From Linnemannia elongata (lineage: Eukaryota > Mortierellomycota > Mortierellomycetes > Mortierellales > Mortierellaceae), in contig JAXBDG010000002.1 in NCBI GenBank assembly GCA_036320915.1, forward strand, positions 2,542,001-2,606,000: DNA of 64,000 bases. Reading direction: 5' to 3'. The notes below the pieces were generated by a model. That model was not told the DNA's origin. It ran no database searches and saw nothing but the letters and a program-made list of their open reading frames with translations. Shown here in pieces: positions 1 through 64,000 of the stretch. Within the stretch, counting starts at the first letter, position 1, and every line of letters begins with the position of its first letter. The position numbers and the translations under genes are program-made.

Positions 1-275
1 TGAGGAGAACGAAATATGGAGATTTGGCTGTGGATTTTTTTTGTTTGTTGAGACTGATGAGTGTATTGAAGATACGACAGGAGAATGCATCGACGCGACA
101 TGCATCTTATATTTTTCATACCGAGGTTTGATGTACAGTACAGTTGAGCTGATTGATAGTCAGACACGCCGCTTATGCCGCACGAGCCCCTCGTATGGTC
201 GTCATTTCGGTCCTTGGCTTTGTTTTTTTCTCCGAAAGCTCAACTAGTCAAATGGGGACAGAGGAAATCAGACAG

Positions 276-280
<5 letters not shown>

Positions 281-348
<68 letters not shown>

Positions 349-389
349 AAGAGAGAGAGAGAAAGAAAGAGAGAGAAAGAGAGAGAGAG
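281..389. repeat. (GA)n purine microsatellite
   Basis: An almost pure GA repeat of about 110 bp with a few GAAA interruptions, ending in an A-run near 400. It generates long Arg/Glu or Ser/Leu reading frames on both strands that are low-complexity artefacts. The rest of 1-1050 shows no recognisable gene. Confidence 0.95.
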
Positions 390-1060
390 GTTGAAAAAAA
401 AAAAGCATCGATAGAGGTGCACGAGTAAAAAGCGTGAGAGGGTCATGGGAAAAAATCAAGGATTTGTATGTATAAAGGAGAGAGATAGAGAAAACTGATC
501 TCAGCATCAGCCAAGCGTCTAAATTTAAAGGAGCGTTCCATCGCTTCGCACTATTAACCTTCTTTATGATACCACCCACGTTTATTTTGTATTACGGGAC
601 GCAAGGTCTTGAGCGGCGCGTTCACTTCGAAAACAAAAAAGAGGGGGCTTCTAGACCATCACTCACGAACAAATGAGAACTGTAATTAACGCGCAGCTAA
701 GAACTCTCAGCACGTTCTTATCACCTTGCTCAACAACATCACCCACCCGCTCGGATACAGCCCAAGTGCCAAGAAAAAAAAAGTTGATGTGTTTTAACAT
801 TGAGTGAAGAAAAGTCCTCGTCCGTTCTTGAAGTGACACAATGTAGTATCGGATGATCAATGCATGTTTTTTTTTCGGGGACGACCCTCCATGTCCAGGT
901 ACAAAGGGCCTTTCCTAAGACCTCTGAACTGTGTCCATCGAAGCTAGGCAAAAGAGCGATTATTTATCGAACTTGGTTTTATGCATTGAAATCTCTCCCG
1001 TAAATGCATTTCCCTCGTCATGATACTGAACATGTTGACCTTGTTACTGTACCCACCGTC

Positions 1061-1376
1061 AGCCAGTTGTAGACCTTGGCACTGAGTTGCTGCAGTCCAG
1101 GGTGGATCGAAAGTCGATATGGAGGATCAACGATCTTTGTTGAGGAAGAAACAACTCTGTGAAATCAGATGCGATATAGGAATAGCCACCATCGCCTCCG
1201 ACAATGTCGGTGGTGATGTCGGTGACACCCTTTTGGTAGAGGGTTTCGAGGGTGTGGCGCACGTCGTCGATCTCTTCAAACTCGATCAAGGTGATAATGA
1301 GGAAATTGACACCGATGGTTGGGCGGCCCTGAGCTAGTAAGAGACGGTGCAGTTCCCGACGCCGAGCTCGGTCGCC
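1061..1376 (-). pseudogene. Possible degraded protein-coding fragment, unrecognised
   Basis: Read on the minus strand, this stretch gives a protein-like frame without low complexity (for example IEFEEIDDVRHTLETLY, then VGGDGGYSYIASDF). It is preceded by a second frame containing EATELGVGNCTVSY that runs into a stop. A pyrimidine tract ending in TTCAG just upstream (near 1377) looks like a splice acceptor. The stop and frame change between the two pieces suggest decay, or an exon boundary I cannot place. I do not recognise the family. It could also be chance coding potential. Confidence 0.2.
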
Positions 1377-1949
1377 TCTGAATAAACAGGAGGGGAAGAA
1401 GGTGGAGGAAGTGGAAGAGGTGGAGGAACTGAAGTATTCGCAGGCAAGAGAGAAGGAAGTGCCGGAGCAGCCTGGGCATAGTGCCTGTTAAATAGCCCTC
1501 GCTAGCTGAAGGCGAAATCCTGTGGTGTTTCTCGGACGAGAAGGATATTAGATCACGCCTGTGAACAATCCAGCACTGGCGGTAGGAGGCTGAAGTGGTG
1601 TTTGTTGAGCAAGGCAGACATTCTTGATATAAGATGCCGTATCAGTAAACACAGGTACGAAAACTGTGGCGTGATGACCCTCTTATCCTCAACAATGATT
1701 AAATCCCTCGAGATGGTACACCTGAGCTCAGAGCAAATAGAAGGGCTGTCGGACAAGATGATACTAGACAGTAAATACAGCGTCTGAGGATAAGTCTTAA
1801 TTCCCAGTTTCCAGTATGGATCTCGGCCAACACCCGTGATCCCATCATTTTCATAGCATTCAAAACGTCCAAAAGTCATGCACGGCCAGCCAGTTGTAAC
1901 TATGTCGCTTGTCCGCGCGCTATCGACCCATGGACGGTGTCAAGGGTGG

Positions 1950-2115
1950 CTTCTAGTTGACGTTGTCCTCGTGCTGTCCTTTGACGCTGTTCCCTTATTT
2001 TTATGCCTTGATGATGTCCCTTGATGTTGTTCTGTGATATAGTCTTTTGGTGTTGTCCCTCGATGCTGTATCCAGATGCTATTCCTCCGTGGTGTTCATT
2101 GACGTTGTCCATTGT
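1950..2115. repeat. Degenerate tandem repeat, unit about 15 bp
   Basis: Imperfect units of the form GATGTTGTCCCTT recur about ten times with variants such as GACGCTGTTCCCTT and GGTGTTGTCCCTC. Read on the minus strand they give a repetitive Asn-Ile-x-Gly-x-x-Gln peptide. This looks like a decayed minisatellite rather than a gene. The surrounding 1380-3050 contains no gene I can support. Confidence 0.55.
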
Positions 2116-3051
2116 TTAGATCATAGCATGACGGAAAGAGCCAACATCGAAAGATCAAAAAGCAACGTCGCTATGAACGCTTGACTGCCACAAGCCAGTT
2201 AATCGTGTGAATTTGTCGCGTCCACTGACCTTGTTTTGCCACCATCGTTTGCTACCATGCATGGTGGTAACAAAACATTGAAATCATTGGACTAAAACAA
2301 CATCCGACATACTCATTCGACACACACACAGTCATCTCTTTAGTATAAATAACAGTAATTCCCATCTTAGTTTAGTGCTTTACCTAGTAACTTGAATACA
2401 TTCCTTTGAACACCTTAAACCCTTTTTCCTTACCATAAAACACTTTTCATATCTCCCTCTTCATTACTCCTGTACCCGCTCCCTTCACTCTCATTTGTCT
2501 TGTCCTGAGAAAGGTCATTCCGCCCCTTGCCCTGGTCTAGATTCTCGACAGAATTGCATGAACTATATATCATGTTTGCTGTTTGAAAAGCATTGAATGT
2601 GTAAGGTTAGTGTCACGATATTGTAGAACTACGCACTCTCCAGCCCTAGCAACAATGCTTCCACTAGCTCCCACTGCGGCGACTCTACTTACCACGCCTC
2701 CGACCCTTTTATATACTAGTATAGGTATCCCTCTCTTCTTGTACCATAAACGGGATCTTTTTATAGCCTCCTCCACTTTCCCCAAGTGCTCCTCCTTCCT
2801 TCTCTTGCTCATTCCCTCATTCACGCCCTGTGGCTTAGTTTCTTTTACAATTAGTGTCTGTCATCTTGTGTTTCTTCATCCACGTAATTGAGTACGTTAT
2901 ATCACTGTCGTATTACTCATTCTCTTCACTTCGTTCCTTCTTCCTTTTCTCTTTCTTTTCCTCATTCCTCCTTCGCTATCGCGCCTTCTTGTGACCCCAT
3001 CATCACCATTATCGTTATCATCCCCGTTACGCTCATCACACTCTCACCTTC

Positions 3052-3804
3052 ATGTTCAGGACACACCCCCTCGATCTACATGAGATTCGCTCAATAATTG
3101 CCAGCAGTCTTGACCGTAAAGACCTCGCATCCTGTGCGCGTGTGAATCAGGATTGGAACGACTCATTCACACCGCCACTCAACAAGTCTGTCGTGTTGTC
3201 AAAACATGACCTCAGCATGGAATCTATTGAGAGAAACAAGCACCTTATACACTGCCTGAGGATTCTGAGCTCTGCCTGTGAGGAACTATCATCATCTCAA
3301 CGAGAGGAAATGGTTTCTAATGTTATGGCCATCTCGTTTCTGACTACTTTGATCCTGGATAAGATCTTGGTCGGGGACAGCGGAGCTCAGGCGTTCTCTG
3401 AGGCACTCAAGATCAACTCGACTCTGACATCTTTGAGCTTGTGGGGCAATTCGACTCTCGACCCTTTGGACTTGGATGACAACTCGATCGGACCCAACGG
3501 AGCTCAAGTGCTCTCTGATGCACTTAAGATCAACTCGACTCTGGCATCTTTGAACTTGTGGGGCAATTCGATCGGATCCAACGGAGCCAAGGCACTGTCT
3601 GATGCACTTAGGATCAACTTGACTCTCCACACTTTGGAATTGGATGGCAATTCGATCGGACCCAACGGAGCTCAGGCGCTATCTGATGCACTCAAGATCA
3701 ACTCGACTCTGACAACTTTGCACTTGTGGAACAACTCGATCGGACCCAACTGGGCTCAGGCGCTGTCTGATGCACTCAAGACCGCTCGACGACGGCCATT
3801 ATAA
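3052..3804 (+). CDS. Short F-box-like / NLRC3-type leucine-rich-repeat protein
   Basis: The predicted protein has 250 residues in a single exon. Residues 3-35 (LDLHEIRSIIASSLDRKDLASCARVNQDW) resemble the F-box-like helix pair that opens many Mortierella LRR proteins. From about residue 95 there are five to six repeats of the 28-residue ribonuclease-inhibitor type, with the recurring core NSIGPNGAQALSDALKINST. One repeat around residues 131-145 is irregular. F-box proteins usually couple targets to SCF ubiquitin ligases. A substrate role for these repeats is inference. The protein stops abruptly inside the last repeat and ends in TARRRPL, and it is much shorter than typical LRR proteins of this type, so it may be 3'-truncated by loss of repeats. 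The start is the first ATG directly before the F-box-like segment. The repeats resemble those of the decayed LRR gene at 54.3-57.5 kb. Confidence 0.75.
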   Translation: MFRTHPLDLHEIRSIIASSLDRKDLASCARVNQDWNDSFTPPLNKSVVLSKHDLSMESIERNKHLIHCLRILSSACEELSSSQREEMVSNVMAISFLTTLILDKILVGDSGAQAFSEALKINSTLTSLSLWGNSTLDPLDLDDNSIGPNGAQVLSDALKINSTLASLNLWGNSIGSNGAKALSDALRINLTLHTLELDGNSIGPNGAQALSDALKINSTLTTLHLWNNSIGPNWAQALSDALKTARRRPL

Positions 3805-4235
3805 CCGTACTCGGTTTTAACGCCCTAAGAACAAAATAAATTCCATTCATCAGGCAGAACATAGCACGTTAACGCGCATAGGCGCAGACCACATTCAGGG
3901 AAGCGTTGTTGCAAAAATCAGGGGTCAGATAACGGTTAATTAAGCCAGGCGAACGTCGCGCCTGCAGTTGACCTAGGTTTTCGGTTTGTTGCTCCTTTAA
4001 TATACACTGAAATGGTGGTCAGCTAATTGTTGGCGAAGGTGTCTCTGAATAAGGGCAAAGAACACAAGAACCACCCTGCCTCCCATACTCCCCATGACAA
4101 AGACCATATCGTCTAGCGGAGGTTACTCAAATATAAACAGGGCGATATCAGTTTACAATGCTATGATCGACACTGGAGGAGATTATTAAGCAGGAAAGCG
4201 ATCCCTCACTACAACACGCCACCATTCATGGAAAA

Positions 4236-4730
4236 TAAAATTGTCTGAACTGTTACTCAAAACGGATTCCCCGATAGTATATGCAGTGGCAACAGCAATG
4301 GGTCCAAGGATGCGATTCGATTGGTGGGGCGCCAATGACAGGGACGAATATATTGAAATCGGCAAGGACATGGTCACGGATGTCTGGAATCAGCATTACA
4401 AAGAAAAAAAAAAGGGCCAATTGAACTGGATGTCGATACAGAACAGTAGATGAAGATGTTTGGAGTTGAGAGGAAGGTGACGAGCTTGAAGAGTACGTCC
4501 GTGAAAGAGGTATACTGTTTTTTTTTGCAAAATGAGCCTTCCGATTAGATGTATAGGCGAGCTCAGGCGGAAAGATGGCCCAACCTAGCAAGGACGACAT
4601 GCGATTATCTTGCCACACCCGTAACGTCGACCCCAGCGGAGCGATACTTCTCCCAGGCTAAGTATGCTCTGCCACCCGAAAGGAATAGCCTCGCTTCCTC
4701 AAGCATTCGGCGAGTGCGACTGTCCAATCC
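4236..4730 (+). mobile_element. hAT-superfamily transposase relic (C-terminal part)
   Basis: Two disconnected frames match the end of hAT transposases. The first, from 4241, carries VYAVATAMGPRMRFDWW followed by a helix ending VTDVWNQHYKEKK, which corresponds to the end of the RNase-H-like domain. The second, from about 4560, carries WPNLARTTCDYLATPVTS, TPAERYFSQAKYAL, then ERNSLASSSIRRV. This is the Dimer_Tnp_hAT dimerisation domain. Stops and frame changes separate the two parts, and the N-terminal zinc finger and first catalytic acidic residues are absent. I found no terminal inverted repeats. The element is a dead remnant. Confidence 0.8.
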
Positions 4731-4739
4731 ATTTCCTAT

Positions 4740-6135
4740 TCAGCTGGCGGTCAGTGGATCGCTTCCGTCAACGAAAACAGGACGGTTCGACTGTGGCGTC
4801 GGCGACAAGAAGGCGAGTCAGAGAGTTGGCTGTGTGCTGACGTTGTCCATTCATTTTTCGACGTGTATTGGCAATATTATCTGGAATCTAATTATTCCCA
4901 TGGAGTTCGTAACTCATTGCGAGGGTCAGTCTGTCCGAGTGTGGCGAATTTCGATCGATGGCGAAAGCGTGGTTGTGAGGATGCTTTGGGGGTTTTACAT
5001 TCAAAGCCTTTAGGAGGAGGGTTTTATTTGTAAGGACGCAACAAATCTGAGCCCGATGAACCGGAAGCTGCCGGTCCAGTGCGGTGCCGTCGACAGGTTT
5101 TTGGTCCCTGAGGGAGAAGGATTAGATGCTTGGGGCCTATTGGCTTCCGTGCTCCAATCAACACTCACCACACTCTTTTCCCTTTCAAATTGAGAACCCC
5201 GAGTACATTCCAAATATCTATTAAATTTATTATGTTTTTTTTGAACGCTGTGGTTGTTGTATTCGTCTCTTTTGGTGTATCTCTTGAAGTTTCGGGCTAT
5301 GGAAGAGGATCAATAGTCACTACTCGCCGGCTCTTCGTTCTTCTCATTGCAGCCACCTTGGCCACGTCCCTCACTGTCCTCAGAGTCGCTACCCGCCTCA
5401 AGGTCCTCAACAGAGCCAACAATGATTTACTCGTTTGCCTCAGACTTCAACTCTGACCCATGGTGCTGCCGAGGTTTCGAAAGACAAGGTGCGGTATGGG
5501 TAAGAGGATCCATCCTGGGCCAGTTGGCCACGATCAACTCCGGTTCCTTTTCGCGGTCAAAGTACACCTCCGTGCGAGGTACACCCAATAAGCCGCCTCA
5601 TGAGAGTTCCAAGAAGGTTCATTCTCGTGCCAAGTGACAATACAAGGCAATCGTAGTACAAGTACTCTTCAAAAGGATGCAAGACCTCAGAGCAGAATGA
5701 AAGAAAGAAAATCAGGTTTCCACTTCCGAACGAGAGCAATGTCATACAATGTAGCAAATGCAAGGACTTTGACGAGGGGAGTAGGGGACTGAAAAAAATT
5801 CAGGACACCGAGTTACCATCGTTATTGAAGTCTGGTGCTTTCTCTTCAGCAATGTGATGTAATGGAGGGGACATGAGTAAATACTCGTCTGCTGATCTAC
5901 CTCTTCTTGGTTCCTGGATCACCAGTCAATGGCTCTGTGTCGAATCTTGCAACTTCTGGCACTCTTTCATTTCGAATTAATCCTTGCATTCGTCGTGCCA
6001 CTCGATCACAGCGGAAAAAAACAAAAGCACAAGAAAAGTAGCAATCTTGTTTGAAAGCCGCAAGCAAATGGTAATGAACTCAAAATCTTTATTTTACTGT
6101 CTTGTTGGTGAGCAGCATCAGCAGCAGTGTCGACC
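4740..6135. other. Intergenic stretch, no gene recognised
   Basis: Several short frames occur (for example 5130-5456 plus, with a hydrophobic start), but none has a recognisable domain, splice structure or sustained codon usage. Part may be decayed transposon or gene sequence downstream of the hAT relic. Confidence 0.4.
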
Positions 6136-6642
6136 TTACACATCCTCCTTGCCTGGAATAACCGCTGTGCTAAGGGTAATAAAAACCTCGATGGCAACAA
6201 AGATCCCAGTAGTAATGGCGATAAAATGATGGACAACATCCACCCTGCACCAGTTAACCAGATCATCGGGCCAGTACCAACATGTAAACATGCTCTTCCC
6301 CATCATCTTGCCCACCTGAACCGATGCATCGACCCAGGGGAACATAATACCCAGCAAGAAAAGCGCAGGGACCAACATCAGCGCGGCACGTACGAACCGA
6401 TGGACCAGGGGCTTCTTTCCAAGGACAGCGTAGAGGTATGCGAAAAAAAGGAAGACGGAGGAGATGATGATGGCAAACATTTTCCAGGAGTATATGAGGG
6501 GCTTCTTTTTGTCGTCTGGAAGAGCGTTGTTGAACCCTCTTGCTAGGGCATAACTCCAGGGATAGTCAACGGTGACAAAAGCGAGGTTGATGAATGTGAC
6601 AAAGAGGAGCCAGAGCCACAGACTTCGCACAGGGAGGGCCAT
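6136..6642 (-). CDS. Small four-helix membrane protein, MARVEL-like topology
   Basis: The protein has 168 residues in a single exon. Four hydrophobic segments are clear at about residues 7-27, 54-74, 84-104 and 137-158. A basic/proline loop DDKKKPL follows residue 43, and the short C-terminal tail is GKEDV. There is no cleavable signal peptide: the first segment starts after MALPVRS. Four helices with short termini in about 170 residues fit the MARVEL-like or small integral membrane families of fungi that sit in the plasma membrane or secretory pathway. The assignment rests on topology only. The ATG at 6642 is preceded by a pyrimidine-rich leader on the gene strand (about 6650-6850), typical of expressed fungal genes. 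No intron is needed. Confidence 0.7.
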   Translation of the reverse strand: MALPVRSLWLWLLFVTFINLAFVTVDYPWSYALARGFNNALPDDKKKPLIYSWKMFAIIISSVFLFFAYLYAVLGKKPLVHRFVRAALMLVPALFLLGIMFPWVDASVQVGKMMGKSMFTCWYWPDDLVNWCRVDVVHHFIAITTGIFVAIEVFITLSTAVIPGKEDV

Positions 6643-6849
6643 CGTTGTTGTGATATATGAGGGAGTGAATGAAAGACAACGAGTGTATGTGTGTGTGGGG
6701 AAAGCAGAAGGGTGGTACTAATAGTGAGAGTGAAAGTGAGAAAAAAGGAAGGCTGGTGGGCCTTGGAGAGGGGTCGAATATGAATGTGAGGGTTGAAGGA
6801 AGGAGACAATTATGAGTTGTGAAGAAAAGGGGGTGGAGTAGGTTCAATG

Positions 6850-8345
6850 GCGCTTTTTATATCTTAACGAGGTTCAGCTCATGTGCCGACTCTACAGACT
6901 CCTTCTCCTTCTTCTTTCGATTTGTGCGCCTCCAACCCCCGAAGAAATAAGGTTGTTTGCTCTCAAACAAAACAATCCGGCTTCAGCTGAAAGGAAGGTT
7001 CTGATGGAAAGCACAAAGCTTGTTTCTATTTTTTAATGAAAGCAACAATCACAGTTACTCTCGCGTGTGTCCGGCTTTGATCTTGGCTGTTTTGGAGAAG
7101 AACATCCATCCAAGGTTCTTAATGTATAAAGTTTTCATTCGTACACGGTGACCCGCAAACCAACATACTTCAAGGAACCATCCAAATCGTAGCGGAGGCG
7201 GGAAGAGATAAAGATATTGTTCATTTTTTCTCTACTCGTCGGAGTTGTATACTTTTCCTCGCAATGGAAACTTAAAAAGACAGAAAAGGATGGAGAAACA
7301 GTTTGAGGGGTTCCATATTTTTTTACTCCAAATGGGAAGATTCTTTATGGATTGATGAATGGCGGTGAGACATATAAACAATGAGCTGATCATGATGAAT
7401 CAACAACATCATGACATAAAGTAAGCCTGAATCAACCTACTCATCCTGGCCCATCAGCACCCCTATGGAAGAGCGCTTCTTTAATGGCGCGACCAGGCAT
7501 CTTGTTGATTTCGATGTAGGTAGAGAGCAAGGCATTTTAGAGTTTCGAGAAAGTCCTCGAATGATTTTCCTCAATATTCATGCTCCTTAGAGACTCGTAC
7601 CGATTGACCAACCGAGAAATTTTCCACACTTCCAAGGTACTACTAATTGACCCGCCAGAGAATCTTCAACATAAGCAACTGCTTGGCGTATGAGCGACAC
7701 CAAATAGTACCAAATGCATTTGTCTTTCTTTGATTCCGGTTCCACGTTCCAAGCACCTCGCAGGCATACAAACACACTACTCTGTTCTTTTCTTTGACCC
7801 CCCCTCCCCCGCTGCCTGACAGAAATGAAAACCTTTGACAAACGAGGTGGTGGTGGTTGAAGAAATAGCAAAATTATTGACCTAAAGGACGCGGCAATAG
7901 CCAAAATTAAAGTGAAGAAAGTATCCACGCTTCTGCCATGCGCACAGTTTTCACGCTGCTGCATTGGTACATGTGGGCACATTGTTCAGCGGACCTATTA
8001 ACCAATGTTACAGTTTTCTCAGAGGCCCATCTTCTAGCATATTTTTACGCGACTTAAGACGGGACATCTTGTAACCCGTAAATAGAACAGTCTAGGTGAG
8101 ATAGACGTTACTGGAAGGTGAAACGTGCCATAGGCAGTGTGTACACCCTACAACAATTGCATTAAAGGCAAGAAGACAAGGCCATGAATCTTATCTCTTT
8201 TTCTCATTAGAGTCCCCCCTTTGCTAAAATGTAACGGTCAAATAGTCACTTTGATGGGCGTCGATGTTGCTGCAAAACACCCGCACTATTTATTTTCTTG
8301 TAAGTAAACTAAGAGGAGAGAGGCGGACAATACATTTCCTCTAAA
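6850..8345. other. Intergenic stretch, nothing recognised
   Basis: About 1.5 kb between the membrane protein and the first monooxygenase. It is AT-rich with many stops in all frames. I see no domain, RNA gene or repeat that I can name. Confidence 0.5.
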
Positions 8346-8612
8346 TCAAATAGCAGAAACAGCCGCCTTCTTCTTCGTCTCCTCCTCCTCCTTCTCTCCC
8401 TGTGTGCTCTTCGAAGGATTCTGAGGAATCGCATCCATGGTTCCGCGCTTGGGAGCTTGTGGTAAGAAGTTAGCCTGAGGCCGATAAGCTGTATCTTTCA
8501 AGAGCTGCCTATGTTGGAGCCACTTTGGTAGCCAGTTGAACACAACGTATCTGATAATGCGCTCCAGTAACGTCTATTCAGTAGCATAAGAGAAGTAATG
8601 ACTGTTAGCATT

Positions 8613-8648
<36 letters not shown>

Positions 8649-10575
8649 GGGGGGGGGTGCATTGACTTGAAAGAAGAAAAAAATGCAAGCTCTCGCTTAA
8701 TCGACATACATGTCCAAAAATGAGTTTGGCACTGATGTGCGACTGAGGATACTGGTCCTTGATGGCCTCAAATCGCTCATTCTTGTAGTCACTCAGCGCA
8801 GTCTTGATGTTGTCAAAACTGGTGGGCTTGATGTCATAGATGTGGTTAGCGAGGAGCACCGCATCCTGCATGGCGTTCACTGCGCCAGCACCGCTGCTTG
8901 GAAGAAGCTGGAATTGAAAGAAATTGAGACAAATGAATGGTTGTTAGAGGGGTATGCAGGAAGCGTATACATGATTTACAATTTCTTTCTTCCTGGATCC
9001 TTGTGTTTATTACCTTGTGTGCAGCTACATTTACGGAACATGAGGAAAAGGCAGAAAGACCAGTACATTAGTTAAAAGTGAAGACTCGAAGCAGCTGAAC
9101 ACTCAACAAGAACAAAAACCAACAAAAACGACTCATACCATCTCCGATCAGGACTGCCCTTCCATGGTTCCAGGTCTCGAAGAGCATGTCCTCAAAGTAG
9201 ACCTTCGAGACACACTCAATGGGTGTTGCATCAAAAAGATCGCCCAAGGCACCGTGAGGTGTGACAAAGTGGCGGATAGAATCCATCATTTTCTGGTTCT
9301 GTTGAGGAACCCAGTCCGAGCAACTGAACTGCTCGTCAGCAATCTCGGTGATGCCTAGCTGAACAACGACATTCCAACAGATTCTATTGCCAGGAATGGT
9401 GAACATTGTCCACTGGGAAAAATATTGCGGGGTGTGTTGGAAATACTCTGCGTTAGGCGAATAGTCTTTCCGTCACATCCCATCGCGCAAGGCACTACCT
9501 CTTGCAACTTACAGTGTAGGGTGTATCTTTGTCCCCAATGACGAAGTAATCCTTGGCATTCAAGACCTCCGGAAACTTGGCAGGGTCAAGAGATTCGGTT
9601 GTACCTAACAACGAGATATACCCTTTACTCATTTCCAAGGTGTCTGTCTTAGGGAGGAGTCCCTCCTTGGTTAGGGTCTTGTACAAGTGTTGACGGACAG
9701 CACTGTGCGCACCATCAGCGCCTACAAGAATGTCGCCATGCATTGAAGTGTTGTCACTAAAATGCACCTTGACACCCTCATGATTCTGCTCAAAAGACAA
9801 GACCCTCTTGGACAGGTGAATCTTGCCCGGAGGGATTCTCTTCAGCAACATGTCGTACAACTCAGGTCGGGCACACAAGAGGCGATCGTATCCAACGCTA
9901 GAAGCGAGAAAAAGAAAAAATCATACACATGCACAGGATAAGTTTCGGGACCGTACCAAAGCATCTACTTGAGGCTACAATAACATAAGAACTTACAGCT
10001 CAGCTGGAGTACCCTCATTTTTGCCAATGAGGTCCAACCTGTCTGTCAGAAACGTTACACCTTGCGACGGCTTGGAGAACGACATGAGTTCTTCCAGTAA
10101 ACCAAGTTGCTCGAATGCGGGTAAGATGTTGGCGGACTATGCGTTGAATGAAATGTCAATGAAGCGAAATCAGCTGAATGTACTTGGATCATCTATTTTT
10201 TTTTTCTTGTAGAAGAAAAATGAATGGAACATACCAAGCACATAATGGACCCTTGAACCCATCGTCGAGAAAAAGCAAAGAAGGAGCGGAGAAGTTAGTA
10301 TTATATATCGTATGGTCAAAACATGGTCCGATTTATGTTTTTGTCTATACAGGGTGGAGCGACTCACCAAGAGGCCGGATCTCTGCTGAACGCTCAAAGA
10401 TCTCAAAAGGTATCCTTGCCTTCTCGAGGAGGATACCAAGGAAAAGGCCACCCAGACCGGCACCGGCGATGAGCACGCGAGGAGGTCTCTCAGTTAACAG
10501 GGGAGGTAAGTCGTTAGCTTTAGATCCTGTCGAAGGAGGGAGTGTGTTTGTCGTATTATCAAATGAAGCACTCAT
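8346..10575 (-). CDS. FAD-dependent monooxygenase, copy 1 (8 exons, 486 aa)
   Basis: Group A flavoprotein monooxygenase (FAD_binding_3 / salicylate-hydroxylase-like), predicted to hydroxylate a small, often aromatic, substrate using NAD(P)H and O2 in the cytosol. The substrate is unknown. Exons on the minus strand: 10575-10368, 10251-10235 (17 nt), 10136-9997, 9897-9513, 9412-9139, 9024-9014 (11 nt), 8907-8710, 8573-8346. All introns are GT–AG and the phases sum to 487 codons. Motifs: GxGxxG at residues 38-43 (IAGAGLGGLF); acidic E61 after the second strand; DG motif D183-G184 in VGADGAHSAVR; GD motif at 340-341 in IGDAAHKLLPSSGAGA, completed by the 11-nt exon. The last exon adds about 75 residues with the family signature YRPQANFLPQAPKRGT and a Lys/Glu-rich tail. 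Intron 7 holds a T32G10 homopolymer at 8616-8657. Exon 4 is 6 nt shorter than in the paralogues. Confidence 0.93.
8616..8657. repeat. T32G10 homopolymer inside intron 7 of copy 1
   Basis: A run of 32 T followed by 10 G on the plus strand, which reads C10A32 in the sense strand of the monooxygenase. It lies wholly within the intron 8709-8574 and does not touch the splice sites. Exact run length is unreliable in sequencing. Confidence 0.9.
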
Positions 10576-10841
10576 GCTTGAACTGGCGTGAATTGAAGCG
10601 AGAGTTGTGAAGGAAAAGGGAAGAGAAGAAATCAAGTTCAAAAGAGAAAGAAAACGAAAGGTGGAAGGTCAAAGAAGGTGGTGTTATGAATGAATGGGCG
10701 CTGGAACGAAAAAAGGGAGTGCGAGATAGGGGACCCGGGTCGAGATGAGGAGAGGAGAAGTGAGAGTCGCCCCTGTATTCTTCATATCCTTCCTTCTCTC
10801 ACTCCTTCTCGTCTTTCTTTGTTTTTAGTTGCTCTTTAGCA

Positions 10842-10915
10842 GTTACACAGCATTGCATATTTTTCTTTCGGAATCGATGGACGGCTGAAGTATTTGTGCA
10901 CAAAGAGAGCAATGG
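10842..10915 (-). promoter_or_regulatory. Shared upstream element, copy 1
   Basis: Plus-strand GTTACACAGCATTGCAT lies at 10842-10858, about 270 bp upstream of the copy 1 ATG. It is preceded by TTTTTAGTTGCTCTTTAGCA. A second block, TTTGTGCACAAAGAGAGCAA, follows at about 10893-10912. Both blocks recur upstream of other copies (14256, 48162, 51759, 60905), so they are candidate conserved cis-elements. The function is inferred. Confidence 0.6.
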
Positions 10916-10919
10916 AAGG

Positions 10920-11849
10920 AGAATGAATCCCTTGGGCTGTATATTTTATATTTTTATTTTTTTTTGGCCAAGTAGCGGAGGGGTTGAGTAAGAAAAGTGC
11001 CGAGAGAAGGATATGTATTCGCAATGGTCTGTCAGCAGTAGTCAAGGATATGTTCTGAGTTTGCTTTTGGTCTTGTCAAGGGTTGTCTTCGCTTTCAGCA
11101 CTGTCTTTGCAGTCAACACCAAGATTCCCCATTTTTTTTCGTTTCGCAGAATATGTTATCAAGGCCTACAGAGCAACCTATAAAAAAAATGAATCGTGTG
11201 AACTGCGAAAATACCTTTTTTCGCTTTAGGTTTAGGCCCAAGCGAACATAAACAGACCCGGCACACAAAGCATTGACGAAAATAAAATTCTCTTTATGAG
11301 CACCGACAAAGAAAAAAAAGTGATGGGCTTGACTGAACTCAATTCCTCCCCAGCTAGAAGCTGCCCTGCTCTTGTCCTCCTCCACTTGAATGGTGAGTGT
11401 GAAAAAAGAAGAGGTGAGGGCTAATGTCTTGCTGTACTTTCTTTGAGCTCTTGCTATGGATGTAAGTCTCTTGACATGTTCGAAATGTCAAATGAGGTGT
11501 ATAGTGACGGTGAATGTGAAAGTGTATGTGAATTTGAATGAAAAGAAGTGAGTGATGGGAATTTGGATGAATAGCAAAAAGGTTGATCCCTCAGACATGT
11601 CAGCGGAATAGTACATCATGCATGTCCAACCTTCCACAATATAAGCGAAGGGAAAAAAAATAGGAAGAGAGGGAGATGATTACTGCCTCTTCCTCCTTTC
11701 ACCTTGAGGGAGATTGATGGATGTCTGCGAGACAGATAAGCATGAATTGACGATTACGACACTTTTAAGTACTAGTTGATTGTTTATCATGTTGCTGAAT
11801 CTCATACTTGCTGTTCTTTATTTGAGTAGAATATAAAAAAAGCCTTGAA
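10920..11849. other. Intergenic between copies 1 and 2
   Basis: No gene recognised. The segment near 11214-11240 (TTTTTTCGCTTTAGGTTTAG) resembles 52085-52110 upstream of copy 5, so upstream homology between copies extends several hundred bases. The 3' flank of copy 2 begins near 11800. Confidence 0.5.
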
Positions 11850-14011
11850 TTAGAGGGCAGCGACATTCGTTCTACTCGCCTCTTCCTCCTTCTCCTTCTG
11901 CATCCGTTTTGAGGGTTTCTGCGGAATAACATCCAAGTTACCGCGCTTGGGTGCCAGAGGTAAGAAGTTTGCCTGAGGGCGGTAAGCAGTGTCCTTGATT
12001 AATTGCTTGCGCTGGAGCGACTTGGGGAGCCAGTTGAACACAACATGTCTGAGAACTCGCTCAGTAAAAGTCTATCCAGTCCAAAGAATTGCATAACGAC
12101 GTTAACAATCAATGCGCCTTGCTCTCATTTTTCACCAAAAACTGAATATGAATCCTTTTCACCAACTTACATGTCCAAAGATTAGTTTGGCGCCCATATA
12201 AGACTGTGGGTATTGATCCTTGATAACATCAAATCGCTCTTCTTTGTACTCGCTCAAAGCGGTCTTGATATTTTCAAAGCTGGTGGGAAAAATGTCATAA
12301 AGATGATTTGCAAGAAGGACGGCATCTTGCATGGCGTTGACAGCACCAGCACCGCTGCTTGGAAGGAGCTAGATAAGTACAGACGAAGGAAGAAATAAAA
12401 GGTTGTTGGAATGATGCGACAAACGAAATTTAAGTAATCCTCATATCCATTTTCTCTTACCAAGTGGGCAGCTAAGGGCGAAATCGAGTAGGAGAATAAT
12501 TCAGTGGATAATGTGTTAGTGTGGGGTGGAACATCGATTGGATCGAAACAGAAGGTGCAAGGGAAAATAAAAGGCAGGTACCATCGCCGATGAGAACGGT
12601 TCTTCCATGTGTCCAGGTCTCGAAGAGCTTGTCCTCGAAATAGATCTTTGAAACCTTCTCAATGTCGGTCACATCAAACAGGTCTCCCATGGTGCCATAG
12701 GGGGTCTTGAAGTGGCGGATCTCGTCCAACATCTTCTTGTTGTCCTGGTTGGTCCAGTCTGACGACACAGCATGTTCGTCCGCGGTAGAAGAAAGCCCAA
12801 GCTGAACGATAACGTTCCAGCAGATTCTGTTACCGGGAACGGTGAAGGTCACCCACTACCAAAAAGAAACGCAACAGGTTAGTCAGGAAAATCCCTCCCA
12901 ACTTTTCTTTGAGAAAACACTCTATGAGGCACGAACACGACTGATGCAACTTACAGTGTAGGGTGTGTCTTTATCTCCGATCATATACAATGCCTCAGAT
13001 TCTTTCTCCAAGACACCAGGGTACTTGACGGGATCCAACTCGTTGGTCGTGCCGACAAGGGATATGTAACCTTTGCTCAAAGCCTCGGTATCGGCCTTGG
13101 GGAGAAGGCCTTTCTTCTCCAGGGTAGCATAGAGGTGTTTACGAACAGCACTATGAGCGCCGTCGGCTCCGACAAGGATGTCACCGCGGGCAGTGGTATT
13201 GTCGTCAAAGGTGACGGTAACGCCATCCTGATCTTGGTCAAGGGTAGCAATCTTCTTTGACAAATGGATCTTGTCCGAGGGGATGTTTTTGAACAGCATG
13301 TCTTGCAGCTCAGGACGGGCGAACAAGACGCGATCATACCCAGTGCTAAAGAGAGGGAGTGTTACATATTCATAGGAGGATGTGAGTGAAAAGGACCATG
13401 TTTTCTTTGAAGAGAGAAATAGAAAAGAATGAAACTTACAGCTCAGTGCAATCGGTGTCGGCTTGGCCGATGGGTTCTAACCTATCGGTCAAAAATACTC
13501 CGCGCAACGAGGGCTTGGAGAACGACAAAAGTTCGTCCAACAAGCCGAGCTGCTCGAATGCCGGGAGAATGTTTGGTGACTATACGAAAAAGTTGGATGA
13601 ATAAGGAACTATGTCAGCTGCAGAACAACGGGTGCTTCTACAGCATACGGCCAAAAAAATCACAAGGTTCTCTTTGTTACCAGGGACATAATGGCACCTA
13701 AACCCCATGGCAGGTGGAAAGTGCGCAAAAATTAATGTGTTAAGTTATGTGCCGTGTGTACATGCTCGTGCGAATTCTTCGCATGCAATAGAATTGTTGT
13801 TAATTTGATATAGCTCACCAAGTGGCCTGGGTGCAGCAGAACGCTCGAAGATCTCATAAGGGATGCCAGCCCTCTCTAACAGGATGCCGAGGAAAAGGCC
13901 AGCCAGGCCAGCACCAGCAATTAGAACGTGAGGCGCTTTATTGGGAATGGCAGGAGGTACGGGGCTGCTGCTCGAGTGGGTGGGCTGAATGGAGTCAGAG
14001 GGTGCGCTCAT
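11850..14011 (-). CDS. FAD-dependent monooxygenase, copy 2 (8 exons, 481 aa)
   Basis: Same family and exon plan as copy 1. Exons: 14011-13819, 13697-13681 (17 nt, encoding GAIMSL with flanking bases), 13579-13440, 13345-12955, 12855-12582, 12471-12461 (11 nt), 12368-12171, 12071-11850. The phases close to 482 codons. The N-terminus begins MSAPSDS and lacks the KGSDLPPLVT segment of copies 4, 5 and 7. GxGxxG is at 33-38 (IAGAGLAGLF), DG motif at D178, GD motif at D338. The 11-nt exon gives AAHL instead of AAHK. The exon-4 end carries two extra codons relative to copy 1 (ESEALYMIGD). Active-site segments are uninterrupted, so the gene looks functional. The last exon ends SRTNVAAL. The pseudogene downstream in the plus direction (14.6-15.3 kb) is most like this copy in its last exon. 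Confidence 0.92.
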
Positions 14012-14255
14012 AGTATGATACGAAGCGGGGTAAAAGAGGGAGTAAAGAATTAAGAGAAAGAGAGTGAAGGAATGGAAGAGTAATGAAGGGGAGAAGAATG
14101 AAAGACGAATGAAAGATGATGAGCCAGCGAGATGGCGATGCCGACCGAGATGAGGCAAACTCACGAACGGCCCATTCACTCATCTCTTTTGGTTTTCGCA
14201 TTTTCTTTTTTTTTTCCAGTCTTCCTCCTCACTTACCTCTCTGTTGTGCCTGAAA

Positions 14256-14350
14256 GTTACACAGCATTGCATTTTTTCTTTTGGATGCAATGGCTGGATG
14301 ATATGAACAAGAGGCAAATGAGCCTACTTTGTGCACAAAGAGCAATTCGA
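14256..14350 (-). promoter_or_regulatory. Shared upstream element, copy 2
   Basis: GTTACACAGCATTGCAT at 14256-14272 is identical to the copy 1 element and lies about 245 bp upstream of the ATG. TTTGTGCACAAAGAGCAATT follows at about 14332-14351, also as in copy 1. Order and spacing are preserved, which supports a duplicated promoter. Confidence 0.6.
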
Positions 14351-14642
14351 CCCAATTGCCTATATTGTGTCCTTGACTTCGTGTACAAAAGGTGGTGCAA
14401 TGGATCGGGCCCCGAGCATGAAAGGTTGCAATGGCTTGCAAGGCTTGTATATGCATGGTCAACGGCCAGGTACCATATCATTTTCCGTTGAGTGCATGGG
14501 GTGAATCGCTGTCCGTGTGAAATCGGTCACACTGTCACGATAGCAAGAAGCGAATTTTCAAAAAAAGTGTATTATGAACATTATGCGCTCTCTTATGTAA
14601 CAGCTGCTGCTGTCGTTTTTCTTCACTGCCCTCTCTTTCTCC

Positions 14643-15290
14643 TTCGATGCGTTTCGAAGGACTCTGAAGAATGACATTCATTGAGCCACGCTTTGGCGCC
14701 TGAGGCAAGAAGTTAGCTTGAGGGCGGTAGTGTCCTTAATCATTTGCTTGCGCTGGAGCGAGTTGAGGAGCCAATGAACACAATGCGTCTGAGAACTCGC
14801 TCAGAACAAGTCTTTAAATCATAATTCGTATTTTAGTGTAAGTCACGACGGTGGGTATGCAGATAAAGTATGAAGCTATGTACGATTGAACTGAGTGTTA
14901 TGCCTACCATCGCTGATCAAGATGGTACGACCGTGTTTCCATATCTCCAATAGCTTGTCTTGGATATAAACCTTGGAAACATGTTCAATATCGGTAGCAT
15001 CGAAAACCGCCCAAGGTGCTAGAGTTCGTCCTGAAGTGACGGATCTCATTCATCATTTTCTGGTTTTGCTGAGGAACTCAATCCGAGGACTTGAATAGCT
15101 AGTCTGCAATCTCGGAGATATCTAGCTGAATAATGACATTCCAGCAGATTCTGCTGCCTGAAATGGCGAAAGTCTACCACTAGAGTGTAAGGCGTTTTTT
15201 ATTTCCTGCCATATGAAATGTCTCAGGTTCCTTTTCCACGAGGCTAAGATACATGACAGGGTCGAGGGCGCGTATCAGTAACAACAGACG
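14643..15290 (-). pseudogene. Truncated monooxygenase pseudogene (copy 3)
   Basis: Three pieces of the same gene remain on the minus strand. The last exon at about 14643-14815 keeps a recognisable NFLPQAPK-region but lost four bases next to the conserved Tyr-Arg-Pro (near 14729) and one base near 14773, so it is out of frame. Exon 5 at about 14908-15183 has several in-frame stops. The 3' end of exon 4 covers about 15188-15290. Exons 6 and 7 are missing between 14815 and 14908. Between exons 5 and 4 the intron is reduced to about four bases (CTAG in sense). The 5' half of the gene is gone. The copy cannot encode an enzyme. Confidence 0.85.
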
Positions 15291-17578
15291 GTGATGAAGT
15301 AGCTAACATCCTTCAACATCTTCAATTACTATATACTGTTTTCGCCGCCTCGACCGCTGGCTCACACCCTGTCTATAAATGTTTTCAGATGGATAGTAAG
15401 GCGTCTTTAGCATAGCTAGTGCGAGCAACCAACAACAAAATAGCAAGGCGATATTGTGACAGCTTGTAGCTTAGTCCTCCTTGAGAATCATCTTACGCTT
15501 TTTTTCGTGTTCGACTATTGAATGTGTCCAATTGAATTTTGAGCCGACAGGATGACTTTGCAGGTGGCTGATTTTTTATTTCTCCTTTTTTCATATCTGC
15601 ACGCTATTTTTCATTACACAGCTAGGAGAAAGAAACGGTGTTCTAGAGAGGAACGAAGAGGCGACCACATGTTCGGATGTCGGAGGACCACTTTTGCTTC
15701 ATTTCTTTGACCACAGATGTCTTTCTAGATGTTTCGTGAACGGAACTTGTCGGAGTGGAGGATGTGTGAGTGTTGTAGAAACCTTGTTTCGCCCTTGCTT
15801 TATTATGCTAGGATGAAGGATTAGGTAGAGGAGAGTCCGATGGGGATCTGGGAGGAGAAGGTGATGATGATCGTTTAGGAAATTAACACTGTTTTTCAGA
15901 TTTCTTCCTTGTTGATACCCCTTTCTTCCTTTTGGCGACTGAAAAAAGGAAACCACGTATTTCGAGAGGGTCATTCTACGTGATTCTCCGAGTTTGTGTG
16001 ATGATGGGGCGTGTGAATTAGAGAAACAACGAGGATAGCAGTTGCTGAAGACATAGTCCCTTCTTTCGCTTGTGATATTCGTCGATCCCTATTCCTTTTC
16101 TGTCGGAATCAACATTTACGGCAACTTTGGCAGCTTCTCTGGTTGGTATTCTTTAACATCATTTTGATGGATGATGAGGCTCGCTTATCTTGATGCTTTG
16201 GATCGTCACCTCCTCTTTTTCCATCAATGGTGTATCTTGAAGTGTACGAGTGTTGGCGTCTTTCATTCTGCTTACTTGTTTTTTCCTCGAACCACTTTGC
16301 TTTCCTGGATTCTTTGGTATCCTTCGCAGATGATACAGCACATGGCGATAGATAGAGGAGTTTAGATGTACTATCTGCTTTTGTTGATAGGTTAAATCGA
16401 GGAGATAGTTGGCGTTCATCGTTGTCCGACCCTTTTTTTAAAGGTTACTTTTTATCTTCACCATTTTTACATGCAACGCCAATGCACTTTTACAACAATT
16501 TGTCCATGGCACATTTTTTTAAAAAAGCAGATAATGATTAGGAAGAATGAGGAGGGAAGGAATGGGCGGCGATTTGAAGAGACGGGAGTGGAAGTTGAAG
16601 GTATAGGATACTTTACCAAGGAGATAGGTCAATCTTTTCTCTTTTTTTTTTTTGACATTCTCTTCTTTTCGACATTAACGGCATGACGTCTGAATGCGAG
16701 CTCATTCTAGGCGACTGGCAGAAGGGTCGATTGTTCACGTTGACATTTTGTTCATTTTTATGAATGGATGTACTGAGAAATATGGTGGAGAGGATCCGAT
16801 AGTGACGTCTTCACTTAAACTTCTTTCTTCCTTTTTCATTCAGATTATCAATTTCTTTTTTCATTCAAAAAACAGGACACACGCGGCGCGATCCAGGACA
16901 CAGATCTTTTGATAAAACTTTCTATTTCTTTTTTTAAAAAACAAACGGACATCGAGGCGAGGGCTGATTTCGATTGAATAGAATGGTTTTTTGTTTTCTT
17001 TTATTCTAGTTGATGCTTCATACTTTACAACTACTTATTCGATGTGTTCGGTGGCCTTCGCTATACTCATTGAACTATTTACGTTGAAGGAGACAAGGAT
17101 CCCAAGTCGATGTTACATTGTTTTTTTGTCGTATGTTTTGAGGGCCGTTCACTCTACCGTTTGTTTGAAACGTTCCTGTCATGTTTACTTACTCACTTAC
17201 AACACAGCACGAGGATAATTGTGGCGTATTCAAGCAGCCTCCACCTTGGCGCTAAAAGTAGGTCATAAAAGCAATCGGGCTTGAGATCGCTCTGGCTATT
17301 CCACTTCATCTTTTTTTCTGTCCTTGCTTGTACAAGCAGTGCCGACGCATTGATAGATGAGGTTCATTGCCCAGAGCCCCTTGTTCATTTTTACAAGTGC
17401 TCATGGAGCGATAAGGTTGGAACTTGATCCAGCATTTTTTTTTTTCGTATTCAGATAGAAAATGTGGACGATTGATCGAACGTAGGTAGGGTGTCTTTGC
17501 CATCGAAAACGACAATTCTCGATGTACTGAGTTTCTTTTAGTTGATCATTCGAATGTACGTGCACGGAGAAGACGACC

Positions 17579-17610
17579 AAAAAAAAAAAAAAAAGGGGGG
17601 GGGGGGGGGG
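17579..17610. repeat. A16G16 homopolymer junction
   Basis: A run of 16 A is followed directly by 16 G. It is simple sequence with uncertain exact length and no gene context. Confidence 0.85.
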
Positions 17611-18130
17611 CAGACCCTTCCGTTGAAATACTTAAGAGAACGACGCTCCAACTACAAGTTAGTATTATTTATACCATGAAATCCTCTTTTTAAAGTTGAC
17701 ATTACCATAACCTTTGTGCTTTCCTTATTGTTCTGGTCTAGCAACGTGAACATTTAGACGATCCTTATAGTTCGGATTATGGGTCTTTAAGCACAGGAAC
17801 AAGGTCGATGGCGATCTATCCTAGGGTCAGGACAGCTTTGAGAGGTTATTGGATTTTGGAGACCACAAGGACGATAGTCCATGTTTTTTGAAGCTCGGCT
17901 GTGCAGTTATGGTAAGTTAAATGGCGATACTCTGCTCTTAGAAGATTTGAGGATGACTCCAAAGGATCTTTGTGACTATTCCTTTGATAGCTTCTTTTTT
18001 TCTGTCTATTTACAACGCACCCACACGGTGTTCCACCTTAGAGGATTATGAGGAGCGGCATGGGGTTTTCAATAGGGCAGGTGTTGGTCGGACGATAATT
18101 GGCAAAGGGGAGGACGATGTGTGATACAGA

Positions 18131-18284
18131 GGGTTTTCGATAAGTAGACTTTCGCGTATGTAAAAGTGCGCGATTGAATGACAGCCAATCATCCGAGTTT
18201 TGTGCGCCCGTCTACACCCAGGATGATTGGCTGTCATTCAATCGCGGCTTTTTACATACACGAAAGTCTACTTTTTGAAAACCC
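18131..18284. repeat. Long inverted repeat, 64-bp arms with 26-bp loop
   Basis: The left arm 18131-18194 and right arm 18221-18284 are reverse complements with about six mismatches in 64 positions. The arm tips near the loop (GGATGATTGGCTGTCATTCA) match perfectly. The loop 18195-18220 is single-copy. Transcribed from either strand it would fold into one long hairpin. It resembles a foldback MITE or an inverted-repeat small-RNA locus. No coding capacity. Confidence 0.9.
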
Positions 18285-20316
18285 CCTAGGTTACAGTCCG
18301 GCAAATGGAAGAACCCATCTTTGACGATTGGCTCGGCGTTGGGGCTGATGCTAGGTTCTTTATGATGCGGCATGCTTGGGATATTGTTCGTTGCGACAGC
18401 ACCCAGTATCATCATGAAATAAACAAGCTGGCATTAGTGTTTTTGTTCTTGCTGTCCATAATCATATGTCAATGGGAGACGCTGTTTTTATCAACATCAT
18501 GGATGAAGCATATCTGTCTTGCCGCCAGCCTTACATAGGTGCTCTTGGTCTGAATATATAAGTATCCTTTGAGAGCAGTTAAATGGTTGAGTGGATATAA
18601 ATGCTCGAGTTACGCTTTTCTTTTCAGGTGGAAAACACCTATGAGAGCGATTGCGGAAGTTTTAGAAGACCTTATTTGCATCAATATGTATCGATATGAT
18701 GGATCCTGTACTGCTTACCCTCTTGCTTCGAATATTTATTGTTTTTTGCTTTATTCCCTTCGGATAGGTGGAATGCTCCTCAGGATATCGAAACACGACG
18801 AAGGACTCCTTTGCTTACGTACATGGGAGCACGATGATCTCAATCAAACGGAGTTATGGCGGTTGAGCGTGGTCAAGAGCTATCCAAATCCGAGATTTTC
18901 TTTTTATCATCTCTAGTGCCTGGCACTTATTTTCAGGTACACCAGCACTATTTTGTGCTACGAAAGGTGGATGGTATTTTTTAATAGGGTTGAAGGTGAG
19001 GGCGATCGTCGTTTCCTAATGATACCTTTTTCTGATGCTATTTCAACTCTTTCTACTGGCAACACACACCCAAGTTGACGATGTTATTGTGGTGTTGTAT
19101 AGAAAACATTAGAAGCTTAACCTTGTTTCGCGGCACCACACACCGATGGCCCACTTCACAGCTGTCCTCTTTGAAACATATAGAGAAAGTCGTGGATTCT
19201 CGTGCTTCAAACATTTGAAATGCCAACAACCTTCATTCATTTTTCCCTCATGTTGAAACACCGGCGTGATCGACTGTTGAGGTAAAAGACAGTGCGCAAT
19301 ACAATACGGACGTCGTATGTTGGTGGTTCTTTCTAATTCCTATTGTTTTTTGTTCAATTGGTCAACATATCCAGGTGGAGGATCACCGAAGTTTAGAATC
19401 ACGTCCTTGTATATTGTAACAGAGTGGGGAGGGTTCTTGTGATGACTTACAGAGTGCGACGATTAATCAAGGTTAAAATTGGATCTTTTGAACATAGAAA
19501 CATCATTAGAGATACTCTTTGGTCAGACAAGATAGAGGGCGATGCAGTCAGTTTAGAAATGTGTTTCCTTGAGAGATTGAACAACACCCGAGAACGAACC
19601 AGATCGTCTTTGGGTATGTCTACTCTTTTGATATTACTTTTTTTTTTTTGCGCCTCCACATGGCGATGCGCCATTTCCTGAAACGACTTTGTTGAAAATC
19701 GAAAACCAATATATTACGATACCCCAGCGCTTTTCTTTTGACACATATGTTATACAAAGATATATCGGTAACTCATCTGTCATCCTTTTCACTCACCAAA
19801 CTTTTTTTCTTATAGAGGGGTGATGTGAGCTTTCGCCGGCGAACATTTGCCGTTCCTTTTCTCTCATAATAGCATGATGATTTTTCATGTTACCCGAGGC
19901 CTCACTTTTGGGAATTGTAAACAAAAGGGCTATCCAGATGGTATTCTCGTCAGCCATTCTTGGTCAAAGTACAAAAAAAAAAAGAGTTGATGAACGATAT
20001 GGCATCTTCTCTCTGGTGTGTTGTCAGAGTAGCATCTTCGTAATGGCGTGTTCTCGTTGCTCATTTTTAGTCGCCTTGTTCTTTTTTTTTCTGGTGATGC
20101 CGCTAGAACGTTGTGAAGATTCGGTGCTTTGCGGTCTCTCTCTACCTTTCATAGGTGTCTTCATGTATTCTTTAGCAGTAGCTAAAAGGGGCGAAAGCAA
20201 GCATTGGTGAAGTATGTGATGGTGTAAGTGTTTGGGATAGATAGGGAAACAATAAAAGATATCGCAAAGAAAGTGAACGAGCATTGTTTTACAGGGGCGC
20301 GAATGCATGGGGCACG

Positions 20317-20321
<5 letters not shown>

Positions 20322-20361
<40 letters not shown>
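20322..20361. repeat. Poly(T) tract, about 40 nt
   Basis: An uninterrupted T-run of about 40 bases. On the minus strand it reads as poly(A), so it could be the fossil tail of a retroposed element. No element body is recognised next to it. Confidence 0.85.
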
Positions 20362-20362
<1 letters not shown>

Positions 20363-21133
20363 GTGGACCATGGGACCAGAGGTTTGATGATGGGATCAGT
20401 GTACTGGACACCAGCAGGAGACCTCTCGAGCATGCAAGAGACACGGGCACGCGTTTGTCAGCAAACACGACTTTTCTTTGTGCTACGCCCAGGTCTATCT
20501 CATTCCTTCTCCCCCTAGGAGATGCAGTTCATTTTTCTGTCCGACCCAGGAAGCGAACGAACATGGTCTTGCCCTACATCGGTGTGCCCTTTTTTGTTTC
20601 CAGCAAGTGAGATGAGATAAAGAGAAAAGAGAGGGGAAGGAAAGGAAACGAGGGTAGCCGGTGTCATTCTGGGCGAGGTTGATCAGTTAATGAACTTAGC
20701 TTCGCAACAGTTTGTCCTTGGATGTACGTGAGAAGAAGGTGGAGGGGGATCGTCGTGGGAACAATCAGCTGCAAAAGTAAAGGTAAAAAAAGGCAGTGAG
20801 GGTTCCGGCCTGATAATGATAAAGGTCTTCTCCACGCACGCACAGCGCCCCTGCATATTCCACCAAAAGAAGCAGTACCAACAAAGTTGGCTCAACGTGG
20901 CTGAATCTTTTCCTTGGGGCTGTTCTCTTGTCTCACGCCACACACACCTTCTTTTTTTAACACTTCCCTTTCTCTGTGTTCATCCCTTTTTCACGCGCAA
21001 GTCAAGAACAACGACACATCAACAACAACACCGGAACAACCTCAAGTCATACAGGACACTACGGACATAAACACATTCACCTCTCAAGACAAGAGTACAT
21101 CACTATCCTACTCTAAACTCCTAACCAACAAGC

Positions 21134-22383
21134 ATGGAAGACCCCTTCATCCTCATCAAAAAGTACGCCTTGGCAAGCACACATCATATGAGGCAGTCTC
21201 CATTCCCCCTGCCATGCACCTCCATCCCTACCAACGACAGCGCATCCAGCAACACCAATGACTCACCAACTACCTCTTCCTCCCTTCCACATTTCAATAG
21301 CGATGTACTATCATCACTCAGTAACGCAGCAACACTCTTCGAGTCCTGGAAACGCATCCTGCAAACAGTCACCTCCGCCCAGAACGAAGAGCTCCTCAAG
21401 ACAAAGGAAGAACTCCTCCAGATCCTCGCCAACATCGAACAGGACCTTGAGGACTTGGACGATGCTGTCCGGGCGGTTATTGATAACCCTTCTAGGTTCA
21501 ATCTTACAACAAGGGAATCTAATGCCCGGAAACAGTTTGTCGACCAGACTCGGCGTAAAGTCCAGGTATGTGGATCTGCGCTTAGGCTTTCCCCGGCATA
21601 TTATTTTTCTGTTCTCTCTAGCGATAACAATAACGCTTGACTGACAGGTTACTATACTTTCACATGAATTGTGTGGATAATAGGATATGAAAACAAAACT
21701 GGAGCAACCAATTAAAATCGGGAATGCACAACTGGACAGGCTGGCATTGCTGGAGGACACGACAGGAGGAAGTTCGAGCCCGAGAGGGTACCAGAAACCT
21801 TCAAGAAGAGAGAACATGATGTACAGCAACGCCAAATTCGTCGAACAGGAAGCCCAACAGCAACAGGTAACCAACCTTGCCTTCTATCTCTTTGACCTTT
21901 GCACAGAACGCAACTTGGCAAAGAGAGAGAGAGAGAGGACATATCAACCAAGGAAGACACTAAAAATCACTACATCAAATCCCTTCATTCCCTCCTGCAA
22001 CTAATAGATGTTGATGCAGGAGCAGGATCAGCAATTGGACGGGGTAATGCACACAGTGCTTAACATGCGTGAGATTGCAAGTACAATGAACGACGAGCTG
22101 GCAGACCAGTCTATTCTCCTCGATGACCTGGACGAACATGTCGATCGGACTGCAGGAAGTCTCCAAAAGGCCATGAAGCGAATGAATCACTTCATCAAGC
22201 AGAACGAAGGTACAGCATTGATGGCTCTCATACTTTTGTAACTGAAAGAGGAATGGAAGAGGACTGGCACTCATCGAATTGCTGGTTTTTTTTTTGGATC
22301 TTTTAGAAACAAAATCGTCCTGTTGCATCGGGATCCTGATCATGGTCCTTATCATCCTGTTGATTTTGATCATTGTCATGTAG
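21134..22383 (+). CDS. Qc-SNARE, syntaxin 6 / Tlg1-like (4 exons, 297 aa)
   Basis: Membrane-fusion SNARE of the trans-Golgi/endosome route. Exons: 21134-21565, 21684-21866, 22008-22209, 22307-22383, all GT–AG, closing at 298 codons. The protein starts MEDPFILIKK. An N-terminal syntaxin-6-type helical domain spans about residues 45-145 (SAQNEELLKTKEELLQIL, then DLEDLDDAVRAVIDNP). The SNARE coil spans about 206-270 (QDQQLDGVMHTVLNMREIA). The zero-layer glutamine is probably Q239 in ADQSILLDDLDE, as in Qc-SNAREs. The last exon encodes ETKSSCC and a C-terminal membrane anchor at about 280-297, with paired cysteines at its edge that could be palmitoylated. Length and order fit STX6. A Ser/Thr-rich insert at about 31-55 is unlike the animal protein. 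It converges tail-to-tail with the NUFIP-like gene, only about 150 bp apart. Confidence 0.9.
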
Positions 22384-22535
22384 TCAAGGAGAACAGGACA
22401 GGCATAAAGAGCAGCCCAACAAAACGAACACATGTACAAAATAAAACCCGCCGTCATCCAACCCTATGCGTTTGTTTTATTGTACAAGTTTTAAGGAGCT
22501 ACAGGAAGAGTGGACGACAGAGAAGGTTGGGAGTC

Positions 22536-24922
22536 TCATGACTCCATAGCAACCTCCTCAACCAGGGTGCCTGAGGGCTCCTGCTTATCAAAAAAGTTGT
22601 TTTGAACAATGTATCTCATGGCTTCCAATAACTTATTCTTTTCATCCTTAATCTCACCCGAAAGCAGCTAACAAAAATAGAGGATAAAGTTCAGAAAGAA
22701 CATGTCAACAAACGAAGAGAATAGAAGACACATGTAAAGCAGATCATATACCAAAAAAATGCTTACCATTTTCAACAGCGAAGGTCTGCTCCGGAACTCT
22801 TCTTTCTTGTTGGATGCCTGATTGTTCTTCTGTGTCTTGGCCTACCGAAAAATAATAAAATAAAAACAGCGTCCGAATATGAGTTTCTTGGTTTTAAAAC
22901 AGTCCATGAAAGTGCATCATCAGCAGTCTGCGCGAGAATTTGGTAGCTTACCGCCTGGGCAGTGTCATGGATGTAAGGACACTTATCGCCACGGTTACAT
23001 GTGCCGCGGGAAAAGTACCGACAGAAAGTTTTTGGCCGCACCGTTTGAGTCAAGTTTTCGTCGTGCGTGCGGTTGTGTCTATTGCCTGCCCGAGGATCCT
23101 TGGAGGTCACTGCGTCCTTCACAGGGTCCATAACATCGTCGTCATCATCTTCCTCACTGGGCTCGGTCGATCCTGGCACGTTTGCTGCAGAGCTGGCAGG
23201 TTCAACTTTGGGTCGCTTTCCTCGACGATCTTGTGCGGCTGCATCCTTGCCCTGACCACGCTTATTGTTGTTGTTGTTGTTTCCTCGTCGATCCCTGCCA
23301 TTCTTGTCTTTGCTGGACGTATCTTCCACGATCTGACCCTTCGCAATCATCTCCTGTCTCTCTTGCTCCTAAAAGTCATTAAAAAGAACAATTGAAGATC
23401 AACCTCAGCAACTCTCTAATAGGATCCTCCATGGTGCTCTATAAAAATGCGCGAGATCAAGTCGGTGAGGACATACCTTCTTTTGGATGTTGGATTCGGT
23501 GGGCCATGCCTTTCGGCGCTGTGCGATCCATGCAGCGATATCCTCGGGGGTATTCAAAGTTGGTGCAAGAGGGTGGATGAGATCATGGTCTATGGCCGCA
23601 GGTTTGGGCTTTTGAGGCTTGCCCTGCTCCATACTGACTCCTACCCCAGCAGAAGTGGTCCATCCTGAAGCCGAAGATGATGAAGATGCCATCATACTCG
23701 ACAACGTCGCAGGTCCCGAAGATGCTGCTGTTCCATGGGTCACTTTCCGATGTTCGCTCACGAGACTTGGCGACGCCTTGTACTGACAGTCTTGACAGGA
23801 TCTATGTGCGGCGATGTGGGTCTTGAGTTTCGCCTCCTCGTGGAACGTCACATCACAGGCATCGCAGTGGAACCCAGAAGACTCCATCTCCACATCTCCG
23901 CTGGCTGTTGAGGACCCTGCTTCTCCTGATCCCTTGTTTTGTTGATGTTGCTTGTTTTGTTGATTCTGGTTAGGATGCTGATTTTGTCTGGGCCCTCCTC
24001 CTTGCTGCTGTTGTCTCCTCCCCCGCTGATTCCGCCCACCTCGTTGATTTTGTTGTTGGTGTCCACCCCGTTGAAAGTTACCCCGTGGTGCCTGCCCATT
24101 AGTGTTTCCGTGGTGATGTGGCTGTCCACCGCCCATTCCTCCACCAGTCAGGTTCACCGCATTGGTCGCCATTGTGACAGCCATCCTCTGCTGAATAGTC
24201 GGAGCCTGGTAGTTCGAGAACCAATCTGGTTGAGGCGCACTTGAACCGTTGGTAGGAGGTGTTGTACTTGATGTTGGTTGTTGAAATGGCTGGGCTCCGT
24301 TCATACTGTTGCCGATTGGTGCAGATGGCGACGTCGTGGTCGCAGAAGATCCCGCATTTGATCCGGGGGCGTTGTACACAAACGCAGAAAGTGCTGCGGC
24401 GGCTGCAGAGGCGGCTGCAGCACCCATCTGTGTCGAAGACTGGTACTGGGCTTGGTATTGTGAGAGTGGGTTATACCCTGCATTGTTCTGGTTCTGGTTG
24501 TTTCCACGGTAATGTTGATTGTTGTTGTTATTGAACTTATTGTTGGGTTGACGCCTGTTTCCATTTTGGTTCTGCTTCGACTTTGATGGAGGCAAAGGTG
24601 TACTATACGACGGTGGCAAGGGCGTGCTGTAGGAAGGTGGGAGGATCGAAGGCGCGGGTGCTGTATTACCAGCTGCGTTGGCAGCGTTGGGCGTTGATTG
24701 CTGAGGTTGTTGGTAGTATTGCTGATATTGTTGATACTGCTGGTACTGCTGGTGGTACGCACCTTGAGCAGCCTGTTGGTACTGGTTCTGGTATTGTTGG
24801 TGTGGTTGGTTCTGGTTTGGCTGCTGAGGGGTGTAACCGTGCTGCTGTTGTCCTGGTTGTTGTGAAGGAGTGGTCTGGCTCTTGTGGCCACCCAAGTTCA
24901 TTGGTACGTAAAACTTGTCCAT
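22536..24922 (-). CDS. NUFIP-like zinc-finger protein (4 exons, 689 aa)
   Basis: Candidate NUFIP1/Rsa1-type factor, a nuclear scaffold that with the R2TP complex helps assemble box C/D snoRNPs. Exons: 24922-23477, 23368-22952, 22841-22767, 22667-22536, closing at 690 codons. The first 340 residues are very rich in Gln, Asn and Gly (QQYQQYQQYYQQPQQ and similar), so disordered. A C2H2 zinc finger sits at 351-373 (FHCDACDVTF...HIAAH), followed by a second Cys pair at 376-379. The NUFIP signature is at about 459-480 (PEDIAAWIAQRRKAWPT, then ESNI), where the known motif reads I-x-x-W-x-x-x-R-R-K-x-x-P-T-x-x-N. An acidic stretch lies near 555-565, and a CCCH finger at 598-616 (C-x7-C-x5-C-x3-H). 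The tail ends EEVAMES. It is head-to-head with the PDCD2-like gene. Domain order matches NUFIP1. The overall identity is a strong inference. Confidence 0.85.
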
Positions 24923-25228
24923 GACTTTCTTGTGTGGTTCCTTGGTTGGTTATTGTCGCCGACTTTGTTGGTTGAAGGTTGACGGAATGAGAGTGTCTGT
25001 GAGAGAGAGAGAAGCAGGACTCAAGCACAGTCGCGAACTGAACAAAGCAAAAAAAAAAAAAAGAAACGTTGTTGTTGGCCGTGCTATTTGTGACTGTACA
25101 CATCTGCACGTGATATTTTCCTTCGCCCAGTGCTTTTTTTTTTTTTTTTTTTTTGCCTTTGTGGACCGTTGGACCACCCTCCTTGTCAGTTTCGTTCATT
25201 CACACCTCAGGATCAAACTCAAACCTCA
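24923..25228. promoter_or_regulatory. Compact bidirectional promoter region
   Basis: Only 306 bp separate the divergent start codons of the NUFIP-like gene (minus) and the PDCD2-like gene (plus). The interval includes an A13 tract (about 25049-25061) and a T20 tract (about 25134-25154), which are poly(dA:dT) signals that commonly exclude nucleosomes in fungal promoters. No TATA box is evident. Confidence 0.6.
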
Positions 25229-27445
25229 ATGGCAGACAACGACAACCACATGGACCAGGACCAAGAAAACGCCCTCGAGGAGGCCCAGGTCATGCTCGGA
25301 TTCGCAGAGCCCGTCGATCTCGAGGAGCATGGCCCATTGCTCGCAGAGGACTTTTGCTCAAAGATGGGTGGCTTGCCCGTAAGCTGTTGCTCTGCACTTT
25401 TATTGTCTTAGGAAAAATTGGAATACAATTTTGCAAACAAGGAACAAGGGATCCATGGTTGACAAGGAAAGACATATTTTTTTTTTCAACTTTGCTTGTA
25501 GATCTGGTTGAACCCTGAGCACGTTCTGGATACCAAGGACATGTCTTGTGACCAATGTCACAAGCCCATGACATTTTTGTTGCAGGTGAGTGACATTCGA
25601 CTCTTGCTTCAGATAGAAAACCGTCAGTTTTCACAAGCAATACCAAACTGTTGCCAAAGAAGGAGGAAGCCTTCAACTAAAGCTGACCTCGTATTTTTTT
25701 CTCTAGCTGTACTCTCCTGAAGATCACCCCGCGGAGGCGTTCCACCGTGTGATCTACGTGTTCTGCTGCAAGAATGGTGCCTGTCACAAGAAGTCGCCTC
25801 AGGGATGGTACGCATCATTGGACACACTTTTTTATTAATGAAATTCAGGGCTCGCATTCGAGGATTATTTTTTTTAAGGCTATATCTTCAGAAAACTAAC
25901 GAAGTATCGATTTGATCCGCATTTATGACTTAGCTTCAAAGTGGTCAGGAGTCAGCTTGGACAGTACAATCCCTACTACACCCCCGTCTCCAAGGATGAC
26001 GAGGATGCTGCAGAGGAGAACGAAGGATGGGAGCCATTGGAGACCAGCAAGCATGGTAAACCATAACTCACACTCGATACATTCAAAACCCCTCCTATGG
26101 AAAATTCATGCCGTGCTAGGCATCGCTAGTCGTACCTACACAGTAACTGACTCGTTTCTGCAATGTTGTTTCTAATTAATAGCAAAGACATGCTTTGTGT
26201 GTGGAATGTACGGACCCAAGGTCTGCTCACGGTGTCATAAGGTCTCGTACTGCAGCGCAGAACATCAGTCGATCCACTGGACAAAGGGACTTCACAAGCA
26301 GCTCTGCGGGACCCAACCTCCACCTTCCCCTGTCAACCTCTCCGAGCTCTCAATATCTGACAACAAGGAATCCAAGGACGAGAGCGAAGAAGAGGAGGAG
26401 GAGGAGTACGATGAGGATGGCAATGTCATTGAGAAGAAGAAGAAGGCTCTTACTCAGACATTGACAAAGGAACAGCAGGACTACGCCAACAAGCTGGATA
26501 TCGACTACAGGCTGGTCGAGCGTATGAACCGGTTCCCAGAACTCGAGATCATCAGTGAGGCTGAGATCTTTGATCAGGAGGCCCTTGAGGAAGGACTGGC
26601 AGATGAGAGTTCAGGTGATGAGCAGGAGGCTGAGGAAGGTTGGGAGGAGAAGGCTGCAGCTTTGAAGCTCAAGCGGGAGAAGAAGGCTGCTCTCCTGGCC
26701 AAGAAGAATGGCGGTGTCAGCAAGTCGTTGGAGACTGCAGAGTCGTCGATGAACGCTTTGGTCCCTGTTGGTGATGAAGTCTATGAGAACACCAAGACCG
26801 ACATCGACTCTGCTTTCCTTACCTTCCAGAAGCGTATTGCCCTTTACCCCGATCAAGTTCTCAGGTAAATAAGGCGACTGGGACTCACGTTCCTTTGTAC
26901 ATGGATTTGATAGCAATTGGCTACGAATGTTATTGCACAGACACTGACTTGAATCAACCTTTTCCTGTATCGTAGATATGCACGCATGGAGTATGAGCTC
27001 ACCAACCCTGAACCTCTCTATGTCAGTGACATTGGCATCCCCAAGGCCGGTGACATCCCTCCATGCCCCGACTGTGGGCAAGAGCGCACCTTTGAATTCC
27101 AGGTACATCTCCCTTCATCTCCGGTCCTATATCTTTACAATCTTAACACACAATCAAATTTTAATTACACCCACTAACACCCCTTTTCCCCCCCATATCT
27201 TTTTTATCACGAATCCTTACAATCAATAGATCTTGCCACAGATGCTGAACTATTTGGGAATCGACCATTCCGCTGCAGATGCATTGGACTTTGGAACGGT
27301 CTTGGTCTACTCGTGCAAGGAGAACTGTCACGTCGAGGGTAAGCATTACCAGCCCGAGGTTGCAATTATTCAGCACTTTTCGGAGGATGGTATGCAGGGT
27401 GGTAACATGACTATCGGACCCAACGTCTCTGTCTCTTCCAAGTAA
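25229..27445 (+). CDS. PDCD2/Tsr4-like MYND zinc-finger protein (7 exons, 493 aa)
   Basis: PDCD2-family protein. In yeast the relative Tsr4 is a co-translational chaperone for ribosomal protein uS5 (Rps2) in 40S assembly. Exons: 25229-25378, 25502-25585, 25707-25807, 25934-26055, 26183-26864, 26976-27102, 27230-27445, all GT–AG and in phase for 494 codons. The N-terminal half has a CxxC pair at 66-69 (MSCDQCHKP) and the FCCKNGACH cysteines. The MYND finger spans 156-194 ([23 protein letters not shown]). A long acidic linker follows at about 215-240 ([14 protein letters not shown]). The C-terminal PDCD2_C domain runs from about 300 to the end, with [21 protein letters not shown] and [10 protein letters not shown]. 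All features of the family are present. It shares a short divergent promoter with the NUFIP-like gene. Confidence 0.93.
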
Positions 27446-27700
27446 AAAATGGTGGTAGGGGGGGCGCTTAAGCAAGATGAAGGCGGAGGAGTAAGGGAGT
27501 AACCGCGTACAAAGAGCATTTTTGAATTTGCATCATTAGAGTAAACAAGCATAATATTTTTTTTTTTGTGTGCGCAATAATTGATTTAGGTTGTTATTTC
27601 ATGAAAGGTGTTGTATGTAACAGTGACAGCCAACTGTAAACTACAAATGGGACGATGATATGTAAAAAGGAAGTGAAAAAAAAGAAGAGGACATGGGTAT

Positions 27701-29096
27701 TTAACCGTGGATGGTGCGACCACGAGAGTACTGCTGCGAGAACGCAGCCTTAACGTTCAACTCCCTAGCAGCAATCAATGCAAAGTTGGGGTGTCTCAAG
27801 AACGTCCTTCCAGCAGCCACAAGATCTGCCTTCTCACTCTTCAAAACCTCCTCGGCCTGAGGACCATCCAAAATAATTCCGACTGCAACAACGGCCAACC
27901 CAGGGACGGCGCGCTTGATCTGTTCGGCGAAAGGAACCTGGTAGCCGGGGGCGGTGAGGATCTTTTGCTGGGCAGTGTTGCCACCCGAGGAGACGTGAAG
28001 AACATCAACACCGGCGTCACGGACCCACTTGGCAATCTGAATCGTCTGCTCAATCTCCCATGAGGCCTCAATCCCCTCAACCTCCTCTACCAAATCCGAG
28101 GCCGAGACTCTCAAAAAGATGGGCTTCTCAGCTGGGAAGTTGGCCCGGACGGCCTTGACAACCTCCAACAAGAATCGAGCCCGGTTCTCAAGAGAGCCAC
28201 CATAATGGTCCGTACGCTGGTTGGTGATGGGGGACAAGAAGTTATGGATAAGGTATCCGTGTGCACCGTGGATCTCGACAGTGTCCATTCCGGCGCGGGC
28301 GGCACGGGCAGCGGCGGCACCAAAGGCGTCGATGACCTGTTGGATCTCGGCGAGGGACAACTCGCGGGGGACGCGGTGATGCTTGTCCCATTGGAGGTGT
28401 GCGCCACCCGAGGGGGCGATCACGTCTTCAGGCCAGAAGGCTGATTCAGGGTACTTTGTGTATGGTGCTCCAGCAGATGCCTATTGTAAGTATGAATGAA
28501 AAAAATAAATAGTGTTAGTACATTGCCTTTGTTCAAAATGAAGGCGACGCAAAAGTAATGAAAAAAAAAACATTTATCAAACGAAACAGAAAGCTTACCT
28601 TGCGACCGGCATGGGCAAGCTGAATGCCAACTTTGCTACCCTGAGCATGCACAAAGTCCACAATTTCCTTCAACTTGAACACCTGAGCATCATCCCACAG
28701 ACCCGCACATCCAGGAGTGATTCGTCCATTAGGCAACACAGCAGTAGCCTCTTGGATAATCAGACCCGCTCCATTGATCGCAAAGGATCCAATGCTGGCA
28801 AGGTGAAAGTTGGTAAAGAATCCATCCAGGGAGGAGTACATGCACATGGGAGCGACAACGATGCGGTTGGGGATGGTGAGGTCCTTGATGGTGAAGGGCT
28901 GGAAGAGAAGAGGGACCTTGTCAGAGTTGGGAAGGGAGGCATCGATGGGACCGAGGTAGGCTCCTGGAGCGGTGGGCTGTTCGATGTAGTAGTTTTCTTG
29001 AGGGTAAATGGGCCGGTTCTTGGAGGATGCAATTGGCTCGTAGATCGAGTTGACAGGGGCGGCGGCAATGGAGTCGGAGGACTGGAAGGAAGGCAT
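27701..29096 (-). CDS. Old Yellow Enzyme, YqjM/class III type NADPH dehydrogenase (2 exons, 425 aa)
   Basis: FMN-dependent ene-reductase that reduces activated C=C bonds with NADPH. Exons 29096-28599 and 28480-27701 close at 426 codons. The N-terminal 60 residues precede the TIM barrel, which opens at FQPFTIKDLTIPNRIVVAPM. C85 in PMCMYS matches the redox-sensing cysteine of YqjM-type enzymes. HAGRK at 162-166 sits exactly at the exon junction. The substrate-binding His pair is H237/H240 in EIHGAHGYLIHNFLSP, followed by NQRTDHYGGSLENRARF. The C-terminal FMN-phosphate region includes VAVGIILDGPQAEEVL and DLVAAGRTFLRHP. No signal peptide, so cytosolic. The start is chosen at MPSFQSS because the upstream in-frame leader is hydrophobic low-complexity UTR sequence. 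Confidence 0.93.
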
Positions 29097-29339
29097 TTTG
29101 GGTTTATTTTTTGTTGTGGTTATTGATGTAGAGTGTAGAGGAGAGTGGAGTGTGTAGGAGAGAGCGAAGAGGAAGCAGTGGATGATGAGAATGAAGGACA
29201 AAAAAAACGAGGCGAGCGTCCGTTGCTATATAGTTCAAGTGTGACACGTTCTCTGGCCTCCTGCTGAGTAATACATTTGGTAGGAAACGTGTCACATACG
29301 GTTATCAACTCCACTCTAATAAACATGATTCAAGGTCCG

Positions 29340-30299
29340 TCTCCTCGCCTACTGGTTGGCTCAATCCATACCGAACGACTTCACTCAGCGAGACGCCGAT
29401 GCCGATCCGACAGATAGGTGTGGGCGCCTCTGCTCTCTTTTTTTCTCACTGTCGTTCAAAAAAGGGGCAAAGGGAAAAATTAAGATATGCTCCTACTAGC
29501 CCGCACACAGAAAAATGGCATTCTTTTGGCGTGTCACAAACAAAAACAAAAGACATCATTCTTTTCTCAATGCTGAATAATTACCAACGCCGTTGAGCCA
29601 TCAACCGAGCAAACGCCGACAGACCTCTCCCATAGCGTGATGGGGCAAACTCCCATAGAACGCCCATGCATCGATGTCCCGCTAGACAACGCGGAGCCTA
29701 CCAAGGTCATTTTCTTTCTCCACATGGGAGCAGCGAGATGAGTCTAGAGAATGGCATTCCATATCTCCTATGAGGCCGTCTTTATTCACCCACTCAAGAG
29801 GCAATAATCCAATCTAATAATCACACCCTTTGTTTATTCCACTTCACCTGCTGTGCATGCGTGCTGCAATGTAGAGAATGAAAATACGCTTGTGGGTCAA
29901 TTGGACTTGCATGCCCTCTCCAGTCTGGAGACCGCTATATTTGGTGTTCAAAACTGTTTGAAGGGACTGCGAACATGCTTTTCTTATTTTTATTTGTGGA
30001 TGTTAATGATGGCCAATGCTTCTTCGTCTTAGTTACTGATAATCACATCCATCCTCGACGATAAAAAAGATAGGAGTCGAGTGAACATACTATGTTTATT
30101 TGTGTTTGCGTCCCTGACAGGGATGGACTTGGTAAGAACGGGTGGAACAAATGAGACCATACTCGACCTCTCTGCCCAAAACAACCCACATTCACTGCCC
30201 CTCCTCCCCTTCTCCACCGCGCTCCTCTGACCTCTTCAACCAACACCTTCCAACCAACCAACTAACCAAACCAGCCAGTTCCGACCCCATCGGCCCTCT
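29340..30299. other. Intergenic, nothing recognised
   Basis: About 1 kb between the ene-reductase promoter and the 3' end of the p24 gene. No domain, RNA gene or repeat found. Confidence 0.5.
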
Positions 30300-31218
30300 T
30301 TAGACATGAGTCCGTCTTGACCCACTAAAAAAAGTCCTCACCACATAAACCTGCACCATCGCCATCCCAACAATCATCATACTCTCCACCAGCGAGAACC
30401 AAAAGATCCTCGACTCTGTCGAGATCACCGTCGAAAAATTCCGATTTTCTCTTGTCCGGAAATGCTTCTGCATCCTATCAACCCTTCCCAACTCACCCAT
30501 CAGCCTAAACAACGACTCGTCCATCGCGTCCGTCTGTGCCTGAGGTCCTTTACCCTTCTCCTTCTCATCCTGGGAGGCCCGTTTTTCGTTCTCGATGGTG
30601 ATTTCGAAATCGACGACTTTTTCGGCAAAGGTCGACATGTCGTTGGAGAAACAGAAGGAGTATTCGCCGATTTCATTGGCCGTGAAGACATAGTCGCCTT
30701 GGCGTTCTTTTTCGAGCGAGAGCATTTGCTTTTGGTTGGGGTCGCGAACATCGACGTCAATATCGAATGATCCTCCCGATTGAACCTATTGATGTTGGTT
30801 ATTGTTTAGCCAGAGGCATAGAAAGTAAGAAAAGGGATTGTAGAGCGTAACATAAATTAAGTTCATGTCGTTGATAGAAAAAAAAAAAAAAAAAAGGCTG
30901 TATTCCTTTTGTCCTATCTTTTCTCTCTATCCGGTCTTCTGTATGGCTGCCAACATTCACACACATTCATCTCGTACCCCTTTCGTTGTAAGCAAGTAAT
31001 GTCATGAAAAAACTTACTGCAAAGTAGAAGGCAAGTTTCTTCTTGGGAACATCAGCCCAGACATAGAAACAGGCCCGCTCATGAGCTCCCACATTGTAAG
31101 TCAAAGCTGTCGCATCAACGATCGACGAGAACAACAGTGCCGATAAAATTATGGTAGTCGTGATCATCGTCAGAAAGCCGATTGCTGTTAGTGGTGACGT
31201 TCTCCGAGTTCGAGTCAT
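30300..31218 (-). CDS. p24/EMP24 family cargo receptor (2 exons, 228 aa)
   Basis: Type I membrane protein of COPI/COPII vesicles that sorts secretory cargo, including GPI-anchored proteins, at the ER–Golgi boundary. Exons 31218-31018 and 30785-30300 close at 229 codons. A hydrophobic signal sequence spans about residues 11-37. The GOLD domain carries the conserved cysteine pair C50 and C112 (AHERACFYVW and EYSFCFSN). A coiled coil follows (about 145-185, MDESLFRLMGELGRVDRMQ), then the membrane span at about 194-217 and a short tail with the FF COPII-binding motif (RTFFSGSRRTHV). The tail lacks a classical KKxx end, which varies among subfamilies, so assignment to a particular p24 subfamily is not secure. 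The ATG at 31218 is the one immediately before the signal sequence. Confidence 0.92.
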
Positions 31219-31714
31219 TCCTGAAAAGTGTGTTGGGTTGTTGGAGGTAGGAGGTAGTGGTGTTTGGTGTCCTGTTGAGGGTTCCTGGGTAGCTTTGTCG
31301 GGAACCTTGTGGTGGGTGTATGTGTGGAAGGAGAGGAAAGAAAGGAAAAGAACTGAACAGGAGATTGATAGCAAGAAGGTGTGCGTGTGTGTGAACAAAA
31401 AAAAAAGAAAGAAAGGATGGGAAGGGTGAGGAGAGAAACAGAGTTGCAGTTGAAACGGGTTCAGGATCCAAATAGTCCCTGCCCTTCTCTTTCCCTCTGA
31501 CCCCTTTTTGCTACCAACAAGACCTTCGTTCGTGTGACGTGGCCTGGCCAAAGCGACCCATGCGAGCACCCAAGGAACAGCCAATTGAACGAGTGTGGAG
31601 TAGAACTGAAGAGAGTTGCTGATTGCTATTTGTTGTATTTGTGTCTAAGATCATGCATTTCGATTCACGGTCTCACCACCTGCAATAAAATAATAATAAT
31701 AATAGTAAGCAGAA

Positions 31715-33140
31715 CTACGAACTACGGAAGTTATAGTCAAGGGCAGGCTTGTTGGCAAGGATTTCCTCCAAACTCGTCATAATCTCTTCCGTCAACAAAG
31801 GGACAATTGCCAAAGCCTTGACATTCTCTTCAATCTGCGAAGGCTTGGAAGCACCCGTAATCACCGACGAGATGTTGGGATTCTTCAAACACCAGGCCAA
31901 GGCCAATTGAGAAGTCGAGCAGTCCAACTGTTGGGCCAGATTGGCAAGCTTCTTGACCTTGGTGATCTTGACACGTCCATCATCCGTGTCAAGCGCGTCC
32001 CGGAGTCGCTTCATCACCGCGTTGTCTTGAAGGGCCAGACGACTATCGCTGGGAATGCCCTCGTTGTACTTGCCCGAGAGGAGACCTGAGGCCAGGGGCG
32101 ACCAGATGGTGGCACCCATCTTGTAGTTCTTGAAAAGGGGGAGGTACTCCTTCTCGACGCGGTCTCTGTGGAACATGTTGTACTGTGGCTGCTCCATCTA
32201 CATGACCAATATGTAATGGTGCCATAAGAGTGGGAAGAAAATGCGCGATTAATTATTTGAATCTCAGTCTTTGGTTCTCTTCTTCTCATCTCTCACTATT
32301 CAAAAGAATCACCAATGCATGACCCAATTGCAAGACTGACGTGTATCCACAAAGAAGAGAGAGACTTACCAAAGGAGCAATCAAGTTCAAGCGCCCAGCA
32401 ACAGCATGCGCCTCCGTGATCTGCTGAGCACTCCACTCAGAAGTACCCCAATAAAACGCCTTGCCCTGATTAATAACATGGTTAAACGCCCGGACAATCT
32501 CCTCCATGGGAGTATCGGGATCCGGACGGTGGGCATACAGCAGATCGACATAGTCCAACTGCAGGCGTTTCAAACAAGCATCGGTGCCCTCGATGATGTG
32601 TTTGCGGGAGAGACCACGTTCGTTACGGCCCTTGCCGCCCCAGAAGAGCTTTGTAGAAATGACGAGGTCTGAACGGGCCCAGCCAAACTTGCGGATCGCG
32701 ACTCCCATATCGATCTCGCATTGTCCTCCTGCGTAGACCTACGATAGATGGGTGGTTACAAGGTGGTGGTGTTGTCAGAGGATAAGGAATAGGGGAGTAA
32801 CTATAAAGAGAAAGGTAAAAATCAAAGAAAAAAGAAGCCGCGTGTTACCTCGGCGGTGTCGAAAAAGTTGATGCCAAGGTCAAAGGCGGTCTTCATGCAC
32901 TTTTGGGCAATCTCGGGGCTCACTTGTCCTCCTATAAGATTGAAGAACAGTGGGAGTGGGCTGTTAGCAGCGAGACACGAAAAAAAAATTGCAAGAGGGA
33001 GAGAGGTGTCGCAGCAGTAATGCAAATTGAGCCATGTGGAGAATTGAAAGAAAAAAAAAAAACTTGCCATAGGTGACCCAGCCCCCAAGGGAGAGAGCCG
33101 AGACCATGAGGCCGCTGTTTCCGAGGTAGCGATATTCCAT
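31715..33140 (-). CDS. Aldo-keto reductase, Kv-channel beta-subunit type (4 exons, 335 aa)
   Basis: NADPH-dependent aldo-keto reductase related to Kv-beta/YajO proteins. Exons 33140-33068, 32931-32849, 32738-32370 and 32197-31715 close at 336 codons. The catalytic tetrad is complete: D49 and Y54 (FFDTAEVYAGG), K82 ([10 protein letters not shown]), H122 (LLYAHRPD). The cofactor end shows [14 protein letters not shown] and the [14 protein letters not shown] segment typical of Kv-beta relatives. Intron 1 begins with GC (GCAAGT) instead of GT, which is needed to keep YGGQ in frame. The N-terminus [20 protein letters not shown] is standard for the family. There is no N-terminal inactivation peptide, so an enzyme rather than a channel modulator is likely (inference). 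It is the upstream neighbour of a divergent region that leads to the carboxylesterase. Confidence 0.92.
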
Positions 33141-34077
33141 TGTTGTTGTTTGAGTGAGAGACTGAGGGCTGAGTGTTATGAGTGCAGTTGTTGGTGAATG
33201 CAAACGACAAGATGTAAGTGATGGAGACAGAGATGAAAGAGAAGAGAAAAGGATGAGGACCGAATCACTAAAGAAAAGAAAAGTAAAGAGAGAGAGAGAG
33301 TGAGAGAAGAAAGAAAGTGACAGACAAAAGACTATTTATTTATTTTGAAATGCAGGGGGGAGGGTAAACAGATATTCGGACAAGGTCCAAAAGTCCTTTT
33401 TTTTTTTTTTTTTTTTTTCCTTATTGTTTCTGTTTCCTTTTGGTGAGCAAATGATGCGTGTGAAAATATCTAATTCCTTCGTCAGCACTGAAAAGAACAA
33501 AAGAAATCTGACTACGTACTCCTCCAATGGACGAGCCATGAGCCCTCTTTTGCATCACTACCGCTAGTCGTCGGTCGCTACCCTCACAAGAGACCAGTGT
33601 AAAACTCGTTATCGTGATAGCTCTTCTTCTTCTTCTTGTCCGCTCTTTGTACATCATACTTTTTGTCAGGCCCAAAAGAAGGCAAGAAAAAAAGAGTAAA
33701 ACTCAAACAACAACAAAGGATGAGCAGGATGAACTTCCCCCATCCGGAAAAATAAACTGGCTAAACTACCCTCTCTCGATCGTTTCCTTTCTTTCCTACA
33801 TCTCCCATTTTTTTCCTTTATTTACCATACAGAACAACCGGACTTCTTCTGTTTTCTCACATTTCACATACTTGGTCATACTATCGCCCAGAAACACTCC
33901 CTCTATCATCCCTGCCGCAGTAGCCTCGTCGCGTCTGGATAACGATAATAAACACAAACAAACAACAACAACACATTACAATCAAAGAGAGAGAGGCGCT
34001 AAGGTATCGTTTTTAATCATCATTTAGGTTGTCCGCTTGTGTCCACTCTATCAATTAAGACAAAATGAGGGCTAGAC
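33141..34077. other. Intergenic with poly(T) tract
   Basis: Contains a T-run at about 33397-33418 and purine-rich sequence at 33240-33320. Plus-strand frames around 33614-34027 are low-complexity and not supported as genes. Confidence 0.5.
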
Positions 34078-35634
34078 CTAGAGTTTAGCCTGACCCTTGC
34101 TGCTTTGACGCTGCTTGTACTGTTCCCCGCGTTTAGCCTTCAGCCACAACTCGCTCTGCCTCCAGAACGCCAATGTCCTAGCATCCAATCGCTCGACAAG
34201 CTTCTTCTCAACCGTACATTCCTCTGTAAACACAATAGCCTCCTTTCTCTGTCCTCCTACGCCCACATCCGAGGGCAGCAACGAGTTCTGACCATGCTTC
34301 AGTCCATGCTGACGACTCGTCTCACCCCAGGCAAACAAGATCCACACCTCCATCACCCTCAACGACAGCTCCTTTTCGGCGTCCGAAAACACTTCCTGGT
34401 AGGTATCTGATCCAAAGACAAACGGCAGCTCGGCAGCATGGTGAGCACCCAATCCTAACTCCATATCCTCAACAATTTGCAAAGGGCGATCAAAATGGAA
34501 ACGAGACATCTCCAACTGAGGTTGACCATCCAACAGGGCACGACTGGTCGCATGGATAGGATACAAGAACACCGAGTCGCTCAGTACAATCGCCGAGATG
34601 CTTGCAGCCTCTGCATCTGTCTTGGGGATTCCGTAGATGGCCTCAAACTCCTTCTCTTGACCTGGAGGGCAGTTCCTTGCAAAGAACCGAGGCCACCGCT
34701 TCAAATTCTTGGCTCCCAAAGTCGGCACAAACATCCGCCCTTCATCACGGCAGTCTCCTAACATCACGGCCTTGACATTGGGGTCGTAGCGGGCGCCGTC
34801 GTGAACCCATCCACGGGGGTCGCTATGGATGAGAACGTTGTCGATGGTGGGGATAAACATGCCGACCTTGCCGTTGTTGGCAGCCTTGACGAGATCCTTG
34901 GCGGGGATCTTTCTCAATTGCTCAATCTTTTGTGCTCCTGTCAGACCAGAGTCGTTCAACTTGAAGTGCTGACAGAGATGGTTAAAATAGCGTTGACCCT
35001 CCATATCAGGTCGCCCAGCAATCATGGTCGTCGCAGCTCCCGACTGAAGAATCGCCCGTTGGAAGAGTCCATAATGGGTTGGGATGGTCAGATGGTATCC
35101 GATCGATGCAGCTCCGGCTGACTCTCCAAACACGGTCACATCCTTGGGATTGCCTCCAAAAGCCTCGATGTGATCCCGGACCCACTCCAGGGCGATCTTC
35201 TGGTCCAAAAGACCCCAGTTACCAACACACTTTTCGCCGTTCTTGTCCGAGAGACGCTTGTCCGATTGAACATCTTGGACCAACTCGGCCGACGAGAGGA
35301 ACCCAAAGTAGTTGAGACGGTAATTGATTGTGACGACAATGACAGGGCGACCGATACCCTTGACAGAATGAGCGACCATGTTGGTGGCATCGTAGAGACT
35401 CATACCGTTGCTGCCGTCTTTGAATCCGCCTCCATGGATCCAGACCATGACAGGGATCAATGGCTTGAACTTGCTGTTCAATTGGTCGTGGGGGGCAAAG
35501 ATATTGAGGTTGAGGCAGTGCTCCTCGCTATAGACCTTGGAGTACTCGACTTCGTCTTCCTCGTCGACCGCGTCCGCGTTCATGCTCACCAAAGGGTTCT
35601 CGCTTGAAGGTTGGTGGCAAACCGGGCTATGTTG

Positions 35635-35665
<31 letters not shown>

Positions 35666-35959
35666 TATATATAAAGTAACAACAGCGGTAAGCATTATGT
35701 GCTCAAATAGAAGGTGACTTCTTCGTCGTGTGTAAATGAATGCAGCATTGAGTGATTCAAAGGGTGTAATGAATGGTTACCCTTGAATGGTAGCATCACG
35801 AACACCGGTCCAGGGGGCTGCCTTGACAGCAGGACGCCAACGCTCAGGGACGGTGGCATAGGGTATGTTGAGGAACTTTGCGACCGACGGTTGGGTCTCT
35901 GCCTGTGTTCCTTGGACAAGACCACAGCCGGAGATGTTGATTTGTGGAGGAGGAGACAT
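34078..35959 (-). CDS. Type-B carboxylesterase (2 exons, 575 aa)
   Basis: Alpha/beta-hydrolase of the carboxylesterase/cholinesterase family, hydrolysing ester bonds. Exons 35959-35781 and 35626-34078 close at 576 codons. Signatures: oxyanion-hole HGGGF at 124-128, the EHCLNLNIF segment at 95-103 (EDCLYLN in the family), the nucleophile S229 in the elbow VFGESAGAAS, and a probable catalytic His in LGAHHAAELPFVFG. NWGLLDQKIALEWV precedes the elbow as expected. There is no signal peptide, so it is intracellular, unlike many secreted relatives. The T24 run (about 35637-35660) lies inside the intron just upstream of the second exon in plus coordinates, and the reading frame from the T-run itself is an artefact. 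The start is the first ATG before the conserved G-x-x-x-F-x-x-I-P-Y-A motif (KFLNIPYATVPERWRP). Confidence 0.93.
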
Positions 35960-38900
35960 TTGTTGGATCAGGAGGGGAGGGAGGGGAATGAGAATAGGTT
36001 GGACTTTGGGTGAATGGGAGACAAAATGAGGGATGGAGAGAGGGAGGGAAGAGAAAAGGTGAGGTTGAGATTCAGCAAAGGGACGGAAGGGAGAGTGAGT
36101 GGAGATGAGGGGAGACGCGAGTGTGTATGTATTATGGTTTTCGTTTGTCTCTCTTTAAGGAAACTGCTGCTGTTCCCAGCCGATTCAATATCTACGAGCC
36201 GAAGGTTGTGGGGAGGAGTGTGGATTGGTCGCCCTGTTCGTTTTAGTCCCTCGGCCTCTTTTGTTCCTTTTGACCGTTCGGGGCTGAAGGTCTTGTGAAA
36301 AGAGCGATCGGTTGGTTGGTTGGTTGGATGGTTGGTTATGGACATTGCTTGCTTGTGCGTAGGCGAAAGGAGCATGCCCTGTGCCCTGACTCGGCAACTT
36401 ATCAAATAAATACCAATGTACAGACCGACTTGGCCTCGGCACACTATTTGATCGATCACTTCTAGTACACTCACAGTGAAAGAAAAGCGCGTCTGCTTGT
36501 CCCTAGTCAACGTACTCTCTCTCTCGATTCAGCACCTTGCTCTCTTGCATCCTTCCCCCCCAATCGTTAAGCTTTGCTTCTCCCCTCAGTTGCACTGTAC
36601 CTTGGCCCCCTTTAGCGACAGATCTACTTCCCTCTTTCCATCTCAAACTCTACACCCCAACAACCATTCGTGGACAACATAAAGGGGGGGTACAAGAGTC
36701 TATGAATGTGAGGATGTGGAAAGGATTTATTATGGCTTGTGCTCATCGTTTCGTGCGCTAAAGGGCAAGAAAATAAGGGGGGGTTGGAGGGAAGAAGAGA
36801 AGAAAGGAGAGCCAATGATGTCGAGGTTTTGATGCAAGGGACGGATGCACCCACTCCCATACTCAACACATTGCCATTGGCACCTGCACTTGGACAATCC
36901 ACACAACAGAGCAAAGCACAATGGCAGGAGCATGATCATCCCGAGATGTATTGCGCTGTCCTTCCCCCTTCCGTCCCTTTCTTATGCTATACCTGTCACA
37001 TCATGCACCCCCCTGTTTCTTCTTTTCTGTCCAAGATCCGACCACATCCCGCGGTAAAAAGATGTTGTCTGGTGCATAACATCAAGGTGGAGGCGTGTCA
37101 TTCAGTCATTCATAAATCTATAGCCCGAGGAAAAGAGAGCCAAACGAAGAGACAGGGGGGAATAGCGGGGGGACAGGCATGCAGCAAAGAGCAAGATGGG
37201 TCTGAACATAACCAGATGGTGGCCCTCCCCTAAGTCGTGTTAATGCTAATGCCGACACCTCTGCCAATAATGCCAATTGCAAATGCCAATGGGTAGGGTG
37301 AGAGACAGGCGAATGTAATACTATGTTGTCGTTTCAAGTCTCAAAGAAGAAAGAGAAGAGCCATGATGAGCTTTAAGCAATTAAGTTGTGGACTTCTGGA
37401 CCCCTCATTGCCACCATGCTCGCAACCATGCGACGCTCATTGGGCAAAGTATTCTCTTGTTATTTACTCTTCTTTAGTGCTGTGTATGTGTGTACAACTG
37501 CAAAGCAAAAGAGTGATGATTCATCCATTGGATCTCGGGTCGTTTTTTTTTGTCTTATAGCGGAGTATTGTGTGCGAACGAACAAAGAGGGAGATGGACA
37601 CGAGAGAAAAAACGAAGATGATCTATTTCTTACGGCGTCTTACAATGAACAACCACGCCATAGTGTACCAAAGGCGAAGCACAGGTCAGGTATCTTTTAC
37701 CAGAGACCTTAAAGATGTGGAATTACAAAAACCGGAATTGCCCAACAATATTTTGTCCCGCGCTTTGTTTGTGTGAAATTGGAAAGGTGTGCGAGCTGGT
37801 AGATGCATGCAAGGAACGCGGGAAAGGGAAAGGGGAAAAGCATCTCCGTTCCACCAAAGAATGATAGTCCACACACGTCCATGTGGATGATGAGTGGGAG
37901 AAAGAAAGAGAGGGATGGAGAGGAAGGAGAGAGACGAAGAGGGAGGAGGGGGATCGGTTGTGTGTGCCGGCTTAAAGGCCGTTTGGCGAAATGTTGATTT
38001 TTGTTGTGCGATAGGAGCCAAGTGAACAATGGGGCGGTGAGGGGGGTGAGTTGAGTTCCCCAGACCAAAACTATGAACAAAAAACAAAAAAGAACAAAAA
38101 CAGAAAGAGAGGAGACGACCGTTGCTTTGATTGTCCTGTTGTTGTTGTTGTTGTTATTGTACGACCATGAGAGCCAACACTTCATTTTTTATTTTAGATT
38201 TCTCGCTCATAAAACTTACCCGCGCAAAATATGCCAACAAAAGAGAGTTGCACGTCGTTCGATTGTTCATTCCTTGTTTCGACTCTTGTTTCGACTCCTC
38301 CCAGTCAATTGCAACTTCACAAGGGGGTAAAAAACGGAGACAAGGAGGCAGGGGATGAGGGTAAGTGTAAGATAATAAAAGTGAGCGTGTGTCATGTCAA
38401 TGGCAATGGTCTAGAGGATGCATCTACAAATTGTTCCAGGCTACCTGCTTGGTAGCTAATTGAAATGAGAATGTTGTGTCGATAGCGAACCAACAAAAAA
38501 ATAAAAAAAATAAATAAAAAAAAAATGTTCTTGTTCCGTCGTTCTTGTTCTCCCTCTCCGCGGGAAACGAGAGAGTGATGATAACAATAATGCTGGCGGC
38601 GATGACAACAGCGATGGTGTGCTTTATTGTTTTTCTTTTCTTGACTTTCACAAGCCTTCTTCCTTCTGCCAATGACATTCCCATTCCCGTTCCAACTGTG
38701 TGTCCTCTCTCCTCCTTTCGTCTACAACTTTGGGTCTTTAGAAGGAAAGCCCTTGTTACTTATAGGAAAAGCTGTTTTTAATCGACCCGATCGGATCGCT
38801 GTCGTTGGTTGAACCCTGTTTTCACTTGGGTCCTAATATTATCCTTCAGCAATGGACGTCCACGGCGCTTTCTTTTTTTCTTTTATGTTTTTCATCTCTC

Positions 38901-40062
38901 TCTCTCTTTCTTTTTTTTTTTTTTTTTTTTTTTTTTCTCACCTTTTCTTGTATGTACCTGCTGTTGACTATCGATAAAATCATTTTCCATCACCCCACCC
39001 AGGCACCCACTCACTCACCCCCACACTATACTATCGAATCTATCCACGTTTTATCCTTTTTCTATCCCCTCCTCACCTCAGACGAGCAATTGAAAGAGAG
39101 CTGTTGTTGTTGCTGTTGTTGTTGTTGTTGTATCCTTCCCTTCGTATTCATTCCATTCTTAGGGCCTTTTCATTCAACTAAAAACAAACATAGGCTACCG
39201 GCAGCAGGAGTAACAGAAGTACAATCGGTACCCTGCCCCCCTTCGCTGTTTTGTTCTTTCTTCCACTTCCATCGGAAGTCGGATATATTGACCCCCCACC
39301 CCCTTTACTCCTTACTCCTTACTCTACTCCTTTCTAACCCATTGAACCAATTAGCGGCCTCTTGTTTCTGTTCCCCTGCCTGCGCTGTCATATTTGTTTG
39401 TTTTTTTTTTTTTTTTTTTTTTTTATCTCTGCATTATTCATCCAATTCTTAACTCTTTCTTTCACTTCCTCTTGCTCTTCTCTTCCTTCCTTTCTTCCCT
39501 CACTCACTCACACCACCTTCACTTACACTTTCGCCCATCTGCTCATCTTTCCTCCCATTCATACTTTTCTCCGTACCTGACCTGACCTTCATTCTCTCTC
39601 ATCTCAAACCGTCAGCCACTTTTGTTGTCTCAACTCAACCGTCTTTGTCTCAACCACCCGTCCCCCTCTTCCCTTCCCCTCCGTCTTTTCCCTCAACTAT
39701 TCTTCCTCAATTGTTCCTTGCACCCGTCTCCTCCTCCTTCAAACACACACACACACATTCACCATACACACTCTCACTCCTCCCTCTACCTTGCCTATAC
39801 AAACAACCACCTTCGTCCCTTCACCTCACACTACCGATAAAACTTCAATTGACTTGACCACATCTCTGTATCTCTTACTACTACCTCGCCAACTATACCA
39901 ACCACTCGAAATACGACATACCCAGTCACTGTTCATCAATTCATCCTTTAAATTACAACTACAACCCTCTCCCTCTCCAACTCACCGAGACACGCGAACT
40001 CCAGCAACACCAACAGTACCAACGACACCAACAACAACCTACGATAACCGACCCGCTACAGT
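35960..40062. other. Long divergent intergenic region, 4.1 kb
   Basis: Lies between the divergent carboxylesterase and alpha/beta-hydrolase genes. It holds simple sequence: (GTT)n near 38137-38160 and 39100-39130, T-runs at about 38909-38936 and 39401-39424, and a 600-bp pyrimidine-rich leader directly before 40063. No frame in it has a recognisable domain, so I support no gene here. Confidence 0.5.
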
Positions 40063-42024
40063 ATGTCCCGGCGAATGTCTGAAACGGCCTCGGTCAGGTC
40101 GTTTGATAGCATCCCCACCATGGCCGACGTTGAAGCAACCCTCGGCTGTGTTGATATGAACCAGCGCTACGAACTCTACTCCGGCCGCCTCGTCTCCTTT
40201 GCAGAGGTTGGCCATCCCTGCGGACACCCAGTGTTTTGCTTGTAAGATATCCTATTTGACGTTGCACTGTCGGACGAACGTACAATCTTGTTCATGTGTG
40301 TGCGAGGGAAGGACAAAAAAAAGATAGGGGAAGGAGGGGAAGGGAGGAGGTGTGTGCATACAATGTGTTGTGGTTTGTTCTGTTGAGTACGTCGCGCTAC
40401 CCAGATCGTTGTGGTGTTCTTTGTTGTTGATACTGTTGGTTTTTTTTTGTCAGTGCCCTTTTCTTCCCCGTGCAGCCCCATGGAGGAGTGTGTTGTTGTT
40501 GTTTTTTTCCTTTAATCGGCTGTTTTTTATTTATTTATTATTTCGTTCCTATGTTGTTGCGTGAATTGCCAAGGCTTTTCTTTTTTCTTATTTTTACATG
40601 TGTCGGTGTCTTTCTGTGTGCGTATGAATGTGTTACTAATGCACTTGGCCAATGGTCGACTTTCGGTTGTGTCTTTTAATAATAGCTTGGGCCTGGGCTG
40701 TATGCGATACTACTCTATTATCCTTGAAGATCTCGCCTTCAAGCACTCTCTCCGGATCTACTGCATCGACCGCCCTGGCGTGGGTATGTCTCAACCCGCG
40801 GATCCTGAGGTATACAAAATACTGGCCCAATCTTCATTCTTGATCTTGATTGCGATCATTATATCACTTTGCCTTGAGGAATTATTACCATTTTTGTGGA
40901 TATTGCTATCATCCCCTCATGATCGACAATCACCCTTTGCATGAGATTGCTTACTATAAATTATATAACAAGGGAATGTTGTCTCTAACCCATCATCGTT
41001 ATTACCTCTTACACCAAAATAGTCGTGGACACCACTCAGGATGGCAGAGATCGTTGAGGAGATGGCAAATGGATTCAACATTCAAAAGTTCTCGGTCATG
41101 GGACATTCGTGCGGAGCCATCTACGCTATGGCGTGCGCCCTTAGACTCAAATCCAGGATTGTCGGGACAGTGTGGTTAATGTCGCCCTGGGTCCACTTAA
41201 CTCTCGCTAAGCGGATGAAGTGGATCAAGCACATGCCGACAACGCTCTTGAAGTCCCAGAGCACCGCCAGTCTTCTCTATAAATCCCTTTCAGTCGCAGC
41301 CAAGGAGCCGCCATGCAAATCGGATCCAAATATCCTCAACTATGATCGAGAGAAATTGGTCAAGGCGATGTTGCAAGATAATATGGCTGAGAGTCTGGAG
41401 GGTGCTAATAACGATTTGATGGTCTGTCTGGAACTTTACCATTCGTTTGGATTCAGCTACAAAGATGTCACTCTTCCTGTCCATGTCTTTTGGGGAACCA
41501 AGGTAAACAAGATCTTGCTATCGACGGACCGCTGTTTGAAGAAGAGGAGGCAAATGGACAGCAATTAGAAGAGTCAAAAAGGACAATAGTCTACATCAAC
41601 CACACGCCTCCTACTCCCTCGAGGAAAAAACACTCCAATTGACCCCCTTTTGTATTCTTTTGTACCTCACTTTGGACTAATATAGGACGCAGTGATTTCC
41701 AAGGAAGCGGTAGACTGGATGGAACAACGACTCCCACAGTGCACACTCAGCGTAATCGAGGGCGGCACTCATGGACTCCTCTGGCGGGCGGATGTGGTCT
41801 CAAAGATCTTCAAGGGCATTGCATCGTCATGGAAACTGGCAGAGTTTGAGCGGTCGCTCTCCCAGCGCTGGTCAATCAAGCAGCTCGGGCTCAACAAGCA
41901 CCAGTCTTACAGGAGCAGCACTTACAGCGCCGTCCAACAAGCTATCCAGACCAGCAATATCTACGACACCCAACAGACTCTCTACCAGTCCCAACAGATC
42001 TTTGATGATCCCGACCGCTTCTGA
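40063..42024 (+). CDS. Alpha/beta-fold hydrolase (4 exons, 373 aa)
   Basis: Serine hydrolase of the general alpha/beta fold; the substrate is unknown. Exons 40063-40241, 40686-40809, 41023-41502 and 41686-42024 close at 374 codons. Strand and motif order: HPVFCLLGLGCMRYY (glycine-rich oxyanion region), CIDRPGVGMSQPADPE, the nucleophile S130 in SVMGHSCGAIYA, the acid D262 in FWGTKDAVIS, and the catalytic H290 in EGGTHGLLW. The catalytic aspartate is the first residue of the last exon. The exon-3 start at 41023 (SWTPLRMAEIVEE) is my best fit to phase, and another acceptor is possible. A Gln/Ser-rich tail of about 60 residues follows the fold. No signal peptide. A pyrimidine-rich leader of about 600 bp precedes the ATG. 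Confidence 0.87.
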
Positions 42025-42827
42025 GCTCTTTGACCAGTGACTTGTGGTTCAGGAACGCTCATCCCACCCATCGTCACCATTCACTTTTCTTTTTCATTTT
42101 TTTTCTTTCTCATGTCTATCTTTTTTTTTCATTTTCATCTGTAGCCTCATGTACATCTTCATATCCCTGTCCCATGATTCACATCTCGTCAGCAGAACGC
42201 TGTCAAAGAATGTTTCGGGGCACCCTTTCCCCCTTTTTTTTTTTTTTCTTTTTTTCTTTTTCTTTTTCTTTTTCTTTTTCATTTTCTTTCACCTCTCGTA
42301 ACATTAGTCGCCCACCCCTTACAAAAAACAACAACAGCAAAGTACCCATTACCAACCACTACCATCAAAAAGGCCTTAGCCTACTTTTCCTTTTCCCCCT
42401 CCCCCTTTCCCTCTTCTTCTCTAACCCCTCACACCCTTATTTTCACCACTCCCAGAGTAGATAGAAACCGTTTGCATGTAAAATATACCCATCACTCATT
42501 CCCCTTCCCTCTCTTCATTCTTCCTCAGCCGAAGAGTGTTTTTTTTTTTTTTTTTTTTGAATGTTTATTTTTTGGTTTGTTTGTTTGGATGTTTGTTAGT
42601 TGAATGGTCGGTAGATCAATCATCGGAGTGTGTAACAGCAGTAAATGCAAAGATACAAAGGAAGGAAGGAACGATGGAAAGAAGGGTACACGGAATAACA
42701 CACCCGGTAACCGGCCCCAGCCCCCAATCCAAACCAGTCCCCAAAACATTGATTTTGATATCCGCGTGGCGGTTGTTCGGTCCATTCTTTTATTTTATAG
42801 ATATATTTTGTTTCCATTCTCCATACT

Positions 42828-44816
42828 TTATGTCCAGGTAGAACACCAGTCCAGATGAATATCAAACAACGCCGACCAGCACGAATCCTCTAGCTGCTGA
42901 AACGCATTTAAATCAGCCACCACCACTCCTGGCCAATGCTCCTCCCTCCACGCTTTCTCCGCCTCATTATCAAACCCAACAGGGATACCGCCCGACGCCA
43001 CATGCCTCAACTTTTGCAAATTCTTTAGCGCATCCATCCCACTGGCAAGGGTCATTGGTAATCCATCCGGTTGACGACAGTCCTTGAAGACCTCCCCGTT
43101 CCCTTGGATGACACTCGGTCCGAACCCATAGCACCGTCTACCAAAAGTGAACCGCTTCGTGTTCAGGATTAGGTCTTGAAGGTGTGGCAGGCGTGCGAGT
43201 TGGTTGTACACCTGGGCTTGAAGACGTCTGCTCTCGTCGATTGAGTATCCCAAGGAGAAGGACGAGAAGGAGGTTGCGAGCGTTGGGCCGTAATCGAGTT
43301 CGAACATGTTCTGATCGGCAATGAATTCTTCAATGGTGCCCTGGAGGGTGAGATCTGGTCGTGGGATATGTGTGATCTTGCAGGCAAGAGATTCAAGGTT
43401 TGAACAGACCCATTCTGATTGAACAATGTCCCTAGCGTCGAGTGTCGCCTCCTTCACAAAACTGCTGGTTGCAATTGAGTGGAACTGGCGAAGTTTTGGG
43501 GCAGTACAAAGAAGCTCCTGGAGGGATTCACTGGGGATCCTGTGGCAGTTGTGGAATCGGACGCTTTCTAAGGTTCCTGCATGTTGGAGGAGTGCTTTGA
43601 TGGCTAGGGGTCCAAAGTCGTTCGACGTGATGCTCTTAGGGTATCCCGAATACAGTCGATCGCCGATTTTGATCGACCTCCATCCTCGACGACTGGATCC
43701 GAGGAGTTCCGCGAATTGAGCGTCCGGGATTTGACCATCGATACACAGCGCGGTCAGGTTCGGGCAGGACTCTTGAATGATCTTTGCAAAATCCAGAAGT
43801 TGCTCCTGATGCCCTGTGAATCCGGCTTCATGGCGACTTGGCGTATATTGGATTGGAAAGCGAAGGGCTTTTAGGTTGGGACAAGCGCGGAGTAGATCCA
43901 CATAGAAATTGCTGGGCACGTCAAAGCGGTTGCCCGAGTAGACGGGCCCAATGTTCATGAGACTGAGTGTATGGAGACGATCCAAGACTGGAAGCAAGAA
44001 TGCTGGGCAACCCTCTTTACCGATTCGCACATTATCGTAAATTGACCGGGGTGTGTCCATTGAGAGTGTCTCCAGGCTCCCCGGTAGAGCCTCCAACCAG
44101 CTAGACACAATGGAGCCGTCGTTACTGTATCGCTCTTGGTGTGAACTTTCGTACTGGTGAAGGTTCACTGTTCCGAAAATTGTAAGTGTCCTAAGGTTAC
44201 CATTCTGTCGAAGGAGTTGAACGAGAGCTGACTTTTCTAACTGTGTCCGTGGTGGCCCTGTACATTCCTCCTCCTCCTCGTCGTCATCCTGTTTGAACAG
44301 CCAAGGACATACCTCAAAACTCGTCAAGAACTCTGGCCAAATATTATCGGCAATCAAATCCGACCCACCATACAACGGATCCGAGAAATACATCACCTCC
44401 TCCAGCTCTCTCACACACCCCTTCTCATCCGCCTCTACAACAAGATCCAGTACACTACACATCTCTGTCCTCAACTCCCGAATCAAATGTCCGTTCCTGA
44501 GTAGCGCCTTTGGACCACGCCCGTCATCCTGTAGGATCCATTTCTTGAAATGAGAAAAGTCGATTGCACCCCCATGTCCTCCTCCTCCTTGTACTTTTCC
44601 ATGTCCTTGTTCTTTTTCGGGGGATGGCGCCCCAAGCATCCTTATAATTTTGCGACGTTCTTTTTGTTGTTTATAAATGCTGATTGATCGCCAGAGGGGA
44701 GGTGAGAAGAGAAAGGACCAGGCTTGCGAGACAAGAATACATTGAGTTAGGTCGTGGCTTGAGAGGTGAGAGAGGATTTGGGTTTGGATCTCTGGTGGTA
44801 GGTCTATGAGTCCCAT
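42828..44816 (-). CDS. F-box/LRR protein (single exon, 662 aa)
   Basis: Probable substrate adaptor of an SCF ubiquitin ligase. Residues 2-45 form a clear F-box (LIDLPPEIQTQILSHLSSHD, then LTQCILVSQAWSFLFSPPLW). The remaining 600 residues contain irregular leucine-rich repeats (LRTLTIFGTVNLHQYE, LHTLSLMNIGP, LKALRFPIQY, LTALCIDGQIPD) of the type seen in many Mortierella F-box proteins. A low-complexity Gly/His linker at about 73-84 and an acidic patch (DDDEEEEE) interrupt the fold. The start is set at MGLIDLPPE, because the 88 residues upstream in frame are a Phe/Ser-rich leader translated from UTR and a poly(T) run. No intron is required. The 3' end faces the alpha/beta-hydrolase tail-to-tail. 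Confidence 0.88.
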   Translation of the reverse strand: MGLIDLPPEIQTQILSHLSSHDLTQCILVSQAWSFLFSPPLWRSISIYKQQKERRKIIRMLGAPSPEKEQGHGKVQGGGGHGGAIDFSHFKKWILQDDGRGPKALLRNGHLIRELRTEMCSVLDLVVEADEKGCVRELEEVMYFSDPLYGGSDLIADNIWPEFLTSFEVCPWLFKQDDDEEEEECTGPPRTQLEKSALVQLLRQNGNLRTLTIFGTVNLHQYESSHQERYSNDGSIVSSWLEALPGSLETLSMDTPRSIYDNVRIGKEGCPAFLLPVLDRLHTLSLMNIGPVYSGNRFDVPSNFYVDLLRACPNLKALRFPIQYTPSRHEAGFTGHQEQLLDFAKIIQESCPNLTALCIDGQIPDAQFAELLGSSRRGWRSIKIGDRLYSGYPKSITSNDFGPLAIKALLQHAGTLESVRFHNCHRIPSESLQELLCTAPKLRQFHSIATSSFVKEATLDARDIVQSEWVCSNLESLACKITHIPRPDLTLQGTIEEFIADQNMFELDYGPTLATSFSSFSLGYSIDESRRLQAQVYNQLARLPHLQDLILNTKRFTFGRRCYGFGPSVIQGNGEVFKDCRQPDGLPMTLASGMDALKNLQKLRHVASGGIPVGFDNEAEKAWREEHWPGVVVADLNAFQQLEDSCWSALFDIHLDWCSTWT

Positions 44817-45029
44817 CGCTTTTCCTTGCTGCTGTTGCCGTTTTGTTGTTCTTATAGTATCGAGTAAGGGAGGAGTGGTGGATTGCCCGGTGAGGGGATA
44901 GAAAGAAAAAGGAAAGGAGGAGGAAGAGATATGAGAAGAATAGGTATTGGAGTGAAGCAAAGAAAACCTGAAAAGTGATTGAGACGATGGGTCGATGTCA
45001 GGTTGCGAAGAGTGGAAGAAGAATAAGTT

Positions 45030-45051
45030 AAAAAAAAAAAAAAAAAAAAAA
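45030..45051. repeat. Poly(A) tract upstream of the F-box gene
   Basis: An A-run of about 22 on the plus strand (T-run in the gene's sense), about 215 bp upstream of the F-box start, a position typical for nucleosome-excluding promoter tracts. Confidence 0.8.
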
Positions 45052-45649
45052 GGCCGGTGCGAGAGAGGGGCTTTATGCATCTTTTACCGTGTCCTACATC
45101 CTTAAAACGGTGTTTATATCTGTGAGCAGCAGTAAAAACCCAACAAAAATGACCATGCACCACATCATTTTTTGGTGCTCTGATGCAGCGGTCGCTTTTT
45201 TTTTTTTTCTATCACCCTCATTCTTTTTCTTTCCTCGACCCATGTTCTTTTCTCCTTGATTTCTATACTCATAACTCTCGCCTTGTAAGTACATATACTC
45301 TTGCGAGACAACAACAGCACCTTCCACTGGATCAACTTGGCGTTAATAAGATAAAGCCATGCAGCAGAACCGTCGATGCAGGGATCCATGTGCGGAGTAA
45401 ATTGTAAAAGACCTGGACGCACAACAATACATGTGTCTCACATTTCTTATCTGGACGTTTTTAAGATATGAAACCGCGTTTCCGGATTCGATCCTTCCTG
45501 GTTACTGAATTGATCGCGTGTCCTAGATACATAGTATTCTGAATTGATGGGCGCCCTAGTTCTCGAACTGGCTCCGTTTGTAAAGGGTGTTTTCAATCGG
45601 TCTTTTATTGTTATTATTAATATTATGTTTTTCTATGACCACAGGCAAT

Positions 45650-47933
45650 TTAAAGGGCAGCGGCTGCCGCTCTCTGGGCTTCCTCTGCCTCCTCTCTCTC
45701 CCTTTGAACTCGCTTCAAAGGAGCCTGAGAGAGAGTTTCTATTGTGCCGCGCTTGGGCGTCTGGGGCAAAAAGTTGGCCTGGGGGCGATAGGCATTGTCT
45801 TTTGACATTTGCTTCATCTGCAAAGACTTTGGGACCCAATTGAACAGGACGTATCGCATAATTCGCTCCGAGAATGTCTTGTCGTGGAAAAAAAAAAGAA
45901 ACGGGAAAAAGAGAAATAACAAACAAAAGGTTAGTAAACCTGGACAAAGAGAGGCGTCTTTTGTTGAACATCTCTTCTTTGAAGGAGGCATCAGTTATCA
46001 CAAGGGACAGGGGAGGGGGTGTTGACATGCAATAAACTTACATGGCCGAATTGGAGCTTGGCAGCTAATTGCGTTTGTGCGTACTGTTCCTTCACAGCTT
46101 CGTAACGCTCTTCCTTGTATCCTTTGAATGCATTCTTGATGTTCTCGAAACTGGTTGGTTTGATGTCGTACAAATGGTTGGCGAGGATGACGGCGTCTTG
46201 CATTGCGTTAACAGCGCCGGCACCTGTACTTGGGAGGAGCTGAGGACAGAAAAAATAGAAAATTAATATTGTGGTTAGAACGAGAATGCTCTCAACAGAT
46301 GGACAAATGACTGGAATCGTAGTTCCTTGCTTTTACCTTGTGTGCAGCTACAAACAACAATGATAAGGAAAATAAATGCAAACAGAGCGTTAGTCATAAA
46401 GAACGAGACACAGATCAGCGAGCACAAACAGGAAAACAACAAAACAGAGAAAAAGATGAACTAACCATCACCGATCAAGACAGTTCGTCCGTGGTGCCAT
46501 GTTTCGAACATCATATCCTCAAAGTACACCTTGGAAACCACTTCAATAGGCGTATAATCAAACAGGTCACCCATGGTTCCGTAAGTGGTCCTGAAGTGAC
46601 GGATAGAGTCCATCATCTTTTGGTTCTGCTGTGGGACCCAGTCCGATGTCCTGAATTGATCATCCGCGATCTCGGCAACGCCCAACTGGACAACGACGTT
46701 CCAGCAGATCCTGTTTCCTGGAACGGTGAATGTACACCACTATGGAGAAGTGCAGTACCAAACAACGTAGTTAGCAAATGAATCACTTGAGCGCGGACAT
46801 AAGTATTTTGTACCTCATGACAAATGCGACTCAACTTACAGTGTACGGAGTGCTCCCGTCTCCAATGATACCATAAGTCTGACAGTCCTCCTTCAAGACA
46901 TCCGGGTACTTCTCTGGGTCCAATGCCTTGGTTGTGCCGACTAGTGAGATATACCCTTTCTTCATACTCTGGTTGTCAGCCTTGGGGAGCAACCCTTGCT
47001 TTTCCAGGGTCTTGTACAAATGCTGACGAACGGCACTGTGCGCACCATCGGCTCCGACGAGGATGTCGCCGTGGATAGTACTGTTGTCGCTGAATCGTAC
47101 CATGACTCCTTCGTGGTTCTGCTGGAAGGAGAGGATCTTCTTGGATAGGTGCATTTTTTCTGTGGGGATCTGACGGAGCAACATGTTGTGCAACTCTGGA
47201 CGAGGAAACAGCTGGCGTTCGTATCCCATGCTAAAATGTATATACAGTACGAGATATATTAATTAATACGGCCAGAAAAGAAATTTTCTGAACAAGAGAG
47301 AGAAAACGTCGATACTTGTTGGAGGGGGGAAAGAACAGCAAAAAAAGTTTGGGAAGACCTACACTTCTGGGGAGATAGACTTGAAGTTAGCGATGAGCTT
47401 TAGCTTGTCTGTCAATACAGACCCACCGTCTCGCAGAGGTTTTGAGAAGGATAACAGCTCCTCATAAAGGCCCAATTGTTCAAAGGCAGGAAAGACGTTT
47501 GGCGTCTACGAGACGAGAGAAAGGTAAGGAGTAACAGTGAGAGATCATGATAGAACGGTTCCTGAGCTTCACTTTGTTGTACAAAGAAATGGAGGCCTAT
47601 TATTACCAAACACATAATGGCACCTAGGATGCATAGTAGAAAAGAGTCGGAAGGGAGTGGAAGAAAGGTGAGTTATGCATTGTGGGGTTAATTCGTGTCT
47701 TGTACCTCCGACTACTAGTGCGGAGCTGCTTTCTTACCAAGGGGCTTAATCTCGGCTGACCGCTCAAAGATCTCATAAGGGATTCCTGCTTTCTCGAGAA
47801 GGATACCAAGGAATAGTCCCCCCAGGCCACCGCCGGCGATGAGGACGCGGGGAGGCCGGTCGGTCACCAGTGGAGGTAGGTCACTGCCTTTGAAGCCTCC
47901 TGTGGGTACGGGCTTGGTCGAATTAACACTCAT
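45650..47933 (-). CDS. FAD-dependent monooxygenase, copy 4 (8 exons, 485 aa)
   Basis: Same family as copies 1 and 2. Exons: 47933-47738, 47623-47607 (17 nt), 47505-47363, 47230-46840, 46739-46466, 46347-46337 (11 nt), 46239-46042, 45877-45650, closing at 486 codons. The glycine-rich loop is IAGGGLGGLF (34-39 for GxGxxG), a variant shared only with copy 5. DG motif at D180, GD motif at D340 with AAHK. Exon 3 has one extra codon compared with copies 1, 2, 6 and 7, again shared with copy 5, so these two are sister copies. Exon 4 contains VMGYERQLFPRPE where others have VGYDR. The tail is Ala-rich (QRAAAAAL). Intron 5 starts with GTTAGT, a weaker donor than in its paralogues. Confidence 0.92.
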
Positions 47934-48140
47934 AGTTGAATCTGGGCAGATATATCGTATAAAAGGAGAGCTTAGAAGAAAAGTAGGGGTAGAGAAGGAG
48001 TGAGGAATGAAGGAATGGAAGGCAAGAAAGAGATGATGATGATGATTAGTTGTGAATGGTGGGACGAGATGAGGCGGCCCAAAAGTCGCTCTTTGTCCCC
48101 TTCCTTCGCTTACTTTCCTTTCCTCTTCGTCTTTTTTGAT

Positions 48141-48250
48141 TTTAATTGCTCTTGGACGATCGTTACACAAGGTTGAGATGTTTTTTTCTTCTTTTGCAGG
48201 CAACGGCTGGATGGACATATATATCATGTGTCCGCTATAGAGCAATTGGG
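48141..48250 (-). promoter_or_regulatory. Shared upstream element, copy 4 (divergent)
   Basis: GATTTTAATTGCTCTTGG followed by GTTACACA at 48162-48169 matches the copy 1 and copy 5 elements, but the CATTGCAT part has diverged (GGTTGAGATG). AGAGCAATT at about 48238-48246 matches the second block. It lies about 230 bp upstream of the ATG. Confidence 0.5.
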
Positions 48251-49094
48251 CCGAGAACGTTCTGATTCGGTGTGTGTATTATCAAGACGGTAAGGATGCG
48301 AGGTGATGCGGGCGTAAAAGGAATGTGTTCGATCGAGCGATAGGCGTTTCAAGGGTGGCCTAGAATGCGATTATGTTTTTGCCATTAACCTTGTTGGTGA
48401 GGTAGGGTTATCATTTTCGGCGGTTGTGCAGCAACAGTTCACGAACAGAGTATGCTTTTTTTTTGCCAGAAATTAAAGAGAAACGTAGTTCTAAGGCTTC
48501 TAGAAGAAAGCGAAGTACTTGTATCTAATAAACTTTTTCAAAGTTATACTCTCTAGGCCTGTCTTTTTGGGTCCGTGATCGAATGTATTGTTGGGAAAAA
48601 AGCTTGCTCTCACCAAACGTATTATATGGACTTAAACAATGAACACTCCGTCGAGAATTATGTGGTTCCATAGAAAAGAATGATCTTCCCTCTGTTTAGC
48701 AAAAGCCGTAAGAGAGAATGGAGGTTGGTCGAGAGGAATAAAATAGAAAGGATGAATGAACGAATGTATAGACGGCATACGAAGAACAAAGAGAATTGAG
48801 TGTCAGAAGTGATAAGTAAGAAATGACAAGCAGGTTTCTCCGTCTAATATGGCAATGGATGGTACACGCTGCGTGTCCTTCATTTTCAAAGATTTTTTGT
48901 CCCCAACAGCGTCGGAATGATTGATGAGTGTGAGAATTTTAAGCAATCATTGATGGTTCCTGAACTGATTACATTCCTGGATCGAAAATTCCTCGACTAA
49001 TCATGTTTCTGATTCTCAAGCTGGGTCTCGTTACACTCATGGACATCGACTAAACTAATTTTATTCCTAAGTAAAGGAAATGTAAAAAAAAAAC
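48251..49094. other. Intergenic between copies 4 and 5
   Basis: About 0.85 kb, AT-rich, with no gene or named repeat recognised. Confidence 0.5.
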
Positions 49095-51277
49095 TCAAAT
49101 GGCGGCGGCGTTCTCACTCCTCCTCTCCTCCTCTTCCACTTTTCCCATTTGAATGCGCTTCGAGGGGTTTTGAGAGATCACGTCCAATGTTCCGCGCTTG
49201 GGCGCCTGGGGTAAGAAGTTGGCCTGAGGACGGTAGGCATTGTCCTTTGTCATCCGCTTCAGTTGCATCGACTTTGGAACCCAGTTGAACAATATATATC
49301 GCAAAAATCGCTCCCACAAAGTCTATTCGACCAATGAAACAATGAGTGTTCGATATCTATATATGTGAAGAACGCTGTGAAGATTACAAGCACGATATGT
49401 ATGTTGACGCAAAAACTTACATGTCCGAATTGCAACTTCGCAGCAAATTCTGCTTGTGGGTATTGTTCCTTGACAGCATCAAAACGTTCCTCCTTGTAGT
49501 CGCTCAATGCCTGCTTGATGTTCTCGAAACTAGTTGGTTTGATGTCGTACAGATGGTTGGCGAGAATGACAGCATCCTGCATTGCGTTCACAGCGCCGGC
49601 ACCTGTGCTTGGGAGCAACTGGGGCAAATAAATAGTAATAAGTCAACACTGCTGTTAGATCAAAAACGCCAATAACGGATCGACGATTCCTTTGATACTC
49701 TTTCATTTCTCACCTTGTGAGCGGCTAGAAAGGAGAGATGAAGAAGTGAATGGACACAAAAGCATTAGTCGTAGAAATCGATGGCAATCTAAGTGGGAGC
49801 GAAAGGCAAACGGAGGAAAACAAATGTATATACCATCGCCGATCAAAACGGTTCGTCCGTGGTTCCATGTCTCAAAAAGCATGTCTTCGAAGTACACCTT
49901 GGAGACACGTTCAATGTCAGTCTCATCGAACAGATCACCCAAGGCACCATAAGGCGTCTTGAAATGGCGGATCGAATCCATCATTTTTTGGTTCTGTTGA
50001 GGGACCCAGTCTGACGTTTTAAACTGGTTATCCGCGATCTCGGTGACACCTAACTGAACAACGACATTCCAGCAGATCCTGTTTCCTGGAACAGTAAAGG
50101 TCACCCACTATCAAAACATACAGTGTCAACAAGAAAACCAGATAAGCGAAGGAGTCTCTTGCAGCGTGTATTTTTTGAACTTTGTAAGGCAAACTAAGAT
50201 ACTTACAGTGTAAGGAGTACTTCCGTCCCCAATGATACCATAACTCTGACAATCCTCTTTCAAAACGTCCGGGTACTTCTCAGGATCCAATTCATTGGTT
50301 GTTCCCACCAAGGAGATGAACCCCTTCTTCATATCCTGATTATCAGACTTGGGTAGGAGCCCCTCCTTGATCAACGTCTTGTACAAGTGCTGACGAACGG
50401 CACTGTGAGCTCCGTCCGCGCCAACGAGAATATCGCCATGGACAGTGGTGTTGTCGCTGAATCGTGCCATAACTCCCTCATGGTTCTGCTGGAAGGACAA
50501 GACCTTCTTGGACAAGTGTATCTTTTCCGCAGGGACCTTGCGGAACAACATGTCGTGGAATTCTGGACGAGGGAACAGGAGGCGTTCGTATCCGAAGCTA
50601 GGAGGAGACAAAGGATACCAGCCACATATAAGTATTTGTACGAGAAGGCCACTCATTTTAGAAGAAAACGCTAGGAATTTGGTGATGGTAGACTTACATG
50701 TCATTGTCAATTGGTGTGATATTGGCAATGGGTTTCATTTTGTCTGTCAGGATAGCTCTGCCCCCACGCATGGGTTTTGAAATTGCCAGTAATTCCTCAT
50801 AGAACCCCAACTGTTCGATGGCAGCGAGAATATTGGGTGACTATTCACATAGAATGGTGCACATGGGGGTTGCGGCTTAGTACATGTGTTCAGGCTGGCA
50901 ACCACTGAACAATGAGGGCTGATATTGATGTTTTGGTATACTTACCAGACACATAATGGCGCCTAGGGCCGGCAAATGAATATGGTAGTATGATGATAAG
51001 CTGAGGGTATCATGGCGGGTCATTGTCTAATTCAATTGCTTTAAAATCCGATGTGGAGCAAATGCATACCTAAAGGCTTAATCTCGGGCGACCGCTCAAA
51101 GATCTCGTAGGGGATGCCTGCTTTCTCCAGAAGAATTCCAAGAAATAGTCCACCGACACCACCTCCAGCAATGAGGACACGAGGAGGCCTGTCAGTCACC
51201 AATGGAGGCAAGTCGCTACCCTTGGTACTTGACGAAGAGAGGGGCGTGTTTGACGTCTTGTTGAAAGAGGCACTCAT
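49095..51277 (-). CDS. FAD-dependent monooxygenase, copy 5 (8 exons, 489 aa)
   Basis: The longest copy. Exons: 51277-51070, 50962-50946 (17 nt), 50840-50698, 50597-50207, 50107-49834, 49724-49714 (11 nt), 49618-49421, 49322-49095, closing at 490 codons. The glycine loop is IAGGGVGGLF at 36-45, DG motif at D184, GD motif at D344 (AAHK). The first exon begins MSASFNKTSN, close to MSASFDNTTN of copy 1, while the body is closest to copy 4. That combination suggests mosaic ancestry or conversion among copies (inference). The last exon retains YRPQANFLPQAPKRGT. The region upstream differs from copy 1 by an insertion flanked by two long A-runs (51378-51613). All splice sites read as GT–AG. Confidence 0.92.
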
Positions 51278-51377
51278 GCTCAGTAATAATGGACTTGTGT
51301 ATAAAAGTGTATTCGAGGGGATGCGAAACAGGAAATGAGATAGTGTGAACGAGAGGAAAGTGGATGAGAGAGGAGCG

Positions 51378-51420
<43 letters not shown>

Positions 51421-51613
51421 GCTGTTTAAAAGCAGATTCACAGCCCTGTCAAAGCAAAAAAAAATCTCTTATTCACACAGTCCCTGTGTTGTCAAAGACG
51501 ACACAAAAAAAATCTTTAATTATTTTTCTTATTCCGACAGGGTGTGCAAATAACGTTCCAAAGCCCTGTGCAAATAACTTCATCCAAAAAAAAAAAAAAA
51601 AAAAAAAAAAAAA
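51378..51613. mobile_element. A-tract-flanked insertion in the copy 5 promoter (candidate SINE-like)
   Basis: An A-run of about 40 nt (51378-51417), 167 bp of unique sequence, and a second A-run of about 29 nt (51585-51613). The homologous copy 1 promoter lacks it: the shared GGGGACCCGGGTCGAG block is about 155 bp from the ATG in copy 1 but about 380 bp in copy 5. The heptamer GGAGCGA occurs just before the first A-run (51371-51377) and just after the second (about 51619-51625), a possible target-site duplication. The inner sequence repeats the phrases CCCTGTCAAAG/CCCTGTGTTGTCAAAG and GTGCAAATAAC. No polymerase III boxes were confirmed, so the class is uncertain. Confidence 0.45.
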
Positions 51614-51739
51614 TGAATGGAGCGATGAGAAAGAGAAATTCAGAATGAGCAAGATGGGGGACCCGGGTCGAGTCGAGAAAGGAGGAATGAGGTTCGGCGT
51701 CGCTATCCTTCGTTATTTCCCTTCTCTCTCCTCTTTCAT

Positions 51740-51830
51740 TTTTAACTGCTCTTAGACTGTTACACAGCATTGCATATTTTCTTTTGCATCGGTGGAGTCT
51801 TGCCTCGACAAAAGGGCAATTGAAGGAGAG
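51740..51830 (-). promoter_or_regulatory. Shared upstream element, copy 5
   Basis: TTTTTAACTGCTCTTAGACT followed by GTTACACAGCATTGCATAT at 51759-51777 matches copy 1 almost base for base. GGGCAATTGAAGGAG at about 51815 corresponds to the second block. It is displaced to about 480 bp from the ATG by the A-tract insertion. Confidence 0.6.
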
Positions 51831-52142
51831 CCATTTTCCTGCAGCGGCGTTTTCTTTCGTTTTGGCGAAGGAATGAAAGTGATGGAGAACTCTGGAAGAA
51901 GGGTGTTCATGGTGGGGCATAGTGTCCAAGGATGTGTCTTTGTGTTTACTTTTGGCATTGTCAAAGACTCAGGGACCGTCATTCGCCACCCTCCCCTGGA
52001 TAACTTTCAGTTCTCAGTAGAATGAAATCACTGAGGCATTCAATCAACAAGCACCCTTCCAAAATAGTCGGAAAGAGAGTTATCTTTTCTCGCTTTAGGT
52101 TTAAGGTCGTGCGATTAGCCCTGGCTCAGAAAGATGGAAGCA

Positions 52143-52747
52143 AAACAATCGTTTATTGAGCACAACCAAGAATTGTACACGATTAACATCCCGCAATACA
52201 CATCAATTCCTGAGGCAGTACCCAGATCACAGTCAACGGCACTGCTCTTTGCCCAGGATGCACTTCAGTAAGCTCAGGATCATCAAAAGGAACAGGCCGA
52301 CAAAAGGCGATGCGACCACAACTTCAAGGTTGGCAACGAGATCCTCCTCAACGCAAAGAATATCACAATGCCAGCCAACAGTGGTCTTAGCTCGGACAAA
52401 CTCAAGCCACGCTTTATTGAAACCCTGTACCTTGCGGGAGCAACGACTATTAGTCACCTTCCTAATCAACCTGCCCCCCTCCTGCAGGATCCACAACGTC
52501 TTCCATGTCGACCTCCTTCGCTGCTACACCAAGTCGCCACTTGCATTTGGTCGTCGAACACCAACACGACCATCACCTACAGTGATCGAAAACGTTTAAG
52601 AGTATGAGGTCGAATCTATCTTGCGGTACAGTAAGTACCGGCGGCAGCATCAATTCCTCGTCGCATGGAAAGGATTCCAAATCTGAGAGCCAGTCGCTAA
52701 CCTAGATAGCTGTAGAATCCTGGTCAGGCAGTTCAAAACAAATCATG
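52143..52747 (+). mobile_element. Ty3/gypsy chromovirus relic: integrase C-terminus and chromodomain
   Basis: Remnant of the 3' end of a gypsy-type retrotransposon polyprotein of fungi. One frame carries AQDHQKEQADKRRCDHNFKVG, then NEILLNAKNI and KLKPRFIETLY, the GPF/Y-module region of integrase. A second frame carries LRIHNVFHVDLLRCYTKS. A third carries SILRYSKYRRQHQFLVAWKG, the chromodomain, broken by a stop before EPVANL. Frame changes and stops show that it is dead. No LTR, reverse transcriptase or protease is present in the window. Confidence 0.88.
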
Positions 52748-52759
52748 GAATCCTTTATT

Positions 52760-54260
52760 AAACGGGGAAGCCGTACCACAAAAACAGCTAAATAGCAATC
52801 TATTCAGTACAATCATCTCTTCCAAAGGCTGTTGAAAGAAATAATTTCAAGTTGCGTCTCGCAAATCGATCGATCCATCATCGTCTGCATAGGGTGTCGT
52901 GAATCCTGGTTCTCCTCGAGACATTTTTGCATTATCGTTTGGCCATGGAGATCTCCCTCGAAGAATATTGTTTCTCGGAGGGCGTTGGCTCTTGCATAAT
53001 CCACGAAATCATACACCTTCAAAAAATTCGTAGGAAAAATCGATCTGCCTTAGGCAAGAGGTCAAGATCCATGAAGAGCATTCAACTCTGGAAAGATGGC
53101 TGCCACAAGCCTGTTATCTGTGTCTTTTTTTCTCCTCTCCTTGAAGTTTCTGCTTGGCGGTGTAGTCCTTGTTGATATTGACTCCATGGTTGAGTTTTGA
53201 AACGTTGCTTATTCAAAATACTGCATTTCTATCATCCATTGCTTTCCATCGTAACCTGCCTTTATCATTGCCGGCTTTTGGATGGCCTCGTTTCTCCACC
53301 CCTTGCCCATTCTCCACCCTTGCCCTTTCTTCCTGTATGCCTTGCTTGCTCTCTCCCCTTGCTTTTTTTTAAAAATCCCTCAATCATTCTCTCCCCACTA
53401 CTCCCCTGGTCCACCTAGCAATAGACACTCGAATTGTATCCTTGCATAATTCATCTCCATTCTCGCTACACTTTGCACGTCGATAAAATGGACTCAGTAC
53501 CTTATGTGATGAAGAAAACAATCCACTTTCACAAGGACAACTGGTCGAAACACTAGAAACCATGATAACAGCAGTCTTTCTTGTATCAAAGAAATGAGCT
53601 ATAATACTCAACAACACATGATTAGATGCGCTGTGATATGAACAGCTGAGGAACTGGAAAGTGGTGAGAAAGAAGCTGTGGTCTTTACTGTTCCCTACAA
53701 TATACATATGGAAGAGTTAATAATTACCACCCTTAATATAGAATGAGGAGAGGGGATATAACCGAAACGCAACAGTAGATCCGACTTTAGGAGCGCACAT
53801 CGAGAGAGGAAGAGAAGGAACAGGTGTTCGACTTTAGAAGCACAAGTCGAGGGAAAAGGTGGAGTAGGAGAGGGCGGAGAAGTTACAGTGTCAGGTCTAG
53901 GAAGAAATAAGGGAGGAGGTGGTACTGGTGAGGGCGAGAAAAGTTCAATGTGATAATAAGATAAAGGTGAAGGCGAGGATAATGTGAACACATCTCAGAG
54001 TAGTGTGAAGTCGTAGACTGTATGAGAGCTATAGTCTAAGAAGGCTACGATGGTAAGTGAAGGCATAGAGACAAAGATTGACGTATAAATAAATAATTCT
54101 CCTGTGCACTTGCAAGCGATAGATTTGGGTTCATTATGGACATTTTTACATACTGTAGCTGGTTGATTGAGCGGTGTAACATTGTATCAAGAGCATGTAT
54201 TAGCTCTATCCTTGGCTGTTCGCATGTTCTCCTCCAAAAGGCGCTTGATCATGAATGGAG
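52760..54260. other. Intergenic, nothing recognised
   Basis: About 1.5 kb between the gypsy relic and the decayed LRR gene. Pyrimidine-rich at 53170-53400. No frame with a recognisable domain. Confidence 0.5.
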
Positions 54261-57200
54261 CTACCGGTGGTTCATGTAGTGATGGGTCAGAGTCGAGTTG
54301 GACTTGAGCGTCTCAGAAAGAGCATGAGCCCCCTTGTTTCCGAATGAATTGTCAAATAGGTATAGACTGATCGGAGTTAACCTGGTCTTCATTGCCACAG
54401 CCAGGGCTTGAGCTCCATTGTCTCCGATCGCGTTGTCCCCCAAGTTCAAAGAGATCAGAGTTGAGTTGGTCTTGAGTGCCTCGGACAGCGCCTGAGCTCC
54501 ATTGTCTCTGATCAAGCTCGCTCTCAAGTCTAGTTCGGCCAGAGTTGAGTTGGTCTTGAGTGCCTCAGCCAGGGCCTGAGTTCCTTTATCTCCAATCGAG
54601 TTGCCCCCACAGTACAAAGTGGTTAGAGTTGAGTTTGTCTTGAGTGCCTCAGCCAGGGCTTGAGCTCCTTTATCTCCTATCAAGCTGTTATCCACGTGCA
54701 GAGTAGTTAGAGTTGAGTTGGACTTCAATGCCTCAGCCATGGCTAGAGCCCCTTTCTTCCCGATCTTATTGTGTAAGTGCAGAGTTGTGAGAGTCGAGTT
54801 AGTCCTGAGTGCCTCAGCCAGGGCCTAGGCTCCTTTCTCTCCAATCGAACGGTGCCCCAAGTTTAGAGTGGTAAGTGTTGAGTTGATCTTGAGTGCCTCA
54901 GCCAGGGCCTGAGCCCCTTTCACTCCAATCGAGATGGATGACAAGTCCAAAGAGGTCAGGGTCGAGTTGGTCTTGAGTGTCTCAGCCATGGCCATAGCTC
55001 CTTTCTCTCCAATCGAGTTGGCCCCACAGGACAATGTGGTTAGAGTTGAGTTGGTCTTGAGTGCCTCAGCCAGGGCCTGAACTCCCTTGTCTCCGATCAT
55101 GGTGCTAACGTCCAAAGCAGTCAGCGTCGAGTTGGTCTTGAGTGCCTCAGCTAAGGCCTGAGCTCCTTTTTCTCCAACCGAGCTGCACGACAAGTTAAGA
55201 GTGGTTAGCGTCGAGTTGGTCTTGAGTGCCTCGGCCAGATCCTGAGCCCCTTCATCTCCAACTGAGAGGAATTTCAAGTCCAAAATGGTCAGCGTCAAGT
55301 TGGTCTTGAATGCCTCAGTTAGGGCCTGAGCTCCGTTGCGTTTGATTAAATGTTCATGTAGTCGAGAGCGGTCAGTGTCGACGTGGTCTTGAGTGCTTCA
55401 TCCAGGGCATGAGCTCCTTTCTCTCCGAATGATTTGTCCCATAGGTATATAGTGATCAGAGTTGAGCTGTTCTTAAGTATCTCCGCAAGGACTCTAACCT
55501 CCTCCTCGCTAAAACGTCTAACTCCAACCACCATCTCAAAGGATAACTTGTGAAGGTGAGATGGTCTTTTTGGAGTGAAGTTGGAAAGCTTGACAAGGTC
55601 GTCCGGGAATACAATATGAATCGATTTCAAATTGGGAAGTTCCAATAATCCGTAGAGGACTTCGTATCGTGTGGATATTGCAGACAGCTTGCTCCTAAGG
55701 CTCGGTCGAAATTGTTGGAGATCAAGACGAAGCATCGATATCATGGATCTCCTGAGTGCTTCCTGTAGTACTTGAAGATCTCTATCCGTGCATTCCCAAC
55801 TCAAATCCACAATGAGTTCAATGACACCTTTGGCTTTGGGAGGGAATCAAAGAACTCGGTGGCAGCGAAACTGGACTCCAGAACAATAGTAATCCTTCCC
55901 AGCTGCTCATCAAATCGTCCTTTTTGTATTTTGACCACGTCCCGAAGTCTTTGGGTGTGCGTCTCCTGGTAGCCGGTTCGGTAATGGTCAAGACATACCC
56001 ATTTAACGTGGCCGCCCGAGGTTGTCATTCGATAAAGGCCCCCAAGTAGATTTCCCTCCTCTGATGTCTTCAAAAATGAACCCAACTGGCGTAACTCGAC
56101 ACCTTCCAGACCTTCGACATCGCTCAAATAGTTGGTCAAGTCTTGTTGCGTCATTGCTGCTCGAGGCTCAGTGCCGATGAAATCCCCTGGCGATGATGCT
56201 TGGACTTTGGCCATTTGATTGTCGATACATTGGAGCGAGTAATCGATCTTGGCCGTGACTGTCTCGACAGACTGTTTGATAGAGTCGGCCAGCTCGACAA
56301 CCTTAAGGTTAGCCAGGGCAGATACAATATGGCCGGTAATACTTGAGCCAAACGTGATAAGTTCAAGCATCAACAGAAGAAATGACCATATTTCTTGAAG
56401 AACTTGGTTGGCTCGCGGACAAGGTACCCTCCGTGCTTTGCTAGGTGGAGGTGATGTGGTATCTTGCTGTTATTGGGCTCGGTGTGTTTTCCGCACTCAC
56501 AAATGAAATGTAGTCGGAATTTGGTTCTGAACCAATTGCCGGGATCATACTTTGCCGGTTCTTCCGGCAGGACAACAAACAACCGAGGAATCGGGTACTC
56601 GGCTAGCTCCAACTGCTGCGTTAAGATGGCCTCGGTCTTGCTCTGGATCAGAATCAATCGGTCATTCATCTGCTTTTGCAGCTCCCAAACCTCACGAGCA
56701 ATTTGCTGTGTCATAGCGCCTTGATTGTAGAGGCCTTCCAGCTTGCTGATGACTGTTCTCTCGAACCCAGATTTGGCCATCGATGCTAGAGTCAACTTCG
56801 AGGCAATCAACGATGAGAGCGCTTCAGTTGTCAATGGCTTTCCAGACTGGCGGGCTTGCTCTATGGCTGCAGCCAGAGAAATGAACTGATTCTGGATATA
56901 CGTGTTGTTTCCTCTAGTCGTGGTTGCTTGATGTGGTTCAGCGGACGAAATGTCAGCGAAAGGCTTTGCGCCTATTTCATGGCCTGAGACAGACCCAGTA
57001 AGTGTTGCAGTGGAACTCGCTTGAATGCTGATGTCGAGCTCATCAATGATAGTGCCAGGACGGTAAGGATCAACTGGAGCATGGATGGGAGTTTCAACTT
57101 GACCATTGGTGGGAGCCAGCCTTGAATTTGCCACAGAAGAGTCCTCATGGATACAATTGGCACCAGTGGCCAAGACTACGTCCAAGACTACACCAGGATA

Positions 57201-57500
57201 GTGCTTGATGCAGTGAGGAACGATTCTATGAGGACACATTAGATACTATGCTTGCTTAGCCTGATTGATCAACATAATCTCTTTATAGAAATTGGGTGCT
57301 CTTTCCATGTTACGTTACCTGGCTCGATTCGAATCTCTAACCAACTTGACTACAGAACTGCCGTTGCAGATGTGCCCAACTCTAGGAAACACTTGCTCGA
57401 TGTCCTCCCAGAAAATCACGCTTTGCCCATTGACAATATCCACGTCAATGTTTTTGACATCACTTGTGCCAGCAATACGAAACGATTGAGTCTCATCCAT
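54261..57500 (-). pseudogene. Decayed large LRR protein with fungal N-terminal domain
   Basis: Exon 1 (57500-57319) encodes MDETQSFRIAGTSDVKNID, then GQSVIFWEDIEQVFPRVGH, a domain I associate with Mortierella-type receptor proteins. It splices cleanly (GT–AG) to 57225 (RIVPHCIKHYPGVVLDVVL). A mid-region with coiled helices (QQIAREVWELQKQMNDRLIL) and a Cys-rich FICECGKH segment follows. Then come about 15 NLRC3-type repeats of 28 residues (core GDKGAQALAEALKTNSTLTT). The frame is broken at least four times: apparent one-base losses near 56370 (after KKYGH), 55840 (before KGVIELIVDLSWEC) and 55360 (LDLHEHLIKRNGAQ lost), and a CAG-to-TAG nonsense at about 54822 in GAQALAEA. No NACHT/STAND NTPase is visible. 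Sequencing indels could explain the shifts, but the nonsense codon argues for true decay. Confidence 0.8.
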
Positions 57501-57534
57501 TGCCCGTTTTAGATGACTGTAATGGAGATGTTCG

Positions 57535-57551
57535 TGAGTGTGAGTGTGTGT

Positions 57552-57585
<34 letters not shown>

Positions 57586-57600
57586 GTGTGTGTGTGGGAA
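57535..57600. repeat. (GT)n microsatellite
   Basis: An imperfect GT repeat with GTGAGT interruptions just upstream of the LRR exon 1. It yields His-Thr-repeat frames on the minus strand that are not genes. Confidence 0.9.
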
Positions 57601-57719
57601 GGGGGGTATGGGATAAAGGAAGTGACTTTGTGCAGGAACTGAAAGTGACGGGAATGAGGGTGATGGTAGAGGAGAAAGAATGAAAAAGAGACACATTTCA
57701 GCGCACCCATTTCAACTCG

Positions 57720-58507
57720 AAACGTTGGCTGTTCATCCTTGGCGCATGTTTTGAGCTATTTTACTTCGTCATTTACTTCAGCTTCGCCATTTCCGTGTTG
57801 TTTACACAAATTCATGATGCCTATGAATGCTTTTGCCAAAATTGCTCATTATCGATTGTGGTCACCAAAGAAAATTTCAAGGACACTTGGGAAAAAATCA
57901 ATGGAATGGTAGGACAAAACAAATCATGTGCCTACTTCGACACAAAAGTTTCGCTCTTTAGGGCGTGCTCTTGCGGGGATAACTGGCTTGTGGCAGCCGA
58001 GCGTTCATAGCGACATTGCTTTGTGATCCTTCGATGTCGGCTCTTTCAATTCTTGCTTCAGCAGGAATCCAAGGTCGCGTTGTTGATGCTCTGTTCATTA
58101 GGCTATCAGAGGCACGGATTCATGAAATTTTGCCTTTTGCTTTTTCATTGCTTTGCCTTCTGTTGATATCACCTCTTTGGTAGTGCTCACCCTCTGGACC
58201 TTAGTTTCAAGCTTAATGAAAAAATACTTGCCTCCATTTTTCTCACTAACCGATCAATTATGGTTGCACGAAGAAAATTTCAAGGGAACCGAGGTGCTTC
58301 GAGGGCATTTTAGGATAAAACAGATCATCTATCTTCCTTGGAGACGACACAGCAAACAACCCTTGCAGGGATAGCTGGCTGTACGATCTATCAAGTTAAT
58401 AGCCAACTTACTATAAGTGACCATCAGTTAGCGGGAGATTGCCTTAGGAGGTTGTAAATATTGCTAACAACTCTTCCATGTTCTTTATTTATCAGCAGAG
58501 GAAAAAT
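57720..58507. other. Intergenic, nothing recognised
   Basis: Short plus-strand frames (57795-58010, 58153-58374) share the phrase GAAAATTTCAAGG, which suggests a local degenerate duplication, but no protein family is recognised. Confidence 0.4.
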
Positions 58508-60693
58508 TTAAAGTGAAACAACGTTCTTGTTCCTCGCCTCTTCTTCCTCTTTCTCCCTCTGAAGACGCTTGGATGGCTGTTGAGGGATGGTATCTATGGT
58601 ACCGCGCTTAGGTGCCTGAGGTAAGAAGTTGGCCTGGGGTCGGTAGGCAGTATCCTTGACCAACTGCTTCATCTGCATTGATGTTGGGAGCCAGTTGAAC
58701 ACCACCTGTCTGAGTATTCTCTCCCAAAGTGTCTGTGGATCCAAAAAGTGGAGAAAACAAAAGAATTCAGTGGGCATTTTTTTTTCCTTTTTGAGGATTG
58801 AAACAAAAACAAGGGAAATAATGGAGAGAGGGAGGACTTACATGTCCATAGATGAGTTTGGCGGCGATGTAGGACTGTGGGTATTGTTCCTTGATGGCGT
58901 CATATCGTTCATCCTTGTAATCGCTCAATGCCTGTGTGATATTGTTGAAGGTGGTGGGTTTGATATCATACAAGTGGTTGGCGAGGAGAACTGCATCCTG
59001 CATCGCGTTTACTGCGCCGGCACCACTGCTTGGCAGAAGCTAAAGAAAGGAAAACGGTGGTCGGTTAGAAGGATGTGTACGAACCATTGTCTTGATGCGA
59101 TCATCTAATGAATCGCCATTATCCTTACTTTATGAGCAGCTAAATAGGAAACGAGAGGCGAAAGGGAGTTAGTTCGCGGAGCTGCAGAGAGGTCATATTC
59201 ACAAGCGGGCACACAGGACCCGAAAAAAGTACTCACCATCACCGATCAAAACAGTTCGTCCATGGTTCCAAGTCTCAAACAGCTGGTCCTCAAAGTAGAC
59301 CTTGGACACCAGATCGATAGGCGTAACATCGAAAAGATCGCCTAGGATGCCGTATGGTGTCTTGAAGTGTCGAATCGCGTCCATCATCTTCTTGTTTTCC
59401 TGAGGCACCCAATCTGAAGACTTGAACTGCTCATCTGCCACCTCGACGATCCCCATCTGGATGACCACACACCAGCAGATCTTGTTGCCCGGCACAGCAA
59501 ATGTCACCCACTATAGCGGAAGGTACATAGAACAACACAAAAATAAAGCGATTAGATAGCCATTGATGACTAGGAAGTGTCGTGCTCTTGCCTCAGTAAG
59601 AAGCTGCGTCAAGACTTACGGTGTATGGTGTATTTTTGTCACCAATGATGTAGAAACTCTCCGAATCCTCCCTCAAGACACCAGGGTATTTGACAGGGTC
59701 CAATTCGTCCGTTGTACCAACCAAGGATATATAGCCCCTGTTCATCTCCTTGTTATCCGACTCGGGTAAAAGCCCTTGTTTCCCCAGTGTCTTGTAGAGG
59801 TGCTTGCGGACAGCACTATGAGCACCATCTGCTCCGACAAGGATGTCACCCCTGACCGACGTGCTGTCTCCAAACTTCACAGTGACGCCGTCCTGGTCTT
59901 GTTCAAAGGAAACGATCTTCTTGGACATATGGAGTCTCTCTGTGGGCGTCTTTCTGATCAGCAAGTCGTACAGTTCTGGACGGGCAAACAAGATGCGATC
60001 GTAGCCAACTCTAAATTTTTTGTTTGTGATGAAAGGCGTAAGCGAAATGAATTGAAAAAAAGGGGTGTATGCGCCTGAGGGTAATTATAATAATGTCCCA
60101 AGGAATCAAAACGTGCAAGGGCGTGACAGGAACGTACAGGTCGGTGGTCAAAGTTTGGGTCTTGCCAATGACGTCCAGGTCGCCGGTGTAGAAAGTGTTC
60201 CTGAGCGCCGGCTTTGAGAACGACATGACCTCGTCCAGTAGACCGAGCTGTTCAATTGCAGGCAGAATATTGGGTGACTAAAAAGAAGGAAAGGGACAGG
60301 AATAACCGTTAGATACAGAGGGTCGCATGGTTGTCTATTTCTCTATGTGTTATTGTGAGCGCTTACCAAACAAATAATAGAACCTAGAAAACAAGAGATT
60401 GAAAGAAAAGAAGGACAGGACACAAAGGTCAGAACCTTGGAAATGAGATATTTGTGTTGTTATTGCCTCCGCGTAGGTCATTCCTTTCATTTCTCGAATA
60501 TAAGAAACATGTTCTACATACCAAGGGGCTTGATCTCGGCAGCACGCTCATAGATGTCGTATGGAATGCCCGCCCTCTCTAGCAGAATGCCCAAGAATAG
60601 CCCAGCGAGACCAGCGCCCGAAATAAGGACATGAGGAGGCTGGGCAGCAGCCGAATTGGGGTTGGGTGTAGGTGCCTCCGCGATTGTAGTCAT
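58508..60693 (-). CDS. FAD-dependent monooxygenase, copy 6 (8 exons, 475 aa)
   Basis: The shortest intact copy, because the N-terminus is reduced (MTTIAEAPTP). Exons: 60693-60522, 60383-60367 (17 nt), 60277-60138, 60010-59620, 59510-59237, 59139-59129 (11 nt), 59039-58842, 58732-58508, closing at 476 codons. The glycine loop reads ISGAGLAGLF (GxGxxG at 26-31), with Ser replacing Ala before the loop. DG motif at D171, GD motif at D331 with AAHK. The 17-nt exon encodes GSIICL, whereas five of the copies have a Met at the fourth position. The sixth exon ends in AAA rather than AAG, making donor context AAA|GTAAGG. The acidic residue after the second strand lies in IYERAAEIKPLG rather than IFERSAEIKPLG. 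Functional status appears intact. Confidence 0.92.
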
Positions 60694-60904
60694 CCTTGCA
60701 GAAAGTAGGCGACAGTTGCGTGGAAGGGGGAGGAGGGAAGTGAGGAATGGAAGAAGGAAGAATGGGAGTAACGGAATGAGAGGAATGGAAGGAGGAAAAA
60801 GAGATGATGAATGAATGAGATGATGAGCAGACCGAGATTCTCTCTCACTTTCTCTCACTTCTGTTGTCTTCAACTCGTCCCCTTTCCTCTGCTTCTCGGC
60901 GATG

Positions 60905-60925
60905 GTTACACAGCATATATATTTT
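60905..60925 (-). promoter_or_regulatory. Shared upstream element, copy 6 (partial)
   Basis: GGTTACACAGCATATATAT at about 60904-60922 keeps the GTTACACAGCAT core and lies about 213 bp upstream of the ATG. It is preceded by CTGCTTCTCGGCGATG as in copy 4. AATCCTGTTTATTG at about 60984 recurs upstream of copy 7 (about 63771). Confidence 0.5.
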
Positions 60926-61220
60926 TGAGCTGGCACGGTCGGAAAGGAGCCTGTTAAACAAACAAAGCACAAAAACGAACAATCCTGTTTATTGTACCCT
61001 TTCGAACTGTTTGTACGCCACAGAATGTTATTCCTCTGACACATGTCCAGGACCATGGCCCCAGGCAAAAACAAGCATATCCACTTCGATCATTTTTTCT
61101 TCTTTCGTGAGCGCTCACATCGTGTTTGACAGTAAATCCAAACCGCGAATTGCAAACAGCACCACCGGTTTTAATTAATGGAAAAAGGTAAATGAAGGGG
61201 AGGGGGTTTCTATTGTGACC

Positions 61221-63400
61221 TCAAAGAGTAGCAGCAACGTTTGCAGTTTTCTTGGCCTCTTCTTGCTCCCTCTGGATGCGCTTCGAAGGTTGTTGAGGAA
61301 TGATGTCCAAAGTCCCGCGCTTGGGCGCCTGCGGTAGGAAATTGGCTTGAGGTCGGTAGGCAGTATTCTTCTGGAGCTGCTTTTGCATCGTCGACTTGGG
61401 GAGCCAGTTGAATACGACTTGTCGAAGAATCCGCTCCGAGAACGTCTACTCGATCAACGACGATGAAAACACATAAAATTAGTACAGGTAACAAGAAGCG
61501 CGCACTTAAAAAAAAGAAGCGGGAACTGGCGATGTAAAAAGAGCCTTACATGGCCATACATGAGCTTAGCTGCCATGTAGGATTGCGGGTATTGTTCCTT
61601 GACAGCTTCGAATCTTTCCTCCTTGTAATCGCTCAATGCCTTCTTGATATTTTCGAAACTCGTCGGCTTGATATCATACAGGTGGTTGGCGAGAAGGACA
61701 GCGTCCTGCATGGCGTTCACAGCACCTGCTCCCGTGCTTGGCAACAACTACAAATAGTGAGGGATGGATGTTGTATTGATTAGAGAAAATATACCAACCT
61801 CTCTAGTTGTGATGCAAATCGCCGCCAGTAAACCAAATATGCCTTACCTTGTGGGCAGCTACAAGAAGCCAAAGTGGTGAAGCAAAAAAAGAAGCGGATT
61901 CGTCAGACATCGTTTGCCACAAAATAAGGTAGAGATGGCAATGCAAGCACCACTCACAAGTCCGAGCACCTACCATCACCGATCAAAATAGTACGTCCAT
62001 GTGTCCAGGTCTCGAACAACATATCCTCGAAGTAAACCTTCGAGACCTTCTCGATCTGGGTTTGATCGAACAAATCGCCCAAGGTGCCATAGGTCGTCTT
62101 GAAGTGACGGATCGAATCCATCATAGCTTGGTTTTGTTGAGGAACCCAGTCCGAGGTCCTAAATTGGTCATCTGCGAGCTCGGCGATCCCGATCTGAATA
62201 ATCACGTTCCAGCAGATCTTGTTTCCGGGAACTGTGAATGTCGTCCACTACATCATGTTCGTGAGAAAATCGACAATAGTTAGACGGACAGTCGTAATAT
62301 TGTATAGTGCGTTGTATGAAAGAATTGTAATAACCTTACAGTGTAGGGTGTCTTCTTGTCTCCAATAATAAAGTTAATGTCGCAATCCTCCTTGAGAACG
62401 CAGGGGTACTTCTCCGGGTCCAGTTCGTTGGTTGTGCCCACTAGTGAAATGTACCCTCTGCTCATAGCCTTGGTGTCTGCCTTGGGGAGAAGTCCTTGTT
62501 TGTCCATTGTCTTGTAGAGGTGTTGACGGACCGCGCTGTGAGCGCCGTCGGCTCCGACAAGAATATCTCCATGAACTGTGGTGTTGTCGCTGAATCGGAG
62601 CATGACCCCTTCGTGATTTTGTTGGAACGAGAGGATCTTCTTGGACATGTGCATCTTCTCGGAGGGGATCTGCTTGAACAACATGTCGTACAACTCGGGA
62701 CGGGCGAACAGGATGCGATCATATCCAACCCTACAGTGTAAACAAGTGTAAAGTCGAGCGTGTGAGGATTCTTCCAATGATACAAGCGAAAAGTACAATA
62801 GAAACTCAATGAGTTGAACGTACGCGTCGGCGGGGATGCCCTCGTCTCTGGCAATGACCTTCAATTGATCAGTGTAATAGGACGAATTCTTGAAGCTCTT
62901 GGAGAACGACATGAGCTCCTCATAAAGTCCAATTTGCTCAAAAGCGGGAAGGATGTTTGGCGACTATCGGAGGACGCATGGTAAGGATAAACTTTGTTCA
63001 AGAGAGGAAACATTCACAACGTGCATATGTATGGTCATAAATGACAAGAACGAACAAAAAAATATTCAGGAAGGATAAAATACCAGTGACATGATCGCAC
63101 CTGCAATTTAAGAAAACAAAACCACAGAAAATGTTAGCAAGGACGCAAAGGTAATAGATTTGATGGGAATGAGGTACAATTAAGAAGAAGATCCTTACCA
63201 AGGGGCTTGATCTCGGCTGTCCGCTCAAAGATCTCATAAGGAATACCTGCCATCTCGAGGAGGATGCCGAGGAAGAGACCAGCGAGACCAGCACCGGCAA
63301 TAAGGACACGTGGGGGATCGTCGGTCACCAGGGGGGGAAGATCACTGCCCTTGTACCCGACGGAAGGAAGGGGTGCGGTGCTGTCGTTATCAGTGGTCAT
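61221..63400 (-). CDS. FAD-dependent monooxygenase, copy 7 (8 exons, 485 aa)
   Basis: Exons: 63400-63199, 63100-63084 (17 nt), 62963-62824, 62730-62340, 62247-61974, 61858-61848 (11 nt), 61747-61550, 61445-61221, closing at 486 codons. The last exon has no internal start, so it is easily missed. It reads TFSERILRQVVFNWLPKS and later NFLPQAPKRGTLDIIPQQ, ending AATL. The glycine loop is IAGAGLAGLF (GxGxxG at 36-41), DG motif at D181, GD motif at D341 with AAHK. Exon lengths (140, 391, 225) match copy 6, its neighbour only about 530 bp away, and both share GQ-poor N-termini starting MTT. They are therefore a recent pair (inference). The distance between copies 6 and 7 is the shortest in the array. 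Confidence 0.92.
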
Positions 63401-64000
63401 TGTTAGAAAAGTGTAATAGGGTGATTAAGTAGGGCAAGCGTGGAAACAAGGGGATAAAAAAACGTGGCTGAAACGATTATAAAGGAAGGGAAGGGGGGTG
63501 GAGAGAGAGAAAGGAAGGTGAGTGCGAAACAACGAAGGTGAGAGAGGAATGGGAGATGAGGAGAGACAAGGTGAAGGAATGAATGATGACAAAAAGTATG
63601 AAGAATGAGAGAGATGAGGCTAATCAACTTTCTTCATTCCTTCTTGCCATTGTTTTGCCCATGCTACGACGTTTGTCTCCGACCTTGGTACATGGCAGCG
63701 ACACCTGTTTTCTGTGGGAGCGGAGAAGGGATTTTCTTTTCTCTCGGTGAGCAATGGGTGCAAAGAATAAAATCCTGTTTATTGCGATATGCAAGAGAGA
63801 GTGAGAGAGAGAGAGAGAGAGAGGCTTATGAAGGTTATGATCGAAACCTTGTTAGCATGGCATTGCATGTATGGTATGCCTGAGTGGCGCAACAGAGAGT
63901 GGATCTCGCCCATACTGCATGTCCCCTTCATTACTAGCGACAAAGCGACCTCCAATTCCTGCTAAAACAAAGGCTGTAAAAGCCGATATCGAGGGATTGA
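63401..64000. other. Upstream region of copy 7, with (GA)n and window edge
   Basis: A (GA)n run lies at about 63794-63823. GTTAGCATGGCATTGCAT at about 63852-63869 loosely resembles the shared promoter element. From about 63860 to the window edge the minus strand has an open frame (SAFTAFVLAGIGGRFVASNE) that could be the 3' end of another gene, but I do not recognise it and 140 bp is too short to judge. Confidence 0.35.

Follow-up and report, generated by a model that had tools for sequence, protein, structure and literature searches.

Exon 6 of six FAD-dependent monooxygenase genes of Linnemannia elongata, all lying in the analysed window (a 64,000-nt stretch of contig JAXBDG010000002.1), is exactly 11 nt long and, by its reading, completes the GD motif region of the encoded enzymes. 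Exon 6 is very probably a constitutive coding microexon, the 11 nt having been left between two old spliceosomal introns, and we infer its constitutive inclusion from the sequence. All six spliced gene models consist of 8 exons with junction phases identical throughout, encode 475–489 aa and contain zero internal stops, and a repeat search recovered six copies of the main exon segments within the window (Table 1). A protein search supplied the relatives used below, and those of them that carry a name are annotated in Linnemannia, Mortierella or Haplosporangium; they are the best 120 of 580 found, and scoring covered only the 7995 candidates sharing most words. On the minus strand of the same window, the open frames at 54273–55335 consist of 84-nt (28-codon) tandem repeats, which by inspection resemble leucine-rich repeats.

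Table 1 Coordinates of the six monooxygenase genes and of their two microexons within the window.
Feature	Position	Strand	Description	Sequence
Gene A, FAD-dependent monooxygenase	8346..10575	minus	8 exons, 486 aa, identical to P0051	
Gene B	11850..14011	minus	8 exons, 481 aa, identical to P0071	
Gene C	45650..47933	minus	8 exons, 485 aa; no identical protein among the best 120 of 580 relatives	
Gene D	49095..51277	minus	8 exons, 489 aa, identical to P0034	
Gene E	58508..60693	minus	8 exons, 475 aa, identical to P0063	
Gene F	61221..63400	minus	8 exons, 485 aa; single mismatch to P0003, at residue 16; best 120 of 580 relatives include no identical protein	
Gene A exon 2	10235-10251	minus	17 nt	
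Gene B exon 2	13681-13697	minus	17 nt	
Gene C exon 2	47607-47623	minus	17 nt	
Gene D exon 2	50946-50962	minus	17 nt	
Gene E exon 2	60367-60383	minus	17 nt	
Gene F exon 2	63084-63100	minus	17 nt	
Gene A exon 6	9014-9024	minus	11 nt, AAHK	CTGCACACAAG
Gene B exon 6	12461-12471	minus	11 nt, AAHL	CTGCCCACTTG
Gene C exon 6	46337-46347	minus	11 nt, AAHK	CTGCACACAAG
Gene D exon 6	49714-49724	minus	11 nt, AAHK	CCGCTCACAAG
Gene E exon 6	59129-59139	minus	11 nt, AAHK	CTGCTCATAAA
Gene F exon 6	61848-61858	minus	11 nt, AAHK	CTGCCCACAAG

The initial annotation had placed an 11-nt exon in each of the six genes and had it supply Ala-Ala-His-Lys/Leu right after Gly-Asp. Both statements hold: all of its intervals match on the minus strand, and the spliced reading agrees in 6/6 genes, with Leu in gene B only. 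Exon 6 is preceded by TAG and followed by GTRA in every gene. Because exon 5 ends in phase 1 (GGNGATG/GT), the first Ala codon of exon 6 takes its opening base from the final G of exon 5; the codons read GCN GCN CAY AAR, with TTG (Leu) instead of AAR in gene B, and exon 7 starts in phase 0 with Leu-Leu-Pro-Ser. Intron 5 therefore interrupts the first of the two Ala codons that follow Gly-Asp (phase 1), and intron 6 lies between codons, ahead of Leu-Leu-Pro (phase 0). The microexon codon positions that are free under the genetic code vary among genes A–F, and the content of exon 6 appears to be set by the encoded FAD-binding residues, not by regulatory sequence.

By sequence and by structural model, the products of genes A–F are recognisable as group A flavoprotein monooxygenases. 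The GxGxxG motif near the N-terminus, the DG motif and the GD motif occur in all six models; the roles of these group A motifs are taken from PMC9838390, according to which the GD motif contacts the riboflavin moiety of FAD. In an alignment of 23 proteins, hand-chosen from the best 120 of 580 relatives with intact ones preferred, G26, G28, G31, D171-G172 and G330-D331 are invariant. A profile scan of gene F gave 95.5 bits to PF01494 (FAD_binding_3), for which the cut-off is 22. The best solved relative by sequence is the salicylate hydroxylase 5evy, in which LIGDAAH...P is the stretch aligned to exons 5–7, and the best fold match of the gene E protein model is HpxO 3rp8 (E 3.4e-27, TM 0.80 by target); the mean pLDDT of this model is 76.6, with only 58 at residues 331–340, the location of the microexon. 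The known group A enzymes (5evy, HpxO 3rp8, PF01494) show the same GD-x-x-H-x-x-x-P motif as the window proteins, although the best fold matches, 3rp8 first, share only about 20 percent identity with them.

It might be supposed that an AG...GT frame arose by chance at the 11-nt exon, in genes that are spliced otherwise or non-functional, and some annotated relatives are indeed spliced otherwise in their database models, the intact motif being missing in 17 of the best 120. This is exceedingly improbable. When the gap between exons 5 and 7 was put through 3000 dinucleotide shuffles per gene, an AG-C-N-GCN-CAY-NNN-GT site turned up in 0 or 1 of them, which rules out a chance frame, and the six exons are homologous. 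Models A, B, D and E agree letter for letter with L. elongata database proteins, the residues fit the motif conserved among solved enzymes, 5evy for example, and relatives with the 11 nt fused to exon 7 encode the same residues. An alternative splicing path was also rejected, as every other frame-restoring candidate found in the gaps (up to 60 nt) fails to encode the motif or is an extension of the same exon.

The 17 exceptional relatives bear on a further statement of the initial annotation, that exons so short are easily mis-annotated, which is borne out. The intact motif string is found in 103 of the best 120 of 580 relatives, and for P0055, the one of the 17 that was compared with its DNA, the cause is confirmed: the annotated protein of gene L042 continues into intron 5 before joining exon 7, while the DNA holds the microexon. 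P0055 is without the exon 2 segment, too. In three database proteins (P0001, P0002 and P0004, 668–739 aa), two tandem monooxygenase genes look merged in one model. Missed tiny exons can lead to wrong gene models in a large fungal enzyme family, with part of the FAD site dropped.

Exon 2 is a second microexon, beyond those described in the initial annotation, of exactly 17 nt in 6/6 genes; it encodes Gly-Ala/Ser-Ile-Met/Ile-Cys/Ser-Leu. At 20 related loci this exon was present in 12 and absent in 3, the end of exon 1 not being found in the other 5. The residues of both microexons are present in P0003 and P0068, which also speak, indirectly, for splicing. P0003 is a full-length protein of 485 aa, one residue off gene F, and the longest contig of its cluster measures 1950 nt, while gene F takes 2180 nt in the genome from ATG to stop; since the P0003 contigs are shorter than the gene, their source is probably spliced. 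For P0068, also full-length, the contigs reach 1618 nt at most; it matches gene L048 at 97–98% over residues 238–330 and 334–400, and L048 spans about 2.2 kb by its match ends. P0023 comes from the same type of source and has no bearing on the microexon, because its best match, L036, has the 11 nt continuous with exon 7.

The microexon signature recurs across the L. elongata genome. The pattern AG-CN-KSN-CAY-AAG-GTRNR was found at 101 genome sites, compared with 2 for the reversed control. With an exon 5 donor at a set distance, the Ala-Ala-His-Lys form gave 13 hits and the Ala-Cys-His-Lys form 29 and 65 hits in two distance ranges, the controls giving 0 in each case; together these donor-anchored hits (13 + 29 + 65) represent 100 distinct sites, for which the pattern did not require exon 7. 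Five small repeat-rich contigs and certain contig ends together account for 56 of these sites; the remaining 44 lie outside them. The count of 100 is an undercount in that genes B (Leu) and E (AAA before GT) fall outside the pattern, and it may be inflated in that four sites have the same coordinates on C19 as on C22, so that the assembly may hold one region twice. A closer look was taken at 20 sites, hand-picked among the 100 matches listed of 101. Both flanks were found by script in 11 of them (weakly at L121) and by eye in 1 more (L112); L103 has both flanks with GE for GD, one flank was seen in four sites (L105, L109, L119 and L122), and family context was absent at three (L113, L114 and L120, the last with little downstream sequence).

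Closely similar monooxygenase copies recur near contig ends and on small contigs (G000 C1, C13, C17, C18, C19, C20, C21 and C22; loci L071, L090, L111 and L122–L126), with a spacing of often about 7.4 kb on C19 and otherwise about 11.5–11.8 kb. The same sequence ends C1 and C17 and begins C18, as the reverse complement on C18, and the four contig ends inspected showed no repeats of telomere type (TTAGGG or CCCTAA).

The statement that every copy contains the 11-nt exon stands for the six genes in the window but not for the family genome-wide, in which only 30 of the 48 classified genes have both flanking introns. Intron 5 alone is present in 13 of these genes, intron 6 alone in 1 (L015) and neither in 4; the 48 include the six and are a part of the family, chosen among the matches listed. 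The states were assigned from splice consensus and coding sense, L033 being read by eye and L089 with the help of L101, while the state of L097 rests on a weak exon 7 and those of L098 and L100 on an unbroken match. Four of the 13 fused genes lie on C12 near 2414552, 2418540, 2467642 and 2470564, amid microexon-bearing genes, and keep the 17-nt exon 2. Two individual loci may be added: L033 (G000:C12:2479938-2483597) contains in-frame stops and is an apparent pseudogene in which the microexon splice sites persist, and L031 (G000:C28:224963-228637) keeps the 11-nt microexon while its exons 4 and 5 form one unbroken match, intron 4 being absent.

On a tree of 222 columns from exons 4 and 5, which is unrooted and has 9 of its 45 inner branches drawn open, the distribution takes at least 9 changes for intron 6 and at least 4 for intron 5, and the branches with good support by themselves require 6 changes in the state with both introns. 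With a single origin per intron, there would be 10–13 losses of intron 6 and 4–5 losses of intron 5 over the rootings tried. Both introns are found in distant branches of this unrooted tree, including L014 at 30% identity to gene F, and this occurrence suggests that introns 5 and 6 are old. On the same unrooted tree, a missing intron 6 would represent loss rather than repeated gain.

Introns 5 and 6 measure 89–118 nt in genes A–F, and each would be recognised as a short intron. Their removal would be sequential, since an exon of 11 nt is too small for the complexes of both splice sites to sit on it simultaneously, an argument made for tiny exons in PMC8831610. Downstream intron 6 is perhaps removed first. 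According to the same paper, the downstream intron tends to leave first in plants, and the donor match and the pyrimidine tract of intron 6 appear to agree, weakly, with this order: the mean donor consensus match, of 9, is 6.17 for intron 6 and 5.50 for intron 5 (six genes; a small difference), and the pyrimidine content before the acceptor of intron 6 is the highest of the seven introns (0.80). The four cluster genes without intron 6 would then resemble a permanent form of the splicing intermediate.

Expression could also be tuned by detained or retained flanking introns instead of skipping, if the two introns compete and the upstream one is removed late. Intron detention is described for plant microexons in PMC8831610, retention of intron 5 or intron 6 gives a premature stop, within the intron or downstream, in 6/6 genes, and among the seven introns it is intron 5 whose donors fit the consensus least well on average. 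The difference in donor match is, however, small and derived from six genes, and we regard such tuning as rather unlikely. A search for conserved regulatory sequence in the intron flanks led to rejection of this candidate, as only the donor side of intron 5 stood out and the remaining values were close to those at other introns. With six genes compared, the flanks of the microexon introns diverge to roughly the same degree as flanks elsewhere; the exception is a slightly raised similarity of 0.353 on the intron 5 donor side, where 300 random sets reached 0.338 at most. This small excess could hint at constraint, though genes C and D are close relatives.

The initial annotation went further and described splicing of exon 6 as an on/off switch for enzyme activity, with skipping shifting the frame. 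The frameshift itself is confirmed: joining exon 5 to the start of exon 7 gives a premature stop after 350–373 residues in 6/6 genes, 109–166 nt upstream of the last junction. A regulated switch, in which conditional skipping of exon 6 would lead to a dead enzyme or to degradation of the frameshifted message, could build on this stop, and nutrient-dependent inclusion of a 20-nt microexon has been reported for Trichoderma Xlr2 in PMC11121469. For exon 6, however, the switch is unsupported and very unlikely. For gene F, the only tail searched, the protein search yielded 4 candidates and no significant match to the frameshifted product, a product that might go unrecorded; 13/48 classified genes have the 11 nt fused to exon 7, with fused relatives in the same clusters, and 4/48 are without either intron; and the intron flanks show no clear extra conservation. 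Nor need skipping shift the frame, since the first 60 nt of exon 7 contain at least one in-frame internal AG in every gene A–F. Two database models, P0020 and P0054, read GD-GAGAVNA, as expected from a joint at an exon 7 internal AG. A frame-keeping skip is thus conceivable, and from the sequence the motif would be removed all the same. With exon 6 as a constitutive coding microexon, failure of inclusion would yield an early-stopped message as a cost of the gene structure.

If inclusion were regulated, dozens of enzymes would be tunable at once. We consider it highly improbable that an ancestral 11-nt microexon has been multiplied by gene duplication, with arrays at contig ends among the copies, to about 100 sites such that splicing, not promoters, coordinates much of the monooxygenase repertoire; if this were true, a general drop in inclusion would silence the microexon-bearing members together while the fused relatives stay active. 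The presence of microexon, fused and neither-intron genes in one genome provides a ready comparison for studying the splicing of an 11-nt exon and its cost.

Conserved microexons and fungal microexons are already known, and what stands out here is the copy number and the mixed states in one genome; in the open-licence literature, we found by title no paper on such a microexon in Mortierella, and nothing on introns of Mortierella FAD-binding monooxygenases. In plants, microexons of up to 15 nt are, according to PMC8831610, conserved, often missed and merged into longer exons by intron loss. Exon 6 is likewise tiny, long-kept, missed in annotation and fused where a flanking intron is absent, staying within 15 nt at the same position and phase in 6/6 window genes and in 30/48 classified genes including the six; unlike the plant microexons, it is fungal, belongs to one enzyme family and has its signature at about 100 sites in a single genome. 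The 20-nt microexon of Trichoderma virens Xlr2, as presented in PMC11121469, resembles exon 6 in having a length that is not a multiple of three, in forming part of an essential motif and in having been missed in the gene model; it differs in being reported as a switch with glucose-dependent inclusion, whereas exon 6 has fused relatives. The P450 genes of Phanerochaete chrysosporium, according to PMC1184071, likewise form a multigene family of fungal monooxygenases; they occur in tandem clusters and contain small introns as well as microexons, the latter of 2–10 codons and not restricted to any P450 family. P450s are unrelated enzymes, and exon 6, by contrast, sits at one fixed motif.
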